Assembly (NCBI RefSeq): GCF_000373925.1
Contig: NZ_KB892768.1
Span: 62,001 to 126,000 of the forward strand
From: Actinopolymorpha alba DSM 45243
Lineage (GTDB): Bacteria > Actinomycetota > Actinomycetes > Propionibacteriales > Actinopolymorphaceae
Length of the DNA: 64,000 bases
Direction of reading: 5' to 3'
Shown here: piece after piece, positions 1 through 64,000 of the stretch
How the letters are laid out: each line of letters opens with the position of its first letter
Position numbering within the stretch: position 1 is the first letter of the stretch
Notes under the pieces: model-generated
What the model was told of the DNA's origin: nothing
What the model saw: only the letters and a program-made list of their open reading frames with translations
Database searches by the model: none
Position numbers and translations under genes: made by a program

Positions 1-893
1 GCCGCGGTCCACAGCTCGTCGTACCGGCCAGCCACCAGCGAGAGCACCCGGCGGACCGGGCGGTCGAGGTAGCGCACGTGGGTCTGCGCCGAGACCCCTG
101 CCGACGCGGCCCACGCCTCCTCGGGCGTCCCGAACGCCAACGAATGCAGGCCGGTGCTCATCGTCGCGTTCGGCTCCTCGTTGAGCCGCTCATGAGATCC
201 CGACGCCACGACGGCCGCAAGACACAACCGCTCGGACGGGATCAGGCTCGCCGCCCGGTCGATCACCGCGCGTACCGGCGTCACTCCCGGGGTCCCGATG
301 ATCTCGGCGTTCGTGATCAACGCGCCCAGCCAGTGCGACAGGTCGATGACCTCGCGGCCCGCGACCCCGGGGAAGAAGTACTTGTTGCCGCCGGAGAAGC
401 CCACCACCTCGTGCGGGAAGACCGGCCCCACGACGAGCACAACATCGTGATCGACGACGTGCCGGTTGACCCGCACCACGACCGGCTCGTCGAACCTCCC
501 CTCCGAAAGCTCGGCCACGTCTGGTGCGGGGATCTCCCCGACCACCGTGAGCGCCTCCGGGACCCACCACTCATGGTTGACCACCGTGGTGCCGGGATAG
601 GTCTCCGCCAGCCGGCCCGGACGGTAGCCGAGGTGGGTGGCCAGCTGTGTCTCGTCCATCGGCGCGTGGGTGCCGAGCGCGATGAGCACGGTGAGCCGGC
701 TGACCCGGCCGTGCACCGCCCCGTGTACGGCGCCCAAGAGGAGCGGCAGTGGGCAGGTGCGCGTGGAGTCAGGAACGACGACGCACAGGCTGCGCCCCTC
801 CAACGGCACCGAACGCAAGGCATCGTTGACGAAGCGCCGCGCCTCCTCCGGCATCACGTCCTGACCCGGACCGCCCACCTGCTGCACTGCCAC
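1..893 (-). CDS. LarA-like nickel-dependent 2-hydroxyacid racemase/epimerase, 3' part off the window
   Basis: The family (lactate racemase N-terminal domain, DUF2088) interconverts 2-hydroxyacid stereoisomers with a nickel-pincer nucleotide. About 297 codons are visible, and the C-terminal part lies beyond the left edge. The family signature residues are present: PDSTR near residue 40, ALGTHAPM near 72-79, and PHEVVGFSGGNK near 160-171 with the conserved His and Lys. The GTG start at 893-891 lies 12 bases after the stop of the upstream isomerase gene, so it is the last visible gene of a leftward sugar-acid operon. Family members act on lactate, malate, gluconate and other hydroxyacids. Given the neighbours, a sugar-acid C2 epimerase is more likely than true lactate racemase, but substrate is inference. 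A second GTG seven bases upstream is out of frame. Confidence 0.85.
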   Translation of the reverse strand, partial: MAVQQVGGPGQDVMPEEARRFVNDALRSVPLEGRSLCVVVPDSTRTCPLPLLLGAVHGAVHGRVSRLTVLIALGTHAPMDETQLATHLGYRPGRLAETYPGTTVVNHEWWVPEALTVVGEIPAPDVAELSEGRFDEPVVVRVNRHVVDHDVVLVVGPVFPHEVVGFSGGNKYFFPGVAGREVIDLSHWLGALITNAEIIGTPGVTPVRAVIDRAASLIPSERLCLAAVVASGSHERLNEEPNATMSTGLHSLAFGTPEEAWAASAGVSAQTHVRYLDRPVRRVLSLVAGRYDELWTA

Positions 894-905
894 GACTCAC
901 CCACT

Positions 906-1748
906 TCAGTCGCTGATCTCACGGAGATACGCGAGATTGTCCCGCACCCGCTCCTCGAGCGGGACCTCGGTCGAGAAATCCTCCACCGACACCCACCCGT
1001 CGTACCCGTGTTCCTTGAGCGCCGCGAAGAGCGCGGGCAGATTACCGACGCCGTGCCGCATCGGCGCCCACTCCCAGCTCCAGTCGGTACGGTTGGCGCC
1101 CTCGACCGGCTTCGCCACCGGCGCGGCGTTCTTGACGTGGACGTGGGCCAGGTGGTCACCGAGGATCTGCAGGCTCCACGGGTCGTACTCATAGCCCTCG
1201 CGCAGCATGTTGCCGACGTCGTGGATGACGCCGACGTGTGCCGGGTCGAAGCCCTCGACGAACCTCGCCGCCGCCGAGGCGCTGGAGGTCAGCGACTGGT
1301 GGTGGAGCTCGATCAACGCCTTCACGCCGTACTGCTGGGAGAGTTCGGCGATCGTGCGGTACTCCTTACGGCGTTGCTCGAACGCCGCGTTGTAGCCCTC
1401 CGGCCCGGGCTTCCCGACCGGCACCCGCATCTGCGTCACCCCGAGCGCGGCGGCACCACGCATCAGGCGTTCGACGTCCGCCACCTCATCGCACCGGGCG
1501 TACGCGCCGATCGAGGGGATGCCGAGGCCGGCCTGCTTGGTGATCTCCTTGATCCGGGGTACGTCGTCCTCGAACGACGACAGCGGCCAGGTGCACTTGT
1601 TGCCCTGCCAGAAGCCGCTCGCACCCGACGGCGGCTGCTGGTCGACGACCCGCCACTCGACGCCGTCCCAGCCCTGTTCGGAGAGCTTGGTGACCGCCTC
1701 CTCCGGCGTCCACTCGGGCAGGCTCGCGGTGAAGACGGCGAACTTCAT
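906..1748 (-). CDS. Sugar phosphate isomerase/epimerase-like TIM-barrel protein (AP endonuclease 2 fold)
   Basis: This 280-residue protein has the xylose-isomerase-like TIM-barrel fold. Divalent-metal ligands typical of the family are seen in order: Glu in LIELHHQ near residue 150, Asp/His in GVIHDVGN near 180, His in HVHVKN near 210, and Glu in SVEDF near 257. The ATG overlaps the stop of the upstream Gfo/Idh gene by four bases (ATGA), so the two are translationally coupled. Such enzymes isomerise or epimerise keto-sugars or inositol and sugar-acid intermediates. It is one of three paralogous barrels in this locus, and its exact substrate cannot be read from the sequence. Confidence 0.88.
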   Translation of the reverse strand: MKFAVFTASLPEWTPEEAVTKLSEQGWDGVEWRVVDQQPPSGASGFWQGNKCTWPLSSFEDDVPRIKEITKQAGLGIPSIGAYARCDEVADVERLMRGAAALGVTQMRVPVGKPGPEGYNAAFEQRRKEYRTIAELSQQYGVKALIELHHQSLTSSASAAARFVEGFDPAHVGVIHDVGNMLREGYEYDPWSLQILGDHLAHVHVKNAAPVAKPVEGANRTDWSWEWAPMRHGVGNLPALFAALKEHGYDGWVSVEDFSTEVPLEERVRDNLAYLREISD

Positions 1749-2833
1749 GAGGTCAGCTCCTTGATCTTCACCGGGGCCTGCCGGCGCGCGGACTCGTAGA
1801 TGCCGCGGATGAGCGCGAGCGTCTGCGTCGCGTCCGCGACGGTGACCAGCGGCGGGCGCCCCTCGTCGACGGCGTTGAGGAAGTCCACGAACTGCGTCGT
1901 GTGGGAGGTGGCGCTGATCCCGGCCACCTTCGGGCCGGTGTCCTCCTTCTCCTCGGCGTGGCCGCTCGCGGCGAGGACCGCCTCGGCCTGGTTGGCCTGC
2001 CCGCCTGCGCCGTAGGCGTACTCCTCGGCATCGTCGCCGGCCGCGTGGAAGTAGGTGAGCTTGTTGTGGTCGACCACCGCGGAGCCCCGGTCGCCGTGCA
2101 CGTGGATCTTGGTGGTGAGTCCGGGGTACGCCGCGGTCGTACCATGCACGACACCCAGCGCACCGCTCGCGAATCGCACGGTCGCCACCGCGGTGTCCTC
2201 GACCTCGATCCGCTCGTGCGCGAGGCGACCGGTCCACGCGTAGACCTCGACCGGCTCGCCCATGAACCACGCGAGCAGGTCGATGGTGTGGATCCCTTGG
2301 TTCATCAGGGCGCCGCCGCCGTCGAGCGCCCAGGTGCCGCGCCAGTCACCGGAGTCGTAGTAGGCCTGGCTGCGCCACCACGACATGATCGCGTTGCCGG
2401 AGGTGAGCCGGCCGAACTTCCCCGCCTTCACCGCCTCGTGCACGATCAGGCTCGCGGGGTCGTAGCGGTGCTGGCTCACCACCATCGCCGTACGATCCGA
2501 ACGCTTCTCGGCCTCGGCCACCCGGCGGGCCGCCTCGAGATTGACGTCCAGCGGCTTCTCGATGATCACATGCTTGCCGGCGTCGAGCGCGGCGACCGCG
2601 GCATCGGAGTGCTGACCGCTGGGCGTGGCGATCGTCACCGCGTCCACGTCGGCGCGCGCGAGCACCTCCTTCAGGGCGGTGGACGCCTCGATACCGAGCT
2701 GTCCGGCCAGTTCCTGCGCCCGCTCGGGAATCGTGTCCACCACCACGGCCAGTTCGGCCCGCGGGCTCAAGGACTGGATGGTCTGGGCGTGGGTGCGACC
2801 GATCACCCCGGCGCCGATCACTGCGAATCGCAT
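1745..2833 (-). CDS. Gfo/Idh/MocA family NAD(P)-dependent sugar oxidoreductase
   Basis: This is a 362-residue dehydrogenase. The N-terminal Rossmann fold shows GAGVIGRTHA at residues 7-16. The family's EKPL motif follows near 97, carrying the catalytic-region Lys. The C-terminal domain carries GGGALMNQGIHTIDLL near 175-190 with the conserved Asp/His substrate residues. The family oxidises a sugar or cyclitol hydroxyl using NAD(P). It is followed by a coupled isomerase (four-base overlap), which suggests an oxidation-then-isomerisation pair for an unusual sugar or sugar acid. A nested palindromic repeat lies just upstream, between it and the next leftward gene. Confidence 0.9.
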   Translation of the reverse strand: MRFAVIGAGVIGRTHAQTIQSLSPRAELAVVVDTIPERAQELAGQLGIEASTALKEVLARADVDAVTIATPSGQHSDAAVAALDAGKHVIIEKPLDVNLEAARRVAEAEKRSDRTAMVVSQHRYDPASLIVHEAVKAGKFGRLTSGNAIMSWWRSQAYYDSGDWRGTWALDGGGALMNQGIHTIDLLAWFMGEPVEVYAWTGRLAHERIEVEDTAVATVRFASGALGVVHGTTAAYPGLTTKIHVHGDRGSAVVDHNKLTYFHAAGDDAEEYAYGAGGQANQAEAVLAASGHAEEKEDTGPKVAGISATSHTTQFVDFLNAVDEGRPPLVTVADATQTLALIRGIYESARRQAPVKIKELTS

Positions 2834-2884
2834 TTGTGCCCCTTCTGTCGTCCCTCGGACGGTGTCTCGACCTGGGCCCGGCCC

Positions 2885-2974
2885 GGAATGATCACGTATA
2901 CGTGGTCATTACCTGCCTCACATGGCATCGATGCCATGCGAGGCGGGTAATGACCACGTTTACGTGATCATTCC
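2885..2974. repeat. Nested palindromic repeat, family A copy 1
   Basis: This is a 90-bp inverted repeat between two leftward genes. The outer arm GGAATGATCACGTA pairs with TACGTGATCATTCC. Inner arms (TGGTCATTACC and GGTAATGACCA, with small mismatches) continue the stem. The centre holds a second palindrome, GGCATCGATGCC flanked by CATG-containing arms. Two further copies are at 24568-24659 and 33349-33440. It is intergenic and codes for nothing I can recognise. Confidence 0.9.
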
Positions 2975-3014
2975 GCCGGTCAGGCTGGCGTTTGCCGGTG
3001 CCGCTTCGGGCACC

Positions 3015-3842
3015 TCACTGGTAGGGGATGCTTTCGGCGTCGAGGAGACCGGTGAAGGCCCGGGTCGCCTTGGCGAAGAGCTCAGGGCCGGAGAAGCCGC
3101 CGGACTCCCCCATGTAGGCAAGGTGCGGCTCCATCGAGAAGTAGCTGTCGAAGCCGTCGGCGCGCAGCGCGCGGATCGTCTCCGGGATCTCGCCGTCGCC
3201 CTCACCTGCCGGCACCACCCGGCCCTCGGCCGCCAGTGCGTCCTTGATCTGCAGGTAGTCGATGTAGGGCCGCAGGCTCGCGAACCCGTCGGTGAACGGC
3301 GCGACGTCGCACAGCACGAAGTTCGCGGGATCCCAGACGAGCCGCAGCTTCTCCGACCCGACGGACTCCACGATGTCGAGGCAGCGGGACGGGATGTCGC
3401 CATAGATCTTGCGTTCGTTCTCGTGGGCGAGCACGACGTCCTGGTCGCCGACCCGGGCCGCGAGCGCGGACAGCCGGCGCAGCACCTCGTCGCGGTGCTT
3501 GGCGGGGTCGTCGCCGTCGGGCATCCAGAACGAGAAGATCCGGATGTACGGCGCCGCCAGCTCGCGGGCGACCCAGAGGGCCCGGTCGAAGCGCGCCAGG
3601 TGCTCGTCGAAGTCGTCGTGGATGCCGACCTTGCCGATGGGGGACCCCACCGCGGACAAGGCGATGCCGTACTGCTCGAGAAGCCGCTTGAGCTCGGCGA
3701 TCTGGTCGTCGTCGAGGTCGAGGACGTTGGTCCCCCAGGCGCTGCGGAACTCGACGTACCGGATGCCGAGCTCGTTCAGAGTCTGGAACTGCGTGTGCGG
3801 GTCAGGGTCGATCTCGTCGGCGAATCCGGAGAGGGTCCACAT
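3015..3842 (-). CDS. Sugar phosphate isomerase/epimerase-like TIM-barrel protein
   Basis: This is a 275-residue xylose-isomerase-like barrel. It begins MWTLSGFADEIDPD and has metal-binding residues in VLAHENE near 140, LVWDPAN near 170, YLQIKDA near 196 and SMEPH near 236. It is the first gene of the leftward operon and starts 222 bases from the divergent LacI regulator gene. A 16-bp operator-like palindrome lies between them, so it is probably repressed by that regulator. It belongs to the same superfamily as the products at 906-1748 and 5146-5970 but is divergent from both. It probably isomerises a sugar-acid intermediate. Confidence 0.88.
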   Translation of the reverse strand: MWTLSGFADEIDPDPHTQFQTLNELGIRYVEFRSAWGTNVLDLDDDQIAELKRLLEQYGIALSAVGSPIGKVGIHDDFDEHLARFDRALWVARELAAPYIRIFSFWMPDGDDPAKHRDEVLRRLSALAARVGDQDVVLAHENERKIYGDIPSRCLDIVESVGSEKLRLVWDPANFVLCDVAPFTDGFASLRPYIDYLQIKDALAAEGRVVPAGEGDGEIPETIRALRADGFDSYFSMEPHLAYMGESGGFSGPELFAKATRAFTGLLDAESIPYQ

Positions 3843-3970
3843 CGTGGTTTACGGCTCCTCAGTTCTCTCGTCCGGTCGAGCCTGCGGGGGACCACGCGCG
3901 CGCCCGCGGAGCCCCACAGCACTGACCCAACGTCCGGCGACGCTGGACACACGACCGGTTGTGGCAACTA

Positions 3971-3986
3971 TGGCAACCGGTTGCCA
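3971..3986. promoter_or_regulatory. Probable LacI-family operator in the divergent promoter region
   Basis: TGGCAACCGGTTGCCA is a perfect 16-bp palindrome with a central CCGG, typical of LacI-family operators. It sits 128 bases from the start of the leftward isomerase gene and 78 bases ahead of the LacI gene. A half-site, TGGCAAC, occurs just to its left at 3962-3968. It is likely bound by the adjacent regulator. Confidence 0.7.
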
Positions 3987-4064
3987 AACCTTGTCAAGGG
4001 GGCGACACTGAGCCGTCCGGGACCGGCTCAGTTCGTACGCCGAAACTCACGCAGAGGAGGGCAG

Positions 4065-5093
4065 GTGGCCGCACGCGACCAACAGCGCGCGCCGACGATC
4101 CACGACGTCGCCGCCCGCTGTGGAGTCGCCGCCTCCACCGTGTCCCGTGCGTTCTCCCGTCCCGAACGCGTGAACGCCGCCACCCGGCAACGCATCCTCG
4201 ACACCGCCGAGCAGATGGGCTACCAGCCCAACCCGATCGCCCGCGCGCTCCCGTCCGGCCGGACCCGGACGCTCGGCCTGCTGGTGCCCGACATCACGAA
4301 CCCGTTCTTCCTCGACCTCATTCGCGGGGCGGAGCGCGCCGCCGCCACGGCCGGCTACACCCTCGTCCTGGCCGACACCGAGGAGTCCAGCGACACGGAG
4401 ACGACTGTCGTCGACCGGCTCGCCGGCGCCGTCGACGGGTTCGTCCTCGCCTCCTCCCGCCTGTCGGACTCCCGCCTGCGCGCGGCGTACGCCAGGAAGC
4501 CGCTGGTGGTCGTCAACCGGCGGGTGCCACCGGTGCCGGGCGTACTCATCGACAGCGCCCAGGGGACCCGGCAGGCCGTCGAGCATCTCGCGTCGCTCGG
4601 CCATCGCCGGATCGCCTACCTCGCGGGGCCGCGCGCATCGTGGTCGGACGCGCGGCGCTGGCGGGCGTTGCAGACCGTGGCCCGCCGGCGGGGGCTCCAC
4701 GCCGTCCGCATCGGTCCGCTGGCCCCGACGGTCGACGCCGGCGTCGCCGGTGCCGACGCGGTGCTCCTCGAGGACGTCACCGCGGTCGTGACGTTCAACG
4801 ACCTGCTGGCGATCGGCGTCCTGCGACGGCTCCGCGCCCGCGGTATCGACGTACCCCACCAGATCAGCGTGGTCGGCTGCGACGACATCTTCGGCGCCGA
4901 CTTCTGCCATCCCCCACTGACGACACTCACCGCACCGATCGAGGCCGCCGGCCGCACGGCCGTCGACCAACTGCTCGGGCTGCTCGACAACAGCGCGGCG
5001 CCACGCCGCGACATCGTCCTTCCCACCCGGCTGACCATCCGGGACAGCACCTCCGAGGCGCCCACCCGCCTGCGGCAGGAAGTAACTGGATGA
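4065..5093 (+). CDS. LacI-family transcriptional regulator of the uronate/sugar-acid locus
   Basis: This is a 342-residue regulator. The N-terminal HTH at residues 9-30 contains VAARCGVAASTVSRAF, followed by the hinge ending in PNPIARAL. A periplasmic-binding-protein-like effector domain runs from about residue 60 (LGLLVPDITNPFF) to the end. The GTG start has AGGAGG four bases upstream. Longer in-frame extensions to the left cross the operator region and look non-coding. It is transcribed divergently from the isomerase/dehydrogenase operon and co-directionally with a further isomerase, uxaC and uxuB. The likely inducer is a uronate or derived aldonate. Confidence 0.93.
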   Translation: MAARDQQRAPTIHDVAARCGVAASTVSRAFSRPERVNAATRQRILDTAEQMGYQPNPIARALPSGRTRTLGLLVPDITNPFFLDLIRGAERAAATAGYTLVLADTEESSDTETTVVDRLAGAVDGFVLASSRLSDSRLRAAYARKPLVVVNRRVPPVPGVLIDSAQGTRQAVEHLASLGHRRIAYLAGPRASWSDARRWRALQTVARRRGLHAVRIGPLAPTVDAGVAGADAVLLEDVTAVVTFNDLLAIGVLRRLRARGIDVPHQISVVGCDDIFGADFCHPPLTTLTAPIEAAGRTAVDQLLGLLDNSAAPRRDIVLPTRLTIRDSTSEAPTRLRQEVTG

Positions 5094-5145
5094 GCCAGCA
5101 CTCGCACGACCCGCACGGCCCCCTCACCCACCAGCGGAGGCGATC

Positions 5146-5970
5146 GTGATCAAACTGAGTTTCAGCACACTCGGCTGTCCGCAGTACACCCTCGACCAGG
5201 TAGTCGCGACGGCTACCGAAAGCGGCTACGACGGCGTCGAGCTGAGGTTCCTGCGCGGCGAGGTCGCTCTGGAGAAGCTCCCGGAGTTCTCACCGGCGGG
5301 CATCAAGGAGACCCGGCGCAAGCTCGACGACGCCGGCATCGAGGTCGCCTGCCTCGACACGAGCGTGCGGTTCACCTCGCCCGACCCGGCCGAGCGGGCC
5401 GCACAACACCAGGCTGCCCGCACCTACACGTGGATCGCGAACGAGCTCGGCGCGCCGTACATCCGGGTGTTCGGCGGCGCCGTACCCGACTCCTCGCCCG
5501 ACCGGGAGGACACGACCAGACGGATCGCCGAAGGCCTCGCCGAGGCCGCCGCGGCCAGCCGAGCGGAGGGCGTCACGACGGTCCTCGAGACCCACGACAG
5601 CTTCTGCACCGCCGCGCAGATGAGCGAGCTGCTGTCGTACGCACCGAACGACGATCTCGCCATCCTGTGGGACGTCCTGCACTCCTACCGCACCGGCGAG
5701 GCGCTGGAAGATACCTGGCGCGGCCTCGCCGACCGGATCCGGCACGTCCACATCAAGGACTCCGCGCGCTACTCCCCTACCGGGTTCGACCTCCAGCTGG
5801 CTGGCGAGGGCAGCATGCCCCTCGCGGAGGTGGTCGACCTGCTCGCGAAGGAGGGGTACGACGGGTACGTCAGCGTCGAGTGGGAGAAGGCCTGGCACCC
5901 AGAAATCGAGGAGCCGGACGTGGCCCTCCCGCAGTACGCGGCGTACCTGAGGAACCTCCTGCCGCGGTGA
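5146..5970 (+). CDS. Sugar phosphate isomerase/epimerase-like TIM-barrel protein
   Basis: This is a 274-residue barrel of the xylose-isomerase-like superfamily. It has TVLETHDS (Glu) near residue 148, ILWDVLHSY near 174, HVHIKDS near 204 and SVEWEK near 246 as metal-site motifs. The GTG start is preceded by CGGAGG at 5135-5140. It is the third such barrel in 5 kb and lies between the LacI gene and uxaC in the rightward transcript. It probably handles a uronate-derived ketose or cyclic intermediate, but the specific reaction is not visible. Confidence 0.88.
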   Translation: MIKLSFSTLGCPQYTLDQVVATATESGYDGVELRFLRGEVALEKLPEFSPAGIKETRRKLDDAGIEVACLDTSVRFTSPDPAERAAQHQAARTYTWIANELGAPYIRVFGGAVPDSSPDREDTTRRIAEGLAEAAAASRAEGVTTVLETHDSFCTAAQMSELLSYAPNDDLAILWDVLHSYRTGEALEDTWRGLADRIRHVHIKDSARYSPTGFDLQLAGEGSMPLAEVVDLLAKEGYDGYVSVEWEKAWHPEIEEPDVALPQYAAYLRNLLPR

Positions 5971-6061
5971 GCGCGGTGAGCGCCCCGAGCCAGTCGCCGA
6001 GCGACACCCCGCGCACGCCTGCCCGTACGACGAGCCACGACGACCCAGGAGAAAGGATCGG

Positions 6062-7477
6062 ATGAGCGAGATCGAACTCCACCCCGACCGGCTGTTCCCG
6101 ACCGAACCCGCGCTGCGATCGATCGCCCGCCGGTTGTACGACCAGGTGGCGGACCTGCCGATCATCTCGCCGCACGGTCACGTCGAGCCCTCGCTCCTGG
6201 CGGACGACGAGCCGTTCGGCGACCCGGCCAACCTCCTCGTCGTACCCGACCACTACGTCACCCGGCTCCTCCACGCCCACGGGGTGTCGCTGGACCGCCT
6301 CGGCGTGCCGCCCGGAAAGCCGCGGGTCGAGGTGGATCCGCGCGAGATCTGGCGTACCTTCTGCGCGCACTGGTGGGCCTTCCGGGGCACGCCCTCGCGC
6401 TACTGGCTGGAGTCCGAGCTCGTGGAGGTGTTCGGGGTCCACCTGCGCCCGTCGGCCGAGACCGCCGACGCGCTCTTCGACCAGCTGACCGAACGCCTCG
6501 CCGAACCCGCGTTCCGGCCGAGGGCGTTGTTCGAACGCTTCAACATCGAGGTGCTGGCCACCACCGACGACCCGGCCAGCGACCTCAACCACCACCAGCG
6601 CCTGGCCAACGACCCCGCGTGGAAGGGCCGGGTGGTCCCCACGTTCCGGCCCGACGCCTACCTCGATCCCAACCGCGATGACTGGGCGCGCTCGGTGGCG
6701 CGGCTCGGCGAGGCGAGCGGCCTCGACACCACCACCTATGCCGGGTACATCGCCGGGCTGGAGCAACGCCGGGCGTACTTCAAGCAGCACGGCGCGACCG
6801 CCACCGACCACGGCCACTACGACGCCGGCTCGGCGCCGCTCGAAACCTCCGAAGCCGAGCGGATCTTCGCCGCCGCGCTGCAAGGCGCCGCCACTCCTGA
6901 GGAAAGCACGGCCTTCCGCCGGCACATGCTGACCGAGATGGCCCGGATGGCCTGCGACGACGGTCTCGTCATGCAGCTGCACCCGGGAGTCCTTCGCGAC
7001 CACCACACCGCCACCTTCGAGGCGTATGGCCGCGACGTCGGATGCGACATCCCCGTGGTGACGGAGTACACCCGGGCGCTGCGCCCGCTGCTGGAGAGGT
7101 ACGGCACGCACCCGAACTTCCGGATGGTGCTCTTCACGGTCGACGAGGACGTCTTCTCCCGTGAGATCGCGCCGCTGGCCGGGTTCTACCCGTCGGTGTT
7201 CGTGGGAGCGCCGTGGTGGTTCATCGACACACCGGACGCGATCATCCGGTTCCGTGCGGCGGTGACAGACACGGTCGGCTTCCACAAGACGGCCGGCTTC
7301 GTGGACGACACCCGCGCCTACTGCTCGATCCCGGTCCGCCACGACATGGCCCGCCGGCTTGACTGCGGGTACCTCGCGAAGCTGGTCGCCGAGCACCGTC
7401 TGCCCGAGGACGAGGCGGCCGAGACCGCCCGCGACCTCGCCTACCACCTGCCCGCCTCGACCTTCCAGGTGTCTTGA
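6062..7477 (+). CDS. uxaC: Glucuronate isomerase
   Basis: The enzyme converts D-glucuronate to D-fructuronate (and galacturonate to tagaturonate), the first step of bacterial hexuronate catabolism. At 471 residues it matches the family's usual length. Visible signatures include the zinc-site HxH in IISPHGHVEPSLL near residues 34-46, and a C-terminal CSIPVRHDMARRLDCGYL segment. AGGAGAAAGG ends seven bases before the ATG. The TGA stop lies exactly where the adjacent tnpB element's terminus begins (TTGACGTCC), so the last residues and the stop may come from the insertion. The next gene of the pathway, uxuB, lies beyond the element. Confidence 0.95.
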   Translation: MSEIELHPDRLFPTEPALRSIARRLYDQVADLPIISPHGHVEPSLLADDEPFGDPANLLVVPDHYVTRLLHAHGVSLDRLGVPPGKPRVEVDPREIWRTFCAHWWAFRGTPSRYWLESELVEVFGVHLRPSAETADALFDQLTERLAEPAFRPRALFERFNIEVLATTDDPASDLNHHQRLANDPAWKGRVVPTFRPDAYLDPNRDDWARSVARLGEASGLDTTTYAGYIAGLEQRRAYFKQHGATATDHGHYDAGSAPLETSEAERIFAAALQGAATPEESTAFRRHMLTEMARMACDDGLVMQLHPGVLRDHHTATFEAYGRDVGCDIPVVTEYTRALRPLLERYGTHPNFRMVLFTVDEDVFSREIAPLAGFYPSVFVGAPWWFIDTPDAIIRFRAAVTDTVGFHKTAGFVDDTRAYCSIPVRHDMARRLDCGYLAKLVAEHRLPEDEAAETARDLAYHLPASTFQVS

Positions 7478-7478
7478 C

Positions 7479-7640
7479 GTCCTCCCCGGTGTGAACACCC
7501 GGGGATGCCAACCGATCGTTCCTATGTGGAGAGGAGGACAGGTTGAGGTTCGCGGTTCACCGGCTCACCCGGCGGCGGGCCTTCCCGCGCAGTCACGGCA
7601 CGCCCTGCCGCGATGTTGCGTGCCGCGTTGACGTCAGCAT
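7479..7640 (-). ncRNA. Predicted right-end omega RNA of the tnpB element
   Basis: In IS200/IS605-group elements the guide RNA spans the 3' end of tnpB and the right-end hairpin, and its guide is read from the flanking DNA. The hairpin at 7484-7504 occupies the expected place downstream of the tnpB stop. If this layout holds, the guide would be copied from the last bases of uxaC. The 5' boundary is arbitrary. This is inferred from family knowledge plus the visible hairpin. Confidence 0.4.
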
Positions 7641-8709
7641 GGGCTGCGTGCCCGCAGGCGCGACAGACGAAGACCGCTTGGCTCTGACGGTTCTTCGCGT
7701 CGCAATGCCCGCAGGCGTTGCAGGTCTGAGACGTGTACGCGGGGTTGATCTTCTCCACCCGGCCAGGAGCCTTCTGCTCCAGCCGGGTCACCAACCGACC
7801 CCACCCAGCCGCATAGATGGACCGGTTGAGTCCAGCTTTGGCCCGCACGTTCGTCCCGGGCACCTGCATGGTGCCGTGCGCCGAACGGACCATGTGCCGG
7901 ATTCTCAGGTCCTCCACCCGGATCACATCGAACCGGCGTGCCAACTCGGTGGAGGTCTTCTCCACCCAGTCCTTACGGCGGTCGGTCTCACGTGCCCTGA
8001 TCCGCGCGATCGCGGCCTTGACGTCAGCTCGCCGCTTCGAGCCACGACTGGCACGCGACAGTCTTCGTTGCAGCCGCAGCAGACGCCTCGCCTCGGTCTC
8101 GCGCAAACCAGGTACGGACAGCCGTTCACCCGAGGACAGGGCAGCGGAGGTGGCGACACCGCGGTCCACGCCCACGACCGCACCCGTCCCAGGTGCGGGG
8201 ACCGGCTGGGGGACCACGGCGAACGCCACATGCCAGCGGCCAGCCCGGTCCCGGGCGACCCGAAACGATTTGACTCCATCAGGGACCTGGCGGGACCAGC
8301 GGAACCGCACCCAGCCGACCTTCGGAACCCACATCTCGCCGGTCTTGCGGGACACCCGCCGCACATCCCACTGCTTGCCGCGCTTCCCGACGATCCGGAA
8401 CCCCTCATGCCGTCCGGCTTTACGCCACGTCGGCCTGCGATGCGTCCCAGCGAAGAAGTTCGCCGTCGCCTGGGCGAAGTCCCGCAATGCCTGCTGCTGC
8501 ACCGTCTGCGACCCCGCCGCCAGCCACCCGAACGCCTTCCTCGCCTCGGTCAGCTGGCGGGACTGCTCCACATAGCCCGGCGCGCTCGACCGCCCAGGCC
8601 GCCAATGCTGATGCTGCTCACACGCGAGGTTCCACACGAACCGGGCGTGTGCGCAGTGCCCCAGCAACATCCGCTCCTGAGCGGGCGTGGGCACAAGACG
8701 AAACCGCAT
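7522..8709 (-). CDS. tnpB: TnpB RNA-guided endonuclease (RuvC-like)
   Basis: This 395-residue protein is related to Cas12. It starts MRFRLVPTPAQERML, as TnpB proteins do, and an in-frame TAG just upstream fixes the ATG. RuvC-like catalytic residues look intact: Asp in VVGVDRGVAT near 185, Glu in IRVEDLRIRH near 285, and Asp in HADVNAARN near 370. A four-Cys zinc ribbon (CNAC and CRAC) lies between the last two. The family cleaves DNA guided by an RNA from the element's right end and promotes element retention. It lies opposite to the flanking catabolic genes, is full length and is probably functional. Confidence 0.93.
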   Translation of the reverse strand: MRFRLVPTPAQERMLLGHCAHARFVWNLACEQHQHWRPGRSSAPGYVEQSRQLTEARKAFGWLAAGSQTVQQQALRDFAQATANFFAGTHRRPTWRKAGRHEGFRIVGKRGKQWDVRRVSRKTGEMWVPKVGWVRFRWSRQVPDGVKSFRVARDRAGRWHVAFAVVPQPVPAPGTGAVVGVDRGVATSAALSSGERLSVPGLRETEARRLLRLQRRLSRASRGSKRRADVKAAIARIRARETDRRKDWVEKTSTELARRFDVIRVEDLRIRHMVRSAHGTMQVPGTNVRAKAGLNRSIYAAGWGRLVTRLEQKAPGRVEKINPAYTSQTCNACGHCDAKNRQSQAVFVCRACGHAAHADVNAARNIAAGRAVTAREGPPPGEPVNREPQPVLLST

Positions 8710-8751
8710 CCGAGCACGCTATCGGCCGCCACCGACATCCCAAGGAGGAAG

Positions 8752-8788
8752 CGGCGTCTCCCCGGTCTGAAGGCCAGGGTCTCCATGC
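8752..8788. repeat. Second RE-like hairpin segment upstream of tnpB
   Basis: The segment beginning GGCGTCTCCCCGGTCTGA and ending CTCCATGCC aligns, with a few gaps, to the element's right-end segment GACGTCCTCCCCGGTGTGA...GGATGCC at 7476-7509, in the same orientation. It may be the remnant of an earlier insertion or part of the left end. It lies immediately before the uxuB start and leaves that gene without a nearby ribosome binding site. Confidence 0.45.
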
Positions 8789-8798
8789 CGCGCATTAG

Positions 8799-10178
8799 AT
8801 GAAGCCTCTGAACCGCGTGGCGGCGCCTTCGGCCGGCCCCGCCGCCCCCATCCGTTCGGTCCACCTCGGCCTCGGCGCGTTCTTCCGCGCCCACCAGGCG
8901 TGGTACACCCATGTCGCGAACGCCGGAGCCGGCGAGCCCACCGGGATCGCGGCGTTCACCGGGCGCCGCCCGGACGCGGCGGTCCCGCTGCGCGCGCAGG
9001 ATGGCCTCTACCACCTGCTCGTCCGCGGCCGTGACGGCGACCGCACCGAACTCGTGGCGAGCCTGTCGACCGCGTACGACGGCGCCGACGTCGAGGCCTG
9101 GCAGCAGGTGATCGCCTCGCCGGAGGTCGCCGTGGTGACCCTGACCGTCACCGAGGCGGGATACCGCCGCGGCCCGGGCGGTGGACCCAACCTCGGCGAT
9201 CCAGCGGTGGCCGACGACCTGCTCCGGCTCCGGCTCCGGGCCGGCGCCGTTGACATGACGACGGTGCCCGGCCGGCTGGTCGCGGGGTTCGCCGCGCGGC
9301 GGGCCGCCGACGCAGGACCCCTCGCCATCGTCCCGTGCGACAACCTCATCGACAACGGCCCGGCCGTGCGCCGGGTGGTCACAGAACTCGCGGCCGCGGT
9401 CGATGCCCGACTGGCCGAATGGGTGGGCGGCAACGTGTCGTTCGTCTCGACGACCATCGACCGCATCACGCCGGCGACCACCCCAGAAGACCGGGAGGTG
9501 GTCGCGGAGCTCACCGGCTACGCCGACGCGAGCCCGGTCGTGACCGAACCCTTCACCGAGTGGGTGCTGGCCGGTGACTTCCCCGCGGGTCGGCCTGAGT
9601 GGGAACGCGGTGGCGCGCGGTTCGTCGACGACGTGAAGCCGTTCGAGCAGCGCAAGCTGTGGTTGCTCAACGGCGCGCACTCGCTTCTGGCGTACGCGGG
9701 ACCGACCCGCGGGCACACCACCGTGGCCGAGGCGATCGGTGATCCGGTCTGCCGGTCCTGGGTCGAGGAGTGGTGGGACGAGGCGGCCCGCCATCTCCCG
9801 CTGTCGGCGGAAGACGTCGGGCGCTACCGCGCCGATCTGCTGGAGCGGTTCGCCAACCCGCGGATCCGGCACAACCTCGCGCAAATCGCGATGGACGGCT
9901 CACAGAAGCTGCCGATCCGGGTGCTCCCGGTACTGACCCGCGAACGGGCGAACGGCGCGCTCCCGCCGGCAGGTATCAGGGCCCTGGCCGGGTGGATCGC
10001 CCACCTGCGCGACGGCACCACGGTGCGCGATCCGCGCGGGGCCGAGCTGGTGGCCGCCGCGACGGCCAGCGCTCCCGTGGCGGCGCGCAAGATCCTCGCC
10101 TTCCTCGAGCCGAAGTTGGGCGAGGACACCGAACTCGTGCGCGCGGTCGCGGACACCTACCGGGAGCTCGTCGGCTGA
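8799..10178 (+). CDS. uxuB: Mannitol dehydrogenase-family enzyme, probable fructuronate reductase
   Basis: A 459-residue member of the polyol-specific long-chain dehydrogenase family. The nucleotide-binding N-terminus shows VHLGLGAFFRAHQA at residues 21-34, PCDNLIDNG follows near 180, and the catalytic Lys/Asn/His segment KLWLLNGAHSLLAYAG is near residue 285. With uxaC in the same orientation, reduction of D-fructuronate to D-mannonate is the likely role, although mannitol dehydrogenase specificity is possible. The ATG at 8799 follows an in-frame TAG, and no SD is seen close by. The nearest AAGGAGGAA (8742-8750) is about 48 bases away, across the RE-like hairpin, so expression may be damaged or leaderless. 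GTG at 8817 is an alternative start. Confidence 0.88.
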   Translation: MKPLNRVAAPSAGPAAPIRSVHLGLGAFFRAHQAWYTHVANAGAGEPTGIAAFTGRRPDAAVPLRAQDGLYHLLVRGRDGDRTELVASLSTAYDGADVEAWQQVIASPEVAVVTLTVTEAGYRRGPGGGPNLGDPAVADDLLRLRLRAGAVDMTTVPGRLVAGFAARRAADAGPLAIVPCDNLIDNGPAVRRVVTELAAAVDARLAEWVGGNVSFVSTTIDRITPATTPEDREVVAELTGYADASPVVTEPFTEWVLAGDFPAGRPEWERGGARFVDDVKPFEQRKLWLLNGAHSLLAYAGPTRGHTTVAEAIGDPVCRSWVEEWWDEAARHLPLSAEDVGRYRADLLERFANPRIRHNLAQIAMDGSQKLPIRVLPVLTRERANGALPPAGIRALAGWIAHLRDGTTVRDPRGAELVAAATASAPVAARKILAFLEPKLGEDTELVRAVADTYRELVG

Positions 10179-10208
10179 CGCTGCCGGAGTGTGCTTCGTC
10201 CGGAGCGG

Positions 10209-10246
10209 CGCAAGGGGTGCTTGCGGGTGTGCAAGCACCCCTTGCG
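10209..10246 (+). terminator. Strong hairpin terminator after uxuB
   Basis: CGCAAGGGGTGCTTGC and its exact complement GCAAGCACCCCTTGCG form a perfect 16-bp stem around a six-base loop, 30 bases after the uxuB stop. There is no long T-run, as is usual in high-GC actinobacteria. Confidence 0.85.
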
Positions 10247-10819
10247 TACGCCTCCGGCATGTCTGTTGCCCTTGCGATCACAAGAAATGTCACGACATGT
10301 AATATCGCTGCGACACTGCGTCGGCATTGCCCCAGCCCCTGGCGATCCCGCATCACTGCAACGACCCAGGAGCCCGGCAAATGACGCCTTCGCTGTTCGC
10401 GTTCCGCGCCCCGGATCGCTCGTACGCCTTCGATTTCACCGGATCGGCTGCCGGAGGTGTGTCGTACCCCCAGAGGTGGTCGGCGCGCACCTTCGGGGAG
10501 ATCGAGACGTCCGGGACGGCCTGATGCCGACGAAGCAGGCACAGCGTACGAACGACAACGACACTCCCGTGGAATACGCGCCCTGGGCTGGTGCCGAGCA
10601 AACGGCCTGGCCAGCCCCCGAATCCAGCAATACGCCCGGCCGGCACCGCCTGCCACACTCCCCCGTCCGGCCGCCGACGGCGGCTCTGGTCTCGGGCTTC
10701 GTCTACCTGCTCACCGCTGGCCGGATGAGCACCTCGAACTCCCGGCGCACCATCGGCCGGCGAGGTTTCCTGACCGCACGCCGAGGCATCCTCAAACGCC
10801 TACGGATCATGTAGATGCG
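10247..10819. other. Gene-poor gap with one possible small ORF
   Basis: No recognisable gene lies between the uxuB terminator and the next hairpin. The left part is less G+C-rich and has short symmetrical words, such as ATGTCACGACAT at 10284-10295 followed by TAATAT. These could be a promoter with an operator. Beyond about 10525 I see nothing I can identify. Confidence 0.5.
10381..10524 (+). CDS. Possible 47-residue small protein, unrecognised
   Basis: An ATG with AGGAG eight bases upstream opens a 47-codon frame starting MTPSLFAFRAPDRSY. A promoter-like stretch (TAATAT at 10300-10305) lies about 75 bases upstream. The sequence has no membrane segment and matches no family I know. It could be a real small gene or chance. 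Confidence 0.25.
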   Translation: MTPSLFAFRAPDRSYAFDFTGSAAGGVSYPQRWSARTFGEIETSGTA

Positions 10820-10862
10820 AACCTGGTGGAGGTTGCCCACGCGGGGAAACCTCCACCAGGTT
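10820..10862. terminator. Perfect 15-bp hairpin downstream of the leftward Gfo/Idh gene
   Basis: AACCTGGTGGAGGTT pairs exactly with AACCTCCACCAGGTT around a 13-base loop that can itself pair (CCC...GGG). It begins 38 bases beyond the stop of the leftward gene at 10901 and is likely its terminator. Confidence 0.75.
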
Positions 10863-10900
10863 GAGCGCGAAGCGGTCGGCGGCAACGGCCGGGCTCTGAC

Positions 10901-12052
10901 TCAGAACGTCGTCGACAGGTCGAGCGCCTGGCCGGTGCGCGCCGATTCGGCCACCTTCAGCATGATCTCCAGGGCATGGCGGCCATGCTCAGCACTCAGA
11001 ACCGCCCGCTGGCCCGACCACACCGAGTCGACCAGGTGGTCCACCAGCACCGCCCGGTTCAGCTTGTCGAACCACTCCTGCCGCCCGCTCAGCCCCCAAC
11101 CGCCCGGGGTCACCCATCCGTCCAGCCCGGGCAGCGCATCGGTGCGATAGACCTCCAGCGGCCCATCCCCGGCGGCACTTCCGTCACGGATGTTCAGCAC
11201 ACCCCTGCGGCCGAACATCTCGATCTTGGGGCTCTTCGCCGCGTGCACGTTGAAGGTTCCGTCCACGACCGCGAACGTCGCGCCGCCGAAGTCGAGCATG
11301 AACAGCGTGTTGTCGTCGGCCGTCACGTCGATGGTCTTGCCGGCGAACGGCCCACCGCGCACCACCCGGGTGGCCTCGGTGATGCCGGAGAACGCGACGA
11401 CGCGTTCGGCCGGACCAAGCAACGCCGTGATCTCGTGGATGCCGTAGACACCCATGTCCAGAAGCGGACCGCTGCCCAGCTGGTAGAACCACGTCGGGTC
11501 GGCCGGCCAACCGAACGGGCTACCGCCAGGACCAGCGTGGGAGCTACGCACCCGTGCGAACGTGACCTTCCCGATCGTCCCCTCGTCGAGGAGTCGACGC
11601 GCCTCCTGGTAGGCCGGGAACAACGCGTCCGGCGGCGAACACACCACCGTCAGCCCCTGCGCCGCGGCGATCTCCACGATCGCGTCCGCGTCCTCCATCG
11701 TGGTCGCGAGCGGCTTCTCGGTCGCCAGGTGCTTGCCCGCCCGGAGGATCTTCAACGACGTGTCACCGTGGAAGGTGATCGGTGTCAGGTTGACCACCGC
11801 GTCGAGCTCGGATCCCTCCAGCATCGCGTCAAGAGTGGAGTAGACGTCGGGAATGCCGAACTCCTTCGCGGCTTCCCGTGCCCGCTCCACCACCGGGTCG
11901 GCGATCGCCACCACGGTCGCCTTTTCGGGGATCCACTTCAGGTTGGGGAGAACGCCGTAACCGGTCGTGGCGATCATCCCCGCGCCCAACACGCCGATCC
12001 GAAGCGGACTCCGCTCCTGTGCGCCCAGCTCCTCGGCTCCCTGCTGTGACAT
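10901..12052 (-). CDS. Gfo/Idh/MocA family oxidoreductase
   Basis: This 383-residue NAD(P)-dependent dehydrogenase has a Rossmann motif GVLGAGMIATTGYG at residues 19-32. The conserved ATEKPL segment is near 113, and the C-terminal domain carries GPLLDMGVYGIHEITAL near 197-213. Its N-terminus has a 15-residue polar extension before the Rossmann fold. It is a separate leftward gene ending at the hairpin 10820-10862 and is not closely similar to the product at 1745-2833. It probably acts on a sugar or a sugar-derived alcohol from the adjoining locus. Confidence 0.88.
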   Translation of the reverse strand: MSQQGAEELGAQERSPLRIGVLGAGMIATTGYGVLPNLKWIPEKATVVAIADPVVERAREAAKEFGIPDVYSTLDAMLEGSELDAVVNLTPITFHGDTSLKILRAGKHLATEKPLATTMEDADAIVEIAAAQGLTVVCSPPDALFPAYQEARRLLDEGTIGKVTFARVRSSHAGPGGSPFGWPADPTWFYQLGSGPLLDMGVYGIHEITALLGPAERVVAFSGITEATRVVRGGPFAGKTIDVTADDNTLFMLDFGGATFAVVDGTFNVHAAKSPKIEMFGRRGVLNIRDGSAAGDGPLEVYRTDALPGLDGWVTPGGWGLSGRQEWFDKLNRAVLVDHLVDSVWSGQRAVLSAEHGRHALEIMLKVAESARTGQALDLSTTF

Positions 12053-12335
12053 GTGCCAGCCCTCCGCCAGATGCTCAGCTGATCGTTTACCTGTGGCAGG
12101 TTTCCTTCACCCTGTCATGCCCGAAGGGTCGTTGTTACCGTCGCTGCCTAATGCGGACGGTGGAGTCAACGGATCTGCCAGTGCCGCCCGGCGGCGACGT
12201 TGCGAGCTCACCGGTCAGCAGGCGCGCACAACCCCTGACACGGAACATCCTGTGGAGAGGAAGCGCCCAGCATGGCGGGGTCGGCAGGCGAACGGCCTCA
12301 CCGGCACGAACGGCGCGATGAGCCAGGACGTCCGC

Positions 12336-13171
12336 CTACCTGGTGAGGACTTTGCCCAGGAAGGTCTGGACCCCTTCGGTGACGGCTCTGGAGCGCGGGG
12401 AGTGGAACATGTCTGTGAGGGCGGTCTGCGCGGCGAGGTAGGCGCCGGCCGAACCACCTGCGATGACGATCGTGTGCGGGTCGGCGCCGTAAGGGCGCGC
12501 GTGGTCATGCACCCAGGTGATGATCTTCCTGATGTCCCTGAGCTGGTCGAGGCGGCTGGCGGCCGGGCTGAGCCGGTAGTTGGCGCTGATGCACAGCCAG
12601 CCGGAACGCGCGAGGTGGTGGATCAGCCGCAGGGATTCCTGGCTCTTGCGGCCGCGAGAGAACCGACCGCCGGGTAAGTGGATGAAGACCGGCCGGCCGC
12701 TGCCACGGGTGCGGTGGTGGTAGAGGTCGAGGGTGTTGCGCTTGGCGTCGGCGTAGCGGAGGTTCGGTATTCGCCGCACGTCGAAGCGGCGGCGCAGGAA
12801 TGGCCACAGCAGCATGGGCATCACCGGGACGCGCACCCGGGGTGCGTGGGGTGCGGGCCCAACTGCTCGGCCAGCGCCTGCGTGACGACGCGGCCGGCAG
12901 GCAGGGCCCGGACGGCGATGACCGTAAGCCCGCCCAATGTCATGAGGCTGATCGCGAACGCGAGCCAGCCGACCGCGGTGTTCAGGTCGCCCTGCGCGCC
13001 AGCGAGAGCGGTGGTGCCGATCAGCCAGTAGGCGGCGAGGAACGGAGCCTCGTTGACGAACCCGAGGTGGAAGAAGGCGGTTGCCGGTGGCCGTGGTGAG
13101 CGGCGCGCTGCGATCACTGCCAGGACGCACACGCCCGGGAAGGCGGCCGAGATCAGATATCCCCAGGGCAT
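12336..13171 (-). pseudogene. Frameshifted, truncated membrane-anchored alpha/beta hydrolase
   Basis: The N-terminal part (13171 down to about 12840) encodes about 110 residues with three hydrophobic segments, starting MPWGYLISAAFPGV. It reads ...VVTQALAEQLGPHPTHPG and stops at 12821. A one-base shift within a C-rich run restores a second frame that continues PMLLWPFLRRRFDVRRIPN. That frame then reads through a lipase-like region (IHLPGGRF where HGGG is usual, then SANYRLSP and the nucleophile elbow GGSAGAY) and stops at 12336. Intact relatives continue for well over 100 further residues with the catalytic Asp and His. The frameshift, altered oxyanion motif and missing C-terminus together mark a decayed gene. 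A sequencing indel could explain the shift but not the truncation. Confidence 0.75.
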
Positions 13172-13177
13172 CGTGCG

Positions 13178-13636
13178 TCACCCGACCGGGCCGTGGCCGG
13201 TGGCCCCGACGATCGCCGCGATCGTCAGGGTTCGCTGTCGGCGGCGGGCCATCAGGGCGAAGACCGCGGTGAGTACGACGAGGTCGAGGGCGGGCCAATC
13301 GCCGCTGACATCGACACGGACCGGTCCCCTGGAGAAGGCGGGGATCCGCAGCCGGATGCGGCGGCCGTCGCGGGTCAGTTCGCCGGCGCGGTGCCCGGGA
13401 CGCCAGCGGACTGGCTCGCCAGGGCCGGGCACATGCGACTGCCGCGGATGCAGCCGCACGGCCGGGTGGCTGCCGGCGTACGCGGTAACCCCGATGCGGT
13501 GGCGGTCGGTCGGCTCGAGAGTCCAGACCCGGTCGCCGATACCGATCTCGCCGCGCCGCCACGTCCACCCCGTCTGCAACGTTGCCGTGCCGAAGGCGAA
13601 CGCGCCCCGCTTGCGTTGTACGAACAGCGTGGTCAT
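13178..13636 (-). CDS. Unrecognised small protein with a C-terminal membrane segment
   Basis: This 152-residue frame starts MTTLFVQRKRGAF and ends six bases before the decayed hydrolase gene, so the two probably formed an operon. It is basic, with a C-terminal hydrophobic stretch (ALDLVVLTAVFALMARR) followed by another short one. I recognise no family. It lies divergent to the histidine kinase gene. An upstream extension of the frame overlaps that promoter and is less likely. It could be decaying together with its partner. Confidence 0.5.
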   Translation of the reverse strand: MTTLFVQRKRGAFAFGTATLQTGWTWRRGEIGIGDRVWTLEPTDRHRIGVTAYAGSHPAVRLHPRQSHVPGPGEPVRWRPGHRAGELTRDGRRIRLRIPAFSRGPVRVDVSGDWPALDLVVLTAVFALMARRRQRTLTIAAIVGATGHGPVG

Positions 13637-13833
13637 CGGCTGCTCCAACGCATCCCGCCGATGACCATCGCGCCTACGGTCAGAACCATGGTTTTCGTCA
13701 TGAGCCGCAGCGTGGCGCCGGAGCTGGCCTGCCCGCATCGGCCAGCGTGCGCCGCTGCCTCCTCCCAGGCGGGCCGGCGGCACCTTCTTTAGTAGGTGGT
13801 GGCTCCTCTTGGCGGCTCGGTAGCCTGCTGCCC

Positions 13834-14994
13834 GTGAACGCCGTGACCTGGGTGGACTTCCGGTCGAGGGCTGTCGCGACGGCGATCTCGGTGGCCGCGA
13901 TCGGCGTGCTGGTGGGGTTGACGGCATGGGCGACGACCCGCTCGGAGTCGCCCGCGCTCGTCGGGGTTGATCTGGCGAGTGCCGCGTTGTCCCTGGCGAC
14001 GACCGCATGGATCGTGCGGCAGCCGATCACCGGCGGCATCGTGGCGGGTCTGCTTGCGGCGGTGTCCCCGGCGGCCACACCGGTCGCGAGCTTCGCCGCG
14101 CTCTACACCGCGCGGGCGCGGCCGTTCCGCCAGGCGGTGGTGGTCGCCGTGACCGGCGCGGCGGGGCAGGCGGTGCAGGGTCTCTGGCGCCTCATGCCCG
14201 GCCTGTCCTACCAGTGGTGGCTGCTGTTGATGACAGCGGCGTACGCGGCGCTGCTGGGCTGGGGCACCTGGGCTCAGGCCCGGCGCAACCTGCTGGCGGC
14301 GCTGTGCGAACGCGCGCGCCGGGCCGAGCAGGAACAGCAGCGCAGGGTGGCCGAAGCCCGGCTGGCCGAACGCACCCGGATCGCCCGCGAGATGCACGAC
14401 GTACTCGCCCACCGGCTGTCCCTGCTCGCCGCCTACGCGGGAGCGATCGAGTACCGCCCCGACTCCTCACCGCAACGGCTTACCGCGGCCGCTGCCGTCA
14501 TCCGCGACAGCGCACACCTGGCGCTCGAAGAGCTTCGTGAGGTGATCACGCTCCTGCGCCGCGACGCCCCTGACGATGCGGACGATGCCGACATCGACGC
14601 GCCGGCGACGCTCACGCTTGCCGACCTGAACCGACTGATCGAGGAGGCACGAGCAGCCGGCCAGCCCATCCGGGTCGACGGCAGCCTCCACGCATCTGAC
14701 GCGCCGCCGCAGATCGGCGGCACCGCGTACCGGATCGTGCAGGAGGCACTTACCAACGCGCGCAAGCACGCCCCCGGGCAGGCGGTGACTCTCGCGCTCG
14801 CCGGTGCTCCCGGCTCGCGCCTGACCATCCTCGTCCGCAACCAGACCGTGGCCCACAGCCCGACGGCACCCGGAGCCGGGACCGGGCTGATCGGCCTGGC
14901 CGAACGAGTGGGGCTCGCCGGCGGCGGCCTGACGCACGAGATCGACGCCTCCGGGCAGTTCCGGCTGTCCGCCTGGCTACCGTGGCCGGCATGA
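13834..14994 (+). CDS. NarL-type sensor histidine kinase (HisKA_3)
   Basis: This is a 386-residue membrane kinase. About five hydrophobic segments occupy residues 12-145, followed by a short coiled coil. The HisKA_3 phosphoacceptor region has REMHDVLAHRLS, with His188 the likely phosphorylation site. The GHKL ATPase domain has the N-box QEALTNARKHAPG near 310 and a G-box GTGLIGLAERV near 360. The GTG start is chosen because coding character begins there. Its stop overlaps the ATG of the response regulator by four bases. The few extracytoplasmic residues suggest it senses a membrane or intracellular cue. Confidence 0.92.
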   Translation: MNAVTWVDFRSRAVATAISVAAIGVLVGLTAWATTRSESPALVGVDLASAALSLATTAWIVRQPITGGIVAGLLAAVSPAATPVASFAALYTARARPFRQAVVVAVTGAAGQAVQGLWRLMPGLSYQWWLLLMTAAYAALLGWGTWAQARRNLLAALCERARRAEQEQQRRVAEARLAERTRIAREMHDVLAHRLSLLAAYAGAIEYRPDSSPQRLTAAAAVIRDSAHLALEELREVITLLRRDAPDDADDADIDAPATLTLADLNRLIEEARAAGQPIRVDGSLHASDAPPQIGGTAYRIVQEALTNARKHAPGQAVTLALAGAPGSRLTILVRNQTVAHSPTAPGAGTGLIGLAERVGLAGGGLTHEIDASGQFRLSAWLPWPA

Positions 14995-15641
14995 CACCGA
15001 TCCGCGTCCTGATCGTCGATGACGACCCGCTCGTCCGGGGCGCGATCACGATGATGCTCGACGGCGCGGACGACCTCGTGGTCGTCGGCGAGGCAGCCGA
15101 TGGTACGCAAGCCCTCGCCGCGGTCGACCGGCACTCGCCCGACGTGGTGCTCATGGACATCCGGATGCCCGGCATGAGCGGCATCGCCGCGACCGAACGC
15201 ATCCGCCGCCGCCCACGCCCACCCGAAGTCATCGTCTTGACCACCTTCGACACCGATGATCACATCGTCCGAGCCCTGCGCGCGGGCGCCAGCGGCTTCC
15301 TGCTCAAGGACACGCCACCGAACAAGATCGCCCAGGCGGTCCATGCCGCGTCAGCCGGTGAGCCGATCCTGTCCCCGACCGTGACCCGCCGGCTCATGCA
15401 GCAGGTCGCCTCCGGCGCCGCCGCCTACGAGCGGGCACGCGCCACGCTCGCCGCCCTCACCCCACGCGAACGCGACGTCGTCATCGCCGTCGCCCAAGGC
15501 CGCTCCAACGCCGACATCGCCACCGAGTTGGCGATGAGCCTCACCACGGTCAAGGCGCACGTCTCACACATCCTGACCAAGCTCGACCTGACCAACCGGA
15601 CGCAGGTCGCCCTCCTCGCCCACGACGCCGGCCTGATCTAG
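14991..15641 (+). CDS. NarL/FixJ-family response regulator
   Basis: This is a 216-residue regulator coupled to the kinase by an ATGA overlap. The receiver domain has the acidic pair VDDDP at residues 9-13 and the phospho-acceptor Asp56 in VVLMDIRMPG. The C-terminal LuxR-type HTH runs from LTPRERDVV near 153 through NADIATELAMSLTTVKAHVS to the end. No target is visible. The adjacent leftward genes are the nearest candidates, since such pairs often control divergent neighbours. A start nine bases upstream is possible but would lengthen the overlap. Confidence 0.93.
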   Translation: MTPIRVLIVDDDPLVRGAITMMLDGADDLVVVGEAADGTQALAAVDRHSPDVVLMDIRMPGMSGIAATERIRRRPRPPEVIVLTTFDTDDHIVRALRAGASGFLLKDTPPNKIAQAVHAASAGEPILSPTVTRRLMQQVASGAAAYERARATLAALTPRERDVVIAVAQGRSNADIATELAMSLTTVKAHVSHILTKLDLTNRTQVALLAHDAGLI

Positions 15642-15660
15642 CGCGCGAGCGGAACTGAAG

Positions 15661-15732
15661 TGGGGCCGGACGGGCTCGAACCGCCGACTCTCGCGGTGTA
15701 AACGCGATGCTCTTCCACTGAGCTACGGCCCC
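15661..15732 (-). tRNA. tRNA-Val (anticodon UAC)
   Basis: Read on the minus strand, the 72-base gene folds as a cloverleaf. The acceptor GGGGCCG pairs with CGGCCCC plus discriminator A. The D-arm GCTC/GAGC, the anticodon stem TCGCG/CGCGA with loop TTTACAC (anticodon TAC), and a GTTCGAA T-loop are all present. CCA is not encoded. Confidence 0.96.
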
Positions 15733-15766
15733 GGGGTCGAGGCGACAGGTTACCGGGTGCGCGAGA

Positions 15767-16231
15767 TCAGCCGCGCAGGTCCTCCACCGCCTTGAGGTAC
15801 TCGCTCACGTCGCGGGCGTCCGGAATGGCGTTGATGACGCTCCACCGGACGATGCCCGACCGGTCGACGACGAAGGTGCCCCGCACCGCGCAGCCGCGAT
15901 CCTCGTCGAAGACGTCGTACGCCCGCGCGGCCGACCCATGCGGCCAGAAGTCGGACAGCAGCGGGAAGGCCAGCCCCTCCTGCTCCGCGAACACCCGCAG
16001 CGCGAACATCGAGTCACACGAGACCGCGACCAGTGCCGTGTCGTCGCCCTCGAGGCGGGGCAACTCGTCCCGGAGCACGCGCAACTCTCCAGTGCAGACG
16101 CCGGTGAACGCGAACGGATAGAAGACCACGACGACGTTCTTGGTGCCGCGGAACCCGCTGAGCCGGACCTCGGTGCCGTGCTGGTCCTTGAGCGCGAAGT
16201 CAGGCGCCTCCGCGCCGATGGTCACAGGCAT
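15767..16231 (-). CDS. ahpE: AhpE-type peroxiredoxin
   Basis: This 154-residue thiol peroxidase reduces peroxides and peroxynitrite. The peroxidatic Cys45 lies in AFTGVCTGEL, and the family's SDFWPHG and RGTFVVDRSGI segments follow. The length and Cys position match mycobacterial AhpE. The ATG start (MPVTIGAEAPDF) has a GGGAGGGAGAGG purine-rich SD just upstream, so the longer arginine-rich extension is not used. Two extra Cys (near 72 and 109) could form the resolving disulfide. It sits downstream of the DUF3052 gene, a pairing common in actinobacteria next to aceE. Confidence 0.93.
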   Translation of the reverse strand: MPVTIGAEAPDFALKDQHGTEVRLSGFRGTKNVVVVFYPFAFTGVCTGELRVLRDELPRLEGDDTALVAVSCDSMFALRVFAEQEGLAFPLLSDFWPHGSAARAYDVFDEDRGCAVRGTFVVDRSGIVRWSVINAIPDARDVSEYLKAVEDLRG

Positions 16232-16352
16232 ACCTCTCCCTCCCCTCGTGCCGGCCCTCGTCCTGAGCCGCGTGTCGGGCGTACCGGCCCGGATCGGCCA
16301 CGTGCCGGTACGACCTCCGCGCCGCCGTCGGCGGCGCGGCACCTCCACACTC

Positions 16353-16784
16353 TCAGCGCTGGCGAGCCCGCGGCGTCACGAGCTTGGTCCCCAACCAGTC
16401 TGGCGCGACCGACTTGCTGGTCGTCGTCGACAGTCCGGCGGTGGGAGCGGACTCCGCGATGTCACTCGCGTCGACGTACCCGTCACGACCCACCTTCGGC
16501 GTCAGCAGCCAGATGGCGCCACCGTCAGTCAGGTCCGTCTTGGTGTCGACGAGGGCATCGACCAGATCGCCGTCGTCCTCGCGCCACCAGAGGATCACCG
16601 CGTCGACCACATCGCCGTACTCGTCGTCGACCAGCTCACTTCCGGTGTGTTCTTCGATCGCTCGGCGCAGGTCCTCGTCAGCGTCATCGTCCCAGCCGAG
16701 CTCCTGCACCACCATGCCCGGCTGTAGCCCCAGCCGCTCTGCCGGCCCAGACTGGCCCTCGGCCTCGCCTGCGGTCGCACTCAC
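16353..16784 (-). CDS. DUF3052 family protein
   Basis: This acidic 143-residue protein belongs to an actinobacterial family of unknown function. Typical features include LGLQPGMVVQELGWDDD near residues 17-31, VILWWREDDGDLVDAL in the middle, and IWLLTPKVGR. The GTG start follows AAGGAGGA by eight bases. The family is usually encoded beside aceE and a peroxiredoxin, as here. Its predicted fold has been compared with methyltransferase-like or regulatory proteins, but I cannot assign a function. Confidence 0.85.
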   Translation of the reverse strand: MSATAGEAEGQSGPAERLGLQPGMVVQELGWDDDADEDLRRAIEEHTGSELVDDEYGDVVDAVILWWREDDGDLVDALVDTKTDLTDGGAIWLLTPKVGRDGYVDASDIAESAPTAGLSTTTSKSVAPDWLGTKLVTPRARQR

Positions 16785-16911
16785 GACGTAGTCCTCCTTG
16801 TCTTTAGAACCGTGCTGGCCGGTAGTCCAGCGTGCCGGCGCGTCGTACGCAAGTGCCCACGGAGTGTCGCGCGCACTCGTGGGATCACATTCTGGCGCAA
16901 CCGGGACAGCC

Positions 16912-17325
16912 TCAGCCCTCCAGGAAGGAGAGTCGGACGTTCCGGTGTTGGTTGTCGCGGTTGGTATCCACCAGGCACACCCGCTGCCAGGTCCCAAGCT
17001 CGAGGCGCCCGTGGAGTACCGGAAGCGTGGCATAAGGGGCGAGCAACCCCGGAACCACATGGTCACGACCGTGCCCGGGTGCGCCGTGCCGGTGACGCCA
17101 ACCGAAGTCAGCCGGCAGCAACGCGCCGAGGATCGCGAGCAGGTCGTCGTCACTCCCCGCGCCGGTCTCGATCAGCGCGAGCCCCGCCGTCGCGTGGGGG
17201 ACGAAGACATGAAGCAGGCCGTCGCTGCCGCGGGCGGTGTCGGCGAGGAACCGCTCGCAGAGGTCCGTGAGGTCGTGTACGACCTGCTCTGGACCGGTCT
17301 GGACACCGACGACCTGGCTTCGCAT
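16912..17325 (-). CDS. YjbQ family (UPF0047) protein
   Basis: This is a 137-residue member of the secondary thiamine-phosphate synthase/YjbQ family. The conserved HATAGLALIE near residues 45-54 and the HGAPGHGRDHVVPGLL segment near 81-96 carry the His residues of the probable metal or phosphate site. The ATG lies immediately after the stop of the DUF1918 gene, so the two are in one transcript. Some relatives show weak thiamine-phosphate synthase activity, but the native role is unclear. Confidence 0.88.
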   Translation of the reverse strand: MRSQVVGVQTGPEQVVHDLTDLCERFLADTARGSDGLLHVFVPHATAGLALIETGAGSDDDLLAILGALLPADFGWRHRHGAPGHGRDHVVPGLLAPYATLPVLHGRLELGTWQRVCLVDTNRDNQHRNVRLSFLEG

Positions 17326-17541
17326 TCACTCTCTCCTGGCCTTGGCCCTGCTTCTGGTAGGGCGCTGGACGACCGCATCAGGACCTGGGAACACGAGAGC
17401 CTCGTGGCCGTCATCGAACTGGACGACGTAGGGTGGGCTTCCGTCTTCGCCGCGGACCTCGACGATACGCCCCACCTTCGCGGGGTTACCGACGTGCCGC
17501 CCGTAGACGTGAAGTCGGTCACCAACCTTCGCGTGCATCAC
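17326..17541 (-). CDS. DUF1918 domain small protein
   Basis: This is a 71-residue protein matching the DUF1918 pattern. It has [15 protein letters not shown] at the N-terminus, then [19 protein letters not shown] and [14 protein letters not shown]. The family has an SH3-like beta-barrel and unknown function. It lies first in a leftward pair with yjbQ and is divergent from aceE. Confidence 0.9.
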
Positions 17542-17598
17542 AGGCCTCCCCCGGGTAGCGATGTCACAGAGACTGCCCGCTCACAGGTTGGGTGAAAA

Positions 17599-17612
17599 CC
17601 CTCCCGGGAGGG
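17599..17612. promoter_or_regulatory. Perfect 14-bp palindrome in the aceE upstream region
   Basis: CCCTCCCGGGAGGG lies between the divergent DUF1918 and aceE genes, 171 bases ahead of the aceE start. It could be an operator or a short hairpin. The 240-base region holds the promoters of both transcripts and no gene. Confidence 0.35.
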
Positions 17613-17782
17613 CCTGGCCAGACATCCCGGACCGTCGTACGCCGCTCAGAAACTTGTCGGCCGACTACGGCACGAGCACCGCCCAGCGTGACGTCCCAGC
17701 TGTCGCGGGACAATATTGGAGGACGTACAGGAGTGTCTGTGGGGCCGACCCTTATCCCCCACACCCCGAGAAAGGGATCGCC

Positions 17783-20548
17783 GTGGCTTCTGGAGCAGAG
17801 CGTAGGCCCATCATCACAGATGGTCTCCCCACCCAGCTCCCTGACATCGATCCAGACGAGACCCGTGAATGGATCGAGTCCCTCGACGCCGTCCTCGACG
17901 AACGTGGACAAGAGCGCGCTCGCTACCTGATGCTGCGGCTGCTCGAACGCGCCCGCGAACGCCAGGTCGGCGTGCCGGCCCTGCGGAGCACCGACTACAT
18001 CAACACGATCCCGCCCGACAAGGAGCCCTGGTTCCCAGGAGACGAGCATGTCGAGCGCCGGATCCGCGCCTACATCCGGTGGAACGCCGCGATCATGGTC
18101 TCCCGGGCCAACCGCAAGGGCCTGGAGGTGGGCGGGCACATCGCCACCTACCAGTCGGCCGCGAGCCTCTACGAAGTCGGCTTCAACCACTTCTTCCGCG
18201 GCAAGGACCACCCCGGTGGCGGCGACCAGATCTTCATCCAGGGGCATGCCTCGCCGGGCATCTACGCCCGGGCCTTCCTGGAGGGCCGGCTCACCGAGCA
18301 GCACCTCGACGCGTTCCGGCAGGAGGTGTCCCACGGGGCCGGCCATGGCCTGTCGAGCTACCCGCACCCGCGGCTGATGCCCAACTTCTGGGAGTTCCCC
18401 ACCGTTTCGATGGGGCTCACCGCGGTCAACGCGATCTACCAGGCGCGGTTCAACCGCTACCTACAGAACCGCGGGGTCAAGGACACCAGCCAGCAGCACG
18501 TCTGGGCGTTCCTCGGTGACGGCGAGATGGGCGAGCCGGAGTCCCTCGGCGCGATCGGGGTCGCCTCCCGCGAGGAGCTCGACAACCTCACCTTCGTCAT
18601 CAACTGCAACCTGCAGCAGCTCGACGGCCCCGTCCGCGGCAATGGCAAGGTGATCCAGGAGCTCGAGTCCTTCTTCCGCGGCGCCGGCTGGAACGTCATC
18701 AAGGTCATCTGGGGCCGCGACTGGGACCCACTGCTCGCCCAGGACGTCGACGGCACGCTCGTCAACAAGATGAACACCACGCCGGACGGGCAGTTCCAGA
18801 CCTTCTCGGTGGAGACCGGGGAGTACATCCGCGAGCACTTCTTCGGAGGCGACCCGCGCCTGCGCAAGATGGTCGAAGGGCTCTCCGACGACGACCTCCG
18901 CAAGCTCTCCCGCGGCGGTCACGACTACCGCAAGGTCTACGCCGCGTTCAAGGCCGCCACCGAGCACGTCGGCCAGCCGACGGTGATCCTCGCCCACACC
19001 ATCAAGGGCTGGACGATCGAGGCGCTGGAGGGCCGCAACGCGACCCACCAGATGAAGAAGCTCACCAAGGACGACGTCAAGAAGTTCCGCGACCGGCTCT
19101 ACCTCCCGATCTCCGACAAGGACATCGACGAGTCCGACCTGCCGCCCTACTACCACCCGGGCAAGGACTCCGACGAGATGGCCTACATGCTCGAGCGCCG
19201 GCGCCAGCTCGGCGGCGCGCTGCCCGAGCGCCGGGTCCACCCCACGCCGCTCAAGCTGCCCGGCGACCCGGTCTACAGCGAGCTGCGCAAGGGTTCGGGC
19301 AAGCAGAAGATCGCCACCACGATGGCGTTCGTACGCCTGCTCAAGGACCTCATGCGCGACAAGGAGATCGGCGCGCGCTTCGTGCCGATGGCGCCGGACG
19401 AGTTCCGCACCTTCGGCATGGACTCGATGTTCCCGACGGCGAAGATCTACGACCCGCACGGGCAGACCTACGAAGGCGTCGACCGCAAGCTGCTCCTGTC
19501 GTACAAACAGTCCGAAAAGGGCCAGCTGCTCCACGAGGGCATCAGCGAAGCCGGCGCCATGGGGTCGATGACGGCCGCGGCCACGGCGTACGCCACCCAC
19601 GGCGAGCCGATGATCCCCGTCTACATCTTCTACTCGATGTTCGGGTTCCAGCGCACCGGCGACTTCATGTGGGCGCTCGGCGACCAGCTGGGACGCGGGT
19701 TCCTCATTGGGGCCACCGCGGGACGCACGACGCTGACCGGCGAGGGCCTCCAGCACGCTGACGGGCACTCCCAGCTGCTGGCGGCGACCAACCCGGCGTG
19801 TGTGGCCTACGACCCGGCGTTCGGGTTCGAGATCTCCTACATCGTCAAGGACGCCTTGCGCCGGATGTACGGCTCGACGGAGGAGCACCCGAACGGCGAG
19901 GACGTCTTCTACTACCTCACCGTCTACAACGAGCCGATCGCCCAGCCGGCCGAGCCGGAGAACGTCGACGTCGAGGGTCTGCTCCGCGGGCTCTACCTCT
20001 ACGCGCCGCACTCCGGCCAGGTCGAGCGGCGCACACCGCGCGCCCAGATCCTCGCCTCCGGTGTGGGCATGCCGTGGGCGCTCGAGGCTCAGCGGATGCT
20101 GAGCGACGAATGGGGCGTCGCGACCGACGTCTGGTCGGTGACCTCGTGGAACGAACTCAACCGCGAGGCCGTCGCCTGCGAGAAGTGGAACCTCCTGAAC
20201 CCCGAGGGCGATCAGAAGGTGCCGTACGTCTCGCAGAAGCTCGAGAGCGCGCCGGGTCCGTTCGTCGCGGTCAGCGACTGGATGCGAGCCGTACCCGACC
20301 AGATCTCGCGGTGGATCCCTGGCGAGTACACCTCGCTCGGCACCGACGGCTACGGCTTCGCCGACACCCGGCCCGCGGCCCGGCGGTTCTTCAACGTCGA
20401 CGCACCGTCGGTCGTGGTGGCGACCCTTGCCGCACTGGCCCGGCGGGGTGAGGTGAAGCCGTCGACGGTCCGGGAGGCCTCGGAGCGGTACGCGATCGCC
20501 GACCCCACCGCCGTACGCCACGTCGCGCAGGAGGGCGGCGACGCCTGA
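17783..20548 (+). CDS. aceE: Pyruvate dehydrogenase E1 component, homodimeric type
   Basis: The enzyme decarboxylates pyruvate with thiamine diphosphate and acetylates the lipoyl arm of E2. At 921 residues from the GTG at 17783 it has the usual length. AAAGGGA lies seven to ten bases upstream, and the longer in-frame extension is non-coding in character. The ThDP motif [12 protein letters not shown] starts near residue 245, and the His-rich [16 protein letters not shown] lies near 188. The transketolase-like central domain begins around residue 500. No E2 or E3 gene is adjacent, as is normal for actinobacterial aceE. A strong terminator follows. Confidence 0.97.
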
Positions 20549-20600
20549 CCGGGTGCTTTCACCCGATCCGTTCAGGTCAGGCGAGCACAAGCGGAGCAAA

Positions 20601-20636
20601 GGGGCGGGGACTCTCTCGGGAGAGGGTCCCCGCCCC
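20601..20636 (+). terminator. Terminator between aceE and the convergent hydrolase gene
   Basis: GGGGCGGGGACTCTCTC pairs with GAGAGGGTCCCCGCCCC (one G-T pair) around a tight loop, 53 bases after the aceE stop. It probably serves both convergent genes. Confidence 0.88.
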
Positions 20637-20657
20637 GCTCTTCGCTTTGAGCCGTGA

Positions 20658-21242
20658 TCAGGTCCCGACCGACCTGGTCAGCTGGTCGGCGAAATCCTCG
20701 GTCGCGCGTACGACGTCGGCGAACGCCAGCACCGAGGCGACCGGGCCAGCCGGCACCTCCAGGCCGTGGTCGCCGCCCTCGATCTCGCAGACCTGGTGTC
20801 CGCTCGTCCGTGCGACCTGACCATCCCAGGTCGGGTCGGAGGTGCCACCGACCAGCAGCGTCGGCGCCGGTAGGCCGGTCACGGCCGCGCGTACGACATC
20901 CTGGTTGAGTAGGGGCGTCAGCCAGATCCCGGGAATCTGACGCTCAACCGCCACCGGGATCGCCAGGCTGCCGAGCGACTTACCGATGAGGACGAACTCG
21001 CGAGCGCGGGTCTCATGGTCCAGCGACTCGGTGACCGCCGCCCGCACCCATGCCGGCCAGTCACCCTCGCGCGGCGGTGTCCGGTCGTACCACCAGAGCT
21101 CCTGAACGGTCCATCCGCGAAGGTTGAGGGTCCGACCGGTCCAGAACAGCAGCGGCATCGCCGGGCTGTAGCCCACTCCGGGAACGACGAGGGCCACGCG
21201 AGCGGGATCGCCTTCATGGCGGGTACGGGGTCCGAATGCCAC
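20658..21242 (-). CDS. Small alpha/beta hydrolase
   Basis: This 194-residue protein has a minimal alpha/beta-hydrolase core. The strand VALVVPGVGYSPAMPLLF is at residues 16-33, and the nucleophile elbow LIGKSLGS (Ser near 91) has the GxSxG form. The acid is probably in VGGTSDPTWD, and the catalytic His is in IEGGDHGLEVP near 160. It resembles YcjY/KANL3-type dienelactone-hydrolase relatives lacking a lid. Substrate is unknown. It stands alone, convergent with aceE. Confidence 0.85.
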   Translation of the reverse strand: MAFGPRTRHEGDPARVALVVPGVGYSPAMPLLFWTGRTLNLRGWTVQELWWYDRTPPREGDWPAWVRAAVTESLDHETRAREFVLIGKSLGSLAIPVAVERQIPGIWLTPLLNQDVVRAAVTGLPAPTLLVGGTSDPTWDGQVARTSGHQVCEIEGGDHGLEVPAGPVASVLAFADVVRATEDFADQLTRSVGT

Positions 21243-21257
21243 GGTTCTCCAGCCTAC

Positions 21258-21338
21258 GAGGTCGCGCGGCTAGGGACGCGCAGCCAGCGCCGCGCGGCGC
21301 CGGCCGCAGGTGTAGGACGGCCCTAGCCGCGCGACCTC
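21258..21338. repeat. Nested perfect palindrome between flotillin and hydrolase genes
   Basis: GAGGTCGCGCGGCTAGGG (21258-21275) and its exact complement CCCTAGCCGCGCGACCTC (21321-21338) form 18-bp arms. The 45-base spacer contains a second perfect palindrome, GCGCCGCGCGGCGC (21287-21300). It lies between the start of one leftward gene and the stop of the preceding one. It could be a terminator for the flotillin transcript or a dispersed structured repeat. Confidence 0.88.
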
Positions 21339-21440
21339 TGGTCAGTGCCGTGCTGTCGCTTGTCACGACGGTGGCTGGAGATGCCGGGCGAGGGCGGCTT
21401 GGACACCGCCCTCGCCGAGCGTTGCCTCGAGAGCGCCGGG

Positions 21441-22952
21441 TCAGGAGCTCTGCTCGGGCGTCGCCAAGGTGGCGGGAGCGCCGTCCGCGGCGGCGGGCTT
21501 GCCGTTGCCGTTGCCGTTGGCACCGGCGGCGACGCGGCCATCCGCGGTCGGGTTCTCCTGCATGGCGTTCAGCAGGTTGCGGGCGATCCCGAGCCCGGTG
21601 CCACCCATGGTGAGGGCCTTGGCCAGCAGGTCGGAAACGCCGTCGGCGCCGTTGAGCACGACCATGTGGTCGACGTTGCTGAACGCCTGAGCTCCGGCGC
21701 CCACGATCTCCGGCCACTTCTCGGCCAGCTGCTGGGCGACGACCGCCTCCTGGTTCTCGGCCAGCGCCGCGGCGCGCGCCTTGAGCGCCTCCGCCTCGGC
21801 GAGACCCTTCGCCTTGGCGGCTTCGGCCTCGGCGAGGCCGCGTGCCTGGGCCGCTGCCGCGTCGGCCTCACCGGTGGCGCGGGTGGCGTGACCCTGCGCC
21901 TCACCGCGCATCCGGGTCGCCTCGGACTCGGCGTTCGCGGCCGTCTTGACCCGGGTCGCCTCGGCCTGTGCGCGCAGCTCGGTTTCCTTCGCCTCCGCCT
22001 GGGCCGCAGAGATGCGGGCGTCACGGTCGGCGTCCGCCAGCGTGCGGGTTTCGTAGGCGCGGGCGTCGGCTGGCTTGCGTACGTCAGACTGCAGCTTCTG
22101 CTCGGCGAGTTGCGCCGCGAGCTGGGCCGCCTCGGTCTCGGCCCGGATCACGTCCTGCTTGGCCGAGGCTTCCGCGAGGGGCCCCGACTGCCGGGCCTTA
22201 CCGGCGGCCTGGTCGATCTCGGCTTGGTACTGCGCCTGCCTGATCTGGCTCTCCCGGATCGAGGCGGCCTTCTCCGCGATGGCGTCCTGCTCGGCCTTGG
22301 TCGCCTCCTGGTCGCGCTGGGCCTCGGCGATCCGGGCCTGGGCGGCGACCGCGGCGGCGTGCGGCTTGCCGAGGTTGGCGATGTAGCCGGTGGTGTCCTC
22401 GATCTCCTGGATCTGGAACGAGTCGACGACCAGACCGAGCTTGCTCATCTCGTCGGCGGACGAACCCCGGATCTCCGACGCGAGGCGTTCGCGGTTGAGG
22501 ATGAGGTCCTCGACCGTGAGATTGCCGATGATCGAACGCAGATGTCCGGCGAACAGCTCGTGGATCTTGCTGTCCATGGTATTCTGCTGGTCGAGGAACC
22601 GTCGAGCGGCGTTCGCGATGGACGCGAAGTCGTCACCGACCTTGTAAATAACCACGCCCCGCACATGAACCGGAATTCCCTGTTTGGTGACGCAGCCGAC
22701 CTGCAGCGTCGCGGATCGCGAATCAAGGAGCAGGCGCCGGGCGGTCTGAAAACCCGGAAGCACCAGCTTTCCCTTACCAGTCACGATCTTGAAGCCGAGA
22801 CTCTCGGCGGTGTCGGCGTTCTCGCCTCTGGCGCCGAGCCCGGAAATGATGAGCGCCTCGTTGGGTTCGGCGACCTTCCAGATCCCACGGAATCCCAGAA
22901 TGAGCACAATAATCGCGCCGGCCACGATGGCCACATAGATGTACCACGGCAT
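21441..22952 (-). CDS. Flotillin-like SPFH domain membrane scaffold protein
   Basis: This is a 503-residue flotillin. A membrane segment at residues 5-22 (YVAIVAGAIIVLILGF) is followed by an SPFH/band-7 domain to about 190. A long Ala/Glu/Gln-rich coiled coil spans 200-400, with repeats such as AEAEAAKAKGLAEAEALK, and a Gly/Asn-rich tail ends the protein. Flotillins assemble into membrane scaffolds that order lipid and protein domains. An NfeD-like gene lies upstream on the same strand, the usual partner. The ATG at 22952 is chosen because the membrane segment follows directly. A GTG 36 bases upstream is an alternative, since the best purine-rich SD is far from this ATG. Confidence 0.9.
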   Translation of the reverse strand: MPWYIYVAIVAGAIIVLILGFRGIWKVAEPNEALIISGLGARGENADTAESLGFKIVTGKGKLVLPGFQTARRLLLDSRSATLQVGCVTKQGIPVHVRGVVIYKVGDDFASIANAARRFLDQQNTMDSKIHELFAGHLRSIIGNLTVEDLILNRERLASEIRGSSADEMSKLGLVVDSFQIQEIEDTTGYIANLGKPHAAAVAAQARIAEAQRDQEATKAEQDAIAEKAASIRESQIRQAQYQAEIDQAAGKARQSGPLAEASAKQDVIRAETEAAQLAAQLAEQKLQSDVRKPADARAYETRTLADADRDARISAAQAEAKETELRAQAEATRVKTAANAESEATRMRGEAQGHATRATGEADAAAAQARGLAEAEAAKAKGLAEAEALKARAAALAENQEAVVAQQLAEKWPEIVGAGAQAFSNVDHMVVLNGADGVSDLLAKALTMGGTGLGIARNLLNAMQENPTADGRVAAGANGNGNGKPAAADGAPATLATPEQSS

Positions 22953-23133
22953 GGATCCGCTCAGAGCTCCCCTCACAACCCCGTGTCCGCCTCGACGTGA
23001 GGCTCGCCAAGCATAGGGGCAGCAGATCACTCGCGTGGCGATCTTGCGGCGGACCTGTGGATGACGGTGTGGGTCGAGGACCGCGGGGCCTCGTCACGCT
23101 CGCCGAGACCGGCCCGGAAAGACCGGAGGCGAC

Positions 23134-23334
23134 CTACCCGAGAGCGGCGGCGACGTAGACGGTCCGTGGTGCGTGGTATTCGACGACGACCACGAGGGCG
23201 CCGATCTCGAACGCTTCCCCGGGGATGCTCGGGTAGGCGTAGAACGCCTCCACGCCACCACGGATCGGCACCATCACCTCACCGACCAGCCCGGGGCCGA
23301 TCGTCCCGGTGACCCTGCCCTGTTTGCCGACCAT
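23134..23334 (-). CDS. Short NfeD-like OB-fold protein
   Basis: This 66-residue protein (from the ATG at 23334, which has AAGGGA five bases upstream) reads MVGKQGRVTGTIGPGLVGEV and continues with beta-rich sequence ending in VVVVEYHAPRTVYV. It matches the soluble C-terminal OB-fold of NfeD proteins without their membrane helices. NfeD proteins work with flotillins/stomatins, and the flotillin gene follows on the same strand 181 bases away. A longer GTG start at 23358 would add eight residues. Confidence 0.8.
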   Translation of the reverse strand: MVGKQGRVTGTIGPGLVGEVMVPIRGGVEAFYAYPSIPGEAFEIGALVVVVEYHAPRTVYVAAALG

Positions 23335-23537
23335 TCCGTCCCTTCGCTCGAAGGCCACTACCGCGCCAAACCGCCGTAGCTGAACGCTATCCGCTCACCG
23401 AACGCACGCGACGACTGCCGTCCTGTGAACGCGCGGAACGCGGCGTACCCAGTCTCCACCAGGCGAGCGGTCGATCTCCGCGAAACCACTGGCCATGATC
23501 GACCGAAGCAGTACCATCCCGCGCAGGGAGGGCGCCC

Positions 23538-24149
23538 ATGACGAGCACACAGGAGCTCCTTGACGCGGCGAAGACGGCCAGGACACGACGAGCCCGGGTA
23601 TGGAAAGCCGCGCTCACGTTGGTGGTCGTCGTCGGGGCGGCCTGGGTGGTCATCCCGTCGGTGTACGCACCCCTCGCGCCCGGAAGCTCCGGCGGCATTC
23701 AGAGTCCGTCCATCAAGGTGCTGACCGACGGGGTCGAGCGAACCCGCTATATCCTCACGGCTCCCCGTGGCCAAACCGGCACGGTGCAGTACTCCCTTCG
23801 AAATGAGGGCATGGTCCCAGTCCGGCTTCACGGGTTGCCAGCTGACGAGCCATGGCTGTTACGGGTACGCTGGGCACCCTCCGTGGGCCGGGACAACCTT
23901 TGGGGTGGGCATCCAGACGAGGTGAAGGAGTTCCCGGTAACTCTGAAACCCGACGAGGAGATCACGCTCTGGGTCACCGTCACCAAGCCGCCATGCCAGA
24001 ACGACGGTTACTCGACCATCACCAGCATTCCGATCAGCTGGTCAGCGCTCGGACGACAGCACGTGTACCAGTTCCAGTTGGAGGGCGACTCTCTCCCCAT
24101 CTCGGTGTGCTATCCCAAGGAAGCGCTGAATCATATCGCTTCGCGGTGA
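23538..24149 (+). CDS. Unrecognised membrane-anchored extracellular protein
   Basis: This 203-residue protein has a short basic cytoplasmic N-terminus and one membrane segment at about residues 22-44 (WKAALTLVVVVGAAWVVIP). An extracytoplasmic beta-rich domain of about 155 residues follows. The segment TGTVQYSLRNEGMVPVRLHG resembles Ig-like or DUF-type domains that bind or scaffold cell-wall partners. An SD (GGGAGGGCGCCC) precedes the ATG at 23538. It stands alone and ends in a strong terminator. Function unknown. Confidence 0.7.
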   Translation: MTSTQELLDAAKTARTRRARVWKAALTLVVVVGAAWVVIPSVYAPLAPGSSGGIQSPSIKVLTDGVERTRYILTAPRGQTGTVQYSLRNEGMVPVRLHGLPADEPWLLRVRWAPSVGRDNLWGGHPDEVKEFPVTLKPDEEITLWVTVTKPPCQNDGYSTITSIPISWSALGRQHVYQFQLEGDSLPISVCYPKEALNHIASR

Positions 24150-24181
24150 AGTGCCGGGCACTCTCACGTCCAGGGCTTGCG

Positions 24182-24231
24182 GAGTTGTCATAGGCTTCTC
24201 GGTCTCTTAGCCGAGAAACCTATGACAACTC
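24182..24231 (+). terminator. Long hairpin terminator
   Basis: GAGTTGTCATAGGCTTCTCGG pairs with CCGAGAAACCTATGACAACTC over 21 bp (one G-T) around an eight-base loop, 33 bases after the stop of the gene at 23538-24149. It is less G+C-rich than its surroundings. Confidence 0.85.
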
Positions 24232-24265
24232 GGGGTTGCCCCCTGGTTTCGCAGCATCCGAAACA

Positions 24266-24394
24266 GTTGGGTGTACGCCATTCGAGAGGGGCGCGACCTG
24301 AGGCGGCATGCCTCACGAAGCATGCTCAATTCGCCTTGCATGGTGAGGACTTGCCGCGTGAGGTCGCGCCCGTCTCGCGTCGCGTACACCCAAC
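24266..24394. repeat. ~130-bp imperfect inverted repeat (long hairpin)
   Basis: GTTGGGTGTACGC (24266-24278) pairs with GCGTACACCCAAC (24382-24394). Further in, CGAGA pairs with TCTCG, GGGCGCGACCT (24289-24299) pairs exactly with AGGTCGCGCCC (24361-24371), and GCGGCA pairs near 24303/24351. The arms are about 45-50 nt each, with an open loop of roughly 40. It could be a miniature inverted-repeat element or a structured RNA. A 73-codon minus-strand frame overlaps it but has no other sign of coding. Confidence 0.75.
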
Positions 24395-24465
24395 CAACCC
24401 CGATGGCGGGATAACCGGCGGCCAACATTGAGGCTTATTCAAACTTCGCCGGAGCGGCGGGCCAT

Positions 24466-24536
24466 GATCATGAAGGATTTTCGTCGCTATATGACCAGAA
24501 TCCTTGGTGATCCTTGGGAGTCTTCTTCAAGACTCC
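24466..24536. repeat. Two adjacent smaller inverted repeats
   Basis: GATCATGAAGGATT (24466-24479) pairs imperfectly with AGAATCCTTGGTGATC (24497-24512). Directly after, GGAGTCTT (24517-24524) pairs exactly with AAGACTCC (24529-24536). Both are intergenic and less G+C-rich than the genes around them. Confidence 0.7.
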
Positions 24537-24567
24537 ATGCGAGTTCCAGGCCCCCTTGGCTGGAGAG

Positions 24568-24659
24568 CCAAATGATCACGTAAACGTGGTCATTGCATGC
24601 CTTGCATGGCACCGACACCATGTGAGGCAGGCAATGACCACGTTTACGTGATCATTTGG
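24568..24659. repeat. Nested palindromic repeat, family A copy 2
   Basis: This is the best-preserved copy. A 29-bp arm at 24568-24596 (beginning CCAAATGATCACGTAAACG) is matched exactly by its complement at 24631-24659. The centre keeps the CATGG...CCATG inner palindrome. It lies in the gene-free stretch 24150-24863, which otherwise holds only the hairpins listed. From 24660 to 24863 I see nothing. Confidence 0.92.
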
Positions 24660-24863
24660 ACCCTCACACGGCAGTGCGGCGACCAGGAGTTTTGAACAAG
24701 CCTCTGGATGCGCGGCCTCATGTCTCACGTACTGGACGGCGCCGCCCGGCGGTTCGCGACGCGCCCACTATGCGAGATCGCTCGCGAGTTACGGCGACGT
24801 GGCGTTCAAGGAAACGCCTGAGACAACCGGCGACGTGCGGGCAATACGGTCCCGCGTTCGCCG

Positions 24864-25883
24864 CTACTCGCGGGTCCACGCGAGGAGTTCCTCGACCGGA
24901 CGGGTGTTGATCACCCGCTCCGGCGGCACACCGCATTCCTCGGCCCGGGCGCAACCATAGGGCTGCCAGTCCAGCTGACCGGGCGCGTGCGCGTCGGTGT
25001 CGATCGAGAACACACACTCCTGTTCCACGGCGAGCCGCAGCAGCCGGCGGGGCGGGTCGAGCCGCTCCGGCCGGGAGTTGATCTCGACCGCGACTCCAAA
25101 CTGCCGGCACGCCTCGAACACGATCTCCGCCCTGAACGTCGACTCCGGCCGGGTGCCACGCTCACCCGTGATGAGGCGGCCGGTGCAGTGGCCGAGGACG
25201 TCCACGGCGGGGTTCGCGATCGCTGTCACCATCCGCCGGGTCATCTCCTCAGCCGGCATCCGCAGCTTCGAATGCACGCTCGCCACCACGACGTCCAGTT
25301 CGGCGAGGAGTTCTGGTCGCTGGTCGAGCGAGCCGTCCTCGAGGATGTCCACCTCGATCCCGGTGAGAATGCGGAACGGCGCCAGTTCGGCGTTCAACCG
25401 GCGTACGACGTCGAGTTGCTGGCGAAGCCGGTCGACGGAGAGCCCGCGGGCCACCTTGAGCCGGGGCGAATGGTCGGTGAGGGCGATGTAGTCATGGCCG
25501 AGGTCGCGCGCGGTCTCGGCCATCTCCCGGATCGGGCTGCCGCCGTCTGACCACTCCGAATGGGTGTGCAGGTCACCCCGGAGGGCCTGCCGGAGCCCTT
25601 CACCTTCCTGCACGAGGGGACCGGCTTCGGCCTCGAGCTTGGCCAGGTAGCCCGCGGTCTCGCCGGCCAGCGCCTCGGTCACGACCTTGGCGGAGACGGG
25701 TCCGACGTCGGGGAGCTCGGTGAGCGTGCCGGCCGCCGCCCGGCGTTCGAACTCGTCGGGGCTGAGCTTCTCTAACGCCCAGGCGGCCTTGCGGAACGCC
25801 CGCACCCGATGTGTCTGGGCGCGTGCCCGCTCGAGCAGGAACGCGATCTGTTTCAGCTGGTCGACCGCCGCAGTCACGTTCAC
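24864..25883 (-). CDS. PHP-domain phosphoesterase with HhH N-terminus (PolX-like)
   Basis: The 339-residue protein has an N-terminal helical region with a helix-hairpin-helix-like segment (LTELPDVGPVSAKVV, residues 54-68). A PHP domain begins at DLHTHSEWSDG (104-114), with further metal-binding motifs ALTDHSPR near 136, EVDIL, ASVHS, LGHCTGR and SIDTDAH towards the C-terminus. The layout equals the C-terminal half of bacterial DNA polymerase X without the polymerase palm. It is therefore likely a trinuclear-metal phosphoesterase or a nuclease. The GTG at 25883 is chosen for the start, and no clear SD exists. A GTG six bases inside is possible. Confidence 0.88.
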   Translation of the reverse strand: MNVTAAVDQLKQIAFLLERARAQTHRVRAFRKAAWALEKLSPDEFERRAAAGTLTELPDVGPVSAKVVTEALAGETAGYLAKLEAEAGPLVQEGEGLRQALRGDLHTHSEWSDGGSPIREMAETARDLGHDYIALTDHSPRLKVARGLSVDRLRQQLDVVRRLNAELAPFRILTGIEVDILEDGSLDQRPELLAELDVVVASVHSKLRMPAEEMTRRMVTAIANPAVDVLGHCTGRLITGERGTRPESTFRAEIVFEACRQFGVAVEINSRPERLDPPRRLLRLAVEQECVFSIDTDAHAPGQLDWQPYGCARAEECGVPPERVINTRPVEELLAWTRE

Positions 25884-25981
25884 ACCATAGAGGCCGTGCG
25901 GACCGGGGCGGCGATCACGAGCCGGGACTCTTCGCCCTGCCGGTGCGTACGGACGTGGCGGGCTCTCGTATCTTCTGCGAC

Positions 25982-26458
25982 GTGGGACGCGTCGACTACT
26001 ACCACGATCCGACCGCACCGCCGGCGAACACCATCGTCCCGTCGGTCACGGTGGTTGTCGTGCGGGACGGAAGCGTCCTCCTCGTCCACCGCGCGGACAA
26101 CGGCTACTGGGCGGTCCCGGGCGGCGGCGTCGATCTCGGCGAATCCGCGCCCGACGCGGCGATCCGCGAAACCCGCGAGGAGACCGGCATCGAGATCGCC
26201 CTGGTCGGGTTGGTCGGCATCTACACCGATCCGGGGCACGTGATGAGGTACGAGGACGGCGAGGTACGCCAGCAGTTCAGCCTCTGCTTCAAGGCCCGCG
26301 CTCTTGGCGGGCGCCTTCGCGGCCAGGCGACGGAGAACAGCGCCGTCCGCTGGGTCCCGATCCCCGAGCTCCCGGAGCTGTCGATCCACCCCGCGATGCG
26401 GCTCCGGATCGATGACGGGCTCGCCTGGCAGCCAGGCGGGGCCGCTCACATCGGCTGA
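25982..26458 (+). CDS. Nudix hydrolase
   Basis: This is a 158-residue Nudix protein. The Nudix box starts at GGGVDLGES near residue 47 and ends in RETREETG near 62-69, keeping the Gly, Arg and Glu residues that bind the metal. The start GTG (then GRVDYYHDP) lies about 12 bases after TATCTT and has no SD, which suggests a leaderless transcript. An upstream GTG would add about 12 residues. Family members cleave nucleoside diphosphate derivatives, and the substrate cannot be told. It is divergent from the PHP gene and precedes the fas locus. Confidence 0.9.
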   Translation: MGRVDYYHDPTAPPANTIVPSVTVVVVRDGSVLLVHRADNGYWAVPGGGVDLGESAPDAAIRETREETGIEIALVGLVGIYTDPGHVMRYEDGEVRQQFSLCFKARALGGRLRGQATENSAVRWVPIPELPELSIHPAMRLRIDDGLAWQPGGAAHIG

Positions 26459-26538
26459 CCGACCGGCAGCCCCTGCGGAGCTGGTGCGAAACCGACAAAA
26501 CAGACAAAAGGCGGCACGCGGTACGTCCTATCTGGTCG

Positions 26539-27762
26539 ATGCTCACCGGCTGTCACGGTCGTGCGGTGTCCGCGTGCGACACTTCCCACGTGTCGAGTCT
26601 GAACCGCGCAACCGCCGCATCCCACCTCGAGCGGGCCAGCGGCATGCTCGCCTCCGCCACGATCGAGCGGATGCAGCAACGGCTCTCGTGGTTTCGCGGT
26701 ATGAATCCTCAGGACCGGTCCTGGATCGGGCTGGTGGCCCAGACGTTCATCGCCGCGTTCGTCGCGTGGTTCCGCGATCCCGGTGTCGGACCGGTGTTCA
26801 CCGCCGACGTCCTCGGGACGGCGCCCCGCGAGCTCACCCGCAAGGTGACCCTGCACCAGACCGTCGAGATGATCCGGATCGGTATCGAAGTCGTCGAGGA
26901 ACGTGTCGACGACATCGTGCCGGCCGCCGACGTGGCGACCGTCCGCGAGGCGGTGCTCCTCTACTCCCGTGAGATCGCCTTCGGAGCCGCCGAGGTCTAC
27001 GCCCGGGCCGCGGAGATGAGAGGTGCGTGGGACGCGCGCCTCGAGGCGCTCATCGTCGATGCGGTCCTGCGGGGCGAGACCGACGAAGCCGTGCGTTCCC
27101 GCGTCGCCGCGTTGGGCTGGTCAGAGACCACCCAGGTCCTCGTCGTGGTGGGGCGTACGCCGGTCGGAGATGCCGAGGCCGGAGTCGAACTCATCCGGCG
27201 GGACGCCCGGCACGCTCGACTCGACGTCCTGACCGGCGTCCAGGGCGACCGACTGATCGTGATCCTCGGCGGAGCCAAGGACCCGCACAAGGCAGCCAGC
27301 GGGTTCGCGGCGCATTTCGGACCCGGACCCGTCGTCTACAGCCCCGTCGTACCCGATCTGCTGGCCGCCTCCGGCGCCGCCCGGGCGGCCATCGCCGGCT
27401 ACCGCGCCGCTCCCGCCTGGCTCGACGCGCCGCGACCGGTGGCGGCCGAGGAACTCCTTCCCGAACGCGCGCTCTCAGACGACGCCCATGCCCGCCGGCA
27501 ACTCGTCACCGACGTCTTCGCACCGCTCGCGGACACCGGACCGGTGCTCCTCGAGACGCTCGCCGCGTTCTTCGAGAACGGCGGCTCGGTCGAGGCCACC
27601 GCGCGGATGCTCTTCGTCCACGCCAACACCGTGCGTTACCGGTTGCGGCGGATCACCGAGCTCACTGGCTACGCACCGTCGAACCCGCGGCATGCGTACA
27701 CCCTCCGAATCGCCCTGACATTGGGTCGTTTGCACGCCCACGGCGAGCCTGAGTCTGAATGA
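26539..27762 (+). CDS. fasR: FasR-type PucR-family activator of fatty-acid synthesis
   Basis: The 407-residue protein has the actinobacterial FasR layout. The N-terminal part reads LSWFRGMNPQDRSWIGLVAQ, characteristic of this subgroup. A GGDEF-like middle portion follows, and the C-terminal PucR HTH starts FFENGGSVEATARML near residue 348 and continues with ANTVRYRLRRITEL. In Streptomyces the orthologue activates fabD-fabH-acpP-fabF, which follow here in the same order. The N-terminus is uncertain, and GTG codons at 26566 and 26590 are alternatives. The stop lies four bases before the candidate operator. Confidence 0.92.
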   Translation: MLTGCHGRAVSACDTSHVSSLNRATAASHLERASGMLASATIERMQQRLSWFRGMNPQDRSWIGLVAQTFIAAFVAWFRDPGVGPVFTADVLGTAPRELTRKVTLHQTVEMIRIGIEVVEERVDDIVPAADVATVREAVLLYSREIAFGAAEVYARAAEMRGAWDARLEALIVDAVLRGETDEAVRSRVAALGWSETTQVLVVVGRTPVGDAEAGVELIRRDARHARLDVLTGVQGDRLIVILGGAKDPHKAASGFAAHFGPGPVVYSPVVPDLLAASGAARAAIAGYRAAPAWLDAPRPVAAEELLPERALSDDAHARRQLVTDVFAPLADTGPVLLETLAAFFENGGSVEATARMLFVHANTVRYRLRRITELTGYAPSNPRHAYTLRIALTLGRLHAHGEPESE

Positions 27763-27765
27763 GTT

Positions 27766-27780
27766 TGTAGGGTTCCTACA
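27766..27780. promoter_or_regulatory. Candidate FasR operator upstream of fabD
   Basis: TGTAGG-GTT-CCTACA is a perfect inverted repeat with a three-base spacer in the 88-base fasR-fabD gap, 71 bases ahead of the fabD start. Its position suits an activator site. The assignment rests on context. Confidence 0.6.
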
Positions 27781-27850
27781 GAGACCCGCCGGCAAGATTC
27801 GTGTTACCAGGTCGCCCCTTCCGGGCCGTTCAGCCGTCATCGTGGATTTC

Positions 27851-29038
27851 GTGCTCGTCATCGTCGCGCCTGGGCAAGGGGCGCAAACGCCTGGCTTCCT
27901 CACACCGTGGCTTGAGGACCCGACATTCGCCGACCGGATCAGCTGGCTGTCCGCCGTCAGCGATGTCGACCTCATCCACTACGGCACCAAGGCGGACGCG
28001 GAGACGATCCGCGACACTGCGATCGCGCAGCCGCTCCTCGTCGCCTCGGGTCTGGTCGCAGCACTCGCGTTGTTCCCCCATCCGGCAGACGCCTTCCGCG
28101 TGATCGACCTCGCGGCGGGCCACAGCGTCGGCGAAGTGACCGCCGCCGCGGGTGTCGGGGTGATCAGCGCCGAGCAAGCGATGGTTTTCGTACGTGAACG
28201 CGGCAAGGCAATGGCGCAGGTCGCGGCGAAGACGCCGACCGGGATGATGGCGGTCCTGGGCGGCGACCCGGAGGAGGTCCTCGCGGCGATCGAACGCCAC
28301 CGGCTCATCGCGGCCAACAACAACGGTCCGGGACAGGTCGTCGCGGCCGGGACCCTGGAGGACCTCGAGCGGTTCACCCAGGACCCGCCCGCCCGCACCC
28401 GACTCGTCCCGCTCCAGGTCGCGGGCGCGTTCCATACCAACTACGTCGCCCACGCGGTCGATCTCCTCGGCGGCTATGCCCGGGCGATCAGCACCCACGA
28501 CCCGCGTACCCGCCTGCTCTCCAACCGCGACGGGCTCATCGTCCACGACGGACGTGAGGTCCTGCAGCGAATCGTGACGCAGGTGAGTTCGCCGGTCCGC
28601 TGGGACCTCTGCATGCAGACGATGCGCGACCTCGGTGTCACCGGCATGCTCGAGATGCCACCGGCGGGAACGCTGACCGGCATCGCGCGGCGGGCCATGC
28701 CCGGGGTCGAGACGTTCGCCCTCAAGACACCCGACCAGCTTGACGACGCCCGCGCGTTCGTCGAGAAGCACGGTGAGGGCGGCCCGCTCGAGGGCAACCC
28801 GACCTGGCGGCTCCTGGTAGCACCGATGAAGGGCATCTTCAGCCTCGCCCCCGACCAGCCGGCCGGTGCCGCGCTCACGCCCGGCACCATCGTCGGCAAC
28901 GTCAAGAGCCTGCGCGACGACCTGCCCGTGTCCGCACCGCACGGCGGCACCATCGTCGAGTGGCTGGTGGAGGACGGCGATCCGGTCTCCCCGGGCCAAC
29001 CATTGGTACGACTCCACCCGGCGGTGAGCACATCGTGA
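27851..29038 (+). CDS. fabD: Malonyl-CoA:ACP transacylase with a C-terminal biotinyl-like domain
   Basis: FabD moves malonyl groups from CoA to ACP. Residues 1-300 are the transacylase: GQGAQ at 8-12, Ser92 in GHSVGE, and His195 in AGAFHTN. Residues 318-390 form an extra domain resembling a biotin carboxyl carrier domain (LLVAPMKGIF at 321-330, then VSAPHGGTIVEWLVEDGDPV). The position of the modifiable lysine is occupied by Arg355 (NVKSLRDD), so it cannot be biotinylated or lipoylated there. Family FabD is about 310 residues, so this is a true extension. GTG 27851 matches family N-termini (LVIVAPGQGAQ). GTG 27842 is possible, and no SD is clear. Its stop overlaps fabH (GTGA). Confidence 0.93.
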   Translation: MLVIVAPGQGAQTPGFLTPWLEDPTFADRISWLSAVSDVDLIHYGTKADAETIRDTAIAQPLLVASGLVAALALFPHPADAFRVIDLAAGHSVGEVTAAAGVGVISAEQAMVFVRERGKAMAQVAAKTPTGMMAVLGGDPEEVLAAIERHRLIAANNNGPGQVVAAGTLEDLERFTQDPPARTRLVPLQVAGAFHTNYVAHAVDLLGGYARAISTHDPRTRLLSNRDGLIVHDGREVLQRIVTQVSSPVRWDLCMQTMRDLGVTGMLEMPPAGTLTGIARRAMPGVETFALKTPDQLDDARAFVEKHGEGGPLEGNPTWRLLVAPMKGIFSLAPDQPAGAALTPGTIVGNVKSLRDDLPVSAPHGGTIVEWLVEDGDPVSPGQPLVRLHPAVSTS

Positions 29039-30033
29039 CCAGCGCGATCCGTACCTCAGGCGGCGCCCAGCACGCCAGCATTCTCGGTGTGGGCGTCTAC
29101 CGCCCATCCCGGATCGTGACGAACGCCGAGATCTGTGAACACATCGACTCCTCCGACGAGTGGATCCGTACGCGTTCGGGGATCGTGAGCCGGCGCTGGG
29201 CCACACCGGAGGAGACGGTGGCCTCGATGTCCGTCGCGGCCGGGGGCAAGGCCCTCGCCAGTGCGGGTATCCAGGCCGACCAGGTGGACTGCGTTCTCGT
29301 CTCGACGGTCTCCCACTTCTCGCAGACGCCGGCGATCGCGACCACGATCGCCTCGGAGATCGGCACGGACGGCGCCGCGGCGATGGACATCTCCGCGGCG
29401 TGCGCTGGCTTCTGCTACGGCGTCGAGCTCGCCCAGAGCATGGTGCGTGGCGGCTCGGCGACGTACGTCCTGGTCATCGGCGTCGAGCGTCTGTCCGACC
29501 TCACCGATCTGAAGGACCGCTCGACGGCGTTCCTCTTCGGCGACGGGGCGGGCGCCGTCGTCGTCGGCCCGTCGGAGGAACCCGGCATCGGTCCCGTCGT
29601 CTGGGGCTCCGACGGTGGAGCGGCCGACCTCATCCGCCAGAAGGCGCCGTGGGACGACGCCCTCTCCTCCGGTGAGTACCCCTACCTCGTGATGCAGGGC
29701 AACCCGGTGTTCCGGTGGGCGTCATACGCCATGGCCAAGGTTGCCGAGGAGGCTCTCGAACGCGCCGGCGTCAGCATCGCCGACCTCGACGCGTTCATCC
29801 CGCACCAGGCGAACATGCGGATCACCGACGCGATGGTCAAGGCTCTGAAACTTCCGAGCCACGTGGCGATCGCCCGCGACATCGCCGAGCAGGGCAACAC
29901 CTCCGCCGCTTCGATCCCGCTCGCCATGGAGCGCATGCTCGCGGCGGGCGAGGTGAAGAGCGGCGACACCGCACTGATCATCGGGTTCGGGGCCGGACTG
30001 GTCTACGCCGCCCAGGTGATCCGGGTCCCCTAA
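29035..30033 (+). CDS. fabH: 3-oxoacyl-ACP synthase III
   Basis: FabH starts chain synthesis by condensing an acyl-CoA primer with malonyl-ACP. The 332-residue protein has the catalytic triad: Cys123 in SAACAGFCYG, His257 in IPHQANMR, and Asn288 in EQGNTSAAS. The GTG start overlaps the fabD stop by four bases. In actinobacteria branched primers are usual, and nothing here shows specificity. acpP follows after 65 bases. Confidence 0.96.
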   Translation: MTSAIRTSGGAQHASILGVGVYRPSRIVTNAEICEHIDSSDEWIRTRSGIVSRRWATPEETVASMSVAAGGKALASAGIQADQVDCVLVSTVSHFSQTPAIATTIASEIGTDGAAAMDISAACAGFCYGVELAQSMVRGGSATYVLVIGVERLSDLTDLKDRSTAFLFGDGAGAVVVGPSEEPGIGPVVWGSDGGAADLIRQKAPWDDALSSGEYPYLVMQGNPVFRWASYAMAKVAEEALERAGVSIADLDAFIPHQANMRITDAMVKALKLPSHVAIARDIAEQGNTSAASIPLAMERMLAAGEVKSGDTALIIGFGAGLVYAAQVIRVP

Positions 30034-30098
30034 CCACAGTCGACCTCGCCCTTGATCCCCCGGGCGCGGCACCCACGAAAAAGAAGGAGCACCAAGGC

Positions 30099-30344
30099 AT
30101 GGCCACCACCGAGGAGATCCGCACCGGACTCGCGGAGATCGTCAACGAGGTCGCGGGCATTCCCACCGAGGACATCCAGCTGGACAAGTCGTTCACGGAC
30201 GACCTGGACGTCGACTCGCTGTCGATGGTCGAGGTCGTTGTCGCGGCCGAGGAGAAGTTCAGCGTCAAGATCCCCGACGACGAGGTGAAGAACCTCAAGA
30301 CCGTGGGCGACGCCGTCGCCTACATCGAGCGCTCGCAGGGATGA
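30099..30344 (+). CDS. acpP: Acyl carrier protein
   Basis: This 81-residue, very acidic protein carries the phosphopantetheine attachment motif DVDSLSMVE, with Ser40 as the modified residue. GAAGGAG lies about eleven bases before the ATG. It carries the growing acyl chain for the FabD/FabH/FabF set around it. A 217-base gap without a gene separates it from fabF. Confidence 0.97.
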   Translation: MATTEEIRTGLAEIVNEVAGIPTEDIQLDKSFTDDLDVDSLSMVEVVVAAEEKFSVKIPDDEVKNLKTVGDAVAYIERSQG

Positions 30345-30561
30345 CGCCGACGCGGGACACGCCGGGCGGGTGTGCCGCCACCGGTTCGCTCACCCGGCAC
30401 CCGCGTCACGTCATGCTCTGCGACGCCGGCATTTCGGGGCTGCGGTCCCACGGGGGCCGGTCCGCCGGAGACCACCCGCCAACGGGCGGCTCAGGGTCCT
30501 TTCGGGCAACGCCCGCCGGGTACCCACTCCCGCCATCGGCAGAGAAACAGAGGAGAACCCG

Positions 30562-31797
30562 ATGAGCACCAAGGTTGTCATCACAGGACTAGGTGCCACG
30601 ACCCCACTCGGCGGCGACGTCGCCTCGACCTGGGACGGCCTGCTGTCGGGTCGTACCAACGCGCAGGTACTCACCGACGAAGCCTTCGCCGACCTACCGG
30701 CGCGGATCGCCGCGCCCGCTGCTGTGGACCCCGGCGAGGTGTTGTCTCGCGTGGAGGCCCGCAAGCTCGACCGCTACGAGCAGTTCGCGATGGTCGCGGC
30801 CCGGGAGGCCTGGAAGGATTCGGGCCTGGCTGACGCCGACGTACCCGGCGAGCGGATCGCAGTGTCCCTCGGGTCGGGCATCGGCGGACTGATCAGCATG
30901 CTCAACGTCTACGACACCCTTCGTACGAAGGGCCCGCGGCACGTCACGCCGTACACCATCCCGATGATCATGCCGAACGGCGGAGCCGCCTGGGTCGGGC
31001 TCGACATCGGTGCCCGGGCAAGCGTCCAGACCCCGGTGGCGGCGTGCGCGTCCGGCAACGAGGCCATCCGCCACGGGCTTGACCTCATCCGCTCGGGCAA
31101 GGCCGACGTCGCCGTGGTCGGTGGCGCCGAGGCCGCCATCCACCCGCTGCCGATGGCCGCGTTCGGCGCCATGATGGCTCTGTCGCGCCGCAACGACGAC
31201 CCGCAGCACGCGTCCCGGCCGTTCGACAAGGCCCGTGACGGGTTCCTGCTCGGGGAAGGCGGCGCGGTGATGGTTCTCGAGTCCGCCGAGCACGCCGAAC
31301 GCCGCGGCGCACGGGTCTACGCCGAGGTCGCCGGGGCGGGCGCGTCCGCCGACGGGCACCACATCGTGCAGCCGGATCCGGAGGGTAAGGGCAACGCGTT
31401 CGCGATGCGCGAGGCGCTGACGAACGCGCGCCTCGCACCCCACGAGGTGATCCACATCAACGCGCATGCGACCTCCACGCCGGCCGGAGACGTGGCCGAG
31501 GCGGTCGGAATCCGCGCCGTATTCGGCGAGGCGGCGCAGAATGTGGTGGTGACCGCTCCCAAGGGGGCCCTCGGGCACCTCCTCGGCGCCGCGGGCGTGG
31601 CCGAGTCCATCGCCACCGTCCTCGCGTTGTACCACCGGGTCGTCCCGCCGACCATCAACCTCGACAACCTCGACGACGAGGTGGGTCTGGACGTCGCCGT
31701 GGAGCCTCGCAAGCTGCCCGAGGGCCAGCTCGCCGCGATCAACAACTCGTTCGGGTTCGGCGGCCACAACCTCGTCATCGCTTTCCGTACGGTCTGA
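30562..31797 (+). CDS. fabF: 3-oxoacyl-ACP synthase II
   Basis: FabF performs the elongating condensations. The 411-residue protein has Cys162 in VAACASGNEA, His in NAHATSTPAGD near 311, and GALGHLLGAAG near 342. It ends in the usual NNSFGFGGHN. AGAGGAGAA precedes the ATG by about six bases. It is fifth in the co-directional series fasR-fabD-fabH-acpP-fabF. Confidence 0.97.
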   Translation: MSTKVVITGLGATTPLGGDVASTWDGLLSGRTNAQVLTDEAFADLPARIAAPAAVDPGEVLSRVEARKLDRYEQFAMVAAREAWKDSGLADADVPGERIAVSLGSGIGGLISMLNVYDTLRTKGPRHVTPYTIPMIMPNGGAAWVGLDIGARASVQTPVAACASGNEAIRHGLDLIRSGKADVAVVGGAEAAIHPLPMAAFGAMMALSRRNDDPQHASRPFDKARDGFLLGEGGAVMVLESAEHAERRGARVYAEVAGAGASADGHHIVQPDPEGKGNAFAMREALTNARLAPHEVIHINAHATSTPAGDVAEAVGIRAVFGEAAQNVVVTAPKGALGHLLGAAGVAESIATVLALYHRVVPPTINLDNLDDEVGLDVAVEPRKLPEGQLAAINNSFGFGGHNLVIAFRTV

Positions 31798-31844
31798 GCG
31801 GTCCCACCCGCGCATACCTTGACCAGCACCGGAGTGAAAGGGAC

Positions 31845-33305
31845 GTGACCGTCACCGAGAATCCCGCCGACACCGCGACAGCGGCCAACACCGCTGCGAA
31901 GCCGGCCAAGCCGCCCCGCGAGCAGGACCCGCGCTACCCGCGCAACCGGCTCGCAGCACTGCTCGACCAAGGCAGCCTCTCGCTCCTCACACCCGAGGAC
32001 AACAGCGGCATGCTCGCCGTGACCGGCACGATCGCCGGCCGCCCGGTCGTCGCCTTCTGCTCTGACCCGACCATCCAGGGCGGAGCGATGGGACACGAAG
32101 GCTGTGACGTCGTTGTCCAGGCGTACGACCGGGCGCTGGCTGACGGCGTACCCATCATCGGCTTGTGGCACAACGGCGGTGCCCGGCTCGCCGAAGGCGT
32201 GTTGTCACTGCACGCGGTCGGTCTCATCTTCCACGCCATGACCCGTGCGTCCGGGCGGATACCGCAGATCTCGGTCGTGCTCGGACCTGCGGCTGGCGGT
32301 GCGGCGTACGGCCCGGCACTCACCGACGTGGTGATCCTCGGCCCCGAGGGCCGCATCTTCGTGACCGGCCCGGACGTGGTCCGCTCGGTCACCGGTGAGG
32401 ACGTCGACATGCTGCGGCTCGGTGGACCCGAGCCGCACGGTCGCCGCTCCGGCGTCGTCCACGTCATCACCGACAGCGAGCAGGGCGCCCTCGACGAGGC
32501 CCGCCGGCTGGCCACGCTCCTGGGATTCCAGTCGCAGGGCACGATTGACGTCTCCTCGGTCGAGGACCTCGATCTGGCGGATCTGCTGCCCGACTCGCCG
32601 CGGCGGGCGTACGACGTGCACCCGCTGATCGACCACCTGCTCGATGAGGGCACCACGATCGAGCTGCACCCGCGGTGGGCGCCCAACATCGTGACGAGCC
32701 TCGGCCGGCTCGGCGGGCGGACCGTCGGCGTGATCGCCAACAACCCGCTGCGCCTGGGCGGCTGCCTCGACTCCACGTCGGCTGAGAAGGCCTCGAGGTT
32801 CGTCCGCATGTGCGACGCGTTCGGGGTTCCGCTGGTCGTCCTGGTGGACGTACCCGGCTACCTTCCCGGGGTCGGGCAGGAGTGGGACGGCGTGGTCCGG
32901 CGGGGCGCGAAGCTGCTCCACGCGTTCGCCGAGGCCGTCGTACCCCGCGTCACCCTGGTCACCCGCAAGGCGTACGGCGGCGCCTACATCGCGATGAACT
33001 CCCGCTCGCTCGGCGCGACCAAGGTCTTCGCCTGGCCAACGGCGGAGATCGCCGTCATGGGCTCGATCGCCGCGATCCGGATCCTGCACCGGCGCAAGCT
33101 GGCGGAGGTCGAACCCGACATCCGTCCCAAGGTCGAGGCCGAACTCGCCGCCGAACACGAGAAGATCGTGGGCGGCCTCGACAAGGCCATCTCGATCGGT
33201 GTGATCGACGAGGTGGTCACACCCAAGCAGACGCGGAGCCAGCTGGCGGCCGCCCTCGCCGAGGCGACGGACGCGCGCGGCCGGCACGGGAACATCCCGC
33301 TCTAG
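31845..33305 (+). CDS. accD: Acyl-CoA carboxylase carboxyltransferase (beta) subunit
   Basis: A 486-residue protein with both crotonase-like halves of a biotin-dependent carboxyltransferase. The oxyanion-forming segments are LGPAAGGAAYGPALTD near 145 and RKAYGGAYIAMNSRSLG near 366. The N-terminal 30 residues are Ala/Thr/Lys-rich and probably disordered. It follows fabF by 47 bases in the same direction, so malonyl-CoA supply for the synthase is the likely role. Propionyl-CoA carboxylase activity cannot be excluded. The biotinylated alpha subunit is not in the window. Confidence 0.9.
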   Translation: MTVTENPADTATAANTAAKPAKPPREQDPRYPRNRLAALLDQGSLSLLTPEDNSGMLAVTGTIAGRPVVAFCSDPTIQGGAMGHEGCDVVVQAYDRALADGVPIIGLWHNGGARLAEGVLSLHAVGLIFHAMTRASGRIPQISVVLGPAAGGAAYGPALTDVVILGPEGRIFVTGPDVVRSVTGEDVDMLRLGGPEPHGRRSGVVHVITDSEQGALDEARRLATLLGFQSQGTIDVSSVEDLDLADLLPDSPRRAYDVHPLIDHLLDEGTTIELHPRWAPNIVTSLGRLGGRTVGVIANNPLRLGGCLDSTSAEKASRFVRMCDAFGVPLVVLVDVPGYLPGVGQEWDGVVRRGAKLLHAFAEAVVPRVTLVTRKAYGGAYIAMNSRSLGATKVFAWPTAEIAVMGSIAAIRILHRRKLAEVEPDIRPKVEAELAAEHEKIVGGLDKAISIGVIDEVVTPKQTRSQLAAALAEATDARGRHGNIPL

Positions 33306-33348
33306 CGTCCCGCACCGGACGATCCTCGCTGCCACGCCGTAGCCCGGC

Positions 33349-33440
33349 CCGAATGATCACGTATACGTGGTCATTGCCCGCCTCACATGGTGCCGGTGCC
33401 ATGTGAGGCAGGTACGCGCCACGTATACGTGGTCATTCGG
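33349..33440. repeat. Nested palindromic repeat, family A copy 3
   Basis: CCGAATGATCACGTATACG at the left pairs with CGTATACGTGGTCATTCGG at the right, with one mismatch. The centre shows GCCTCACATGG...CCATGTGAGGC. The inner right arm is degraded (GTACGCGCC instead of GTAATGACC). It lies between the convergent ends of accD and the glycosidase gene. Confidence 0.9.
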
Positions 33441-33554
33441 GGCGGCGTCGTCGCGGTTGGTGGGGGCCTGCGCGATCAGGATGAGGACCTCGAGCTCGCG
33501 CTGGCTCAGGAATTCCTTCGTGCCCGAGGATCGGTGCGGGTCGGCGCCGCCAGC

Positions 33555-35699
33555 TCAGGCGCTGAGGACGATCACCTCGTGGTCGACGACCCGGGGTACC
33601 ACGACCGAGGACCAGCCATCCTCGTCGCGTACCTGCGCGTCCCGCTCGGCGACGAGGAGACGCGCCCGGTTGGCCACCCGCTCCCCCGGCATCCGCACCC
33701 GCACCGCGAACGGGCCCGCCGGCACCAACTCGTCAAGCGCGCCCTGCCAGGCCCCACCCTGGTTGAGGTTGACGAGATGGAGGATCACCGAATCACCCTG
33801 GCGATACAGGTGGCAGTCGAGAACGCCCGGACCGTCGACCTCCAGCGCCACCCAGCCGCAGGCCGCCCAGCGGACGGCGTTCGCGAGCACCCGGCCATGG
33901 TCTGGGTGGTGGTGGCGGGCGTAGCGCCGGTCGAGATCCGCCCCGAGGTAGGCGATCCGGCTGCCGTTCGACCGGACGCGCGTGACGAGGCCCGGCAGGC
34001 CGCTGTGGGTTCGCGCCATCCACGCCTTCTCGGGCGGGTAGATCGGGAACGGCGGAACCCACGTCATGGCGACCGTCGCGTCCTCGTCGGCGCGGACAAC
34101 CTCGAGCCGCCCACCGAACGGCAGCAGGTCGGTCTCAGTGAACCCTGCCACGATCTCCTCGGGTAGCTTCTCCGAACGCTCGATCCGAAGGTACGTATGG
34201 CCGTCGTACGCCTGCCAATCCGGGGTTGACGGCGCGAAACTGCCGTGGTGGCTACCTGTTGCGTGTACGCCCAGGAGGTCGGCCAGGGCAAAGTCGGGCC
34301 GGCGGTCGCCCCATTCGTCGTACAGGCTCGACTCCCCGGTCGCGACCAGGCCGCCACCGTCGTAGACGAACGATCGGATCTGCGCGCACTGGCGGTCGCT
34401 CAGCGCTCCGACGTTGGGCAGCACGAGAACCTCGAACTGGTCCGCGTCCCGCTCGATGTGGTCGGCGTGCACCGGCAGGTAAGGGATCCGGGCCCGGATC
34501 AGTGCGTCCACCACACCGCGGTAGGGGTCGACACTGCGTTCCTGCGGCTCGTCGCGGCCATGGAAGTCGAGGCTGCGCTGGCTCCACACCACACCGACCG
34601 TGGCGATGGGATCGCGGTCCTGCAGATAGGTGCAGTTGGCCTCGTGCCAGCGGAACAACGGGCGGGCCGTGTGATACTGCCGGCGATCCTCGTGATGGCT
34701 ACCGATGTGATGCCACCACGGTTGCAGGCCACCGGCGAACCCCTCCACCGCCCACATCCGTGTCTCGGCCTCGGGCTTGCTGCCCAGCCGGAACGTCGGG
34801 ATCCCCGCGTCGTACATCGCGGTGCTCTCCGGGATCAACGCGTCCCATCCGAGCAGTCCGTGGACGAGCTTGCCGCTGTCACCGTTGGCAGAGAAGCCGG
34901 CACCCCGGCGAAACTGCGAGTCCAGCATGATGATCGACGCGCGTTCGCAGATCGCTTTGTAGTCACGAAAGTGCAGGCTCTGCGCCAGCGGGTCGCCGGC
35001 GTTCATGCCGATCCAGAGACAGTCCTCACCGCCGACGCGTGAGGTGACCGCGTTGTTGAGGTCCCAGATGCCGAGCCTCTGGGCGTAGCTCCACTCGATC
35101 CACTGGCGGTACGCCGGGTCGTCCCAGTCACGGCGGCGTGGCAGGTCCTGTCCGGTCGACTCGCGGAACCCGCGCCGGCAGGACACGCAGTAGCAGATGT
35201 GGTCGCGGCCAAGACCACTCCAGCTGTTGTCCGTGATGCCGTCAGGGCTGCTGCGCCGCACGATCTCGGCGAGTACGGCGGGAAGATACTCGCGGTAATA
35301 GGGCCCGTTGACGCAGGCGAGGTAGAGGTTGCCGGCTTTGAACGGCTGTCCGTCGGCGTCGACGGCGAACCAGTCGGGGTGCTCAAGATAGAACGTCTCG
35401 TCGGCGCGGTTGGAGTCCATGCGGGCGAGGACGCTGAGCCCTTCCTCCCGTGCCGCTTTCACGATCTCGCCGTACAGATCCCGATCCCCGAGGAATTCCG
35501 CACGCCGGTGCAGCGGGTGTTCGCTCGGGTAATAGGCGACAATTCCGCCGGCGTTCACGATGACGCCCTGGACGCTGGTCCGCCGCCAGTAATCCCGCCA
35601 CCATGCGGCGTCGTAGCGCGCCGGGTCGATTTCGGTCAGGTTGGTCTGACCCCATCGGAGAGTCCGCCAATACCACGGCTCGTCCTGTGCCCCGCTCAT
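33555..35699 (-). CDS. GHL6-type putative glycoside hydrolase with a beta-galactosidase trimerisation-like domain
   Basis: A 714-residue protein. The N-terminal TIM-barrel-like region starts near TLRWGQTNLTEIDPARYD. It contains ITDNSWSGLGR near 165 and a small Cys cluster (CYCVSC), as seen in hypothetical glycosyl hydrolase 6 proteins. A Rossmann-like segment follows near 420-520 (FEVLVLPNVGALSD, then SFVYDGGGLVATGE), typical of the beta-galactosidase trimerisation domain. A beta-sandwich end completes it. No signal peptide is visible, so it probably acts in the cytoplasm on imported oligosaccharides. The ATG at 35699 has GAGAGGAT seven bases upstream. Substrate unknown. It stands alone, convergent with accD. 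Confidence 0.8.
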   Translation of the reverse strand: MSGAQDEPWYWRTLRWGQTNLTEIDPARYDAAWWRDYWRRTSVQGVIVNAGGIVAYYPSEHPLHRRAEFLGDRDLYGEIVKAAREEGLSVLARMDSNRADETFYLEHPDWFAVDADGQPFKAGNLYLACVNGPYYREYLPAVLAEIVRRSSPDGITDNSWSGLGRDHICYCVSCRRGFRESTGQDLPRRRDWDDPAYRQWIEWSYAQRLGIWDLNNAVTSRVGGEDCLWIGMNAGDPLAQSLHFRDYKAICERASIIMLDSQFRRGAGFSANGDSGKLVHGLLGWDALIPESTAMYDAGIPTFRLGSKPEAETRMWAVEGFAGGLQPWWHHIGSHHEDRRQYHTARPLFRWHEANCTYLQDRDPIATVGVVWSQRSLDFHGRDEPQERSVDPYRGVVDALIRARIPYLPVHADHIERDADQFEVLVLPNVGALSDRQCAQIRSFVYDGGGLVATGESSLYDEWGDRRPDFALADLLGVHATGSHHGSFAPSTPDWQAYDGHTYLRIERSEKLPEEIVAGFTETDLLPFGGRLEVVRADEDATVAMTWVPPFPIYPPEKAWMARTHSGLPGLVTRVRSNGSRIAYLGADLDRRYARHHHPDHGRVLANAVRWAACGWVALEVDGPGVLDCHLYRQGDSVILHLVNLNQGGAWQGALDELVPAGPFAVRVRMPGERVANRARLLVAERDAQVRDEDGWSSVVVPRVVDHEVIVLSA

Positions 35700-36049
35700 C
35701 CGCAGATCCTCTCGATCACTGCTCGCGCGTCCATGCAGGGTACCGAGAGCGATCATGTGGGGGCTCACTGTGCGGACCCGACCCCATGGGCCGACAGAGG
35801 ACAGAACGCCCACGACAGGTGGGCGCGGCCCGCACCGAGCGGCCAACCGGGCCGTCGATATGCGAATGCCGACAGGGCAGAACGCCTCCATCACGGCGGA
35901 AACAGCCCCGACAGCGGGGACTCGGCCGCCGAGGTGCGTAGACGTGTCTATCGGTTCTCGTCGGCCATGGTCAACTTCGCCGGCGGCGCGGGTGATGCGA
36001 CGTTGGCGGTCCGCAGACCTTCCCGGTGTGCGGTCTTCTGGGATCGGTC
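35700..36049. other. Gap without a visible gene
   Basis: This region carries the promoter of the leftward glycosidase gene near its left end. No plausible ORF, hairpin or repeat is recognised in the rest. Confidence 0.5.
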
Positions 36050-36463
36050 TCAGGTCAGCCGCATGAGTCCCGCATGGGTGGTGCGGAAACCACAGCCGCG
36101 ATAGAAGCCGTCCAGGTGTTCCTCGTAATCCACGTGTAACCACTCGGCTCCCGCCGCCCGCGCGGTGTCGGCGGCGATGCTGACGAGACGTTGCCCAAGT
36201 CCGCGCCGGCGTTCGTCTGGATGCACGGTGGTGTCGAGAATGAACGCGTGCCGGCCCCCGTCGCCGACCACGTTGACGTATCCCACCAAGCGTCCGTCCC
36301 GGCGGGCCGTCACCCACGCCAGACTCCGCTCCAACAATCGGCTGAAGTCCGTCCAGCCATGCTGCGACCAGGACGCGGCGAAGAGTTCGTTGAGTTCGGC
36401 GTCTGTCAACGGTTCGTTGGCAACGACGGCCAACTCGCCGTCCTGCGTCGCCGGTGGTGCCAT
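36050..36463 (-). CDS. GNAT-family N-acetyltransferase
   Basis: A 137-residue acetyltransferase. The acetyl-CoA pyrophosphate loop is DERRRGLGQRLVS near residues 83-95. The beta4 strand FILDTTVHPDE and the C-terminal FYRGCGFRTTHAGLMRL are typical of the fold. AAGGGACGG precedes the ATG. The acceptor substrate is unknown. It is divergent from the LacI gene and separated from it by a region holding two CCGCGG-centred palindromic sites. Confidence 0.88.
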   Translation of the reverse strand: MAPPATQDGELAVVANEPLTDAELNELFAASWSQHGWTDFSRLLERSLAWVTARRDGRLVGYVNVVGDGGRHAFILDTTVHPDERRRGLGQRLVSIAADTARAAGAEWLHVDYEEHLDGFYRGCGFRTTHAGLMRLT

Positions 36464-36518
36464 GGTGCCGTCCCTTCACCTTCGGGGGCCGTACGCCATC
36501 GCCGACCATGAGATTCGG

Positions 36519-36639
36519 CCGCGGAAGAAGGACGCTATCCGTGCGCGGGGTGCGGGTCGACTGGATTTCCCTGACCCTGCCAGGAGATCGGCCCTGCTCC
36601 TGCGGGCTGGTGCATCTGAGGAATTCTTCCGCGGAAGAA
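36519..36639. repeat. Pair of CCGCGGAAGAA sites, family B
   Basis: CCGCGGAAGAAGG occurs at 36519 and again at 36629. The second is part of a perfect 16-bp palindrome, TTCTTCCGCGGAAGAA (36624-36639). The sites bracket a 105-base stretch between divergent GNAT and LacI genes. Related sites occur at 46375 and 57516-57559. Confidence 0.8.
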
Positions 36640-36731
36640 GGTGATGACCGTCTCCGCGCCGGCGCACGTGCCTCCCGAACAGCTGTCGAAAGACGGCAGG
36701 ATGGTGCGACGACGCGCAGGAGGGAGTAGGC

Positions 36732-37754
36732 ATGGGCAGTCCACCACGCACGCTCACCAGCCGGGACCTCGCCAGGCTCGCCGGAGTGTCCCAGTCGACC
36801 GTGTCACGCGTGCTCACGAACAGCCCACGGGTCAACGCCGAGACTCGCGCCCGGGTGTTGAAGGTCCTGGCGGAATCCAATTACACCCCGAACGCCGTCG
36901 CGCGCGCCATGAAGACCGGGCGTACCGATGCCGTCGGCGTCTTCATGTCCCGGGTGACGAGCCCGTTCCACTCGACGATGCTCGACCTCATCGGCCGCAA
37001 GCTGAGCGCTCATGGCCTGCAGATGATCCTGTGGAACGTCGAACACGACCCGGACGAGGCGGCTGCCGGCCAGGCGATCCAGCAGCGCCTGGTTGACGGC
37101 TTCGTGTTCACCTCGGCCACCTTCACGTCCCGCCTGCACACGCTTGCCCTTTCCTCAGGTATCCCGACGGTCCTGTTGCACCGCGGTATCGAGGAACTGG
37201 CCTGCGACCAGGTGCTCGGCGACAACTGGCAGGGAGCGCGGGACCTCGCGGCCTACCTTCTCCGGGCCGGCCACCTCGACATCGGCCTCGTCACCTCACC
37301 GCTCTCGGTGAGCACCGCCCGCGACCGGGAGCAGGGCTTCCGGGCGGTACTGGCCGAAGCCGGCATCACCATCAGACCGAGCAACGTCGCCGTCGGCGGG
37401 TTCTCCCACCAGCACGGGCACGCCGCCGCCCGCCGGATGCTCAGCCAGAACGATCCGCCGACGGCGATCTTCGCCATCACCGACGTCCTGGCGTTCGGCG
37501 TTCTCGACGGCGCCCGCTCGCTTGGGGTGCGGGTTCCCGACGACCTCTGGGTCGCCGGCTTCGACAACACCGACATGGCATCGTGGGAGTCGTTCGACCT
37601 CACCACGGTCGATCAGCCGGTGGGAGCGATCGTCGACCGCGGCGTCGACCTTCTCCGCAGGCGAATCGCCGACCCCTCGGCCGAGCCGGTCGTGACCAGG
37701 CTCCCGTGCGACCTCGTGATCCGTGGTTCGACCGCACACACACCTGTCCCCTGA
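36732..37754 (+). CDS. LacI-family transcriptional regulator
   Basis: A 340-residue LacI/GalR protein. The HTH at residues 8-29 includes LARLAGVSQSTVSRVL, and the hinge segment is PNAVARAMKTG. The effector domain follows from VGVFMSRVTSPFHS. GGAGGGAGTAGGC precedes the ATG. It is followed 42 bases downstream by an enolase-superfamily gene, so it probably controls sugar-acid dehydration. The 16-bp palindrome 93 bases upstream may be its operator, but that motif also occurs elsewhere. Confidence 0.92.
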   Translation: MGSPPRTLTSRDLARLAGVSQSTVSRVLTNSPRVNAETRARVLKVLAESNYTPNAVARAMKTGRTDAVGVFMSRVTSPFHSTMLDLIGRKLSAHGLQMILWNVEHDPDEAAAGQAIQQRLVDGFVFTSATFTSRLHTLALSSGIPTVLLHRGIEELACDQVLGDNWQGARDLAAYLLRAGHLDIGLVTSPLSVSTARDREQGFRAVLAEAGITIRPSNVAVGGFSHQHGHAAARRMLSQNDPPTAIFAITDVLAFGVLDGARSLGVRVPDDLWVAGFDNTDMASWESFDLTTVDQPVGAIVDRGVDLLRRRIADPSAEPVVTRLPCDLVIRGSTAHTPVP

Positions 37755-37796
37755 CCCTGCCGTCCCTGACCCGGCATCTCCCGGAGGCAATGTGCC

Positions 37797-38903
37797 ATGA
37801 CCGCCACCCTCGCCGACCATCGCATCGCACGCATCGACAGCCACGTGCTGCGCGACCACTACCCACGCACTGTCGGGCGCAACGCCCGGCTCGGCTCGCA
37901 CGGTGCCGGCGGGTCCGTTCCGGTCGCCGTCGTCCACACCGACACCGGCGCGACCGGCTGGGGCATCGCCGCCGGTGATCTCCAGGGCACCCAGGGACTG
38001 GTCGGACGCCGAGTGGATGACCTCCTCGACCCGGCCGTCGGGACCATCGAGCCGCAGGCCCTCCCGCTTGACTTCGCGCTGCACGACCTCGCCGGGCAGA
38101 TCCTCGGGCTGCCCGTCCACCAGCTGCTCGGCGGCCGCGGCGAGACCGTCGTTCCCTGCTACGACGGCGCCATCTACTTCGACGACCTCGACCCCGCAGA
38201 CGCGCCGCGCGGCCTCGACGCGGTGCTCGCCAACTGCCGGGCCGACCACGACCTCGGCTTCCGCGCGTTCAAACTCAAGATCGGCCGCGGCCACCGGTGG
38301 ATGGACGCCGATGCCGGGCTCCGTCGCGACATCGAGGTCACCCGGGCTGTGCGCGCCGCCTACCCGGAGGCGGAGATCCTCGTGGACGCCAACGACGGCT
38401 ACACCGGCGAGAGCTTCCTCGGCTATCTCGACGAGGTCGCCGACTGCGGGTTGTTCTGGGTGGAGGAACCCTTCCAGGAGACGCGGGCAGATCTCCGCCG
38501 GCTCCGTGCCGAACTCACCCGGCGGGGCTCGGGGACGTTGATCGCCGACGGCGAGGCCGCGCCCGACGTACCGTTCCTGCTGCACCTCAGCGAGGAGGGA
38601 CTGCTCGACGTCCTCCTCATGGACGTCATGTCGTACGGCATCAGTCGTTGGCGGCGGGTGATGCCGGTGCTGGAGGAGGTCGGCGTGCGCGCTTCTCCCC
38701 ACGCCTGGGGACAGCCGCTGAAAACCCTGTACGCCGCCCAACTCGCCGCCGGGCTCGGCAACGTCCTGGTCGTCGAGGGGGTGCCGGGGCACACCGAAGG
38801 CGTCGACGGCAGTGCGTACCAACTTCTCGACGGGATGCTCCACGTGCCCGACGCTCCCGGATTCGGGCTGCCGCTCCCCGCGACCACCGCGCCTTCGGGC
38901 TGA
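37797..38903 (+). CDS. Enolase-superfamily (mandelate racemase-type) sugar-acid dehydratase
   Basis: The 368-residue protein has the capping domain plus a modified TIM barrel. The catalytic Lys pair is in FKLKIGRG (159/161). Metal ligands appear in VDANDG (198-200), WVEEPF (about 223) and ADGEAAP (about 253). The second-side His302 is in SPHAWGQ. Enzymes of this group dehydrate or epimerise aldonates and other 2-hydroxyacids by proton abstraction. It is linked to the LacI gene just upstream, with the start 42 bases after that stop. The substrate is unknown, and an aldonate dehydratase fits the LacI linkage. Confidence 0.88.
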   Translation: MTATLADHRIARIDSHVLRDHYPRTVGRNARLGSHGAGGSVPVAVVHTDTGATGWGIAAGDLQGTQGLVGRRVDDLLDPAVGTIEPQALPLDFALHDLAGQILGLPVHQLLGGRGETVVPCYDGAIYFDDLDPADAPRGLDAVLANCRADHDLGFRAFKLKIGRGHRWMDADAGLRRDIEVTRAVRAAYPEAEILVDANDGYTGESFLGYLDEVADCGLFWVEEPFQETRADLRRLRAELTRRGSGTLIADGEAAPDVPFLLHLSEEGLLDVLLMDVMSYGISRWRRVMPVLEEVGVRASPHAWGQPLKTLYAAQLAAGLGNVLVVEGVPGHTEGVDGSAYQLLDGMLHVPDAPGFGLPLPATTAPSG

Positions 38904-38924
38904 GCAGGCGGCGGGCGCGGGCGT

Positions 38925-40523
38925 TCAGTCGATGAGGTCGTACGCCGGGATCGTGAGAAAGTCGGCGTAGTCGGGCGCCAACGCGACCTTCTCGAACAAC
39001 TCCCGCGCCTGCGGGTAGTGTCCGCGGGCGAAGGCGTCATCCCCGACGGCATCGCGGATCTTGGCGAGTTCCTCGTCCTCGATCCGGTGGACGAGGTCCG
39101 GGGTCACGATGTCGCCGGTGTCGAGCTTGACGGAGTTACCGATCCACTGCCAGATCTGGGAGCGGGAGATCTCGGCGGTCGCGGCGTCCTCCATCAGGTT
39201 GAAGATCGCCACCGCGCCGTTGCCGCCGAGCCAGGCGGCGAGATACTGCAGGGCCACTGAGATGTTGCTGCGGAGGCCGGCCTCGGTGACCGAACCCGGC
39301 GTCGACTTCACGTCCAGCAACTGGTCGGCCGTGACCGTCACGTCGTCGCGCAGGCGGTCGAGTTGGTTCGGCCGGTCGCCGAGGGTCGCGTCGAAGACCT
39401 CCTTGCAGATCGGCACCAGGTCAGGGTGGGCGACCCAGGAGCCGTCGAAGCCGTCAGAGGCCTCGCGTTCCTTGTCAGCGCGCACCTTGGCGAGCGCGGT
39501 CTTGTTGACCTCCGGGTCGCGCCGGCTCGGGATGAACGCCGCCATCCCACCCATCGCGAAGGCGCCACGACCGTGGCAGGTCGCCACCAGGAGTTCGGTG
39601 TAAGCCCGCATGCAGGGCGCTGTCATGGTCACCGCATTGCGGTCGGGGAGGACGAACGACGGACCCGCGTCGCGGAAGTTCTTGATGATGCTGAAGAGGT
39701 AGTCCCAGCGCCCGGCGTTCAGGCCCGAGGCATGCTCGCGCAGCTCGTAGAGGATCTCCTCCATCTCGAACGCCGCGGGAATCGTCTCGATGAGGACCGT
39801 CGCGCGGATCGTACCGGCCGGGATGCCCAGTCGCTGCTCGGCGAAGGTGAACACGTCGTTCCACAACCGGGCCTCGAGATGGCTCTCCATCTTGGGCAGG
39901 TAGAGGTACGGTCCGCTCCCCCGGTCGAGAAGCTCCCGCGCGTTGTGGAAGAAGTGAAGCCCGAAGTCGACCAGCGCACCCACCAGCGGCTTGCCGTCGA
40001 GCCGCAGGTGGCGCTCGTTGAGGTGCCACCCGCGCGGGCGTACGACGATCGTGGCGAGCGGGGCATCCTCGCGCAGCGTGTACGACTTACCGTCGGGCGA
40101 GCTGAGGGAGATCTCGCGGCGGATCGCGTCCCGCAGGTTGACCTGGCCGCCGATGACGTTCGCCCAGTGGGGTGTGTTGGCGTCCTCGAGATCGGCGAGC
40201 CAGACGTTCGCCCCGGAGTTGAGGGCGTTGATCGTCATCTTCCGCTCGGTCGGCCCGGTGATCTCCACCCGCCGGTCGAGCAGGTCGGGCGGTGCCGGCG
40301 CGACGCGCCAGCTCGGGTCCTCGCGGATCTCCCGGGTCTCTGGGAGGAAGTCCAGCCGGCCGGTACGCGCGATCTCGGCCCGGCGCTCGCGCCGCCGGAC
40401 CAGTAGCTCGTCGCGGCGGTTCCCGAACCGCTCCTGCAGCTCGCCGAGGAACGCCAGCGCCTCGCCAGTCAGCACCTCCTCGCCGCGCTCGACCTGACTG
40501 CCCGTCACCGTGACATCCACCAC
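38925..40523 (-). CDS. aceB: Malate synthase A
   Basis: The enzyme condenses glyoxylate with acetyl-CoA to malate. The 532-residue protein shows the family motifs [13 protein letters not shown] near 175, a Glu/Asp metal region in [31 protein letters not shown], and [12 protein letters not shown] near 405. The GTG at 40523 (next codon also GTG) has GAGGAGG about eleven bases upstream. A longer in-frame extension is less likely. Malate synthase A without an adjacent isocitrate lyase, but with glcDEF 1.8 kb away, points to glycolate or glyoxylate use. It is convergent with the enolase-family gene. Confidence 0.95.
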
Positions 40524-40697
40524 GATCAGCGCCCTCCTCGGTGTACCCGTGCGAACCTCGCGCACAGGGGCGCGTTCCGCAGAAACGAGCCCCGCTGCCA
40601 CGTCTAGCACATCCGCGAGGGGCTCCGCAGGAGCACGTCGAGGATCGGCCGTGGCAAGCGGTAGGACCTTTTGACAGCGGCTGGGAGGATAAGCGGC

Positions 40698-42134
40698 GTG
40701 CCCGAGGGACGATCAGGAGCGCCCGCACGCCTCATCGCGTCCGTAGCGCCCGGAACCCTCCTGAACCCCCTCAACTCCTCGATGATCGCGGTGGCGCTGG
40801 TCCCGCTGCAGCATGAGTTCGAGGTCGGGGTCGCGACCTCCAGCTGGCTCGTCTCCGGCTTCTACCTCGCGGCGGCGGTCGGGCAGCCGCTGATGGGGAG
40901 GTTCGTCGATCTCTTCGGCGCGCGGAGGATGTTCCTGGCCGGTCTCGGCCTGGTCTGCGCGGTGTCGGTGGTGGCTCCCTTCGCCCCGGGCTTCTGGTGG
41001 CTGGTGGGTGCCCGGGTCCTCCTGGCCTTCGGGACCTCCACGGCCTATCCCGCCGCGCTCGTGCTGATCCGGGCCGCCGCCGCGGGACCTGGGCAGGGCA
41101 GCGCGGGCGGCGGGCGCGGGCGTACTCCCAGTGCTCCCAGCTCACCAGCCGGGGCACTCGCCGCGCTCAGCATCGCGGCCGCGACCAGCGCCGCACTCGG
41201 CCCGGTGATCGGCGGGTTCCTCATCGCCTCGGCCGGCTGGCAGGCGGTCTTCCTCGTCAACGTGCCGGTCACCGCGGTCGGCGCGCTCCTCGCGATCCGG
41301 TTCCTTCCCCGCCTGCCGCACCCGCCCCGGCAGCGCGGCGACCTCCTGAAGACGCTCGACCTGCCGGGCACCGCGCTGTTCACTGCCACCCTCGCCGGTC
41401 TGCTGATCTTCCTGCTCTCCTTGGCCGACCATCCCCAGTGGTGGTTGGTTCCTGCGGTGGTCGTTCTGGGTGTGCTCCTCGTCGTCCGCGAACGCTCGAC
41501 GGCGGTGCCCTTCCTCGACGTACGCGGCCTCGCCGCCAACCGCCACCTCTCCTCGGTCCTCATCCAGCAAGGCGGGGTGAACCTGGTCTTCTACTGCGTC
41601 TTCTTCGGACTCCCGTTGTGGCTGGGGTCGGTGCGTGGGTTCACAAGCGACACCGTCGGTCTGCTCGTCCTGCCCGTCGCGGCGATGGGCGTCCTGATGA
41701 CGCCGGTCGCCGCCGCGATGGTGGGCCGCCGGGGATCCCGGGCGACGCTCGTCCTCGGCTCGGTCGTGCTCCTCGTCGCCGCCCTCACCATCCAGGTGCT
41801 CGACGACTCCACGCCGCTGGTGATCCTGGTCGGCGTCGCGCTCCTCTTCGGGATACCGGGCGGGTTCAACAACCTCGGCCTGCAGACGGCGTTGTACGAA
41901 GCCAGCCCGCCGTCGCGGATGGGGTCCTCGGGTGGGTTGTTCCAGACGTTCCGGTACCTCGGAGCGATCCTGTCGACAAGTGTGCTCGGCATTGTGTTCG
42001 AGCACGAGCTGAGTAGTCGCGGCCTGCACCAGGTCGGACTGATCATGACCTGTGCGTCCGTGGTCCTGGTGATCCTCGCGCTCGCCTGGCACGGGACCGC
42101 GCGCCGAGTCCGCGCCAGCGTGGACGACCTCTGA
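40698..42134 (+). CDS. MFS transporter, EmrB/QacA (DHA2)-like
   Basis: A 478-residue membrane protein with about 14 hydrophobic segments spread evenly from residue 10 to 465. The loop-2 motif [13 protein letters not shown] near 74-86 matches the MFS motif A. GGGAGGATAAGCGGC precedes the GTG. Substrate is not visible. It lies between malate synthase and glcD, so it may export or import a C2 compound, or be an unrelated drug pump. Confidence 0.88.
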
Positions 42135-42214
42135 GGGCTCGGCGCGAGGCTGGCCGGTATGGGCCGACCTGCCCGCGCTTCGACGCGTTAGCGTGGGGTC
42201 GAGCGGGCAGGGTT

Positions 42215-42263
42215 GGGGGTGGGCCCGGACGGGCGAAGCCCGTGCGGGGCCGGAACAGCACCG
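42215..42263. repeat. Dispersed hairpin repeat, family C copy 1
   Basis: GGGGGTGGGCCCGGACGGGC starts a ~49-bp unit with the hairpin GGGC-GAA-GCCC in the middle, ending GGGGCCGGAACAGCACC. Two tandem copies of the same unit lie at 51574-51678. This copy sits ahead of glcD. Confidence 0.85.
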
Positions 42264-42308
42264 TCGCCAGCGCGACCAAGCCGGGCGTGGCGCGGAGGGG
42301 CGGCAGCC

Positions 42309-43787
42309 ATGAACGGCGGAGGGCGAGCGCCTATGAACGCCATCGAGCACCTGCGAGACACTCTGCGGGCGATTGTCGGGCCGGCGGGCGTCATCTCCGA
42401 GCCCACCGAACTCCGGACCTACGAATGCGACGGCCTGGCCGGCTATCGCGTCACCCCCGCGCTCGTCGTACTCCCCTCATCGTCGGCCGAGGTGGCGGAG
42501 GTCGTGGCCGCCTGCCACCGCGCCCAGATCCCGTTCGTTGCCCGCGGCGCCGGAACCGGCCTGTCCGGCGGCGCCCTCCCCGTGGCCGACGGTGTGGTGG
42601 TCTCCCTGCAGCGGATGCGTGCCGTGCTGGAGGTCGACCCGACCAACCACCGGGCCGTGGTCGAACCCGGCGTCACCAACCTCGCGATCAGCCAGGCCGC
42701 GTCGGCGTACGACCTCTACTACGCGCCCGACCCGTCCAGCCAGCAGGTGTGCACGATCGGCGGGAACGTCGCGGAGAACTCCGGCGGCGCCCACTGCCTG
42801 AAGTACGGCTTCACCACCCACCACGTCCTCGCCCTCGAGGCGGTCCTGCCCGACGGCACGCTGGTGTGGCTGGGTGGTGACTCACCCGAGGTGGCCGGAC
42901 CCGACCTGCGCGGGCTGGTGGTCGGCTCCGAAGGCACGCTCGCCGTCGTGACGAAGGTGGTCGTACGCCTGCTCCGCAAGCCCGAGACGGTCAGGACCCT
43001 GCTGGCGGACTTCCCCTCAATCGAGCAGGCGGCAGACACGGTCACCGGCATCATCGCCGCCGGCGTCGTCCCCGCGGCCATGGAGATCATGGACCAGCTC
43101 GCGATCGAGGCGTCCGAGGCGGCCGTGGGTGCGGGATACACCCTCGACACGCCCGCCGCCCTGGTCATCGAGCTGGACGGCCCGGCCGACGAGTGCGGCG
43201 AACTCTTCGAAACCGTGCAGAAGATCTGCCACGCGAACGGTACGACGAAGATCCGGATCGCCGCGGACGACACCGAACGTGCCCGGATCTGGACCGGACG
43301 GAAGGCCGCCTTCGCCGCGATGGGCCGGATCAGCCCCAACTACTTCGTGCAGGACGGCGTGGTCCCGCGTACCCGGCTGACCGAGGCGCTCAGCACGATC
43401 GCCGCGATGGGTGCCGAAGCCAGCCTGCGGGTGGCCAACGTCTTCCACGCGGGCGATGGCAACCTCCACCCCCTGGTGCTCTACGACGAGTCCCGGGGCG
43501 AGCACGACCGGGCCGAGAAGCTGTCCAAGGCGATCGCCGAACTCTGTGTCGACCTGGGCGGCTCGCTGTCGGGCGAGCACGGCATCGGCACGGACAAGGC
43601 GTGCTCGATGCCGGTGATGTTCGGCAAGGAGGACCTCGCGACGATGGACCGGGTACGCCGGGCGTTCGACCCCGACGGGCTCTGCAACCCGGGCAAGGTT
43701 CTCCCGACACCGCGGCTGTGCGGTGAGAAGCCCGGCCCCTACCGCCCGCACCCCCTGGAGGCTGCCGGTGTCATCGAGCGTCTCTGA
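42309..43787 (+). CDS. glcD: Glycolate oxidase subunit GlcD (FAD-linked)
   Basis: The 492-residue protein is the FAD-binding catalytic subunit of glycolate oxidase, oxidising glycolate to glyoxylate. The PCMH-type FAD domain shows VARGAGTGLSGGALP near 80 and NVAENSGGAHCLKYG near 155-169. The C-terminal oxidase domain has NVFHAGDGNLHPLV near 379 and ends with LSGEHGIGTDK. GGAGGGGCGGCAGCC precedes the ATG at 42309. The ATG at 42333 would give 484 residues. Its 3' end overlaps glcE by 20 bases. D-lactate dehydrogenase activity is an alternative, but the glcDEF order favours glycolate. Confidence 0.93.
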   Translation: MNGGGRAPMNAIEHLRDTLRAIVGPAGVISEPTELRTYECDGLAGYRVTPALVVLPSSSAEVAEVVAACHRAQIPFVARGAGTGLSGGALPVADGVVVSLQRMRAVLEVDPTNHRAVVEPGVTNLAISQAASAYDLYYAPDPSSQQVCTIGGNVAENSGGAHCLKYGFTTHHVLALEAVLPDGTLVWLGGDSPEVAGPDLRGLVVGSEGTLAVVTKVVVRLLRKPETVRTLLADFPSIEQAADTVTGIIAAGVVPAAMEIMDQLAIEASEAAVGAGYTLDTPAALVIELDGPADECGELFETVQKICHANGTTKIRIAADDTERARIWTGRKAAFAAMGRISPNYFVQDGVVPRTRLTEALSTIAAMGAEASLRVANVFHAGDGNLHPLVLYDESRGEHDRAEKLSKAIAELCVDLGGSLSGEHGIGTDKACSMPVMFGKEDLATMDRVRRAFDPDGLCNPGKVLPTPRLCGEKPGPYRPHPLEAAGVIERL

Positions 43788-44961
43788 CCGGATGCAGGCA
43801 CGCGACGTGCCCACCGTGCGACCGAGTGACCTGCGGCAGGCCCGCGACCTGATGTTCGAGGCCGCCCGGTCCGGCCAGCGGGTCCTCCTCCACGGTGCGG
43901 GCACGGCCCAGTCGTGGGGTGCGCCTGTGGGTGACGTCGACGTCGTCCTGGACACCACCGGGCTGGACCAACTCCTGGCGTACAACCCCGCGGACATGAC
44001 CGTCGCCGTGGGGGCGGGTATGTCGCTGGCCGCACTGCAGGAGCGGCTTGACGGGCAGCGGGTGGCGCTCGACGCGGCGCGGATCCCACTCGGTGCGACG
44101 GTCGGAGGCCTGCTCGCGACCGCCGACGGCGGGCCACTTCGCGCGACGTACGGCACCCTCCGCGACCTCGTCATCGGCGTCACCGTCGTGCTGGCCGACG
44201 GCACGGTGGCCCGCTCGGGTGGGCATGTCATCAAGAACGTCGCGGGGTACGACCTCACCAAGCTGTTCTCCGGCTCGCTCGGCACCCTCGGCCTGGTCGC
44301 CGAGGTCGTCCTGCGCCTGCATCCGCTTCCGGAGGCGACCGCGACGCTCGCGGTTCCGTGCGACGTCGCGGCGGGGTTCGCCCACGCGACCGCCCTGCTT
44401 GCCTGCCCGCTGGAGCCTGTCGCCCTGGACTGGCACGAAGGGCGCCTGCTCATCCGGTTCGAGGGGACGCGTTCTGGGGTGGCGACGCGGGTACGCAAGG
44501 CGGTGGCCCTCGCCGCGTCGGGCGAGGTCCTCGAGGGCGCGGACGAGACGGCGGTGTGGCAGGCGCTCGCCGGCACCGTCGTTGGAGGCGACGGCGACAC
44601 GGTCCTCCGCGCGGGGACGCGGCCCGATCTCCTCCCCCAGTTGGCCGCGCGGCTCGACGCTCTGACCACCGGACCCTCCGTCAAGGCAACCTTGACGTCC
44701 AGCGTCGGGATCGGCGTTCACACGGTACGTCTTCGCGGTGGTCAACCCGCCGAGCACGCGGCCGTCCTGGCGGGCTGGCGTTCTGAGGTTCTGGCCGCGG
44801 GCGGAAGCGTCACGCTGCACCAGCGGATCCCCGGGCTCGACGAGCTTGTTGGAAGTTGGGGCCGTGCGCCCGCGACGGCGCCGCTGCTGCGGGCGCTCAA
44901 GAAGCGAATGGACCACGACGAGCGGCTGGGCCCGGGCCGCTTCGCGCCGTGGTTCGCCTGA
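43768..44961 (+). CDS. glcE: Glycolate oxidase subunit GlcE (FAD-binding)
   Basis: A 397-residue second FAD-binding subunit. LLHGAGTAQSWGAP near 46-59 and PLGATVGGLLATADGGPLR near 111-129 are the FAD-contact loops, followed by VIKNVAGYDLTKLFSGSLG. The GTG at 43768 has CTGGAGG seven bases upstream and overlaps the glcD end, which supports coupling. A shorter ATG start (MQARD) at 43792 is less well supported. It works in complex with GlcD and GlcF. Confidence 0.92.
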   Translation: MSSSVSDRMQARDVPTVRPSDLRQARDLMFEAARSGQRVLLHGAGTAQSWGAPVGDVDVVLDTTGLDQLLAYNPADMTVAVGAGMSLAALQERLDGQRVALDAARIPLGATVGGLLATADGGPLRATYGTLRDLVIGVTVVLADGTVARSGGHVIKNVAGYDLTKLFSGSLGTLGLVAEVVLRLHPLPEATATLAVPCDVAAGFAHATALLACPLEPVALDWHEGRLLIRFEGTRSGVATRVRKAVALAASGEVLEGADETAVWQALAGTVVGGDGDTVLRAGTRPDLLPQLAARLDALTTGPSVKATLTSSVGIGVHTVRLRGGQPAEHAAVLAGWRSEVLAAGGSVTLHQRIPGLDELVGSWGRAPATAPLLRALKKRMDHDERLGPGRFAPWFA

Positions 44962-44976
44962 GGGGAGGGCGTACCT

Positions 44977-46359
44977 ATGAGCCAGGACGTCGCGGAGTTC
45001 CAGGAACCCGGTGACATCTTCGCCTCGACCAGCGGCGGCGAAGGCACCGTGGACGAGCGGGAGCGGCACGGCAACTTCGACGCCCACCACCCACCGGCCA
45101 AGGAACTGATCGACGACTGCGTCCACTGTGGGTTCTGCCTTCCGACCTGCCCCACCTACGCCCTGTGGGGCGAGGAGATGGACTCCCCGCGCGGACGCAT
45201 CTACCTCATGGACCTCGTACGCGAAGGGGACGCGGAGTTCGACGCGACCTTGGTACGCCACTTCGACACCTGCCTCGGCTGCATGGCCTGTGTCACCGCC
45301 TGCCCGTCCGGCGTGCAGTACGACAAGCTGCTGGAGTCGATGCGGCCCCAGATCGAACGCCACCATGCCCGCACCTGGCGCGACCGGGCGTTTCGCGGAC
45401 TGGTCTTCGCGCTCTTCCCTTATCCTGCCCGGCTCCGCGTCGCGGCCCTCGGCGGGCTCCTCTACCAACGCCTCGGGCTGGCCCGAGCCTTGCGCCGCGG
45501 GCGGGTCGTCGACCGCCTTCCGGCCCGACTCCGCGCGCTCGAGGCGCTGCTCCCCGACGTGCGCCTGCGCGACCTCACGGGTCGTGTGCCGGAGCGGGTC
45601 GCGGCCGTCGGCACGCCAAGGCGCCGGATCGCGTTCCTGACCGGCTGCGTCCAGAGCGTCTTCTTCACCAAGGTGAACGCCGCGACCGTCCGAACGCTGG
45701 CCGCCGAAGGGTGCGAGGTCCTCATCCCGCGCGGGCAGGGCTGCTGCGGCGCGCTCAGCATGCACACCGGGCGGGAGCCTGAGGCGCTTGACCGGGCTCG
45801 GCAGACCATCGAGACGTTCGAGACGTACGACGTCGACGCCATCGTCGTGAACGTGGCCGGCTGCGGGTCTGCCATGAAGGACTACGGCGGGCTGCTACGC
45901 GACGATCCAGCCTGGGCCGACCGGGCGGCGGCGTTCGCGGCGAGGGTCCGCGACGTCACCGAAGTGCTGGCCGAACTCGAACCCCGCGCGCCGAGACATC
46001 CGATCGAGGCTCGGGTCGCCTATCACGACGCCTGCCATCTCGGCCACGCCCAGCGGGTACGCGCCCAGCCACGCGCGATGCTTCGCACCATCCCGGGTCT
46101 GGAGGTGGTCGACATCCCCGAGGCCGAACTCTGCTGCGGCTCCGCCGGCGTCTTCAACCTGCTCGAACCCGAGGCTGCCGCCGACCTCGGCGCGCGCAAG
46201 GTCGAGAACCTGCGCTCGGTCCATCCGCACGCCGTGGCCACCGCCAATCCGGGCTGCCTGCTGCAGATCCGCCGTCATCTGGGCGCCGAGCACATCCCGC
46301 TGATGCACCCCGTCGAACTCGTCGACGCGTCCATCCGCGGGACGGGCCTTCCGCGCTAG
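44977..46359 (+). CDS. glcF: Glycolate oxidase iron-sulfur subunit GlcF
   Basis: The 460-residue subunit passes electrons from GlcDE to the respiratory chain. Two 4Fe-4S motifs are seen: CVHCGFCLPTCPTY near 48-61 and CLGCMACVTACPSG near 98-111. Two cysteine-rich CCG-type domains follow (QGCCGALSMHTG near 264, AELCCGSAG near 386). It begins 16 bases after glcE. Downstream come a family B half-site and a hairpin terminator. Confidence 0.95.
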   Translation: MSQDVAEFQEPGDIFASTSGGEGTVDERERHGNFDAHHPPAKELIDDCVHCGFCLPTCPTYALWGEEMDSPRGRIYLMDLVREGDAEFDATLVRHFDTCLGCMACVTACPSGVQYDKLLESMRPQIERHHARTWRDRAFRGLVFALFPYPARLRVAALGGLLYQRLGLARALRRGRVVDRLPARLRALEALLPDVRLRDLTGRVPERVAAVGTPRRRIAFLTGCVQSVFFTKVNAATVRTLAAEGCEVLIPRGQGCCGALSMHTGREPEALDRARQTIETFETYDVDAIVVNVAGCGSAMKDYGGLLRDDPAWADRAAAFAARVRDVTEVLAELEPRAPRHPIEARVAYHDACHLGHAQRVRAQPRAMLRTIPGLEVVDIPEAELCCGSAGVFNLLEPEAAADLGARKVENLRSVHPHAVATANPGCLLQIRRHLGAEHIPLMHPVELVDASIRGTGLPR

Positions 46360-46374
46360 GGGACGGCCGTGCTG

Positions 46375-46410
46375 CCGCGGAAGAATCCGAGAAACGTCTT
46401 CCGGCGTTGG
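46375..46410. repeat. CCGCGGAAGAA half-site, family B
   Basis: CCGCGGAAGAA at 46375-46385 repeats the half palindrome seen at 36519. It is followed by TCTTCCGGC, which can pair with GCCGCGGAAGA as an imperfect hairpin. It lies just after glcF. Confidence 0.55.
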
Positions 46411-46438
46411 GGTCAACAGTGGGGATTTACGAGGGCAA

Positions 46439-46466
46439 GGGCGTGGCCATAACTCCGGCCACGCCC
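46439..46466 (+). terminator. Hairpin terminator after glcDEF
   Basis: GGGCGTGGCC pairs exactly with GGCCACGCCC around an eight-base loop, 80 bases after the glcF stop. Confidence 0.75.
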
Positions 46467-46827
46467 TACGTGGTGCGGCCGCGTTCCCGGCTGCCGAGGT
46501 CGCCCCTGTCGGCGCCGCGCGGCCACGTCTGGTTGCCCTGCATCACATCTGGGAGGTATTCACTAGATGCGCCCTGCGTCACCAAGACATTACCTATAGG
46601 GACCATGTCCAGGTCAAGACCTAGCAGTCAGTAAGTTCTTTCAATTTCGTCAATATCCCTTACAGCAAAGGGAAAGCGGGCACATTCGCATACACGCTGT
46701 AGCCATAAGGGGTTGTTTTGACACTGTCCGCGATCGCTATCTCGTGACTCCGCGCCCGCTCCAGGTCACGGGCCAACAGGTCCGCGCGCGATTTCCGCGG
46801 CCTGATGTGAAGACCCGCCCCTCGCTC
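46467..46827. other. Lower-G+C gap without a visible gene
   Basis: The part 46550-46740 is clearly richer in A and T than the rest of the window, with words like TTTCAATTTCGTCAATATCCC. Neither strand shows a convincing ORF. A TTGACA lies at 46718, but there is no matching -10 at normal spacing. It may be a remnant of acquired DNA. Confidence 0.5.
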
Positions 46828-47322
46828 TCAGACGACCTGGTGCAGCCACCGCACGGCAGCGCCGTCACCCGCGTGCCGGAAGGTTTCGAGTTCGTCGTCC
46901 CACTGCTTGCCAAGAAGCCGCTCGAGCCCGTCTTCGAGGGTGGTCTCGCCGAGGCTCGCCTTGACCATCGCCGCCTTCAGCCGATCCTCGGGGATGAGGA
47001 TGTCGCCGTGCGGGCCGGTGACGGCATGGAAGATTCCGAGGCTGGGCGTGTAGGAGTAGCGGGCGCCCTCGCAGCCCTGGCTGGGTTCCTCGGTCACTTC
47101 GTACCGAAGTTGTTGCCACCCGCGCAGCGCTGAAGCAAGGGTCGCCGCAGTGCCCGGCTCGCCCTGCCAGGAAAGCTCGGTCCGGTAGGAACCGACGCAC
47201 ACTGGCTGGGCGGACCAGTCAAAGTTCACGCGCGCACCAACAACACCAGCGACGGCCCACTCCACGTGGGGGCAGACCGCCGACGGCGCTGAATGGACGT
47301 ACAGCACGCCTCGTGTCGTCAC
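46828..47322 (-). CDS. DUF3145 family protein
   Basis: This 164-residue protein belongs to a conserved actinobacterial family of unknown function. It shows the hallmark N-terminus TTRGVLYVHSAPSAVCPHVE, then FDWSAQP and YSYTPSLGIFHAVTGPHGD. It ends GDGAAVRWLHQVV. The GTG at 47322 has GGAGAGG eight bases upstream, and longer frames lack family similarity. Confidence 0.9.
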   Translation of the reverse strand: MTTRGVLYVHSAPSAVCPHVEWAVAGVVGARVNFDWSAQPVCVGSYRTELSWQGEPGTAATLASALRGWQQLRYEVTEEPSQGCEGARYSYTPSLGIFHAVTGPHGDILIPEDRLKAAMVKASLGETTLEDGLERLLGKQWDDELETFRHAGDGAAVRWLHQVV

Positions 47323-47450
47323 CGAGACCACCTCTCCGGTCGAGCGAGCGCCTTCCCCAGCGTCCTCGTCGGGCAGATAGTCCAGTGCCGCGATCATTGT
47401 GCACGAACCAAGGACGACACGCCACGAGTCCCCCGCGTGTCGCGCGTCAG

Positions 47451-48212
47451 TCACGGCGTGTCGGGCGTGCGGGTCACCGTCAATCCGGCCTTGCGGGCGA
47501 CCCGCGCGAACGCCGCGGCGTCCGTCACGGCCGCACCCCCAGGGTCGTTGTTGAAGTACACGTGAACATCCGCGTCGTCCTCATACGCCTCGGCGATCCG
47601 CTTCACCCAGGACGTCAGAGCCGCCTGGCCGTACCGCGGCCACGGCGTGGCCCGCCCCTCGTGGAAGCGGACATACGCCCACTCGCTGGTACGCCAGAGC
47701 GGCGTCAGAGGGTGCCCCAGCCGGTCGGTCCAGGTGAGCGCGGCCCGCTGCTCCTCCAGCACCCGGCGTACGTCATCCGTCCACCACGACTCGTGCCGTG
47801 GCTCGACGGCGACGCGGACGTCGGACGGGAACGCCGCGAGGCACTCCGCGAGCAGGTCCCGATCCGCACGGAGGTTGGGCGGGAGCTGCAGCAGGATCGG
47901 CCCGAGCCGGTCGCCAAGGCCGCGCGCATGCTCAACCAGCCTGCCGACGGGCTCGGCCGGCTCACGCAGGCGCTTGATGTGGGTGAGGTACCGGCTCGCC
48001 TTGACGGCGACCACCTCGTCACCGGGCAGGGCGTCGCGCCACGCCGCGAACATGTCGTACGACGGCAGCCGGTAGAAGGCGTTGTCCAGCTCAACGGTGG
48101 CGAAGTGGTCCGCGTAATAGCTGAGCCAGGCCCGCTGCGGCACCTCAGGCGGGTAGAAGGTCCCGCGCCAGTCGCGATAGCTCCACCCGCAGGTCCCGAC
48201 GAGAATCGGCAT
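47451..48212 (-). CDS. DUF72 (YecE) family protein
   Basis: A 253-residue TIM-barrel-like protein of the DUF72 family. It starts MPILVGTCGWSYRDWRGTFY and carries ELDNAFYRLP near 41, VKASRYLTH near 69, and YVRFHEGRATPWPRYG near 186, with a final YFNNDPGGAAV. The biochemical role is unknown. A DNA-repair or nuclease-like function has been proposed for the fold, which I cannot confirm here. Confidence 0.9.
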   Translation of the reverse strand: MPILVGTCGWSYRDWRGTFYPPEVPQRAWLSYYADHFATVELDNAFYRLPSYDMFAAWRDALPGDEVVAVKASRYLTHIKRLREPAEPVGRLVEHARGLGDRLGPILLQLPPNLRADRDLLAECLAAFPSDVRVAVEPRHESWWTDDVRRVLEEQRAALTWTDRLGHPLTPLWRTSEWAYVRFHEGRATPWPRYGQAALTSWVKRIAEAYEDDADVHVYFNNDPGGAAVTDAAAFARVARKAGLTVTRTPDTP

Positions 48213-48236
48213 GCCTCCACTGTGCCCAGCGGCTTG

Positions 48237-49190
48237 TCACGGGATGCGGCCGAGCAGCAGCAGGGACGCGGCGGCGGTGGCCAGCGCCGCGATGAGGCCG
48301 TAGCCCACCAACGCCGACGTGACCTCCTTCTGCTCCTTCGTGTATCCGATGGAGGAGCCGATATCGGAGTAGACCTGCTCCAACTCCTGACTGGACGCCG
48401 CGGTGTAGGTCTGGGCGCCGGTGGCCTCGGCGATCTGGCGCATGGTGTTCTCGTCGACCGGCACCGGCGTCCGCTGGCCCTCGATCTCGACCGTGCCGAA
48501 CGGCGTCCCGAACGCGATCGTGTAGATCGGCACCTTCGCCGCCTGCGCCGCCTGGATCCCCTGCTCGACGCTCCGCCCGACATTCCGGTAGCCATCCGAG
48601 AGCAGGACGATGCGGGCCGGCGCCGGCTCCTTCGGATGCTGCGGATCGGCTGGCACCAGCTTGAGCGCGTCGAGGGACGTGAAGATCGCCTCGCCGGTCG
48701 CTGTCGACTGGGCGAGCTCGAGACCGTCGACCGCGCGGTAGACAGCCGTTCGGTCGGTGGTCGGCGGCACGAGGATGCTCGCCGTACCCGCGAAGGACAC
48801 CAGCGCGATGTTGAACTTCGGCGGAAGGTTCTTGACGAACTCCCGGGCCGCGTCCTGGGCCGCCTTGAGCCGGGTCGGCTGTACGTCGTCGGCGCGCATG
48901 GAGATCGAGACGTCCACGGTGAGGACGATCGTCGCGCGTTCCCGGGGCACCTCCACCTCCAGCTGCGGCCGGGAGAACGCCGTGACCAGGAGGCTCACGG
49001 TGACGATCATGAGCGCTGCCGCGACGTGTCGGCGCCAACCGGGACGCTTGGGCGCCACCCGCGACAGCAGTGAGAGGTTCGTGAACCGCATCGCGTACTT
49101 CCGGCGGCGCCACTGCAGCAGGAGGTACGCCGCCACGAGTAGAGGGACGAGCAGTAGCAGCCACAGCCGTCCGGCAGCCAGGAACGTCAT
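48237..49190 (-). CDS. BatA-like VWA domain membrane protein
   Basis: A 317-residue protein. Two N-terminal membrane segments (about residues 8-25 and 56-72) are followed by a von Willebrand factor A domain with an intact MIDAS motif (VDVSISM near 91-97, plus TGEA near 160 and LSDG near 197). One C-terminal membrane segment lies near 291-312. In Bat-type systems this VWA protein works with a MoxR ATPase and a DUF58 protein, probably as a chaperone or maturation device at the membrane. Its ATG overlaps the DUF58 stop by four bases. Confidence 0.92.
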   Translation of the reverse strand: MTFLAAGRLWLLLLVPLLVAAYLLLQWRRRKYAMRFTNLSLLSRVAPKRPGWRRHVAAALMIVTVSLLVTAFSRPQLEVEVPRERATIVLTVDVSISMRADDVQPTRLKAAQDAAREFVKNLPPKFNIALVSFAGTASILVPPTTDRTAVYRAVDGLELAQSTATGEAIFTSLDALKLVPADPQHPKEPAPARIVLLSDGYRNVGRSVEQGIQAAQAAKVPIYTIAFGTPFGTVEIEGQRTPVPVDENTMRQIAEATGAQTYTAASSQELEQVYSDIGSSIGYTKEQKEVTSALVGYGLIAALATAAASLLLLGRIP

Positions 49191-50182
49191 CCGGCGGTTC
49201 CTCTCGTCGGTGGACCATGCAGTCGTTGGGCGACCCGGCGGTGCCCGAGCACGAACCGCGCGGTGTCAGACACCCAGTCCCGGTCGGTCCGCAGGGTGAG
49301 GTGGGCCGCACCCGACCGCCGAAGGGTCGCGCGCACCCGCTCGCGGTGCGCTGCCGCAGCCTCGGCGTACCGCACTCGAAGCGCCGCGTCGCCAGTGTTG
49401 ACCTCGCGGACCCCGCCCGTCTCGGGGTCGGTCAACCACACCACGCCGACGTCGGGCAGCTCCAGCTCCAGCGGGTCGAGCACCTCGACCGCCAGCACCT
49501 GGTGCCGTGCAGACAAGAGCTTCATCGCCCGCTCCCAGGGCAGCGGGAGCCCCGGGTCGTTGCCCGATCCGTCGAGGAAGTCGGACACGACGACCCGCAG
49601 ACCACGCCGCTGATAGGCCCGCGAGAACTGGTCGACAGCGGTTGCGAAATCGTCGTCCGGCTCCTCCGGCTCCGTTCGCGGCTCGGCCAACAGCGACCGC
49701 AACAGCCCGTACAGCGCCAGTCGACCGGACCGCGCCGGCCAGCGGCGGATCCGGCCACCGCGCACGACCACCCCGCCGAACCGGTCGCCCAGCCGGTGGG
49801 TGAGGAAACCGACCGTGCCCACCGCGGCGACCGCGAGCTCCCGCTTCTCCAACGCGGCGGTACCGAAGTCCATCGATGCCGACATGTCGACAAGAACCCA
49901 GGTCTCGAGCTCCCGGTCGGCGATCACGTCCCGCACGTGCGGCGTGGCCGTGCGGGCAGTCACGGACCAGTCCATCCGGCGTACGTCGTCTTCTCCGGGG
50001 CGGTACGCCCGCGCCTCGGCAAGGTCGGTGCCGGGACCGGGCAACAATCCCAGGTGCTCGCCGTGCAGGAAGCCTTCGAGCCGGCGCACGATGGTGAGTT
50101 CCAGGCGACGCAGCGCCCGCTCGGGTGCGAGCCGGGCCAGGCTGAGCTGACCGGCGTTCCCGCTCGGGGCCGTCCGGCTCAC
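49187..50182 (-). CDS. DUF58 domain protein of a MoxR/Bat operon
   Basis: A 331-residue protein with the DUF58 hallmark YRPGEDDVRRMDWSVTAR near 62-79. A degenerate VWA-like region (VLVDMSASMDFG near 96-107) follows. It has no membrane segment. It overlaps its neighbours on both sides by four bases (moxR stop at 50179-50182 and batA start at 49187-49190), so the three genes are translationally coupled. Confidence 0.93.
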   Translation of the reverse strand: MSRTAPSGNAGQLSLARLAPERALRRLELTIVRRLEGFLHGEHLGLLPGPGTDLAEARAYRPGEDDVRRMDWSVTARTATPHVRDVIADRELETWVLVDMSASMDFGTAALEKRELAVAAVGTVGFLTHRLGDRFGGVVVRGGRIRRWPARSGRLALYGLLRSLLAEPRTEPEEPDDDFATAVDQFSRAYQRRGLRVVVSDFLDGSGNDPGLPLPWERAMKLLSARHQVLAVEVLDPLELELPDVGVVWLTDPETGGVREVNTGDAALRVRYAEAAAAHRERVRATLRRSGAAHLTLRTDRDWVSDTARFVLGHRRVAQRLHGPPTRGTAG

Positions 50183-51480
50183 CGGAACTCCGGTCGACCG
50201 GCCGCACCCTGCGTGTCCTGCCTCCAGACCGGACGGGGCGGCGGGACGACCGCGAGGACGCGTTCGACCACACTGGACGCCGACAAGCCGTCGGCGACCG
50301 CGTCGAATCCGAGGACGAGACGGTGCGGCATCACGTCCCGGGCAACGTCCTGGACGTCCTGGGGCAGCACGTAGTCGCGGCCACGCATCAGCGCCAGCGC
50401 CCGCGCGGACGACACCAGGCCGAGCGTGGCCCGTGGGCTGGCGCCGACCTCGATCACCTGGGTGAGCTCGGGCAGGTGGTATTCCACCGGCCGGCGGGTG
50501 GCGAGCACCAGGCGTACGACGTAATCCGCGACGAGCCGGTGGACGAACACCCGGTCTGCGGCCTGCTGCAGGGCGAGGATGCGGTCGGGGTGCAGGATCT
50601 GGCGCGGCGTCGGCGGATCGACGCTCATGCGTTCCAGGATCTGGTACTCCTCCTCGGCATCGGGCAGGTGGACGTCGACCTTGACGAGGAAGCGGTCCCG
50701 CTGCGCCTCCGGGAGCGGGTAGACGCCCTCGGACTCGAGGGGGTTCTGGGTGGCGATGACGATGAACGGCGCCGGCAACGGAAACGTCCGACCGCCGACG
50801 GAGACCTGGCGTTCGGCCATCAGCTCGAGCATCGCCGACTGCACCTTCGCCGGTGCGCGGTTGACCTCGTCGGCTAGGACGAAGTTGACGAACACCGGGC
50901 CGAGCTCGACGTCGAACGCTTCCTTGCTCGGCCGGTAGATACGCGTTCCCACGATGTCGGAGGGCACCAGGTCAGGGGTGAACTGCAACCGCGCGAACTC
51001 CCCGCCCACCACGGTCGCGAACGTGCGTACGGCGAGCGTCTTGGCCACGCCCGGGACGCCTTCGAGAAGGCAGTGGCCGCGGGCGAGGAGTGCCACCATG
51101 AGGCGTTCGACCATGTGCTCCTGACCGACGATGACCCGCTTCACCTCCTGCAGCGCCTCCGCCGCGAGCATCGCCTCGGCGCCGACCCCACTGCCCGGGC
51201 CCGAACCCGTGCCCGGGTGCGCGGAGGTCGGGTGGGTGGTGGTCGGGTGAGTGGTGCCCGGCGCCGGGTGGGCGGGCGTCGGGTGGCCGGGCGTCGGGTG
51301 GCCGGGCGCCGGCTGGCCGTCGCTCCCCGGCGTGGGGTGGGAGTCGCTCCCGGGCCAGGGCGCGCCGTCGACAGCGGGCGAGGCGGCCTGGTCGACCTCA
51401 CCGCGTTCGGCGGGTACGGTCGCGTCCGGGTGATCCTCAGACATCCCGGCGGAGACCTCGCTCCGATCCGGCGTCGTCAT
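50179..51480 (-). CDS. MoxR-family AAA+ ATPase with Pro/His-rich N-terminal extension
   Basis: The 433-residue protein has the AAA+ MoxR core from about residue 105 to the end: Walker A GVPGVAKT near 142, Walker B ADEVNRAP near 200, and sensor ATQNPLE near 240. Residues 40-95 are low-complexity, with tandem PGHPTPGHPTPAHPAPG-like repeats, likely disordered. The family's role is metal or cofactor insertion or protein maturation with VWA partners. GAGAGGA lies eight bases before the ATG. It heads the moxR-DUF58-batA operon. Confidence 0.94.
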   Translation of the reverse strand: MTTPDRSEVSAGMSEDHPDATVPAERGEVDQAASPAVDGAPWPGSDSHPTPGSDGQPAPGHPTPGHPTPAHPAPGTTHPTTTHPTSAHPGTGSGPGSGVGAEAMLAAEALQEVKRVIVGQEHMVERLMVALLARGHCLLEGVPGVAKTLAVRTFATVVGGEFARLQFTPDLVPSDIVGTRIYRPSKEAFDVELGPVFVNFVLADEVNRAPAKVQSAMLELMAERQVSVGGRTFPLPAPFIVIATQNPLESEGVYPLPEAQRDRFLVKVDVHLPDAEEEYQILERMSVDPPTPRQILHPDRILALQQAADRVFVHRLVADYVVRLVLATRRPVEYHLPELTQVIEVGASPRATLGLVSSARALALMRGRDYVLPQDVQDVARDVMPHRLVLGFDAVADGLSASSVVERVLAVVPPPRPVWRQDTQGAAGRPEFR

Positions 51481-51573
51481 GTGGCGGTTCCTCTCCAGAC
51501 GGGGACGTCGTATCGTCGGGCGTCGCGACCAAGGGTGCCATCCCTGTGTGGGAGCCTCCGCGCGAACCTCATG

Positions 51574-51678
51574 TGGTGGGGGTAGGCCCAGGCGGGCGAA
51601 GCCCGCGTGGGGCCGGAACCCACACCGCGGGGGTGGGCCCAGGCGGGCGAAGCCCGCGCCGGGCCGGAACCACACCGT
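51574..51678. repeat. Tandem hairpin repeats, family C copies 2 and 3
   Basis: Two ~50-bp units lie head to tail, each of the form GGGGGTRGGCCCAGGCGGGC...GAAGCCCGC...GGCCGGAAC.CACACCG. Each contains a GCGGGC-GAA-GCCCGC hairpin. They lie between the divergent moxR and 51750-52994 genes. A third unit is at 42215-42263. Confidence 0.9.
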
Positions 51679-51749
51679 GTGTGCCTCAGTTCGTGTCTCA
51701 CTGTGTGTACCTCACCGTCCTGACGCCTTCGACCGAAACGGGGTTATGA

Positions 51750-52994
51750 ATGACCGAAGGCCTGCGCCCGGGTGATCCGACGACACTGGGGCTGTTCCAC
51801 CTGCGTGGCCGCCTCGCCGAACACGAGGCCGGTGTGGTCTTTCTCGGGTACGACCCGACCGGGCGAGCCGCGGCGCTGACGGTGCTCCACGCCGGTGCGG
51901 CCGCCGACTCCGCCGTCCGTGATCGGCTCACCTCCGCCCTGGACGCACTCGCCGCACGCGGGCCGGAGCAGGTGTTGGGTGCGGCGCCGTACGACGCGGT
52001 GCCGTGGGTGGCAACTGCGTACACCGACGGGCGTCCTGAGGCGGCACTCGCGCTGCTCGACGCGGCTGGGCTGTCGGCGCCAGGGCCAGGACTCTTCACC
52101 GGACCCGGCGGTGGTCCGGCCGGACCTGACTTCGCTCCCCACTGGGCCGGTACGCCAGCCGCCCACATGGTCACTCCCCCACCACCTGCCGCGCCCGCCA
52201 CGACGGCCATCCGGCCAGCTGACTCCAAACGCTCGCTGGCGATCCTCGCTCTGTGTGTCGCGGCGGCCCTCGTGGTCATCGTCGGCGGCGCCTTCGCGGC
52301 GAACGCGTTCTTCGGCGGGGATGACAAAGACACCGACGCTTCGGCGCCCGAGCAAACCCCAGGACTTCCCGGACCCGTCGACACCATCCCGGCCATGCCC
52401 GGCCCAAGCCAGTCGGCCACTCCCGCGCCGAGCCGCACACCGCCACCGTGGATGCCGACACCCGGGCCTTCCTACACCGGTCCCGATGGACCGGACGGTC
52501 TGGTGGCTGGACCGACCTTCGGCAAGGAGGAGCCGACGTACCCCATGGACCTCAACGAGTTCCCCTTCGACTTCCGGGTCCCGAAGACCTGGGGATGCAT
52601 GAAGAGCAGCAAGGGCGGACCCGGTGTGGTCCGGTGGGTCTGCGTCGACGAGTCCTTCGCCTTCTCCGGCAAGCCGGGCAGGACGCCGGGCGGCATCATC
52701 GAGGTGCAGGACTGCCCGTCCCCGTGCGGGTCGTCGGAGTGGACCAAGATCCGGGACGACCGACTTCCCACCATCCCCACCAACTGGAAGCGCACCGACG
52801 ACACGACGACGTACGCCGAGTGGACCGTCGGCGCCGGGGACACCACCGAGGTGTCGGCCGCGATGAGCCACGTCTTCGGCGCCAAACGCGGCGACGCTCC
52901 TGACACTCACGTGACCGTCCGGCTCACCGGCGCGCCCAGTGAGAAGAAGAACCTGCAGAAGATCATCAACGATATCCGCGCCAGAACTCCGTGA
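51750..52994 (+). CDS. Membrane protein with a kinase-like N-lobe remnant and extracellular C-domain
   Basis: A 414-residue protein. Residues 12-95 read like the N-lobe of a Ser/Thr kinase (LFHLRGRLAEHEAGVVFLGY then DPTGRAAALTVLH). Thr44 stands where the ATP-binding Lys is expected, and no C-lobe or HRD/DFG motif follows. A Pro-rich linker precedes one membrane segment (about 162-188). After a second Pro/Ser-rich linker there is an extracytoplasmic domain of about 165 residues with four Cys. Function unknown. It lies divergent from the moxR operon and overlaps a convergent transglycosylase gene by 29 bases. Confidence 0.75.
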   Translation: MTEGLRPGDPTTLGLFHLRGRLAEHEAGVVFLGYDPTGRAAALTVLHAGAAADSAVRDRLTSALDALAARGPEQVLGAAPYDAVPWVATAYTDGRPEAALALLDAAGLSAPGPGLFTGPGGGPAGPDFAPHWAGTPAAHMVTPPPPAAPATTAIRPADSKRSLAILALCVAAALVVIVGGAFAANAFFGGDDKDTDASAPEQTPGLPGPVDTIPAMPGPSQSATPAPSRTPPPWMPTPGPSYTGPDGPDGLVAGPTFGKEEPTYPMDLNEFPFDFRVPKTWGCMKSSKGGPGVVRWVCVDESFAFSGKPGRTPGGIIEVQDCPSPCGSSEWTKIRDDRLPTIPTNWKRTDDTTTYAEWTVGAGDTTEVSAAMSHVFGAKRGDAPDTHVTVRLTGAPSEKKNLQKIINDIRARTP

Positions 52995-54207
52995 TGATCG
53001 CCAGGAGCAGCGGCAGGGCGTCGGTGTCGCGCCAGGTCGCTCCCTCCATCCCGGGGATGGGCGGCGTGGTACACGGGGTCGGTTGGCCTGTCGGCGTGGA
53101 CGTGGGCATTGGTGTCGGCGTGGCGCTGGGCGAAGGCAGTGCGCTGGTCGACGGAGAGGGACCGACCGACGGGCCGCCGGTTGGTGCGGTTGTCGGAACG
53201 CCGGCGCAGGACGGTGCCGGCGCGGGTGCGTCCGTCGGGCTCGGGTCCGGGGTGGGGCCTGGCGGCTCAGGAGTCGGCGTCGGGCTGGTCGGCTGGGGTG
53301 TCGGCGTGGGGTCGGAAGGTGCTGGAGTGGGAGGCGGCGTCGTCGACGGAGACGAGGAAGCGGACGGCGACGGGGACGGGGGCACGGTCGGCTCCACGGG
53401 AGCAGTCGGCCCGGGCGTCTCCGACGTACCTCCCGGCGGCGTGGGTACGGAAGCCCGACCGAGCGTGAGGAGGTCGCCGTCAGGTGGAGCGGCCCGGCCC
53501 ATGGTGTACGCGTCGATCCAGGCCAGCACCCGCTCGACATAACTCATCGAGTGGTTGTAGCTGAAGATCGCCGTGGTCAGCTCCAGCCTTCGCGACAGGT
53601 CCCGGCCACCGTCGCAGAGGTAGATCCCGGTCGTCAGGGTCGCGTCGTACACATTGCGCGGGTCGGCTACGCCGTCACCGTTCCCGTCCGTGCCGTACCT
53701 CACCCACGAGCTCGGGATGAACTGCATCGGGCCCACCGCGCGATCCCACGTGGGGTCTCCGTCGTACCGCCCGCCGTCCGTGTCGGGAATGGCGGCGAAC
53801 CGCGAACCGTCGAGCGCCGGCCCGAGGATCGGCCGCACCGTGTCGCCCCGCGTACTCACCGCTCCGCCAGCCGCGTGGTCTGACTCCACCTTCCCGATAC
53901 CGGCGAGCATCTGCCAGGTCAGCCGGCACTCCGGCGCTCGGGTGACCAGGATGGCGGCGGCATTGCGGTACGCGTAGAGCACCGGCCCGGGAATCCCCAG
54001 CTCGCCGGGTGGTGACACGCCGTTGACGGTTCCCGGAGCTTCAGAGCCCAGCCGGCCGGCGTCGCCGCGGCGACCATTGTCGCCGGACACGGTCTGGCCA
54101 GGCGGGGAGCCGGGCGCGTCGTCCAGCCCGCCGTGTGCTGCGACGCTGGGTATGACCGAAGCCGCTATCGCCACTGCGGCAACGCGTACCGCTGTCCATA
54201 ACTTCAT
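52966..54207 (-). CDS. Secreted lytic transglycosylase (SLT_2 / MltB-like) with Pro-rich tail
   Basis: A 413-residue protein with a signal peptide (MKLWTAVRVAAVAIAASVI...). The transglycosylase domain carries the catalytic-region Glu in GIGKVESDHA near 92, then GPMQFIPSSWVRYG near 152 and FSYNHSMSYVERVL near 210. The last 140 residues are a Pro/Ser/Thr-rich low-complexity wall-spanning-type tail. It cleaves peptidoglycan glycosidic bonds outside the membrane. GGGGGATGTCCG precedes the ATG chosen here. Its 3' end overlaps the convergent gene. Confidence 0.92.
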   Translation of the reverse strand: MKLWTAVRVAAVAIAASVIPSVAAHGGLDDAPGSPPGQTVSGDNGRRGDAGRLGSEAPGTVNGVSPPGELGIPGPVLYAYRNAAAILVTRAPECRLTWQMLAGIGKVESDHAAGGAVSTRGDTVRPILGPALDGSRFAAIPDTDGGRYDGDPTWDRAVGPMQFIPSSWVRYGTDGNGDGVADPRNVYDATLTTGIYLCDGGRDLSRRLELTTAIFSYNHSMSYVERVLAWIDAYTMGRAAPPDGDLLTLGRASVPTPPGGTSETPGPTAPVEPTVPPSPSPSASSSPSTTPPPTPAPSDPTPTPQPTSPTPTPEPPGPTPDPSPTDAPAPAPSCAGVPTTAPTGGPSVGPSPSTSALPSPSATPTPMPTSTPTGQPTPCTTPPIPGMEGATWRDTDALPLLLAIITEFWRGYR

Positions 54208-54302
54208 CGGACATCCCCCCGGTCCCCTCACCATCGCACGGACCATCGGGGGATGGCGGGCCGATCCAGAACCTCACCCGGATGGGGTGTGCCGCGACGT
54301 GC

Positions 54303-55730
54303 TCAGCCTGGGCGGTGGGCCCGTCGCGACAACACGATGCCGGCACCCGCGACCGCGATCATCACCGCGTAGATCGGCGCGTACACCAGCGCGGGCGCCA
54401 CCTGGCTGTGGAGCGTCGCGAAGATCACTCCGGCGAGACCGACAAGCGCGACGTTGCCCAACGAGTCCGACATCTGGGCGGCGGCGCCGCTCGCTCCGTG
54501 TTCCTCGGTTGGGGAGTACTCGAGAAGGAGCACCGACAGGCTCGCCGTCGCAAGACCCATGCCGAGCCCGGCGAGGACGCACCCGAGCGCGGCGGTCCAC
54601 TGGGGTATCACTGGTACGACGGCGAGCAGGACGAGCGCCAGCCCCGAGGTCACGAAGACGGCGCCCACTCCGATCAACCGGGCCCGGGTCATCCGAAGAC
54701 CCCGGCGACCCTGCCACCACGAACCCGTCGACCAGCCAAGCGACCCCACCGTGAGGACCAGTCCGGCGACCGTGGCGGACATGCCACGAAGTTCGATGAG
54801 CATGAGGGGGATGAACGCCTGCGCGCCGAAGAACGCGCCTGAGAACAGCCCGCGCAGCCCCACCACGGACGGAAGTCCGCGGGCGAAGCGGAGCGTCCCG
54901 GGCGGAAGCAGCCGCGGCAGGCTCAGCACGAGGAACGCGAGCCCGGCGGCAACCAGGAGCAGGCTCCACCACTGCCGCTCCTGCCCGGCGTACTGCAGGA
55001 GCCCGATGCCGGCCGCGGCGGCCAGCGCCCGGCGCTTGCGCCCGCGACGCGGGGCGGGCGGCTCGGCGTCGACGGCCGGAAGTCCGCGCAGCCTCGGCAG
55101 GACGAGGAACACCAGACCGACGGCGAGCGGAGCCAGCCCGAGGAAGACCAGTCGCCAGGTGGTGTGCTCGGTGACGGTGCCGGCGATCACCGGCCCCACG
55201 ATCGACGGAAGGACCCACGCGCTCGAGATCGCCGAGAACACCCGCGGGCGCAGCGCGGACGGATAGGCCCGACCGACGATGACGTACATCGTGACGACGA
55301 CGGCACCGCCGCCGAGTCCCTGGACCATGCGGCCAAGGACGAAGACCAGCATCGTGGGCGCCGCGCCGGCGATGACCAGCCCGGCCACGAACGCCCCCAC
55401 CGCGGCGACGAACGGCAACACCGGACCGATCCGGTCACACAACTCCCCCGCCACCACGGTGGCGAACATGCTCGCCGTCATGAAGCCGGAGAAACCCCAG
55501 GCGTAGAAAGCAAGTCCGTGCAGCTCGGACACCGCCACCGGCATCGCCGTGTTGACCGCCATCGCCTCGAAGGCGATCAGGAGCACCAGGGTGACGATGC
55601 CGATGGTGAGGGCGCGGTACGGCGGGCTGAGCACGCCATCGGTAGCCGCGACGGGCGGGTTGGGGATGTCGGGGAGGTCGCTGGAGGAGCTGAGTTCTGA
55701 CGCGTTCGGTGACCGGCTGGACGTACTCAC
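54303..55730 (-). CDS. MFS transporter, DHA2-like drug exporter type
   Basis: A 475-residue protein with 12-14 hydrophobic segments from about residue 42 to 465. The MFS motif region GELCDRIGPVLPF is near 96 and GRMVQGLGGGAVVVTMYV near 133 (antiporter motif-like). A polar N-terminal extension of about 35 residues rich in Ser and Pro precedes the first membrane segment. Substrate unknown. No regulator gene is adjacent. Confidence 0.9.
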   Translation of the reverse strand: MSTSSRSPNASELSSSSDLPDIPNPPVAATDGVLSPPYRALTIGIVTLVLLIAFEAMAVNTAMPVAVSELHGLAFYAWGFSGFMTASMFATVVAGELCDRIGPVLPFVAAVGAFVAGLVIAGAAPTMLVFVLGRMVQGLGGGAVVVTMYVIVGRAYPSALRPRVFSAISSAWVLPSIVGPVIAGTVTEHTTWRLVFLGLAPLAVGLVFLVLPRLRGLPAVDAEPPAPRRGRKRRALAAAAGIGLLQYAGQERQWWSLLLVAAGLAFLVLSLPRLLPPGTLRFARGLPSVVGLRGLFSGAFFGAQAFIPLMLIELRGMSATVAGLVLTVGSLGWSTGSWWQGRRGLRMTRARLIGVGAVFVTSGLALVLLAVVPVIPQWTAALGCVLAGLGMGLATASLSVLLLEYSPTEEHGASGAAAQMSDSLGNVALVGLAGVIFATLHSQVAPALVYAPIYAVMIAVAGAGIVLSRRAHRPG

Positions 55731-55947
55731 GTCGAGCCACGTTAGCGGCCGGCGTCCCCGGCGCCATCGGGTTATCGTCCCGGACGGCGTACGTCCGGAG
55801 TCCTAGGTCCCCGCGTCCGCGCACTTTCCGGATGTCAGCCGGAGTTGGCCAGGAGTTCCCTCACGGGATCTTGTAGCCCGGTGGCGGGGCGGCCAAAGTA
55901 TGGGCGGCCCAGACCCCGCTGGGAGGCCCAGCCAATCAGGAGGAGCC

Positions 55948-57480
55948 ATGCCCGCCAAGCGCCTCGCCGATGCAGAAGCCTCGCCTCGCGCCGTGTTGCC
56001 CATGTCGGCACCCACGTCGTCATCTAGATCGCCATCCATGTCGCGTCGCATCGCCGCGCTCGTTCCGGCGGCGACCCTCACGGCAGCCCTCGCGGTCGCC
56101 ACCGTCGCCACGACCGCGGTCACCACCACGGCCGTCGCGAACGCCCGTCCCGACGGTGGGACCGTCGAGGCCGCCACCCGGGTGGTCCAGCGCAACCGGC
56201 CGGACATCCGCGTACCCGTCTTCGCCCAGCACACCGGCCAGGCGTTGCTCGACCTTCGGGTCGCCGCACCGGGCACGGACTGGGCGGTGAAGGGCAAGGA
56301 ATCAGCCGTTATGTCGGTGTACGTCGACGACCGGTACCAGACCAGCGTCGTCGTCACCGGCTCCGCACCCTTGAGCCAGCAGCTCGGCCTCGGCGCCCTG
56401 CGCGCCGGGCCGCACAAGATCCGGCTGCGGTTCGACAACGAACGATCGGCCGCCGCGGCCACCAAGGTCGAGGTCTCCAACCTCGCGCTGCAGACCTTCC
56501 CCCGCACCGATCCGTCATACCTCGCCCTGCGGTACGCCCCGATCATTCACGGACGTAGCCTCGCGGAGTTCGGGGACGCCAACCAGAACACCACGACGGA
56601 CACGCCACTCATCGCTTGGCACGAGAGCGGTCCCGCCTCGACGCCGGGCCACACCCGTCTGACGTACTCCATCGTCTGGAGCAACGAGGACGGCGGCACG
56701 AACAGCCCGGCCCTGATGGCCCGGTGGGGACGTACCACCGACATCGAGTGGGTGTACGCCCTTGAGGTCGACGCGAAGGGCGAACGGGTGCCCGGAAGCG
56801 ACGTCTACCAGGCGCCGAACCACGAGACGAAGCAGTTCCAGGGCAGCTACGACGGCGACCACGCACAGCTGCAGACCTGCACGTCCAACAACAACATGTG
56901 CGACAAGGTCGACAACCCGCTGAGGTTCTTCCCCTCCGCGCTGCAGACCCTGCCATCAGGCAAGGCCCGCGAGTACCTGATGGACGTCAACCCGTGGACC
57001 TACCTGGTCATGGCGAAGGAACTCATCCGCGAGGGCAAGGTCGAGGCGCCGTCCCCCGGCACGCCGTCGACGCCTGAGGTCAGCGACCAGCGCAACTACC
57101 TGTACGCCGTGGTGAAGAAGACCACCTCGGCCCCCAACTCCGGCTCGTCGTGGGTCGGTGTCGCCCTCGGGGTACGCCTGACCTCCGGCGAGACGATCTA
57201 CTACTCGCACCACGACACACCCAACTGGTCGATCCAGCGGGACGCGCCGGCCGCGACGACAGTGGAGCTGCCGGCTGGTACGACCGTCGCGGACATCGCG
57301 GCGATCACCGCACACCGGGTCGTGGTGGGCACGGACACCGGCGCGTCGATCCAGGTCACCGGGATCGACCGGGCGTTCCTCCTCGGTACGGACTACCTGC
57401 CGCAGCCGTCGTTCCTCACCTGGTCCGGCGGCGTCACCGTCACCGCCGCGGAACCCTCCGCGGTGCTCTGGACCCGCTGA
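55948..57480 (+). CDS. Secreted protein of unknown function
   Basis: A 510-residue protein. AGGAGG precedes the ATG at 55948 by four bases. An unusual 30-residue polar region is followed by a signal-like stretch (SRRIAALVPAATLTAALAVA) with probable cleavage near AVANA. The mature protein has Ser/Thr/Asn-rich beta-type sequence, for example LTYSIVWSNEDGGTNSP and LGVRLTSGETIYYSHHD. The segment TCTSNNNMCD holds its only cysteine pair. I recognise no enzyme motif. A surface or carbohydrate-related beta-sandwich protein is possible. A later ATG at 56038 would give a more typical signal peptide but has no SD. Confidence 0.75.
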   Translation: MPAKRLADAEASPRAVLPMSAPTSSSRSPSMSRRIAALVPAATLTAALAVATVATTAVTTTAVANARPDGGTVEAATRVVQRNRPDIRVPVFAQHTGQALLDLRVAAPGTDWAVKGKESAVMSVYVDDRYQTSVVVTGSAPLSQQLGLGALRAGPHKIRLRFDNERSAAAATKVEVSNLALQTFPRTDPSYLALRYAPIIHGRSLAEFGDANQNTTTDTPLIAWHESGPASTPGHTRLTYSIVWSNEDGGTNSPALMARWGRTTDIEWVYALEVDAKGERVPGSDVYQAPNHETKQFQGSYDGDHAQLQTCTSNNNMCDKVDNPLRFFPSALQTLPSGKAREYLMDVNPWTYLVMAKELIREGKVEAPSPGTPSTPEVSDQRNYLYAVVKKTTSAPNSGSSWVGVALGVRLTSGETIYYSHHDTPNWSIQRDAPAATTVELPAGTTVADIAAITAHRVVVGTDTGASIQVTGIDRAFLLGTDYLPQPSFLTWSGGVTVTAAEPSAVLWTR

Positions 57481-57515
57481 TCACGGGTTCCACGTCGACG
57501 CTCGGTCAGAAGTGA

Positions 57516-57559
57516 TTCTTCCGCGGAAGAACGGCATCCCCGCGTCTTCCGCGGAAGAA
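57516..57559. repeat. Two CCGCGG-centred palindromes, family B
   Basis: TTCTTCCGCGGAAGAA (57516-57531) and TCTTCCGCGGAAGA (57545-57558, then AT) are 29 bases apart, centre to centre about 28. They lie after the secreted-protein gene and 220 bases ahead of the fluC operon. The rest of 57560-57780 shows no gene. Confidence 0.8.
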
Positions 57560-57780
57560 TCGTCCGTCGTCGCCCGTCCACGTGTGAACCCCGCGCGACC
57601 CCCGGCCCGGACCCGGCGCCGCTGGCGAGCGCTCCGCGTCCAGTGCGGCGTGACGTCGCCGCGACCGGTAGCCTGGCCGTAATTTCCGAACCGGCGGTGG
57701 GGCTCGCCGGCCACAACCGCGGCGCCGGCGCCGCCAACGGTCCCTGGTGCGTACGACCGGTCCACGCATCAGGAGGGACG

Positions 57781-58293
57781 ATGGCCGCTGACAGTTCGCA
57801 GCGAACGGTCGACCAGGACACGGCAGCCTGGCCGGGCCGGTTCCTCCGCCGTCTCCGATTCTCTCGCCGCCTTCGCTTTCTCACCCGCTTCCGCGCCCTC
57901 GACACGACCCTCGTGATCGCGATCGGCGGCGCTTTGGGCGCCCTCGCGCGCTACGGGTTGACGCTCCGCATTCCGCACGGGTCGCGAGGTTTTCCGTGGT
58001 CGACGTTCCTCACGAACGTGTCCGGCTGCTTCGCGATCGGGATCCTCATGGTGGTGATCCTCGATCTGCCCGCGCCCCATCGGCTGCTGCGCCCCTTCGT
58101 GGGCATCGGGATTCTCGGCGGATTCACGACCTTCTCGACGTACGCCATCGAAACCCGCCAACTCCTCCAGGTGGGTGAGCCCGCGACCGCCGCCGCGTAC
58201 CTGTTCGGCACCCTCGCCGCCGCGCTCCTCGCGGTCTGGTGCGGCGCGCGGGGCACACGACTCTTCAGGCAGTTCCTCAGGAGGTCTCGATGA
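57781..58293 (+). CDS. Fluoride channel FluC (CrcB) subunit 1
   Basis: This 170-residue protein has four membrane segments after a 36-residue basic N-terminal extension. Signature motifs are [12 protein letters not shown] near 43-54, [10 protein letters not shown] near 76 with the pore Asn, and [12 protein letters not shown] near 110. FluC proteins export fluoride as dual-topology dimers. Here two different subunits are encoded and probably heterodimerise. AGGAGGGACG precedes the ATG. Its stop overlaps the next gene (ATGA). Confidence 0.92.
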
Positions 58294-58631
58294 ACTCCCT
58301 CGCCGGACCGGCCAAGCGCCTCACCATCTTCGTCGGGGAGGACGACCGCTTCCACCACCGGCCGGTCTACGCCGAGATCGTCCACCGCGCCCACCAGGCC
58401 GGGCTCGCCGGCGCGTCGGTGTTCCGCGGCATCGAGGGGTACGGCGCGAGCCGGCACGTCCACACGAGCAGATTCCTCAGCCTGTCGGAGAACCTCCCGT
58501 TGGCCATCGTCATCGTCGACACCGAGGAACGCATCGAGGCCTTCCTGCCGCAGCTCGACGAACTCGTGACCGCCGGACTGGTCATGGTGGACGACGTGCG
58601 GGTGGTGCGGTACGTGGGGCGGCAGAGATGA
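58290..58631 (+). CDS. DUF190 family protein of the fluoride operon
   Basis: A 113-residue PII-like protein of the DUF190 family. [18 protein letters not shown] is at 10-27, then [19 protein letters not shown], and a C-terminal [11 protein letters not shown]. It is coupled on both sides by ATGA overlaps to two fluC genes, so it most likely regulates or accompanies the channel. Confidence 0.92.
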
Positions 58632-59020
58632 CGGCCGTCCTCGCGGTCGTGCTCGGCGGCCTGATCGGCGCGCCACTGCGCTATCACCTGGACAGGGCGA
58701 TCCAGACTCGCCACGAATCCGCCTTCCCCTGGGGGACCCTCACAGTCAACGTCCTGGGTTCCTTCCTCCTGGGGGTGATCGCCTCAGCCACCGAGTCCGG
58801 CGTACTCGGCGCGCTCGGCGCCCCCATGTACGCACTGGTCGGCACCGGCCTGTGCGGCGCGCTGACGACGTTCTCGACCTTCGGGTACGAAACGCTGCGC
58901 CTGCTGGAGGATGGCGCTCGGCTCCCCGCCGTCGCGAACGTGGGCGTGAGCCTGCTCGCCGGCCTGGGCGCGGCGTTCGCGGGCTTCGCGATCGGAATGG
59001 CAGTCTGGTCCGGCGGCTAG
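58628..59020 (+). CDS. Fluoride channel FluC (CrcB) subunit 2
   Basis: This 130-residue protein has four membrane segments and no N-terminal extension. The motifs [14 protein letters not shown] near 9-22, [11 protein letters not shown] near 41 and [12 protein letters not shown] near 79 are typical. It is the partner of the subunit at 57781-58293. I looked for the fluoride riboswitch upstream of the operon and did not see its conserved bases. Confidence 0.93.
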
Positions 59021-59063
59021 GCGGCTGGACGGGCTGTTGGGTGTGGCCGGGGAGGGACGCCAG

Positions 59064-59504
59064 GTGGACCCCACGGTGGATCAGCGGGTGTGCGCGGCCA
59101 TCGTGCGCGACGGCCACATCCTGATGGTGCGCCATCGCGAGAGCGGACGTGCGTTCTGGACCTTGCCGGGTGGTACGGCCGAGCCGGGCGAGACGCTTGC
59201 GCAGGCCGCGGTACGCGAGGTGGCCGAGGAGGTACGGCTCGCCGGTGACGCCGGTCCGGTGTTGTACGAGCGGGCGTACGTGAGCGTGGATGGCAGGCCA
59301 GTCCGCGAGACCTGCTTCCTGGTCCGCGTACCCGCCGCCGCCGAGCCGATCCTCGGTCATGACCCCGAACTTCCTGAGGATGCGCAGGTGCTCGCCGAGG
59401 TCTGCTGGTTCGCCCTCGATGCGGTACGCGAGGACCGGCAGGTCTCCCGGGCGCTGCCCACCCTTCGCACTCATCTCACTATGAAAGATCGCGGTCTCGC
59501 ATAG
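59064..59504 (+). CDS. Nudix hydrolase
   Basis: A 146-residue Nudix protein with GGTAEPGETLAQAAVREVAE followed by EVRL at about 36-59, which is the full Nudix box. GGGAGGGA lies about six bases before the GTG at 59064, which is preferred over a TTG 27 bases upstream. Substrate unknown. It follows the fluoride operon by 43 bases and may be co-transcribed. Confidence 0.9.
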   Translation: MDPTVDQRVCAAIVRDGHILMVRHRESGRAFWTLPGGTAEPGETLAQAAVREVAEEVRLAGDAGPVLYERAYVSVDGRPVRETCFLVRVPAAAEPILGHDPELPEDAQVLAEVCWFALDAVREDRQVSRALPTLRTHLTMKDRGLA

Positions 59505-59531
59505 CGGTCAGCTGGCGGTAGCGTGCCAGGT

Positions 59532-60287
59532 ATGACGACGCAGACCTGGGACCCCACGCTGTACGACGGCAAGCACGGCTTCGTCGCCGCCCTCGGCGCC
59601 GGCGTACTCGACCTGCTCGCGGCCCAACCCCGCGAACGCGTCCTCGACCTCGGGTGCGGCACTGGCGACCACGTCGCACAGCTGCGCGCAGCTGGCGTGG
59701 AGGCGATCGGTGTCGACGCGAGCGCGGAGATGATCGAGCGGGCCCGCGAGAAGTTCCCAGACCTGCCCTTCGGCGTCGCCGACGCCCGTGAACTGCCCTA
59801 CGCGGACGAGTTCGACGCCGTGCTGAGCAACGCCACCTTGCACTGGGTGCGGGACGCCGCCGCGGCGGCCAGGTCGATCGCCCGCGCCCTCCGCCCGGGC
59901 GGCCGATTCGTGGCAGAGCTCGGTGGCGCGCGGAACATCGCGACGATCGCGGCGGCTGCCGAGGCGCTCCGCGACGAACTCGGCGTCTCCCCCTCCGCGT
60001 CCCCGTGGTACTTCCCGACCATCGCGGAGTACGCCCGCGTGCTCGAGGACGCCGGCTTCGAGGTGAGTCACGCCTGGCTCTTCGATCGACCGACGCCCCT
60101 CGAGGGCGACGATGGACTGGCGACCTGGATGAGGATGTTCGGGCAGCACCTACTGGTCGACGTACCCGACACTGAGGCGTTCCTGGACCAGCTGAGCGAC
60201 CGCCTGCGCACCCAGCTCCACCACGACGGCACCTGGTGGGCCGACTACCGCCGCCTGCGGATCAGAGCAACCCTCACTCCGAGCTGA
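59532..60287 (+). CDS. Class I SAM-dependent methyltransferase (trans-aconitate methyltransferase-like)
   Basis: A 251-residue methyltransferase. The SAM-binding motif I is VLDLGCGTGDHV near 38-49, motif II is GVDASAEMIERA near 61, and post-motif ALRPGGRFVAELGG is near 120. The C-terminal segment LEDAGFEVSHAWLFDRPTPL matches the trans-aconitate 2-methyltransferase subgroup. Start at ATG 59532. Its 3' end overlaps the convergent gene by 14 bases. Confidence 0.87.
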   Translation: MTTQTWDPTLYDGKHGFVAALGAGVLDLLAAQPRERVLDLGCGTGDHVAQLRAAGVEAIGVDASAEMIERAREKFPDLPFGVADARELPYADEFDAVLSNATLHWVRDAAAAARSIARALRPGGRFVAELGGARNIATIAAAAEALRDELGVSPSASPWYFPTIAEYARVLEDAGFEVSHAWLFDRPTPLEGDDGLATWMRMFGQHLLVDVPDTEAFLDQLSDRLRTQLHHDGTWWADYRRLRIRATLTPS

Positions 60288-61632
60288 CGGGTCCCAGGAC
60301 GCCGCCGTCCAGCAGGGTGGGCGCACGGCGCCACGCCACCATCTCGGCGCCGCGTAGCTCCCAGCGGGCATCCCAGCCTGCCTTGCGTTCGGCCTCGTCG
60401 AGTTCGTACGACAACAGCCCGACCCGCGCGGCGACCAGCCTCCGCCACGGCGGCGGCAGGTCTGTTGACAGGCCATGCCGCAGGCACACTCCATGCGCTC
60501 GCGCCATCCGGTCGGCGTACGCCGGATCGGCGGCGACCAGGCCGAGGAGACGGCGGGTCCGAGCCACCGCCGCCTGCCGCCGCGCGCAGAGCTGGCAGGA
60601 AAGTTCGCGCCTGATCGGGGCGGCTCGACGGCTCGGCCACCACGTGGTGCGGGAGTCCACCTGCCGCAGGTACCCCTGGAGTTCCGTCCGCCACACCATC
60701 GCGACGTGCTCGATCACCGCCGCGACAGCCACGAGCAGACCCTCATCGGTGAGGGTGACCGAGGAAAGTTCTCCCGAGGTGAGGCGGAAGCTCGTCAGGT
60801 CACCGAGGTGCCGGGCGCACAACGTCGCGTCAGTGCGAAGCTCGGCGGACTCCTCCGGGCTGAGCCCCGTCAGCCAGTGGATGCCCCGCCACTCCGCGAG
60901 GTCCGCGGCCGCGCACAACGGACAGCACGGCCAGTCCAGCACAAGATTCGCATCCCCCAACGGACCATGATTCCGGGCGGCCTCCTCCGCTGCGAACACC
61001 CGCGTGAAGCCTTCCTCCCGGATCTTCCGGCGTCGGGCGAAGTCGGGATCGCTGCTGGTCAGATGTTCCCGGGCGGTCACCGTGTCCTTTCCGAGCCTGC
61101 TGTCGAGCAGGGTGGCCACAGCCCGCCCGACTGTGGGCCCGCCGCGCTCGATGATCGCCAGCCCGTGCGTCAGGCAGAGAGCGTCACCGGCGTCCATGAG
61201 GCGCCTGACCTCCGCGTCCACCAGGCCGGCGCGCAGAGTGCCGAGTACATCCGCCTCTGTCCGGGCAGCGGCCTGGCATGCGGGGCACGGGCCTGGCGTG
61301 ACTGGGCTCGGCGCGGCCAACGCGCGGGCGCCCGCACGCGCGACGTCGGCGAACACCCACCGCGCGAGCCAGGACGTCGACGCGCCGAGGTCGAGTAGCC
61401 GGCGCGTGTGCGGCGCGCAGAAGCCGAATGAGCGCTCCAGGCGTTCACGCATCGCCAGGTCGACGCGGGTGTCGTTCTCGTACGCGAAGAACCACCGCCG
61501 CATTGAATCTTCCCGGGCGCGACAGACCGGACATCCTTCTCCACCCAACGCCGCGATCGCGTCAGCACGGACCTGCGCGTCGGGCCGTGGCGCGCGTACG
61601 CCCAGCACTGAGAGCCAGCGGCGAAATGCCAT
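60274..61632 (-). CDS. Protein with four CxxC...CxxH modules, unrecognised
   Basis: This 452-residue protein contains four regularly built Cys/His modules: CPVC (34-37) with CAPH (72-75), CPAC (116-119) with CLTH (153-156), CPLC (237-240) with CARH (272-275), and CQLC (346-349) with CLRH (383-386). The spacing within modules is 35-38 residues, so each can bind one zinc. Between them are helical, Arg-rich segments. No enzyme motif or membrane segment is visible. It is probably a multi-zinc scaffold or a nucleic-acid- or protein-binding factor. It is convergent with the methyltransferase gene and divergent from the AraC gene. Confidence 0.8.
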   Translation of the reverse strand: MAFRRWLSVLGVRAPRPDAQVRADAIAALGGEGCPVCRAREDSMRRWFFAYENDTRVDLAMRERLERSFGFCAPHTRRLLDLGASTSWLARWVFADVARAGARALAAPSPVTPGPCPACQAAARTEADVLGTLRAGLVDAEVRRLMDAGDALCLTHGLAIIERGGPTVGRAVATLLDSRLGKDTVTAREHLTSSDPDFARRRKIREEGFTRVFAAEEAARNHGPLGDANLVLDWPCCPLCAAADLAEWRGIHWLTGLSPEESAELRTDATLCARHLGDLTSFRLTSGELSSVTLTDEGLLVAVAAVIEHVAMVWRTELQGYLRQVDSRTTWWPSRRAAPIRRELSCQLCARRQAAVARTRRLLGLVAADPAYADRMARAHGVCLRHGLSTDLPPPWRRLVAARVGLLSYELDEAERKAGWDARWELRGAEMVAWRRAPTLLDGGVLGPVSSE

Positions 61633-61705
61633 GCCGCCCAGTGTCGTCCATGGCCTCAGCGATGTGGGACGGCCACCTGTCGGTGGGTGCGGCTAGCGTG
61701 TCGAC

Positions 61706-62443
61706 GTGACCGACGTTTCGCCTCCAGCGTCCGCGACGTACGCCGAGCTCGCGCCACCCGCACAGCTCGCGGCCGACGTCCGGTGCCTGTGGTGGTCGAG
61801 CTTCGGAGACCGGTCCGCGATCATCCCCGACGGCTGCCTTGACCTGATCGTCACGCCCGAACGGACATTCGTCGCCGGGCCCGACACCCGGCCCTGGACC
61901 TCGCAGTCTCCAGTCGGGATGGTGATGTACGGCATCAGGTTCCAGACCGGCCGCGCGAGCCGTGTCCTCGGCGTACCCGCGGACGCGTTGCGTGACCAGC
62001 GGGTCGATCTCAGCGACCTGTGGGGAGCCGCTGGTCGGCGTGCCACCGCCCGGCTCACCTCGGACCCGGGCCAGCTCGCTCCGCTGGTCACCGAGCGACT
62101 CCAGCGAACTGATCTCGCTGTGCCTGACCGTCAGGTCGACCTCGCGGTACGCAGGCTCCAGAGAGGTGCTCCGCGGGTAGGTGCCGCGTTGGCCGACCTC
62201 GCGGACCTCGACGTCAGCGAACGGCAGCTCCGGCGACGGTTCGCCGCCGCGGTCGGCTACGGCCCGGCGACCTTCCTGCGGGTCGCCCGCCTGGAACGGG
62301 TCCGCCACCGGGCCCGGACCCGACCAGACGCCACGCTCGCTGACCTCGCGGCCGACACGGGCTACGCCGACCAGGCGCATCTCGCGCGCGACTGCCGAGA
62401 GCTGGCCGGGGCGCCACCGAGCACGTTGTTGCGCGCTCGGTGA
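61706..62443 (+). CDS. AraC-family transcriptional regulator
   Basis: A 245-residue regulator. The N-terminal part (IIPDGCLDLIVTPERTFVAG near 39-58) matches the DUF6597-type sensor domain. The C-terminal AraC HTH contains VSERQLRRRFAAAVGYGPAT near 171-190 and ADLAADTGYADQAHLARDCR near 214-233. The GTG start is at 61706, close after the divergent gene's start, so control of the Cys/His-module gene is possible. Confidence 0.9.
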   Translation: MTDVSPPASATYAELAPPAQLAADVRCLWWSSFGDRSAIIPDGCLDLIVTPERTFVAGPDTRPWTSQSPVGMVMYGIRFQTGRASRVLGVPADALRDQRVDLSDLWGAAGRRATARLTSDPGQLAPLVTERLQRTDLAVPDRQVDLAVRRLQRGAPRVGAALADLADLDVSERQLRRRFAAAVGYGPATFLRVARLERVRHRARTRPDATLADLAADTGYADQAHLARDCRELAGAPPSTLLRAR

Positions 62444-62503
62444 CGCCCCGGAGGGAGTACCACTGAAGCCGGACGGGTGCTGCGGACGTGGGTGCCGGCG
62501 ACC

Positions 62504-64000
62504 CTACGGCCGGGTCATGCCGAAGGTGTAGCTGCCGCTACCTCTGTAGGAAACGATCCGCCAGCGGTAGGTACCGGAGGTCCCGGTGTAGGTCACGTCC
62601 TCGTCGGGCGCGGTGCTGATGCCCTGCGCGACCGTGATCCAGAAGCTCCCGCTGAGCTTCTGGAGGTAGAGGTCGAAGTCGACGCCGCTCGGCCCGTCGA
62701 GGCACCCGCGGAAGGTGCCACCTCCCGACGTGAACGACGTACCGTTCGGCTGGATGGCGACGGCGCCCGTGCCCGACAGCGAGCCGGTGTAGACCGATGG
62801 CAACGCGGCGCATCCGGACGCCGGCGGCGGCTCCTGGCCACCGGCGCCGGTGTAGAGGAGGAGGTTCGGCGAACCCGAACCCGGGTTGCCCACGACCCCC
62901 TGCGTGGCGTTGCCCACCAGAGCGTTCCGCACCGTGCTCGGTGACGCCGACGGGTTGCCCTGGAGATACAGCACCGCCGCGCCAGTCACGTGCGGCGTTG
63001 CCATCGACGTACCGCTGATCGTGTTCGTGGCGGTGTCACTGGTGTGCCAGGTGGACTGGATGCTCGAGCCGGGCGCGAAGATGTCAAGGCAGGTGCCGAT
63101 GTTGGAGAACGACGACCGCGCGTCGGTGGAGGTCGTGGATCCGACCGTGATGGCCGCGCCCACCCGCGCCGGGGAGTAGTTGCAGGCGTTCGCGCCCGAG
63201 TCGTTGCCGGCCGCGATGGCGTACGTCACGCCGTCGTTGATGGAGTTGACGACGGCGTTGTCCAGCGAGGTGGAGGCGCCGCCGCCGAGGCTCATGTTGG
63301 CCGCGGCGGGTTGACCGGCCGTGTGGTTGGACGTGACCCAGTCGATGCCCGCGATCACGCCGGCGGTGGTGCCGCTGCCGTTACAGTCGAGGACCCGCAC
63401 GCCGACGAGCCGGACGCCCTTCGCCACGCCGTATGTCGCGCTGCCGACGGTGCCAGCAACGTGCGTGCCGTGGCCGTTGCAGTCGTCGGCGGAGCCGCCG
63501 TCCACGGCGTCGAAGCCGCTGACCGCCCGACCGCCGAACTGCTGGTGGCTGTAGCGGATGCCGGTGTCGATGATGTAGGCCGTGATGCCCGCGCCGGTTG
63601 GGGTGTAGGTGTAGCTGTTGCTGAGCGGAAGGTTGCGCTGGTCGATCCGGTCGATCCCCCAGGTGGCCGGCGACTGCGTCGTGTTGATGCTGACCTTCTG
63701 GTCAGCCTCGATGTACTTGACGTCGGGGTTGGCGCGCATCTTGTCGAGTCCGCGCTGCGACAAGGTGGCGGCGAAGCCATGCAATGCGGCGGCGTACGTG
63801 CGCTGGACTCGCCCGCCGGCGACCTCCGCCTCGGTGCGCGCGGACCGCGCCATGACACTCGACACACCATCACGGAGCACAACGATGTAACGACCCTTGA
63901 GGGCGGTCGTCCGCTCCGCACCGATCAGTGGTGCGAGGGTCGTCGCGCCCGACGAGGTGGTCGGGGCGACCGCGCCCGCGACTCCCGCGAAACCGAACGT
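62504..64000 (-). CDS. Secreted subtilase (S8 peptidase), 5' end off the window
   Basis: About 498 residues are visible, and the start lies beyond the right edge. The visible N-terminus reads as the end of a signal region followed by an inhibitor-I9-type propeptide (GRYIVVLRDGV). The peptidase domain has the catalytic Asp in AYIIDTGIRYSH, His in GHGTHVAG, and Ser in SGTSMATPHV, with Asn in AAGNDSG. A Pro/Gly linker leads to a C-terminal beta domain ending TYRWRIVSYRGSGSYTF, of the pre-peptidase C-terminal type. The protein is exported and self-processing. It is convergent with the AraC gene. Confidence 0.95.
   Translation of the reverse strand, partial: TFGFAGVAGAVAPTTSSGATTLAPLIGAERTTALKGRYIVVLRDGVSSVMARSARTEAEVAGGRVQRTYAAALHGFAATLSQRGLDKMRANPDVKYIEADQKVSINTTQSPATWGIDRIDQRNLPLSNSYTYTPTGAGITAYIIDTGIRYSHQQFGGRAVSGFDAVDGGSADDCNGHGTHVAGTVGSATYGVAKGVRLVGVRVLDCNGSGTTAGVIAGIDWVTSNHTAGQPAAANMSLGGGASTSLDNAVVNSINDGVTYAIAAGNDSGANACNYSPARVGAAITVGSTTSTDARSSFSNIGTCLDIFAPGSSIQSTWHTSDTATNTISGTSMATPHVTGAAVLYLQGNPSASPSTVRNALVGNATQGVVGNPGSGSPNLLLYTGAGGQEPPPASGCAALPSVYTGSLSGTGAVAIQPNGTSFTSGGGTFRGCLDGPSGVDFDLYLQKLSGSFWITVAQGISTAPDEDVTYTGTSGTYRWRIVSYRGSGSYTFGMTRP

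What the first reader, a model, noticed from the sequence alone, without database searches (positions are those of the whole stretch)
60274..61632. Four-module CxxC...CxxH protein
Four evenly built modules with 35-38-residue spacing, each able to hold a zinc, in a soluble 452-residue protein I cannot place in a family. Its position next to an AraC regulator with divergent starts suggests regulated expression.
Basis: seen in the sequence. Interest (0 to 1): 0.55.

Follow-up and report, generated by a model that had tools for sequence, protein, structure and literature searches.

The report
Four-metal-site protein beside fluoride-defence genes
The protein is a double-length member of an uncharacterised bacterial family (DUF6062) with four conserved metal sites; relatives of it often sit behind RNA switches that sense toxic fluoride, so it may help these bacteria survive fluoride, and the fluoride-exporter genes next to it carry what looks like an overlooked version of that switch.

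Summary
Observation confirmed: window 60274-61632 (-) encodes 452 aa with four C-x2-C-x31-34-C-x2-H modules; no shuffle in 100,000 gave two, and all 16 ligands are invariant in 12 four-module proteins. It does have a family: Pfam DUF6062, function unknown, here duplicated in tandem. Zinc is likely but unmeasured.

Surroundings point to fluoride. Of 25 other DUF6062-type genes found in 396 genomes of the phylum, 12 have a same-strand fluoride riboswitch (RF01734) within 10 kb upstream (0.08 expected by random placement). Here, a crcB pair (fluoride exporter) lies within 1.4 kb in 7 of 8 family genomes.

That crcB operon starts with a conserved RNA (57690-57751 +) of fluoride-riboswitch anatomy, scoring below Rfam's cut-off (15.9 vs 34). 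A model of it hits 70 of 374 genomes of the class; of 51 sites examined, 46 precede crcB, one enolase, one pyrophosphatase.

Best reading: a zinc-structured protein that works in fluoride stress. Its biochemical step is inferred; no riboswitch was found before this gene itself, and 13 of the 25 relatives lack one.

The parts
60274..61632 (-). Four-module DUF6062 protein, 452 aa (stop codon included in coordinates)
   Evidence: ORF; Pfam PF19538 E 1.7e-9; found in 8 of 8 genomes of the family
61408..61533 (-). Module 1, residues 34-75: CPVC-x34-CAPH
   Evidence: ligands invariant in 12 of 12 four-module proteins
61165..61287 (-). Module 2, residues 116-156: CPAC-x33-CLTH
60808..60924 (-). Module 3, residues 237-275: CPLC-x31-CARH
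60475..60597 (-). Module 4, residues 346-386: CQLC-x33-CLRH; same spacing as the site of mycobacterial ribosomal protein bS18
   Evidence: bS18 profile match E 0.0077 with A4, 0.38 with A2
60304..60396 (-). Conserved C-terminal signature of the family (E413, R416, W420, R423, E425, G428, E430, W434, A437, G443)
   Evidence: invariant in 12 four-module proteins; partly kept in two-module DUF6062s
61706..62443 (+). Divergent AraC-type regulator (DUF6597 + HTH_18), conserved neighbour
   Evidence: by tblastn beside the gene in 7 of 8 family genomes
57690..57751 (+). Conserved structured RNA in front of crcB1: candidate divergent (G6/C38-type) fluoride riboswitch
   Evidence: RF01734 15.9 bits, below cut-off 34; near-invariant in 6 genomes; model R1 hits 70 of 374 genomes of the class; pseudoknot and stems covary
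57781..58293 (+). crcB1 (Fluc fluoride-channel subunit); ATG at 57781 chosen because a Shine-Dalgarno-like ggaggg precedes it
   Evidence: PF02537 E 6.3e-28
58239..58631 (+). DUF190 protein between the two crcB genes
   Evidence: PF02641 E 1.1e-39
58628..59020 (+). crcB2 (second Fluc subunit)
   Evidence: PF02537 E 2.8e-27; the search found no other crcB locus in the own genome

Best explanation
The gene encodes a cytosolic, all-helical zinc protein made of two tandem DUF6062 units, i.e. four C3H modules. In each module the CxxC at the head of one helix and the CxxH at the head of the helix that follows the helical hairpin bind one zinc and pin the bundle together, as in zinc-type ribosomal protein bS18. 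It works in the fluoride-stress response, next to the fluoride exporters (CrcB/Fluc). My committed mechanism is that it is a zinc-structured adaptor that binds a partner through its conserved C-terminal signature and so supports ion homeostasis or a fluoride-sensitive enzyme or transport complex. Shown here: family, duplication, ligand conservation, recurrent fluoride-riboswitch linkage of relatives, crcB linkage here. Inferred: zinc as the metal, cytosolic location, induction by fluoride, the adaptor role. In this genus control is probably by the divergent AraC-type protein, because no riboswitch was found before the gene. I do not file it as a member of the riboswitch regulon, only as working in the same response.
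For: DUF6062 membership. Homologous halves: hhalign probability 97.3, E 5.5e-11 for that single pair. Ligands are the only invariant columns in 21 sequences: C-terminal halves of 7 of the 12 four-module proteins plus 14 two-module proteins. The A4 profile's best PDB match is Mtb bS18 at CxxC-x33-CxxH, gap-free, E 0.0077; PMC10450194 (passages) gives bS18 a zinc site of that pattern. Linkage: 12 of 25 DUF6062-type genes have a same-strand RF01734 within 10 kb upstream, nearest 78, 93 and 124 bp; expected 0.077. The four-module gene of G304 lies 7.8 kb downstream of a riboswitch, after co-directional genes that include complex-I/hydrogenase-type subunits. Other neighbours: Na+/H+ exchangers, enolase, DUF190, one MFS subfamily in 6 loci; enolase, formate hydrogenlyase and antiporters are known riboswitch partners (PMC11139923, passages). 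Window lineage: crcB pair within 1.4 kb of the gene in 7 of 8 family genomes.
Against: No riboswitch of either type was found before the DUF6062 gene itself in the window lineage. It converges with the crcB operon, so it is not in that transcript, and NUDIX and methyltransferase genes lie between in most genomes. In G004 the two loci are 2 Mb apart. 13 of the 25 DUF6062-type genes have no upstream riboswitch. Two of these (G379, G441) are weak hits without modules and five have little upstream sequence on their contig (G282, G314, G324, G336, G526:C95), but the rest have no such excuse. One of the 12 positives (G434) rests on a riboswitch below Rfam's cut-off (31.7 bits) and a gene whose modules I did not inspect. 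A Clostridia member (Monoglobus, beside mntP) and a Thermomicrobium relative have no fluoride gene annotated within 7 kb and no Rfam hit. Neighbourhood conservation within one genus is partly shared ancestry. With the four-module profile (A2) bS18 falls to E 0.38, behind another hit (2jmb, a hypothetical protein, E 0.019). No metal, expression or binding data exist.
Confidence: 0.55

Rival explanations
1. A structural-zinc helical DUF6062 scaffold whose job in this genus is unrelated to fluoride; it merely neighbours crcB and is controlled by the AraC-type gene for some other purpose.
For: Convergent, not co-operonic; unlinked in G004; Clostridia and Thermomicrobium relatives lack fluoride neighbours; 13 of 25 genes have no upstream riboswitch.
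Against: crcB adjacency is also kept in the more distant genus of G018, where tblastn finds no NUDIX or methyltransferase gene and crcB directly abuts the gene; a four-module relative lies downstream of a riboswitch and hydrogenase-type genes.
Confidence: 0.32
2. The C3H sites hold Fe-S clusters or act as a thiol redox switch rather than structural zinc, making the protein an electron-transfer or redox-sensing partner, for example of a hydrogenase.
For: Complex-I/hydrogenase-type genes in L063 and L072 and an ORF in L068 that I read as a molybdopterin oxidoreductase from its translation only.
Against: Spacing equals the bS18 zinc site; most neighbours identified are transporters, not redox enzymes.
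Confidence: 0.08
3. A metal-buffering or metal-handing protein that moves zinc (or Mn, Mg) to fluoride-challenged enzymes or transporters. (Overlaps in part with the best explanation, so the odds do not sum to one.)
For: Next to mntP in Monoglobus, Cation_efflux and Na_H_Exchanger in L071; fluoride disturbs divalent metals (PMC11139923, passages).
Against: Invariant four-ligand C3H sites usually hold structural, slowly exchanging zinc (general knowledge).
Confidence: 0.15

Closest known systems
Pfam PF19538 (DUF6062, family of unknown function)
   Same: HMM match over cut-off, two C3H modules per unit, C-terminal signature
   Different: Here 452 aa with two units in tandem (four modules), against mostly 217-259 aa with two modules in the relatives listed; no function is assigned to the family
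Ribosomal protein bS18, zinc (C+) form
   Same: C-x2-C-x33-C-x2-H, gap-free profile alignment E 0.0077
   Different: Four copies of the site; not similar as a whole; E 0.38 with the four-module profile, so homology is not claimed
Fluoride riboswitch regulon (RF01734: fluoride exporters, enolase, formate hydrogenlyase, antiporters, pyrophosphatase; PMC11139923, passages)
   Same: Relatives of the gene sit downstream of such riboswitches
   Different: The window gene itself has none; no held paper contains the word DUF6062
Fluoride riboswitch aptamer RF01734 (for the RNA at 57690-57751)
   Same: P1, 8-nt loop, AACCGC linker, P3, pseudoknot in the same register, A40 and U48 kept; in front of crcB, elsewhere of enolase and pyrophosphatase
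   Different: Position 6 A to G with position 38 U to C, pseudoknot GGGGCY x RGUCCC, CAAC for UGAU; where RF01734 was reported at all it scored 15.9-31.7 bits, under the cut-off of 34

Membership tests
DUF6062 (PF19538) | Score over Pfam's gathering cut-off | tested here: met
   37.9 bits vs 27 for the whole protein; 12 of 12 four-module proteins match at E <= 0.01. The six-frame genome search gave one stretch at 16.4 bits only
DUF6062 (PF19538) | Two C-C-C-H modules per unit | tested here: met
   Eight ligands invariant in 21 of 21 sequences; halves homologous
DUF6062 (PF19538) | C-terminal E/G/E/W signature | tested here: met
   Invariant in the four-module set, partly kept in the two-module set
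Fluoride-riboswitch regulon member | Gene in a transcript headed by a fluoride riboswitch | tested here: not met
   None found upstream of the window gene; so not filed as a member. Met by position for 12 of 25 relatives
Fluoride-riboswitch regulon member | Fluoride-dependent expression or NaF phenotype | not testable with these tools
   Needs experiment
Ribosomal protein bS18 | Whole-protein similarity to bS18 | tested here: not met
   Only a 64-position stretch aligns, E 0.0077
Fluoride riboswitch RF01734 (RNA at 57690-57751) | Rfam gathering score 34 | tested here: not met
   15.9 bits in the window; best R1-type site seen 31.7 bits, L132
Fluoride riboswitch RF01734 (RNA at 57690-57751) | P1, P3 and pseudoknot | tested here: met
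   99.3% of 612 cells paired on 36 distinct sequences; pseudoknot outer pair CG:23, UG:7, UA:6; slid controls 38-58%. The minimum-energy fold of the window RNA alone is a different one
Fluoride riboswitch RF01734 (RNA at 57690-57751) | A40-U48 linchpin pair | tested here: met
   A and U at the corresponding places in 36 of 37 sites; role of the pair from PMC8752731 (passages)
Fluoride riboswitch RF01734 (RNA at 57690-57751) | Binds fluoride with Mg2+ | not testable with these tools
   Needs in-line probing or similar

The most novel reading that the evidence does not exclude
Two linked novelties. (1) DUF6062 is a new class of zinc-structured fluoride-stress protein; the four-module form is a duplicated version that some lineages place downstream of the fluoride riboswitch and others under an AraC-type regulator. 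(2) Actinomycetia use a widespread, so far unannotated subtype of the fluoride riboswitch in which the A6/U38 contact is replaced by G6/C38, controlling crcB, enolase and pyrophosphatase.
Probability: 0.45. Interest if true: 0.8.

Novelty: new variant of a known kind. Interest (0 to 1): 0.66.

Why it matters
A Pfam family without a function gains a testable role (fluoride stress) and a testable chemistry (about four zinc per chain). If the RNA next door binds fluoride, fluoride sensing in this class has been undercounted: Rfam's model reaches its cut-off at none of the 20 loci given to the gathering-level scan, yet crcB, and once each enolase and pyrophosphatase, all known fluoride-riboswitch partners, follow the element. 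The paired change at positions 6 and 38 would also be a natural mutagenesis experiment on how an RNA cages an anion.

Tried and rejected
Known enzyme, NCBIfam family, solved relative: no NCBIfam match at E <= 1, no PDB sequence match by phmmer, Foldseek no hit at E <= 0.001 with either model, second look by VIA-align best Z 2.9 among 48 chains (no fold is excluded by this). The tools return no coordinates, so ligand geometry was not checked. Anti-phage defence: PADLOC 0 matches. Mobile or viral origin: a viral-contig scan with one two-module DUF6062 (L073) found no relative. A plasmid search with the same query gave two distant records without annotated fluoride genes nearby.

Own wrong turn: I first read the ORF beside DUF6062 in L068 as CrcB (note); Pfam showed zinc ribbon plus HEAT repeats and I dropped it.

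An independent replicate of the riboswitch association failed for lack of new hits: class searches around G253 (24 genomes) and G385 (40) and a family search around G304 (39) returned only DUF6062 genes already counted. The 25-gene list was put together by hand, own gene excluded; it keeps weak hits and fragments. I inspected the modules of 20 of the 25 (regions), not of G434, G471, G322 and two G526 pieces. Without G379 and G441, which show no module, the count is 12 of 23.

The folding energy of the window RNA is not better than shuffles (z 0.84; L014 0.21, L016 0.45, L085 -1.61, L086 -2.62), and the minimum-energy folds of the window and L014 copies are not the proposed structure, while those of L016, L085 and L086 contain P1 and a P3-like helix. 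The case rests on conservation, covariation and genomic position, not on energy.

The position-6/38 tally uses a text pattern, not a joint structural alignment. It left 10 sites unread (1 + 4 of the R1 set, 5 Rfam-type); I read those by eye from the printed sequences. Two sites with the same sequence as another were left out (L118 first copy = L115; L125 = L124). Result: 54 G/C, 1 G/U, 16 A/U, 0 mismatched of 71. Most of this is one difference between two groups, so it is few independent events.
Full report
OBSERVATION. The ORF at 60274-61632 (-) is real: ATG start, 452 aa, N-terminal Met invariant in the family alignment. It has four modules C-x2-C-x34/33/31/33-C-x2-H. In 100,000 shuffles of the protein 144 had one such module and none had two. 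The search of 196 genomes of the order found it in 8 of 8 genomes of its own family (the 7 others 54-66% identical) and gave one more hit, weak (E 8.3e-4, with an internal stop; the family has 8 held genomes). Two of them are named: Actinopolymorpha pittospori and A. rutila (their contig lengths equal those of G026 and G022). The protein search found a single copy in the own genome. The names of class and phylum used here (Actinomycetia, Actinomycetota) come from my knowledge of Actinopolymorpha, not from a call.

FAMILY AND ANATOMY. Pfam places the whole protein in DUF6062 (PF19538), E 1.7e-9, 37.9 bits against a cut-off of 27; 12 of 12 four-module proteins I collected match at E <= 0.01. The six-frame search of the own genome with the same model saw only one stretch, 16.4 bits, under the cut-off, and none at E <= 0.01, so that search under-counts four-module members. 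NCBIfam and PADLOC have no match. Relatives mostly have two modules in 217-259 aa; this one has four. The two halves align as homologues, hhalign probability 97.3 and E 5.5e-11 for that single pair, with the ligands in register, so it is a tandem duplication of the DUF6062 unit. In 12 four-module proteins down to 28% identity, all 16 Cys/His ligands are among the 43 invariant columns, and a C-terminal signature (E413, R416, W420, R423, E425, G428, E430, W434) is invariant too. In 21 sequences (C-terminal halves of 7 of the 12 four-module proteins, and 14 two-module proteins, one from Clostridia), exactly eight columns are invariant and all eight are ligands.

METAL. I infer zinc. The profile of the DUF6062 unit (A4) finds, as its best PDB sequence, M. 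tuberculosis ribosomal protein bS18 at E 0.0077: gap-free over CxxC-x33-CxxH. Passages of PMC10450194 state that bS18 coordinates zinc through a (CXXC)-(CXXH) pattern. The match is too weak to claim common descent, and with the four-module profile (A2) bS18 is at E 0.38, behind 2jmb, a hypothetical protein (E 0.019). AlphaFold models are all-helical (whole protein mean pLDDT 65.5, C-terminal half 75.9), with each CxxC and CxxH at the start of a helix in the latter.

WHAT RELATIVES LIVE WITH. I searched 396 genomes of the phylum with the four-module profile (16 genomes with a match, own included) and with PF19538 (16 genomes, 15 over cut-off). Leaving out the own gene this gives 25 DUF6062-type genes in 23 genomes. 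In the same 396 genomes RF01734 is found in 89 at E <= 0.001, 68 over cut-off. Twelve of the 25 genes have an RF01734 on the same strand within 10 kb upstream; distances run from 78 bp to 7.8 kb, eleven of them up to 2.01 kb; eleven of the twelve riboswitches are over Rfam's cut-off, that of G434 is not. Random placement predicts 0.077 (P about 2e-25 under that simple null, which ignores shared ancestry). At genome level 16 of 23 genomes with such a gene have a riboswitch, against 89 of 396 overall (Fisher 8e-7). In L072 and L076 the riboswitch directly precedes or abuts the DUF6062 start. Neighbours: Na+/H+ exchanger (L071, which has no riboswitch hit, and L075), enolase (L072), two DUF190 genes (L074), complex-I/hydrogenase-type subunits that I read as formate-hydrogenlyase-like (L063, L072), and one MFS subfamily in six loci, all six with RF01734. 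Passages of the review PMC11139923 list enolase, formate hydrogenlyase, Na+/H+ antiporters and pyrophosphatase as riboswitch-associated; Weinberg 2010 (PMC2864571, passages) names formate hydrogenlyase. The four-module gene of G304 ends a run of co-directional ORFs that starts next to a riboswitch at C3:205877-205943, so the link covers the four-module form.

COUNTER-EVIDENCE. Thirteen of the 25 genes have no upstream riboswitch. Two of these are weak hits without modules and five have little upstream sequence on their contig, but the rest have no such excuse. A Monoglobus DUF6062 sits beside mntP and a Thermomicrobium relative beside a HEAT-repeat gene, with no fluoride gene annotated within 7 kb and no Rfam hit. 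I could not sample other phyla further.

THE WINDOW LOCUS. Left to right: MFS (-), a 526-aa protein, crcB1, DUF190, crcB2, NUDIX, methyltransferase (all +), then DUF6062 (-), then AraC-type (+). The search found no other crcB locus in the own genome. In 7 of 8 family genomes a crcB pair lies within 1.4 kb of the DUF6062 gene; in G004 they are 2 Mb apart. In the more distant genus of G018, tblastn finds no NUDIX, methyltransferase or DUF190 gene there, and crcB abuts DUF6062, with AraC still on the other side. The gene is convergent to crcB, so it is not in that transcript. Control by the divergent AraC-type protein is the likeliest arrangement; this is inference from the conserved divergent order.

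THE RNA NEXT DOOR. No RF01734 is found in the window at gathering level, but a permissive scan puts a 15.9-bit RF01734 at 57684-57753, directly before crcB1. Aligning the region in six genomes of the genus shows a block that is almost invariant while its flanks diverge. The crcB locus of G004 and the second crcB pair of G018 carry it with compensating changes; in front of the G018 pair that adjoins DUF6062 I did not find it. Anatomy: P1, an 8-nt loop, AACCGC linker, P3, and a pseudoknot between loop (GGGGCY) and 3' strand (RGUCCC), the fluoride-riboswitch layout in the same register. A model (R1) from these eight sequences matched 70 of 374 genomes of the class, own included, 37 of 134 genera, 78 sites (E <= 0.01). 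In the family search it lies before crcB in 8 of 8 genomes, and at 2e-5 before a further crcB match in G026; the weaker sites of that search were not examined. On 37 aligned sites, 8 of them the model's own, 99.3% of 612 cells pair; the pseudoknot's outer pair is CG in 23, UG in 7 and UA in 6 of 36 distinct sequences, P3 has GC to AU changes in two, and slid controls pair 38-58%. That alignment is fitted to P1 and P3 but not to the pseudoknot, which was not in the model. Single-sequence folding does not support the structure for the window copy.

I looked downstream of 51 of the 78 sites (30 best, the window among them, plus 21 weaker): 46 precede crcB (one at 606 nt, one identified by Pfam only), one enolase (L126, PF00113 E 2.5e-96), one inorganic pyrophosphatase (L132, PF00719 E 6.5e-57, 234 nt on and in frame), two are cut by contig ends and one is unexplained (L137). 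Enolase and pyrophosphatase are known fluoride-riboswitch genes (PMC11139923, passages), which argues that the ligand is still fluoride. Rfam at gathering level finds RF01734 in 0 of 20 such loci; permissively it appears at the site in 7 of 13 loci at 16.7-31.7 bits. Rfam-type riboswitches do occur in this class: three genomes of the class had RF01734, two over the cut-off (G482, G492) and one (G280) at a site that R1 also hits. In one search, R1's 21 hits beyond its own eight sites include 5 on Rfam-type sites (14-22 bits); the other 16 score alike, so that cross-hit alone proves little.

The difference is systematic. At positions 6 and 38 (numbering of the fluoride aptamer in the literature; that these two contact each other is recalled, from no call) the 15 Rfam-type sites in hand are A/U. 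The 56 sites of the R1 set are G/C in 54, G/U in one, and A/U in one (L132, the highest-scoring for Rfam, an intermediate); none is mismatched (ten sites read by eye). A40-U48, the pair that fluoride locks (PMC8752731, passages), is kept in 36 of 37. PMC13273304 (passages) notes that Actinomycetota have nearly no transcriptional variants among Rfam fluoride riboswitches; that fits, but does not show, translational control.

LITERATURE. No held paper contains 'DUF6062'. For a variant or second fluoride riboswitch class I saw only listings (40 of 115 papers listed, 20 of 46), whose titles and abstract openings describe none, and passages of PMC7266159, PMC11077080 and PMC13273304, which describe none either. 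Baker et al. 2012 is not held and I did not read it, so prior description there or in unheld papers is possible.

MECHANISM AND VERDICT. I file the protein as a duplicated DUF6062 member, probably zinc-structured, and think it most likely works in fluoride stress. Family, duplication, ligand conservation and the linkage are shown; zinc, induction and the adaptor role are inferred. The discovery value lies in the functional lead for DUF6062 and in the divergent riboswitch candidate 2.5 kb away.

Noticed in passing
57690-57751 (+): Conserved pseudoknotted RNA before crcB1, a candidate G6/C38-type fluoride riboswitch below Rfam's cut-off; model R1 finds it in 70 of 374 genomes of the class, at 46 of 51 examined sites before crcB, once each before enolase and pyrophosphatase.
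   Followed up: yes
L132:2536-2592 (-): Intermediate between the two RNA subtypes: A6/U38 as in Rfam but the variant pseudoknot; in frame before a pyrophosphatase; RF01734 31.7 bits.
   Followed up: partly
L066:477-9739: Four RF01734 riboswitches within about 9.3 kb on one strand, one before an MFS gene, one before a DUF6062-type gene that is split over two frames.
   Followed up: partly
L078:6568-6731: Two fluoride riboswitches back to back on opposite strands, 41 bp apart.
   Followed up: no
L066, L068, L072, L075, L076, L078: One MFS subfamily recurs near DUF6062 in six loci, all six with a fluoride riboswitch; may be an unrecognised fluoride-linked transporter.
   Followed up: partly
L068:8392-8874 and L072:8352-8849 (-): HEAT-repeat protein with zinc-ribbon-like N-terminus next to DUF6062 in two fluoride loci; a HEAT protein also follows the Thermomicrobium relative.
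   Followed up: no
L067:1697-3574 and L072:10133-11902 (-): Dynamin-type GTPase directly upstream of a four-module DUF6062 (L067) and in a riboswitch locus (L072).
   Followed up: no
L083:6403-7735: Clostridial DUF6062 (Monoglobus plasmid) directly after a manganese efflux pump gene mntP; no fluoride gene annotated near.
   Followed up: partly
62504-63880 (-): ORF that reads like a secreted subtilisin-type protease; among the seven family regions fetched, tblastn finds a homologue only in L019. Name from reading the translation, not from a family search.
   Followed up: no
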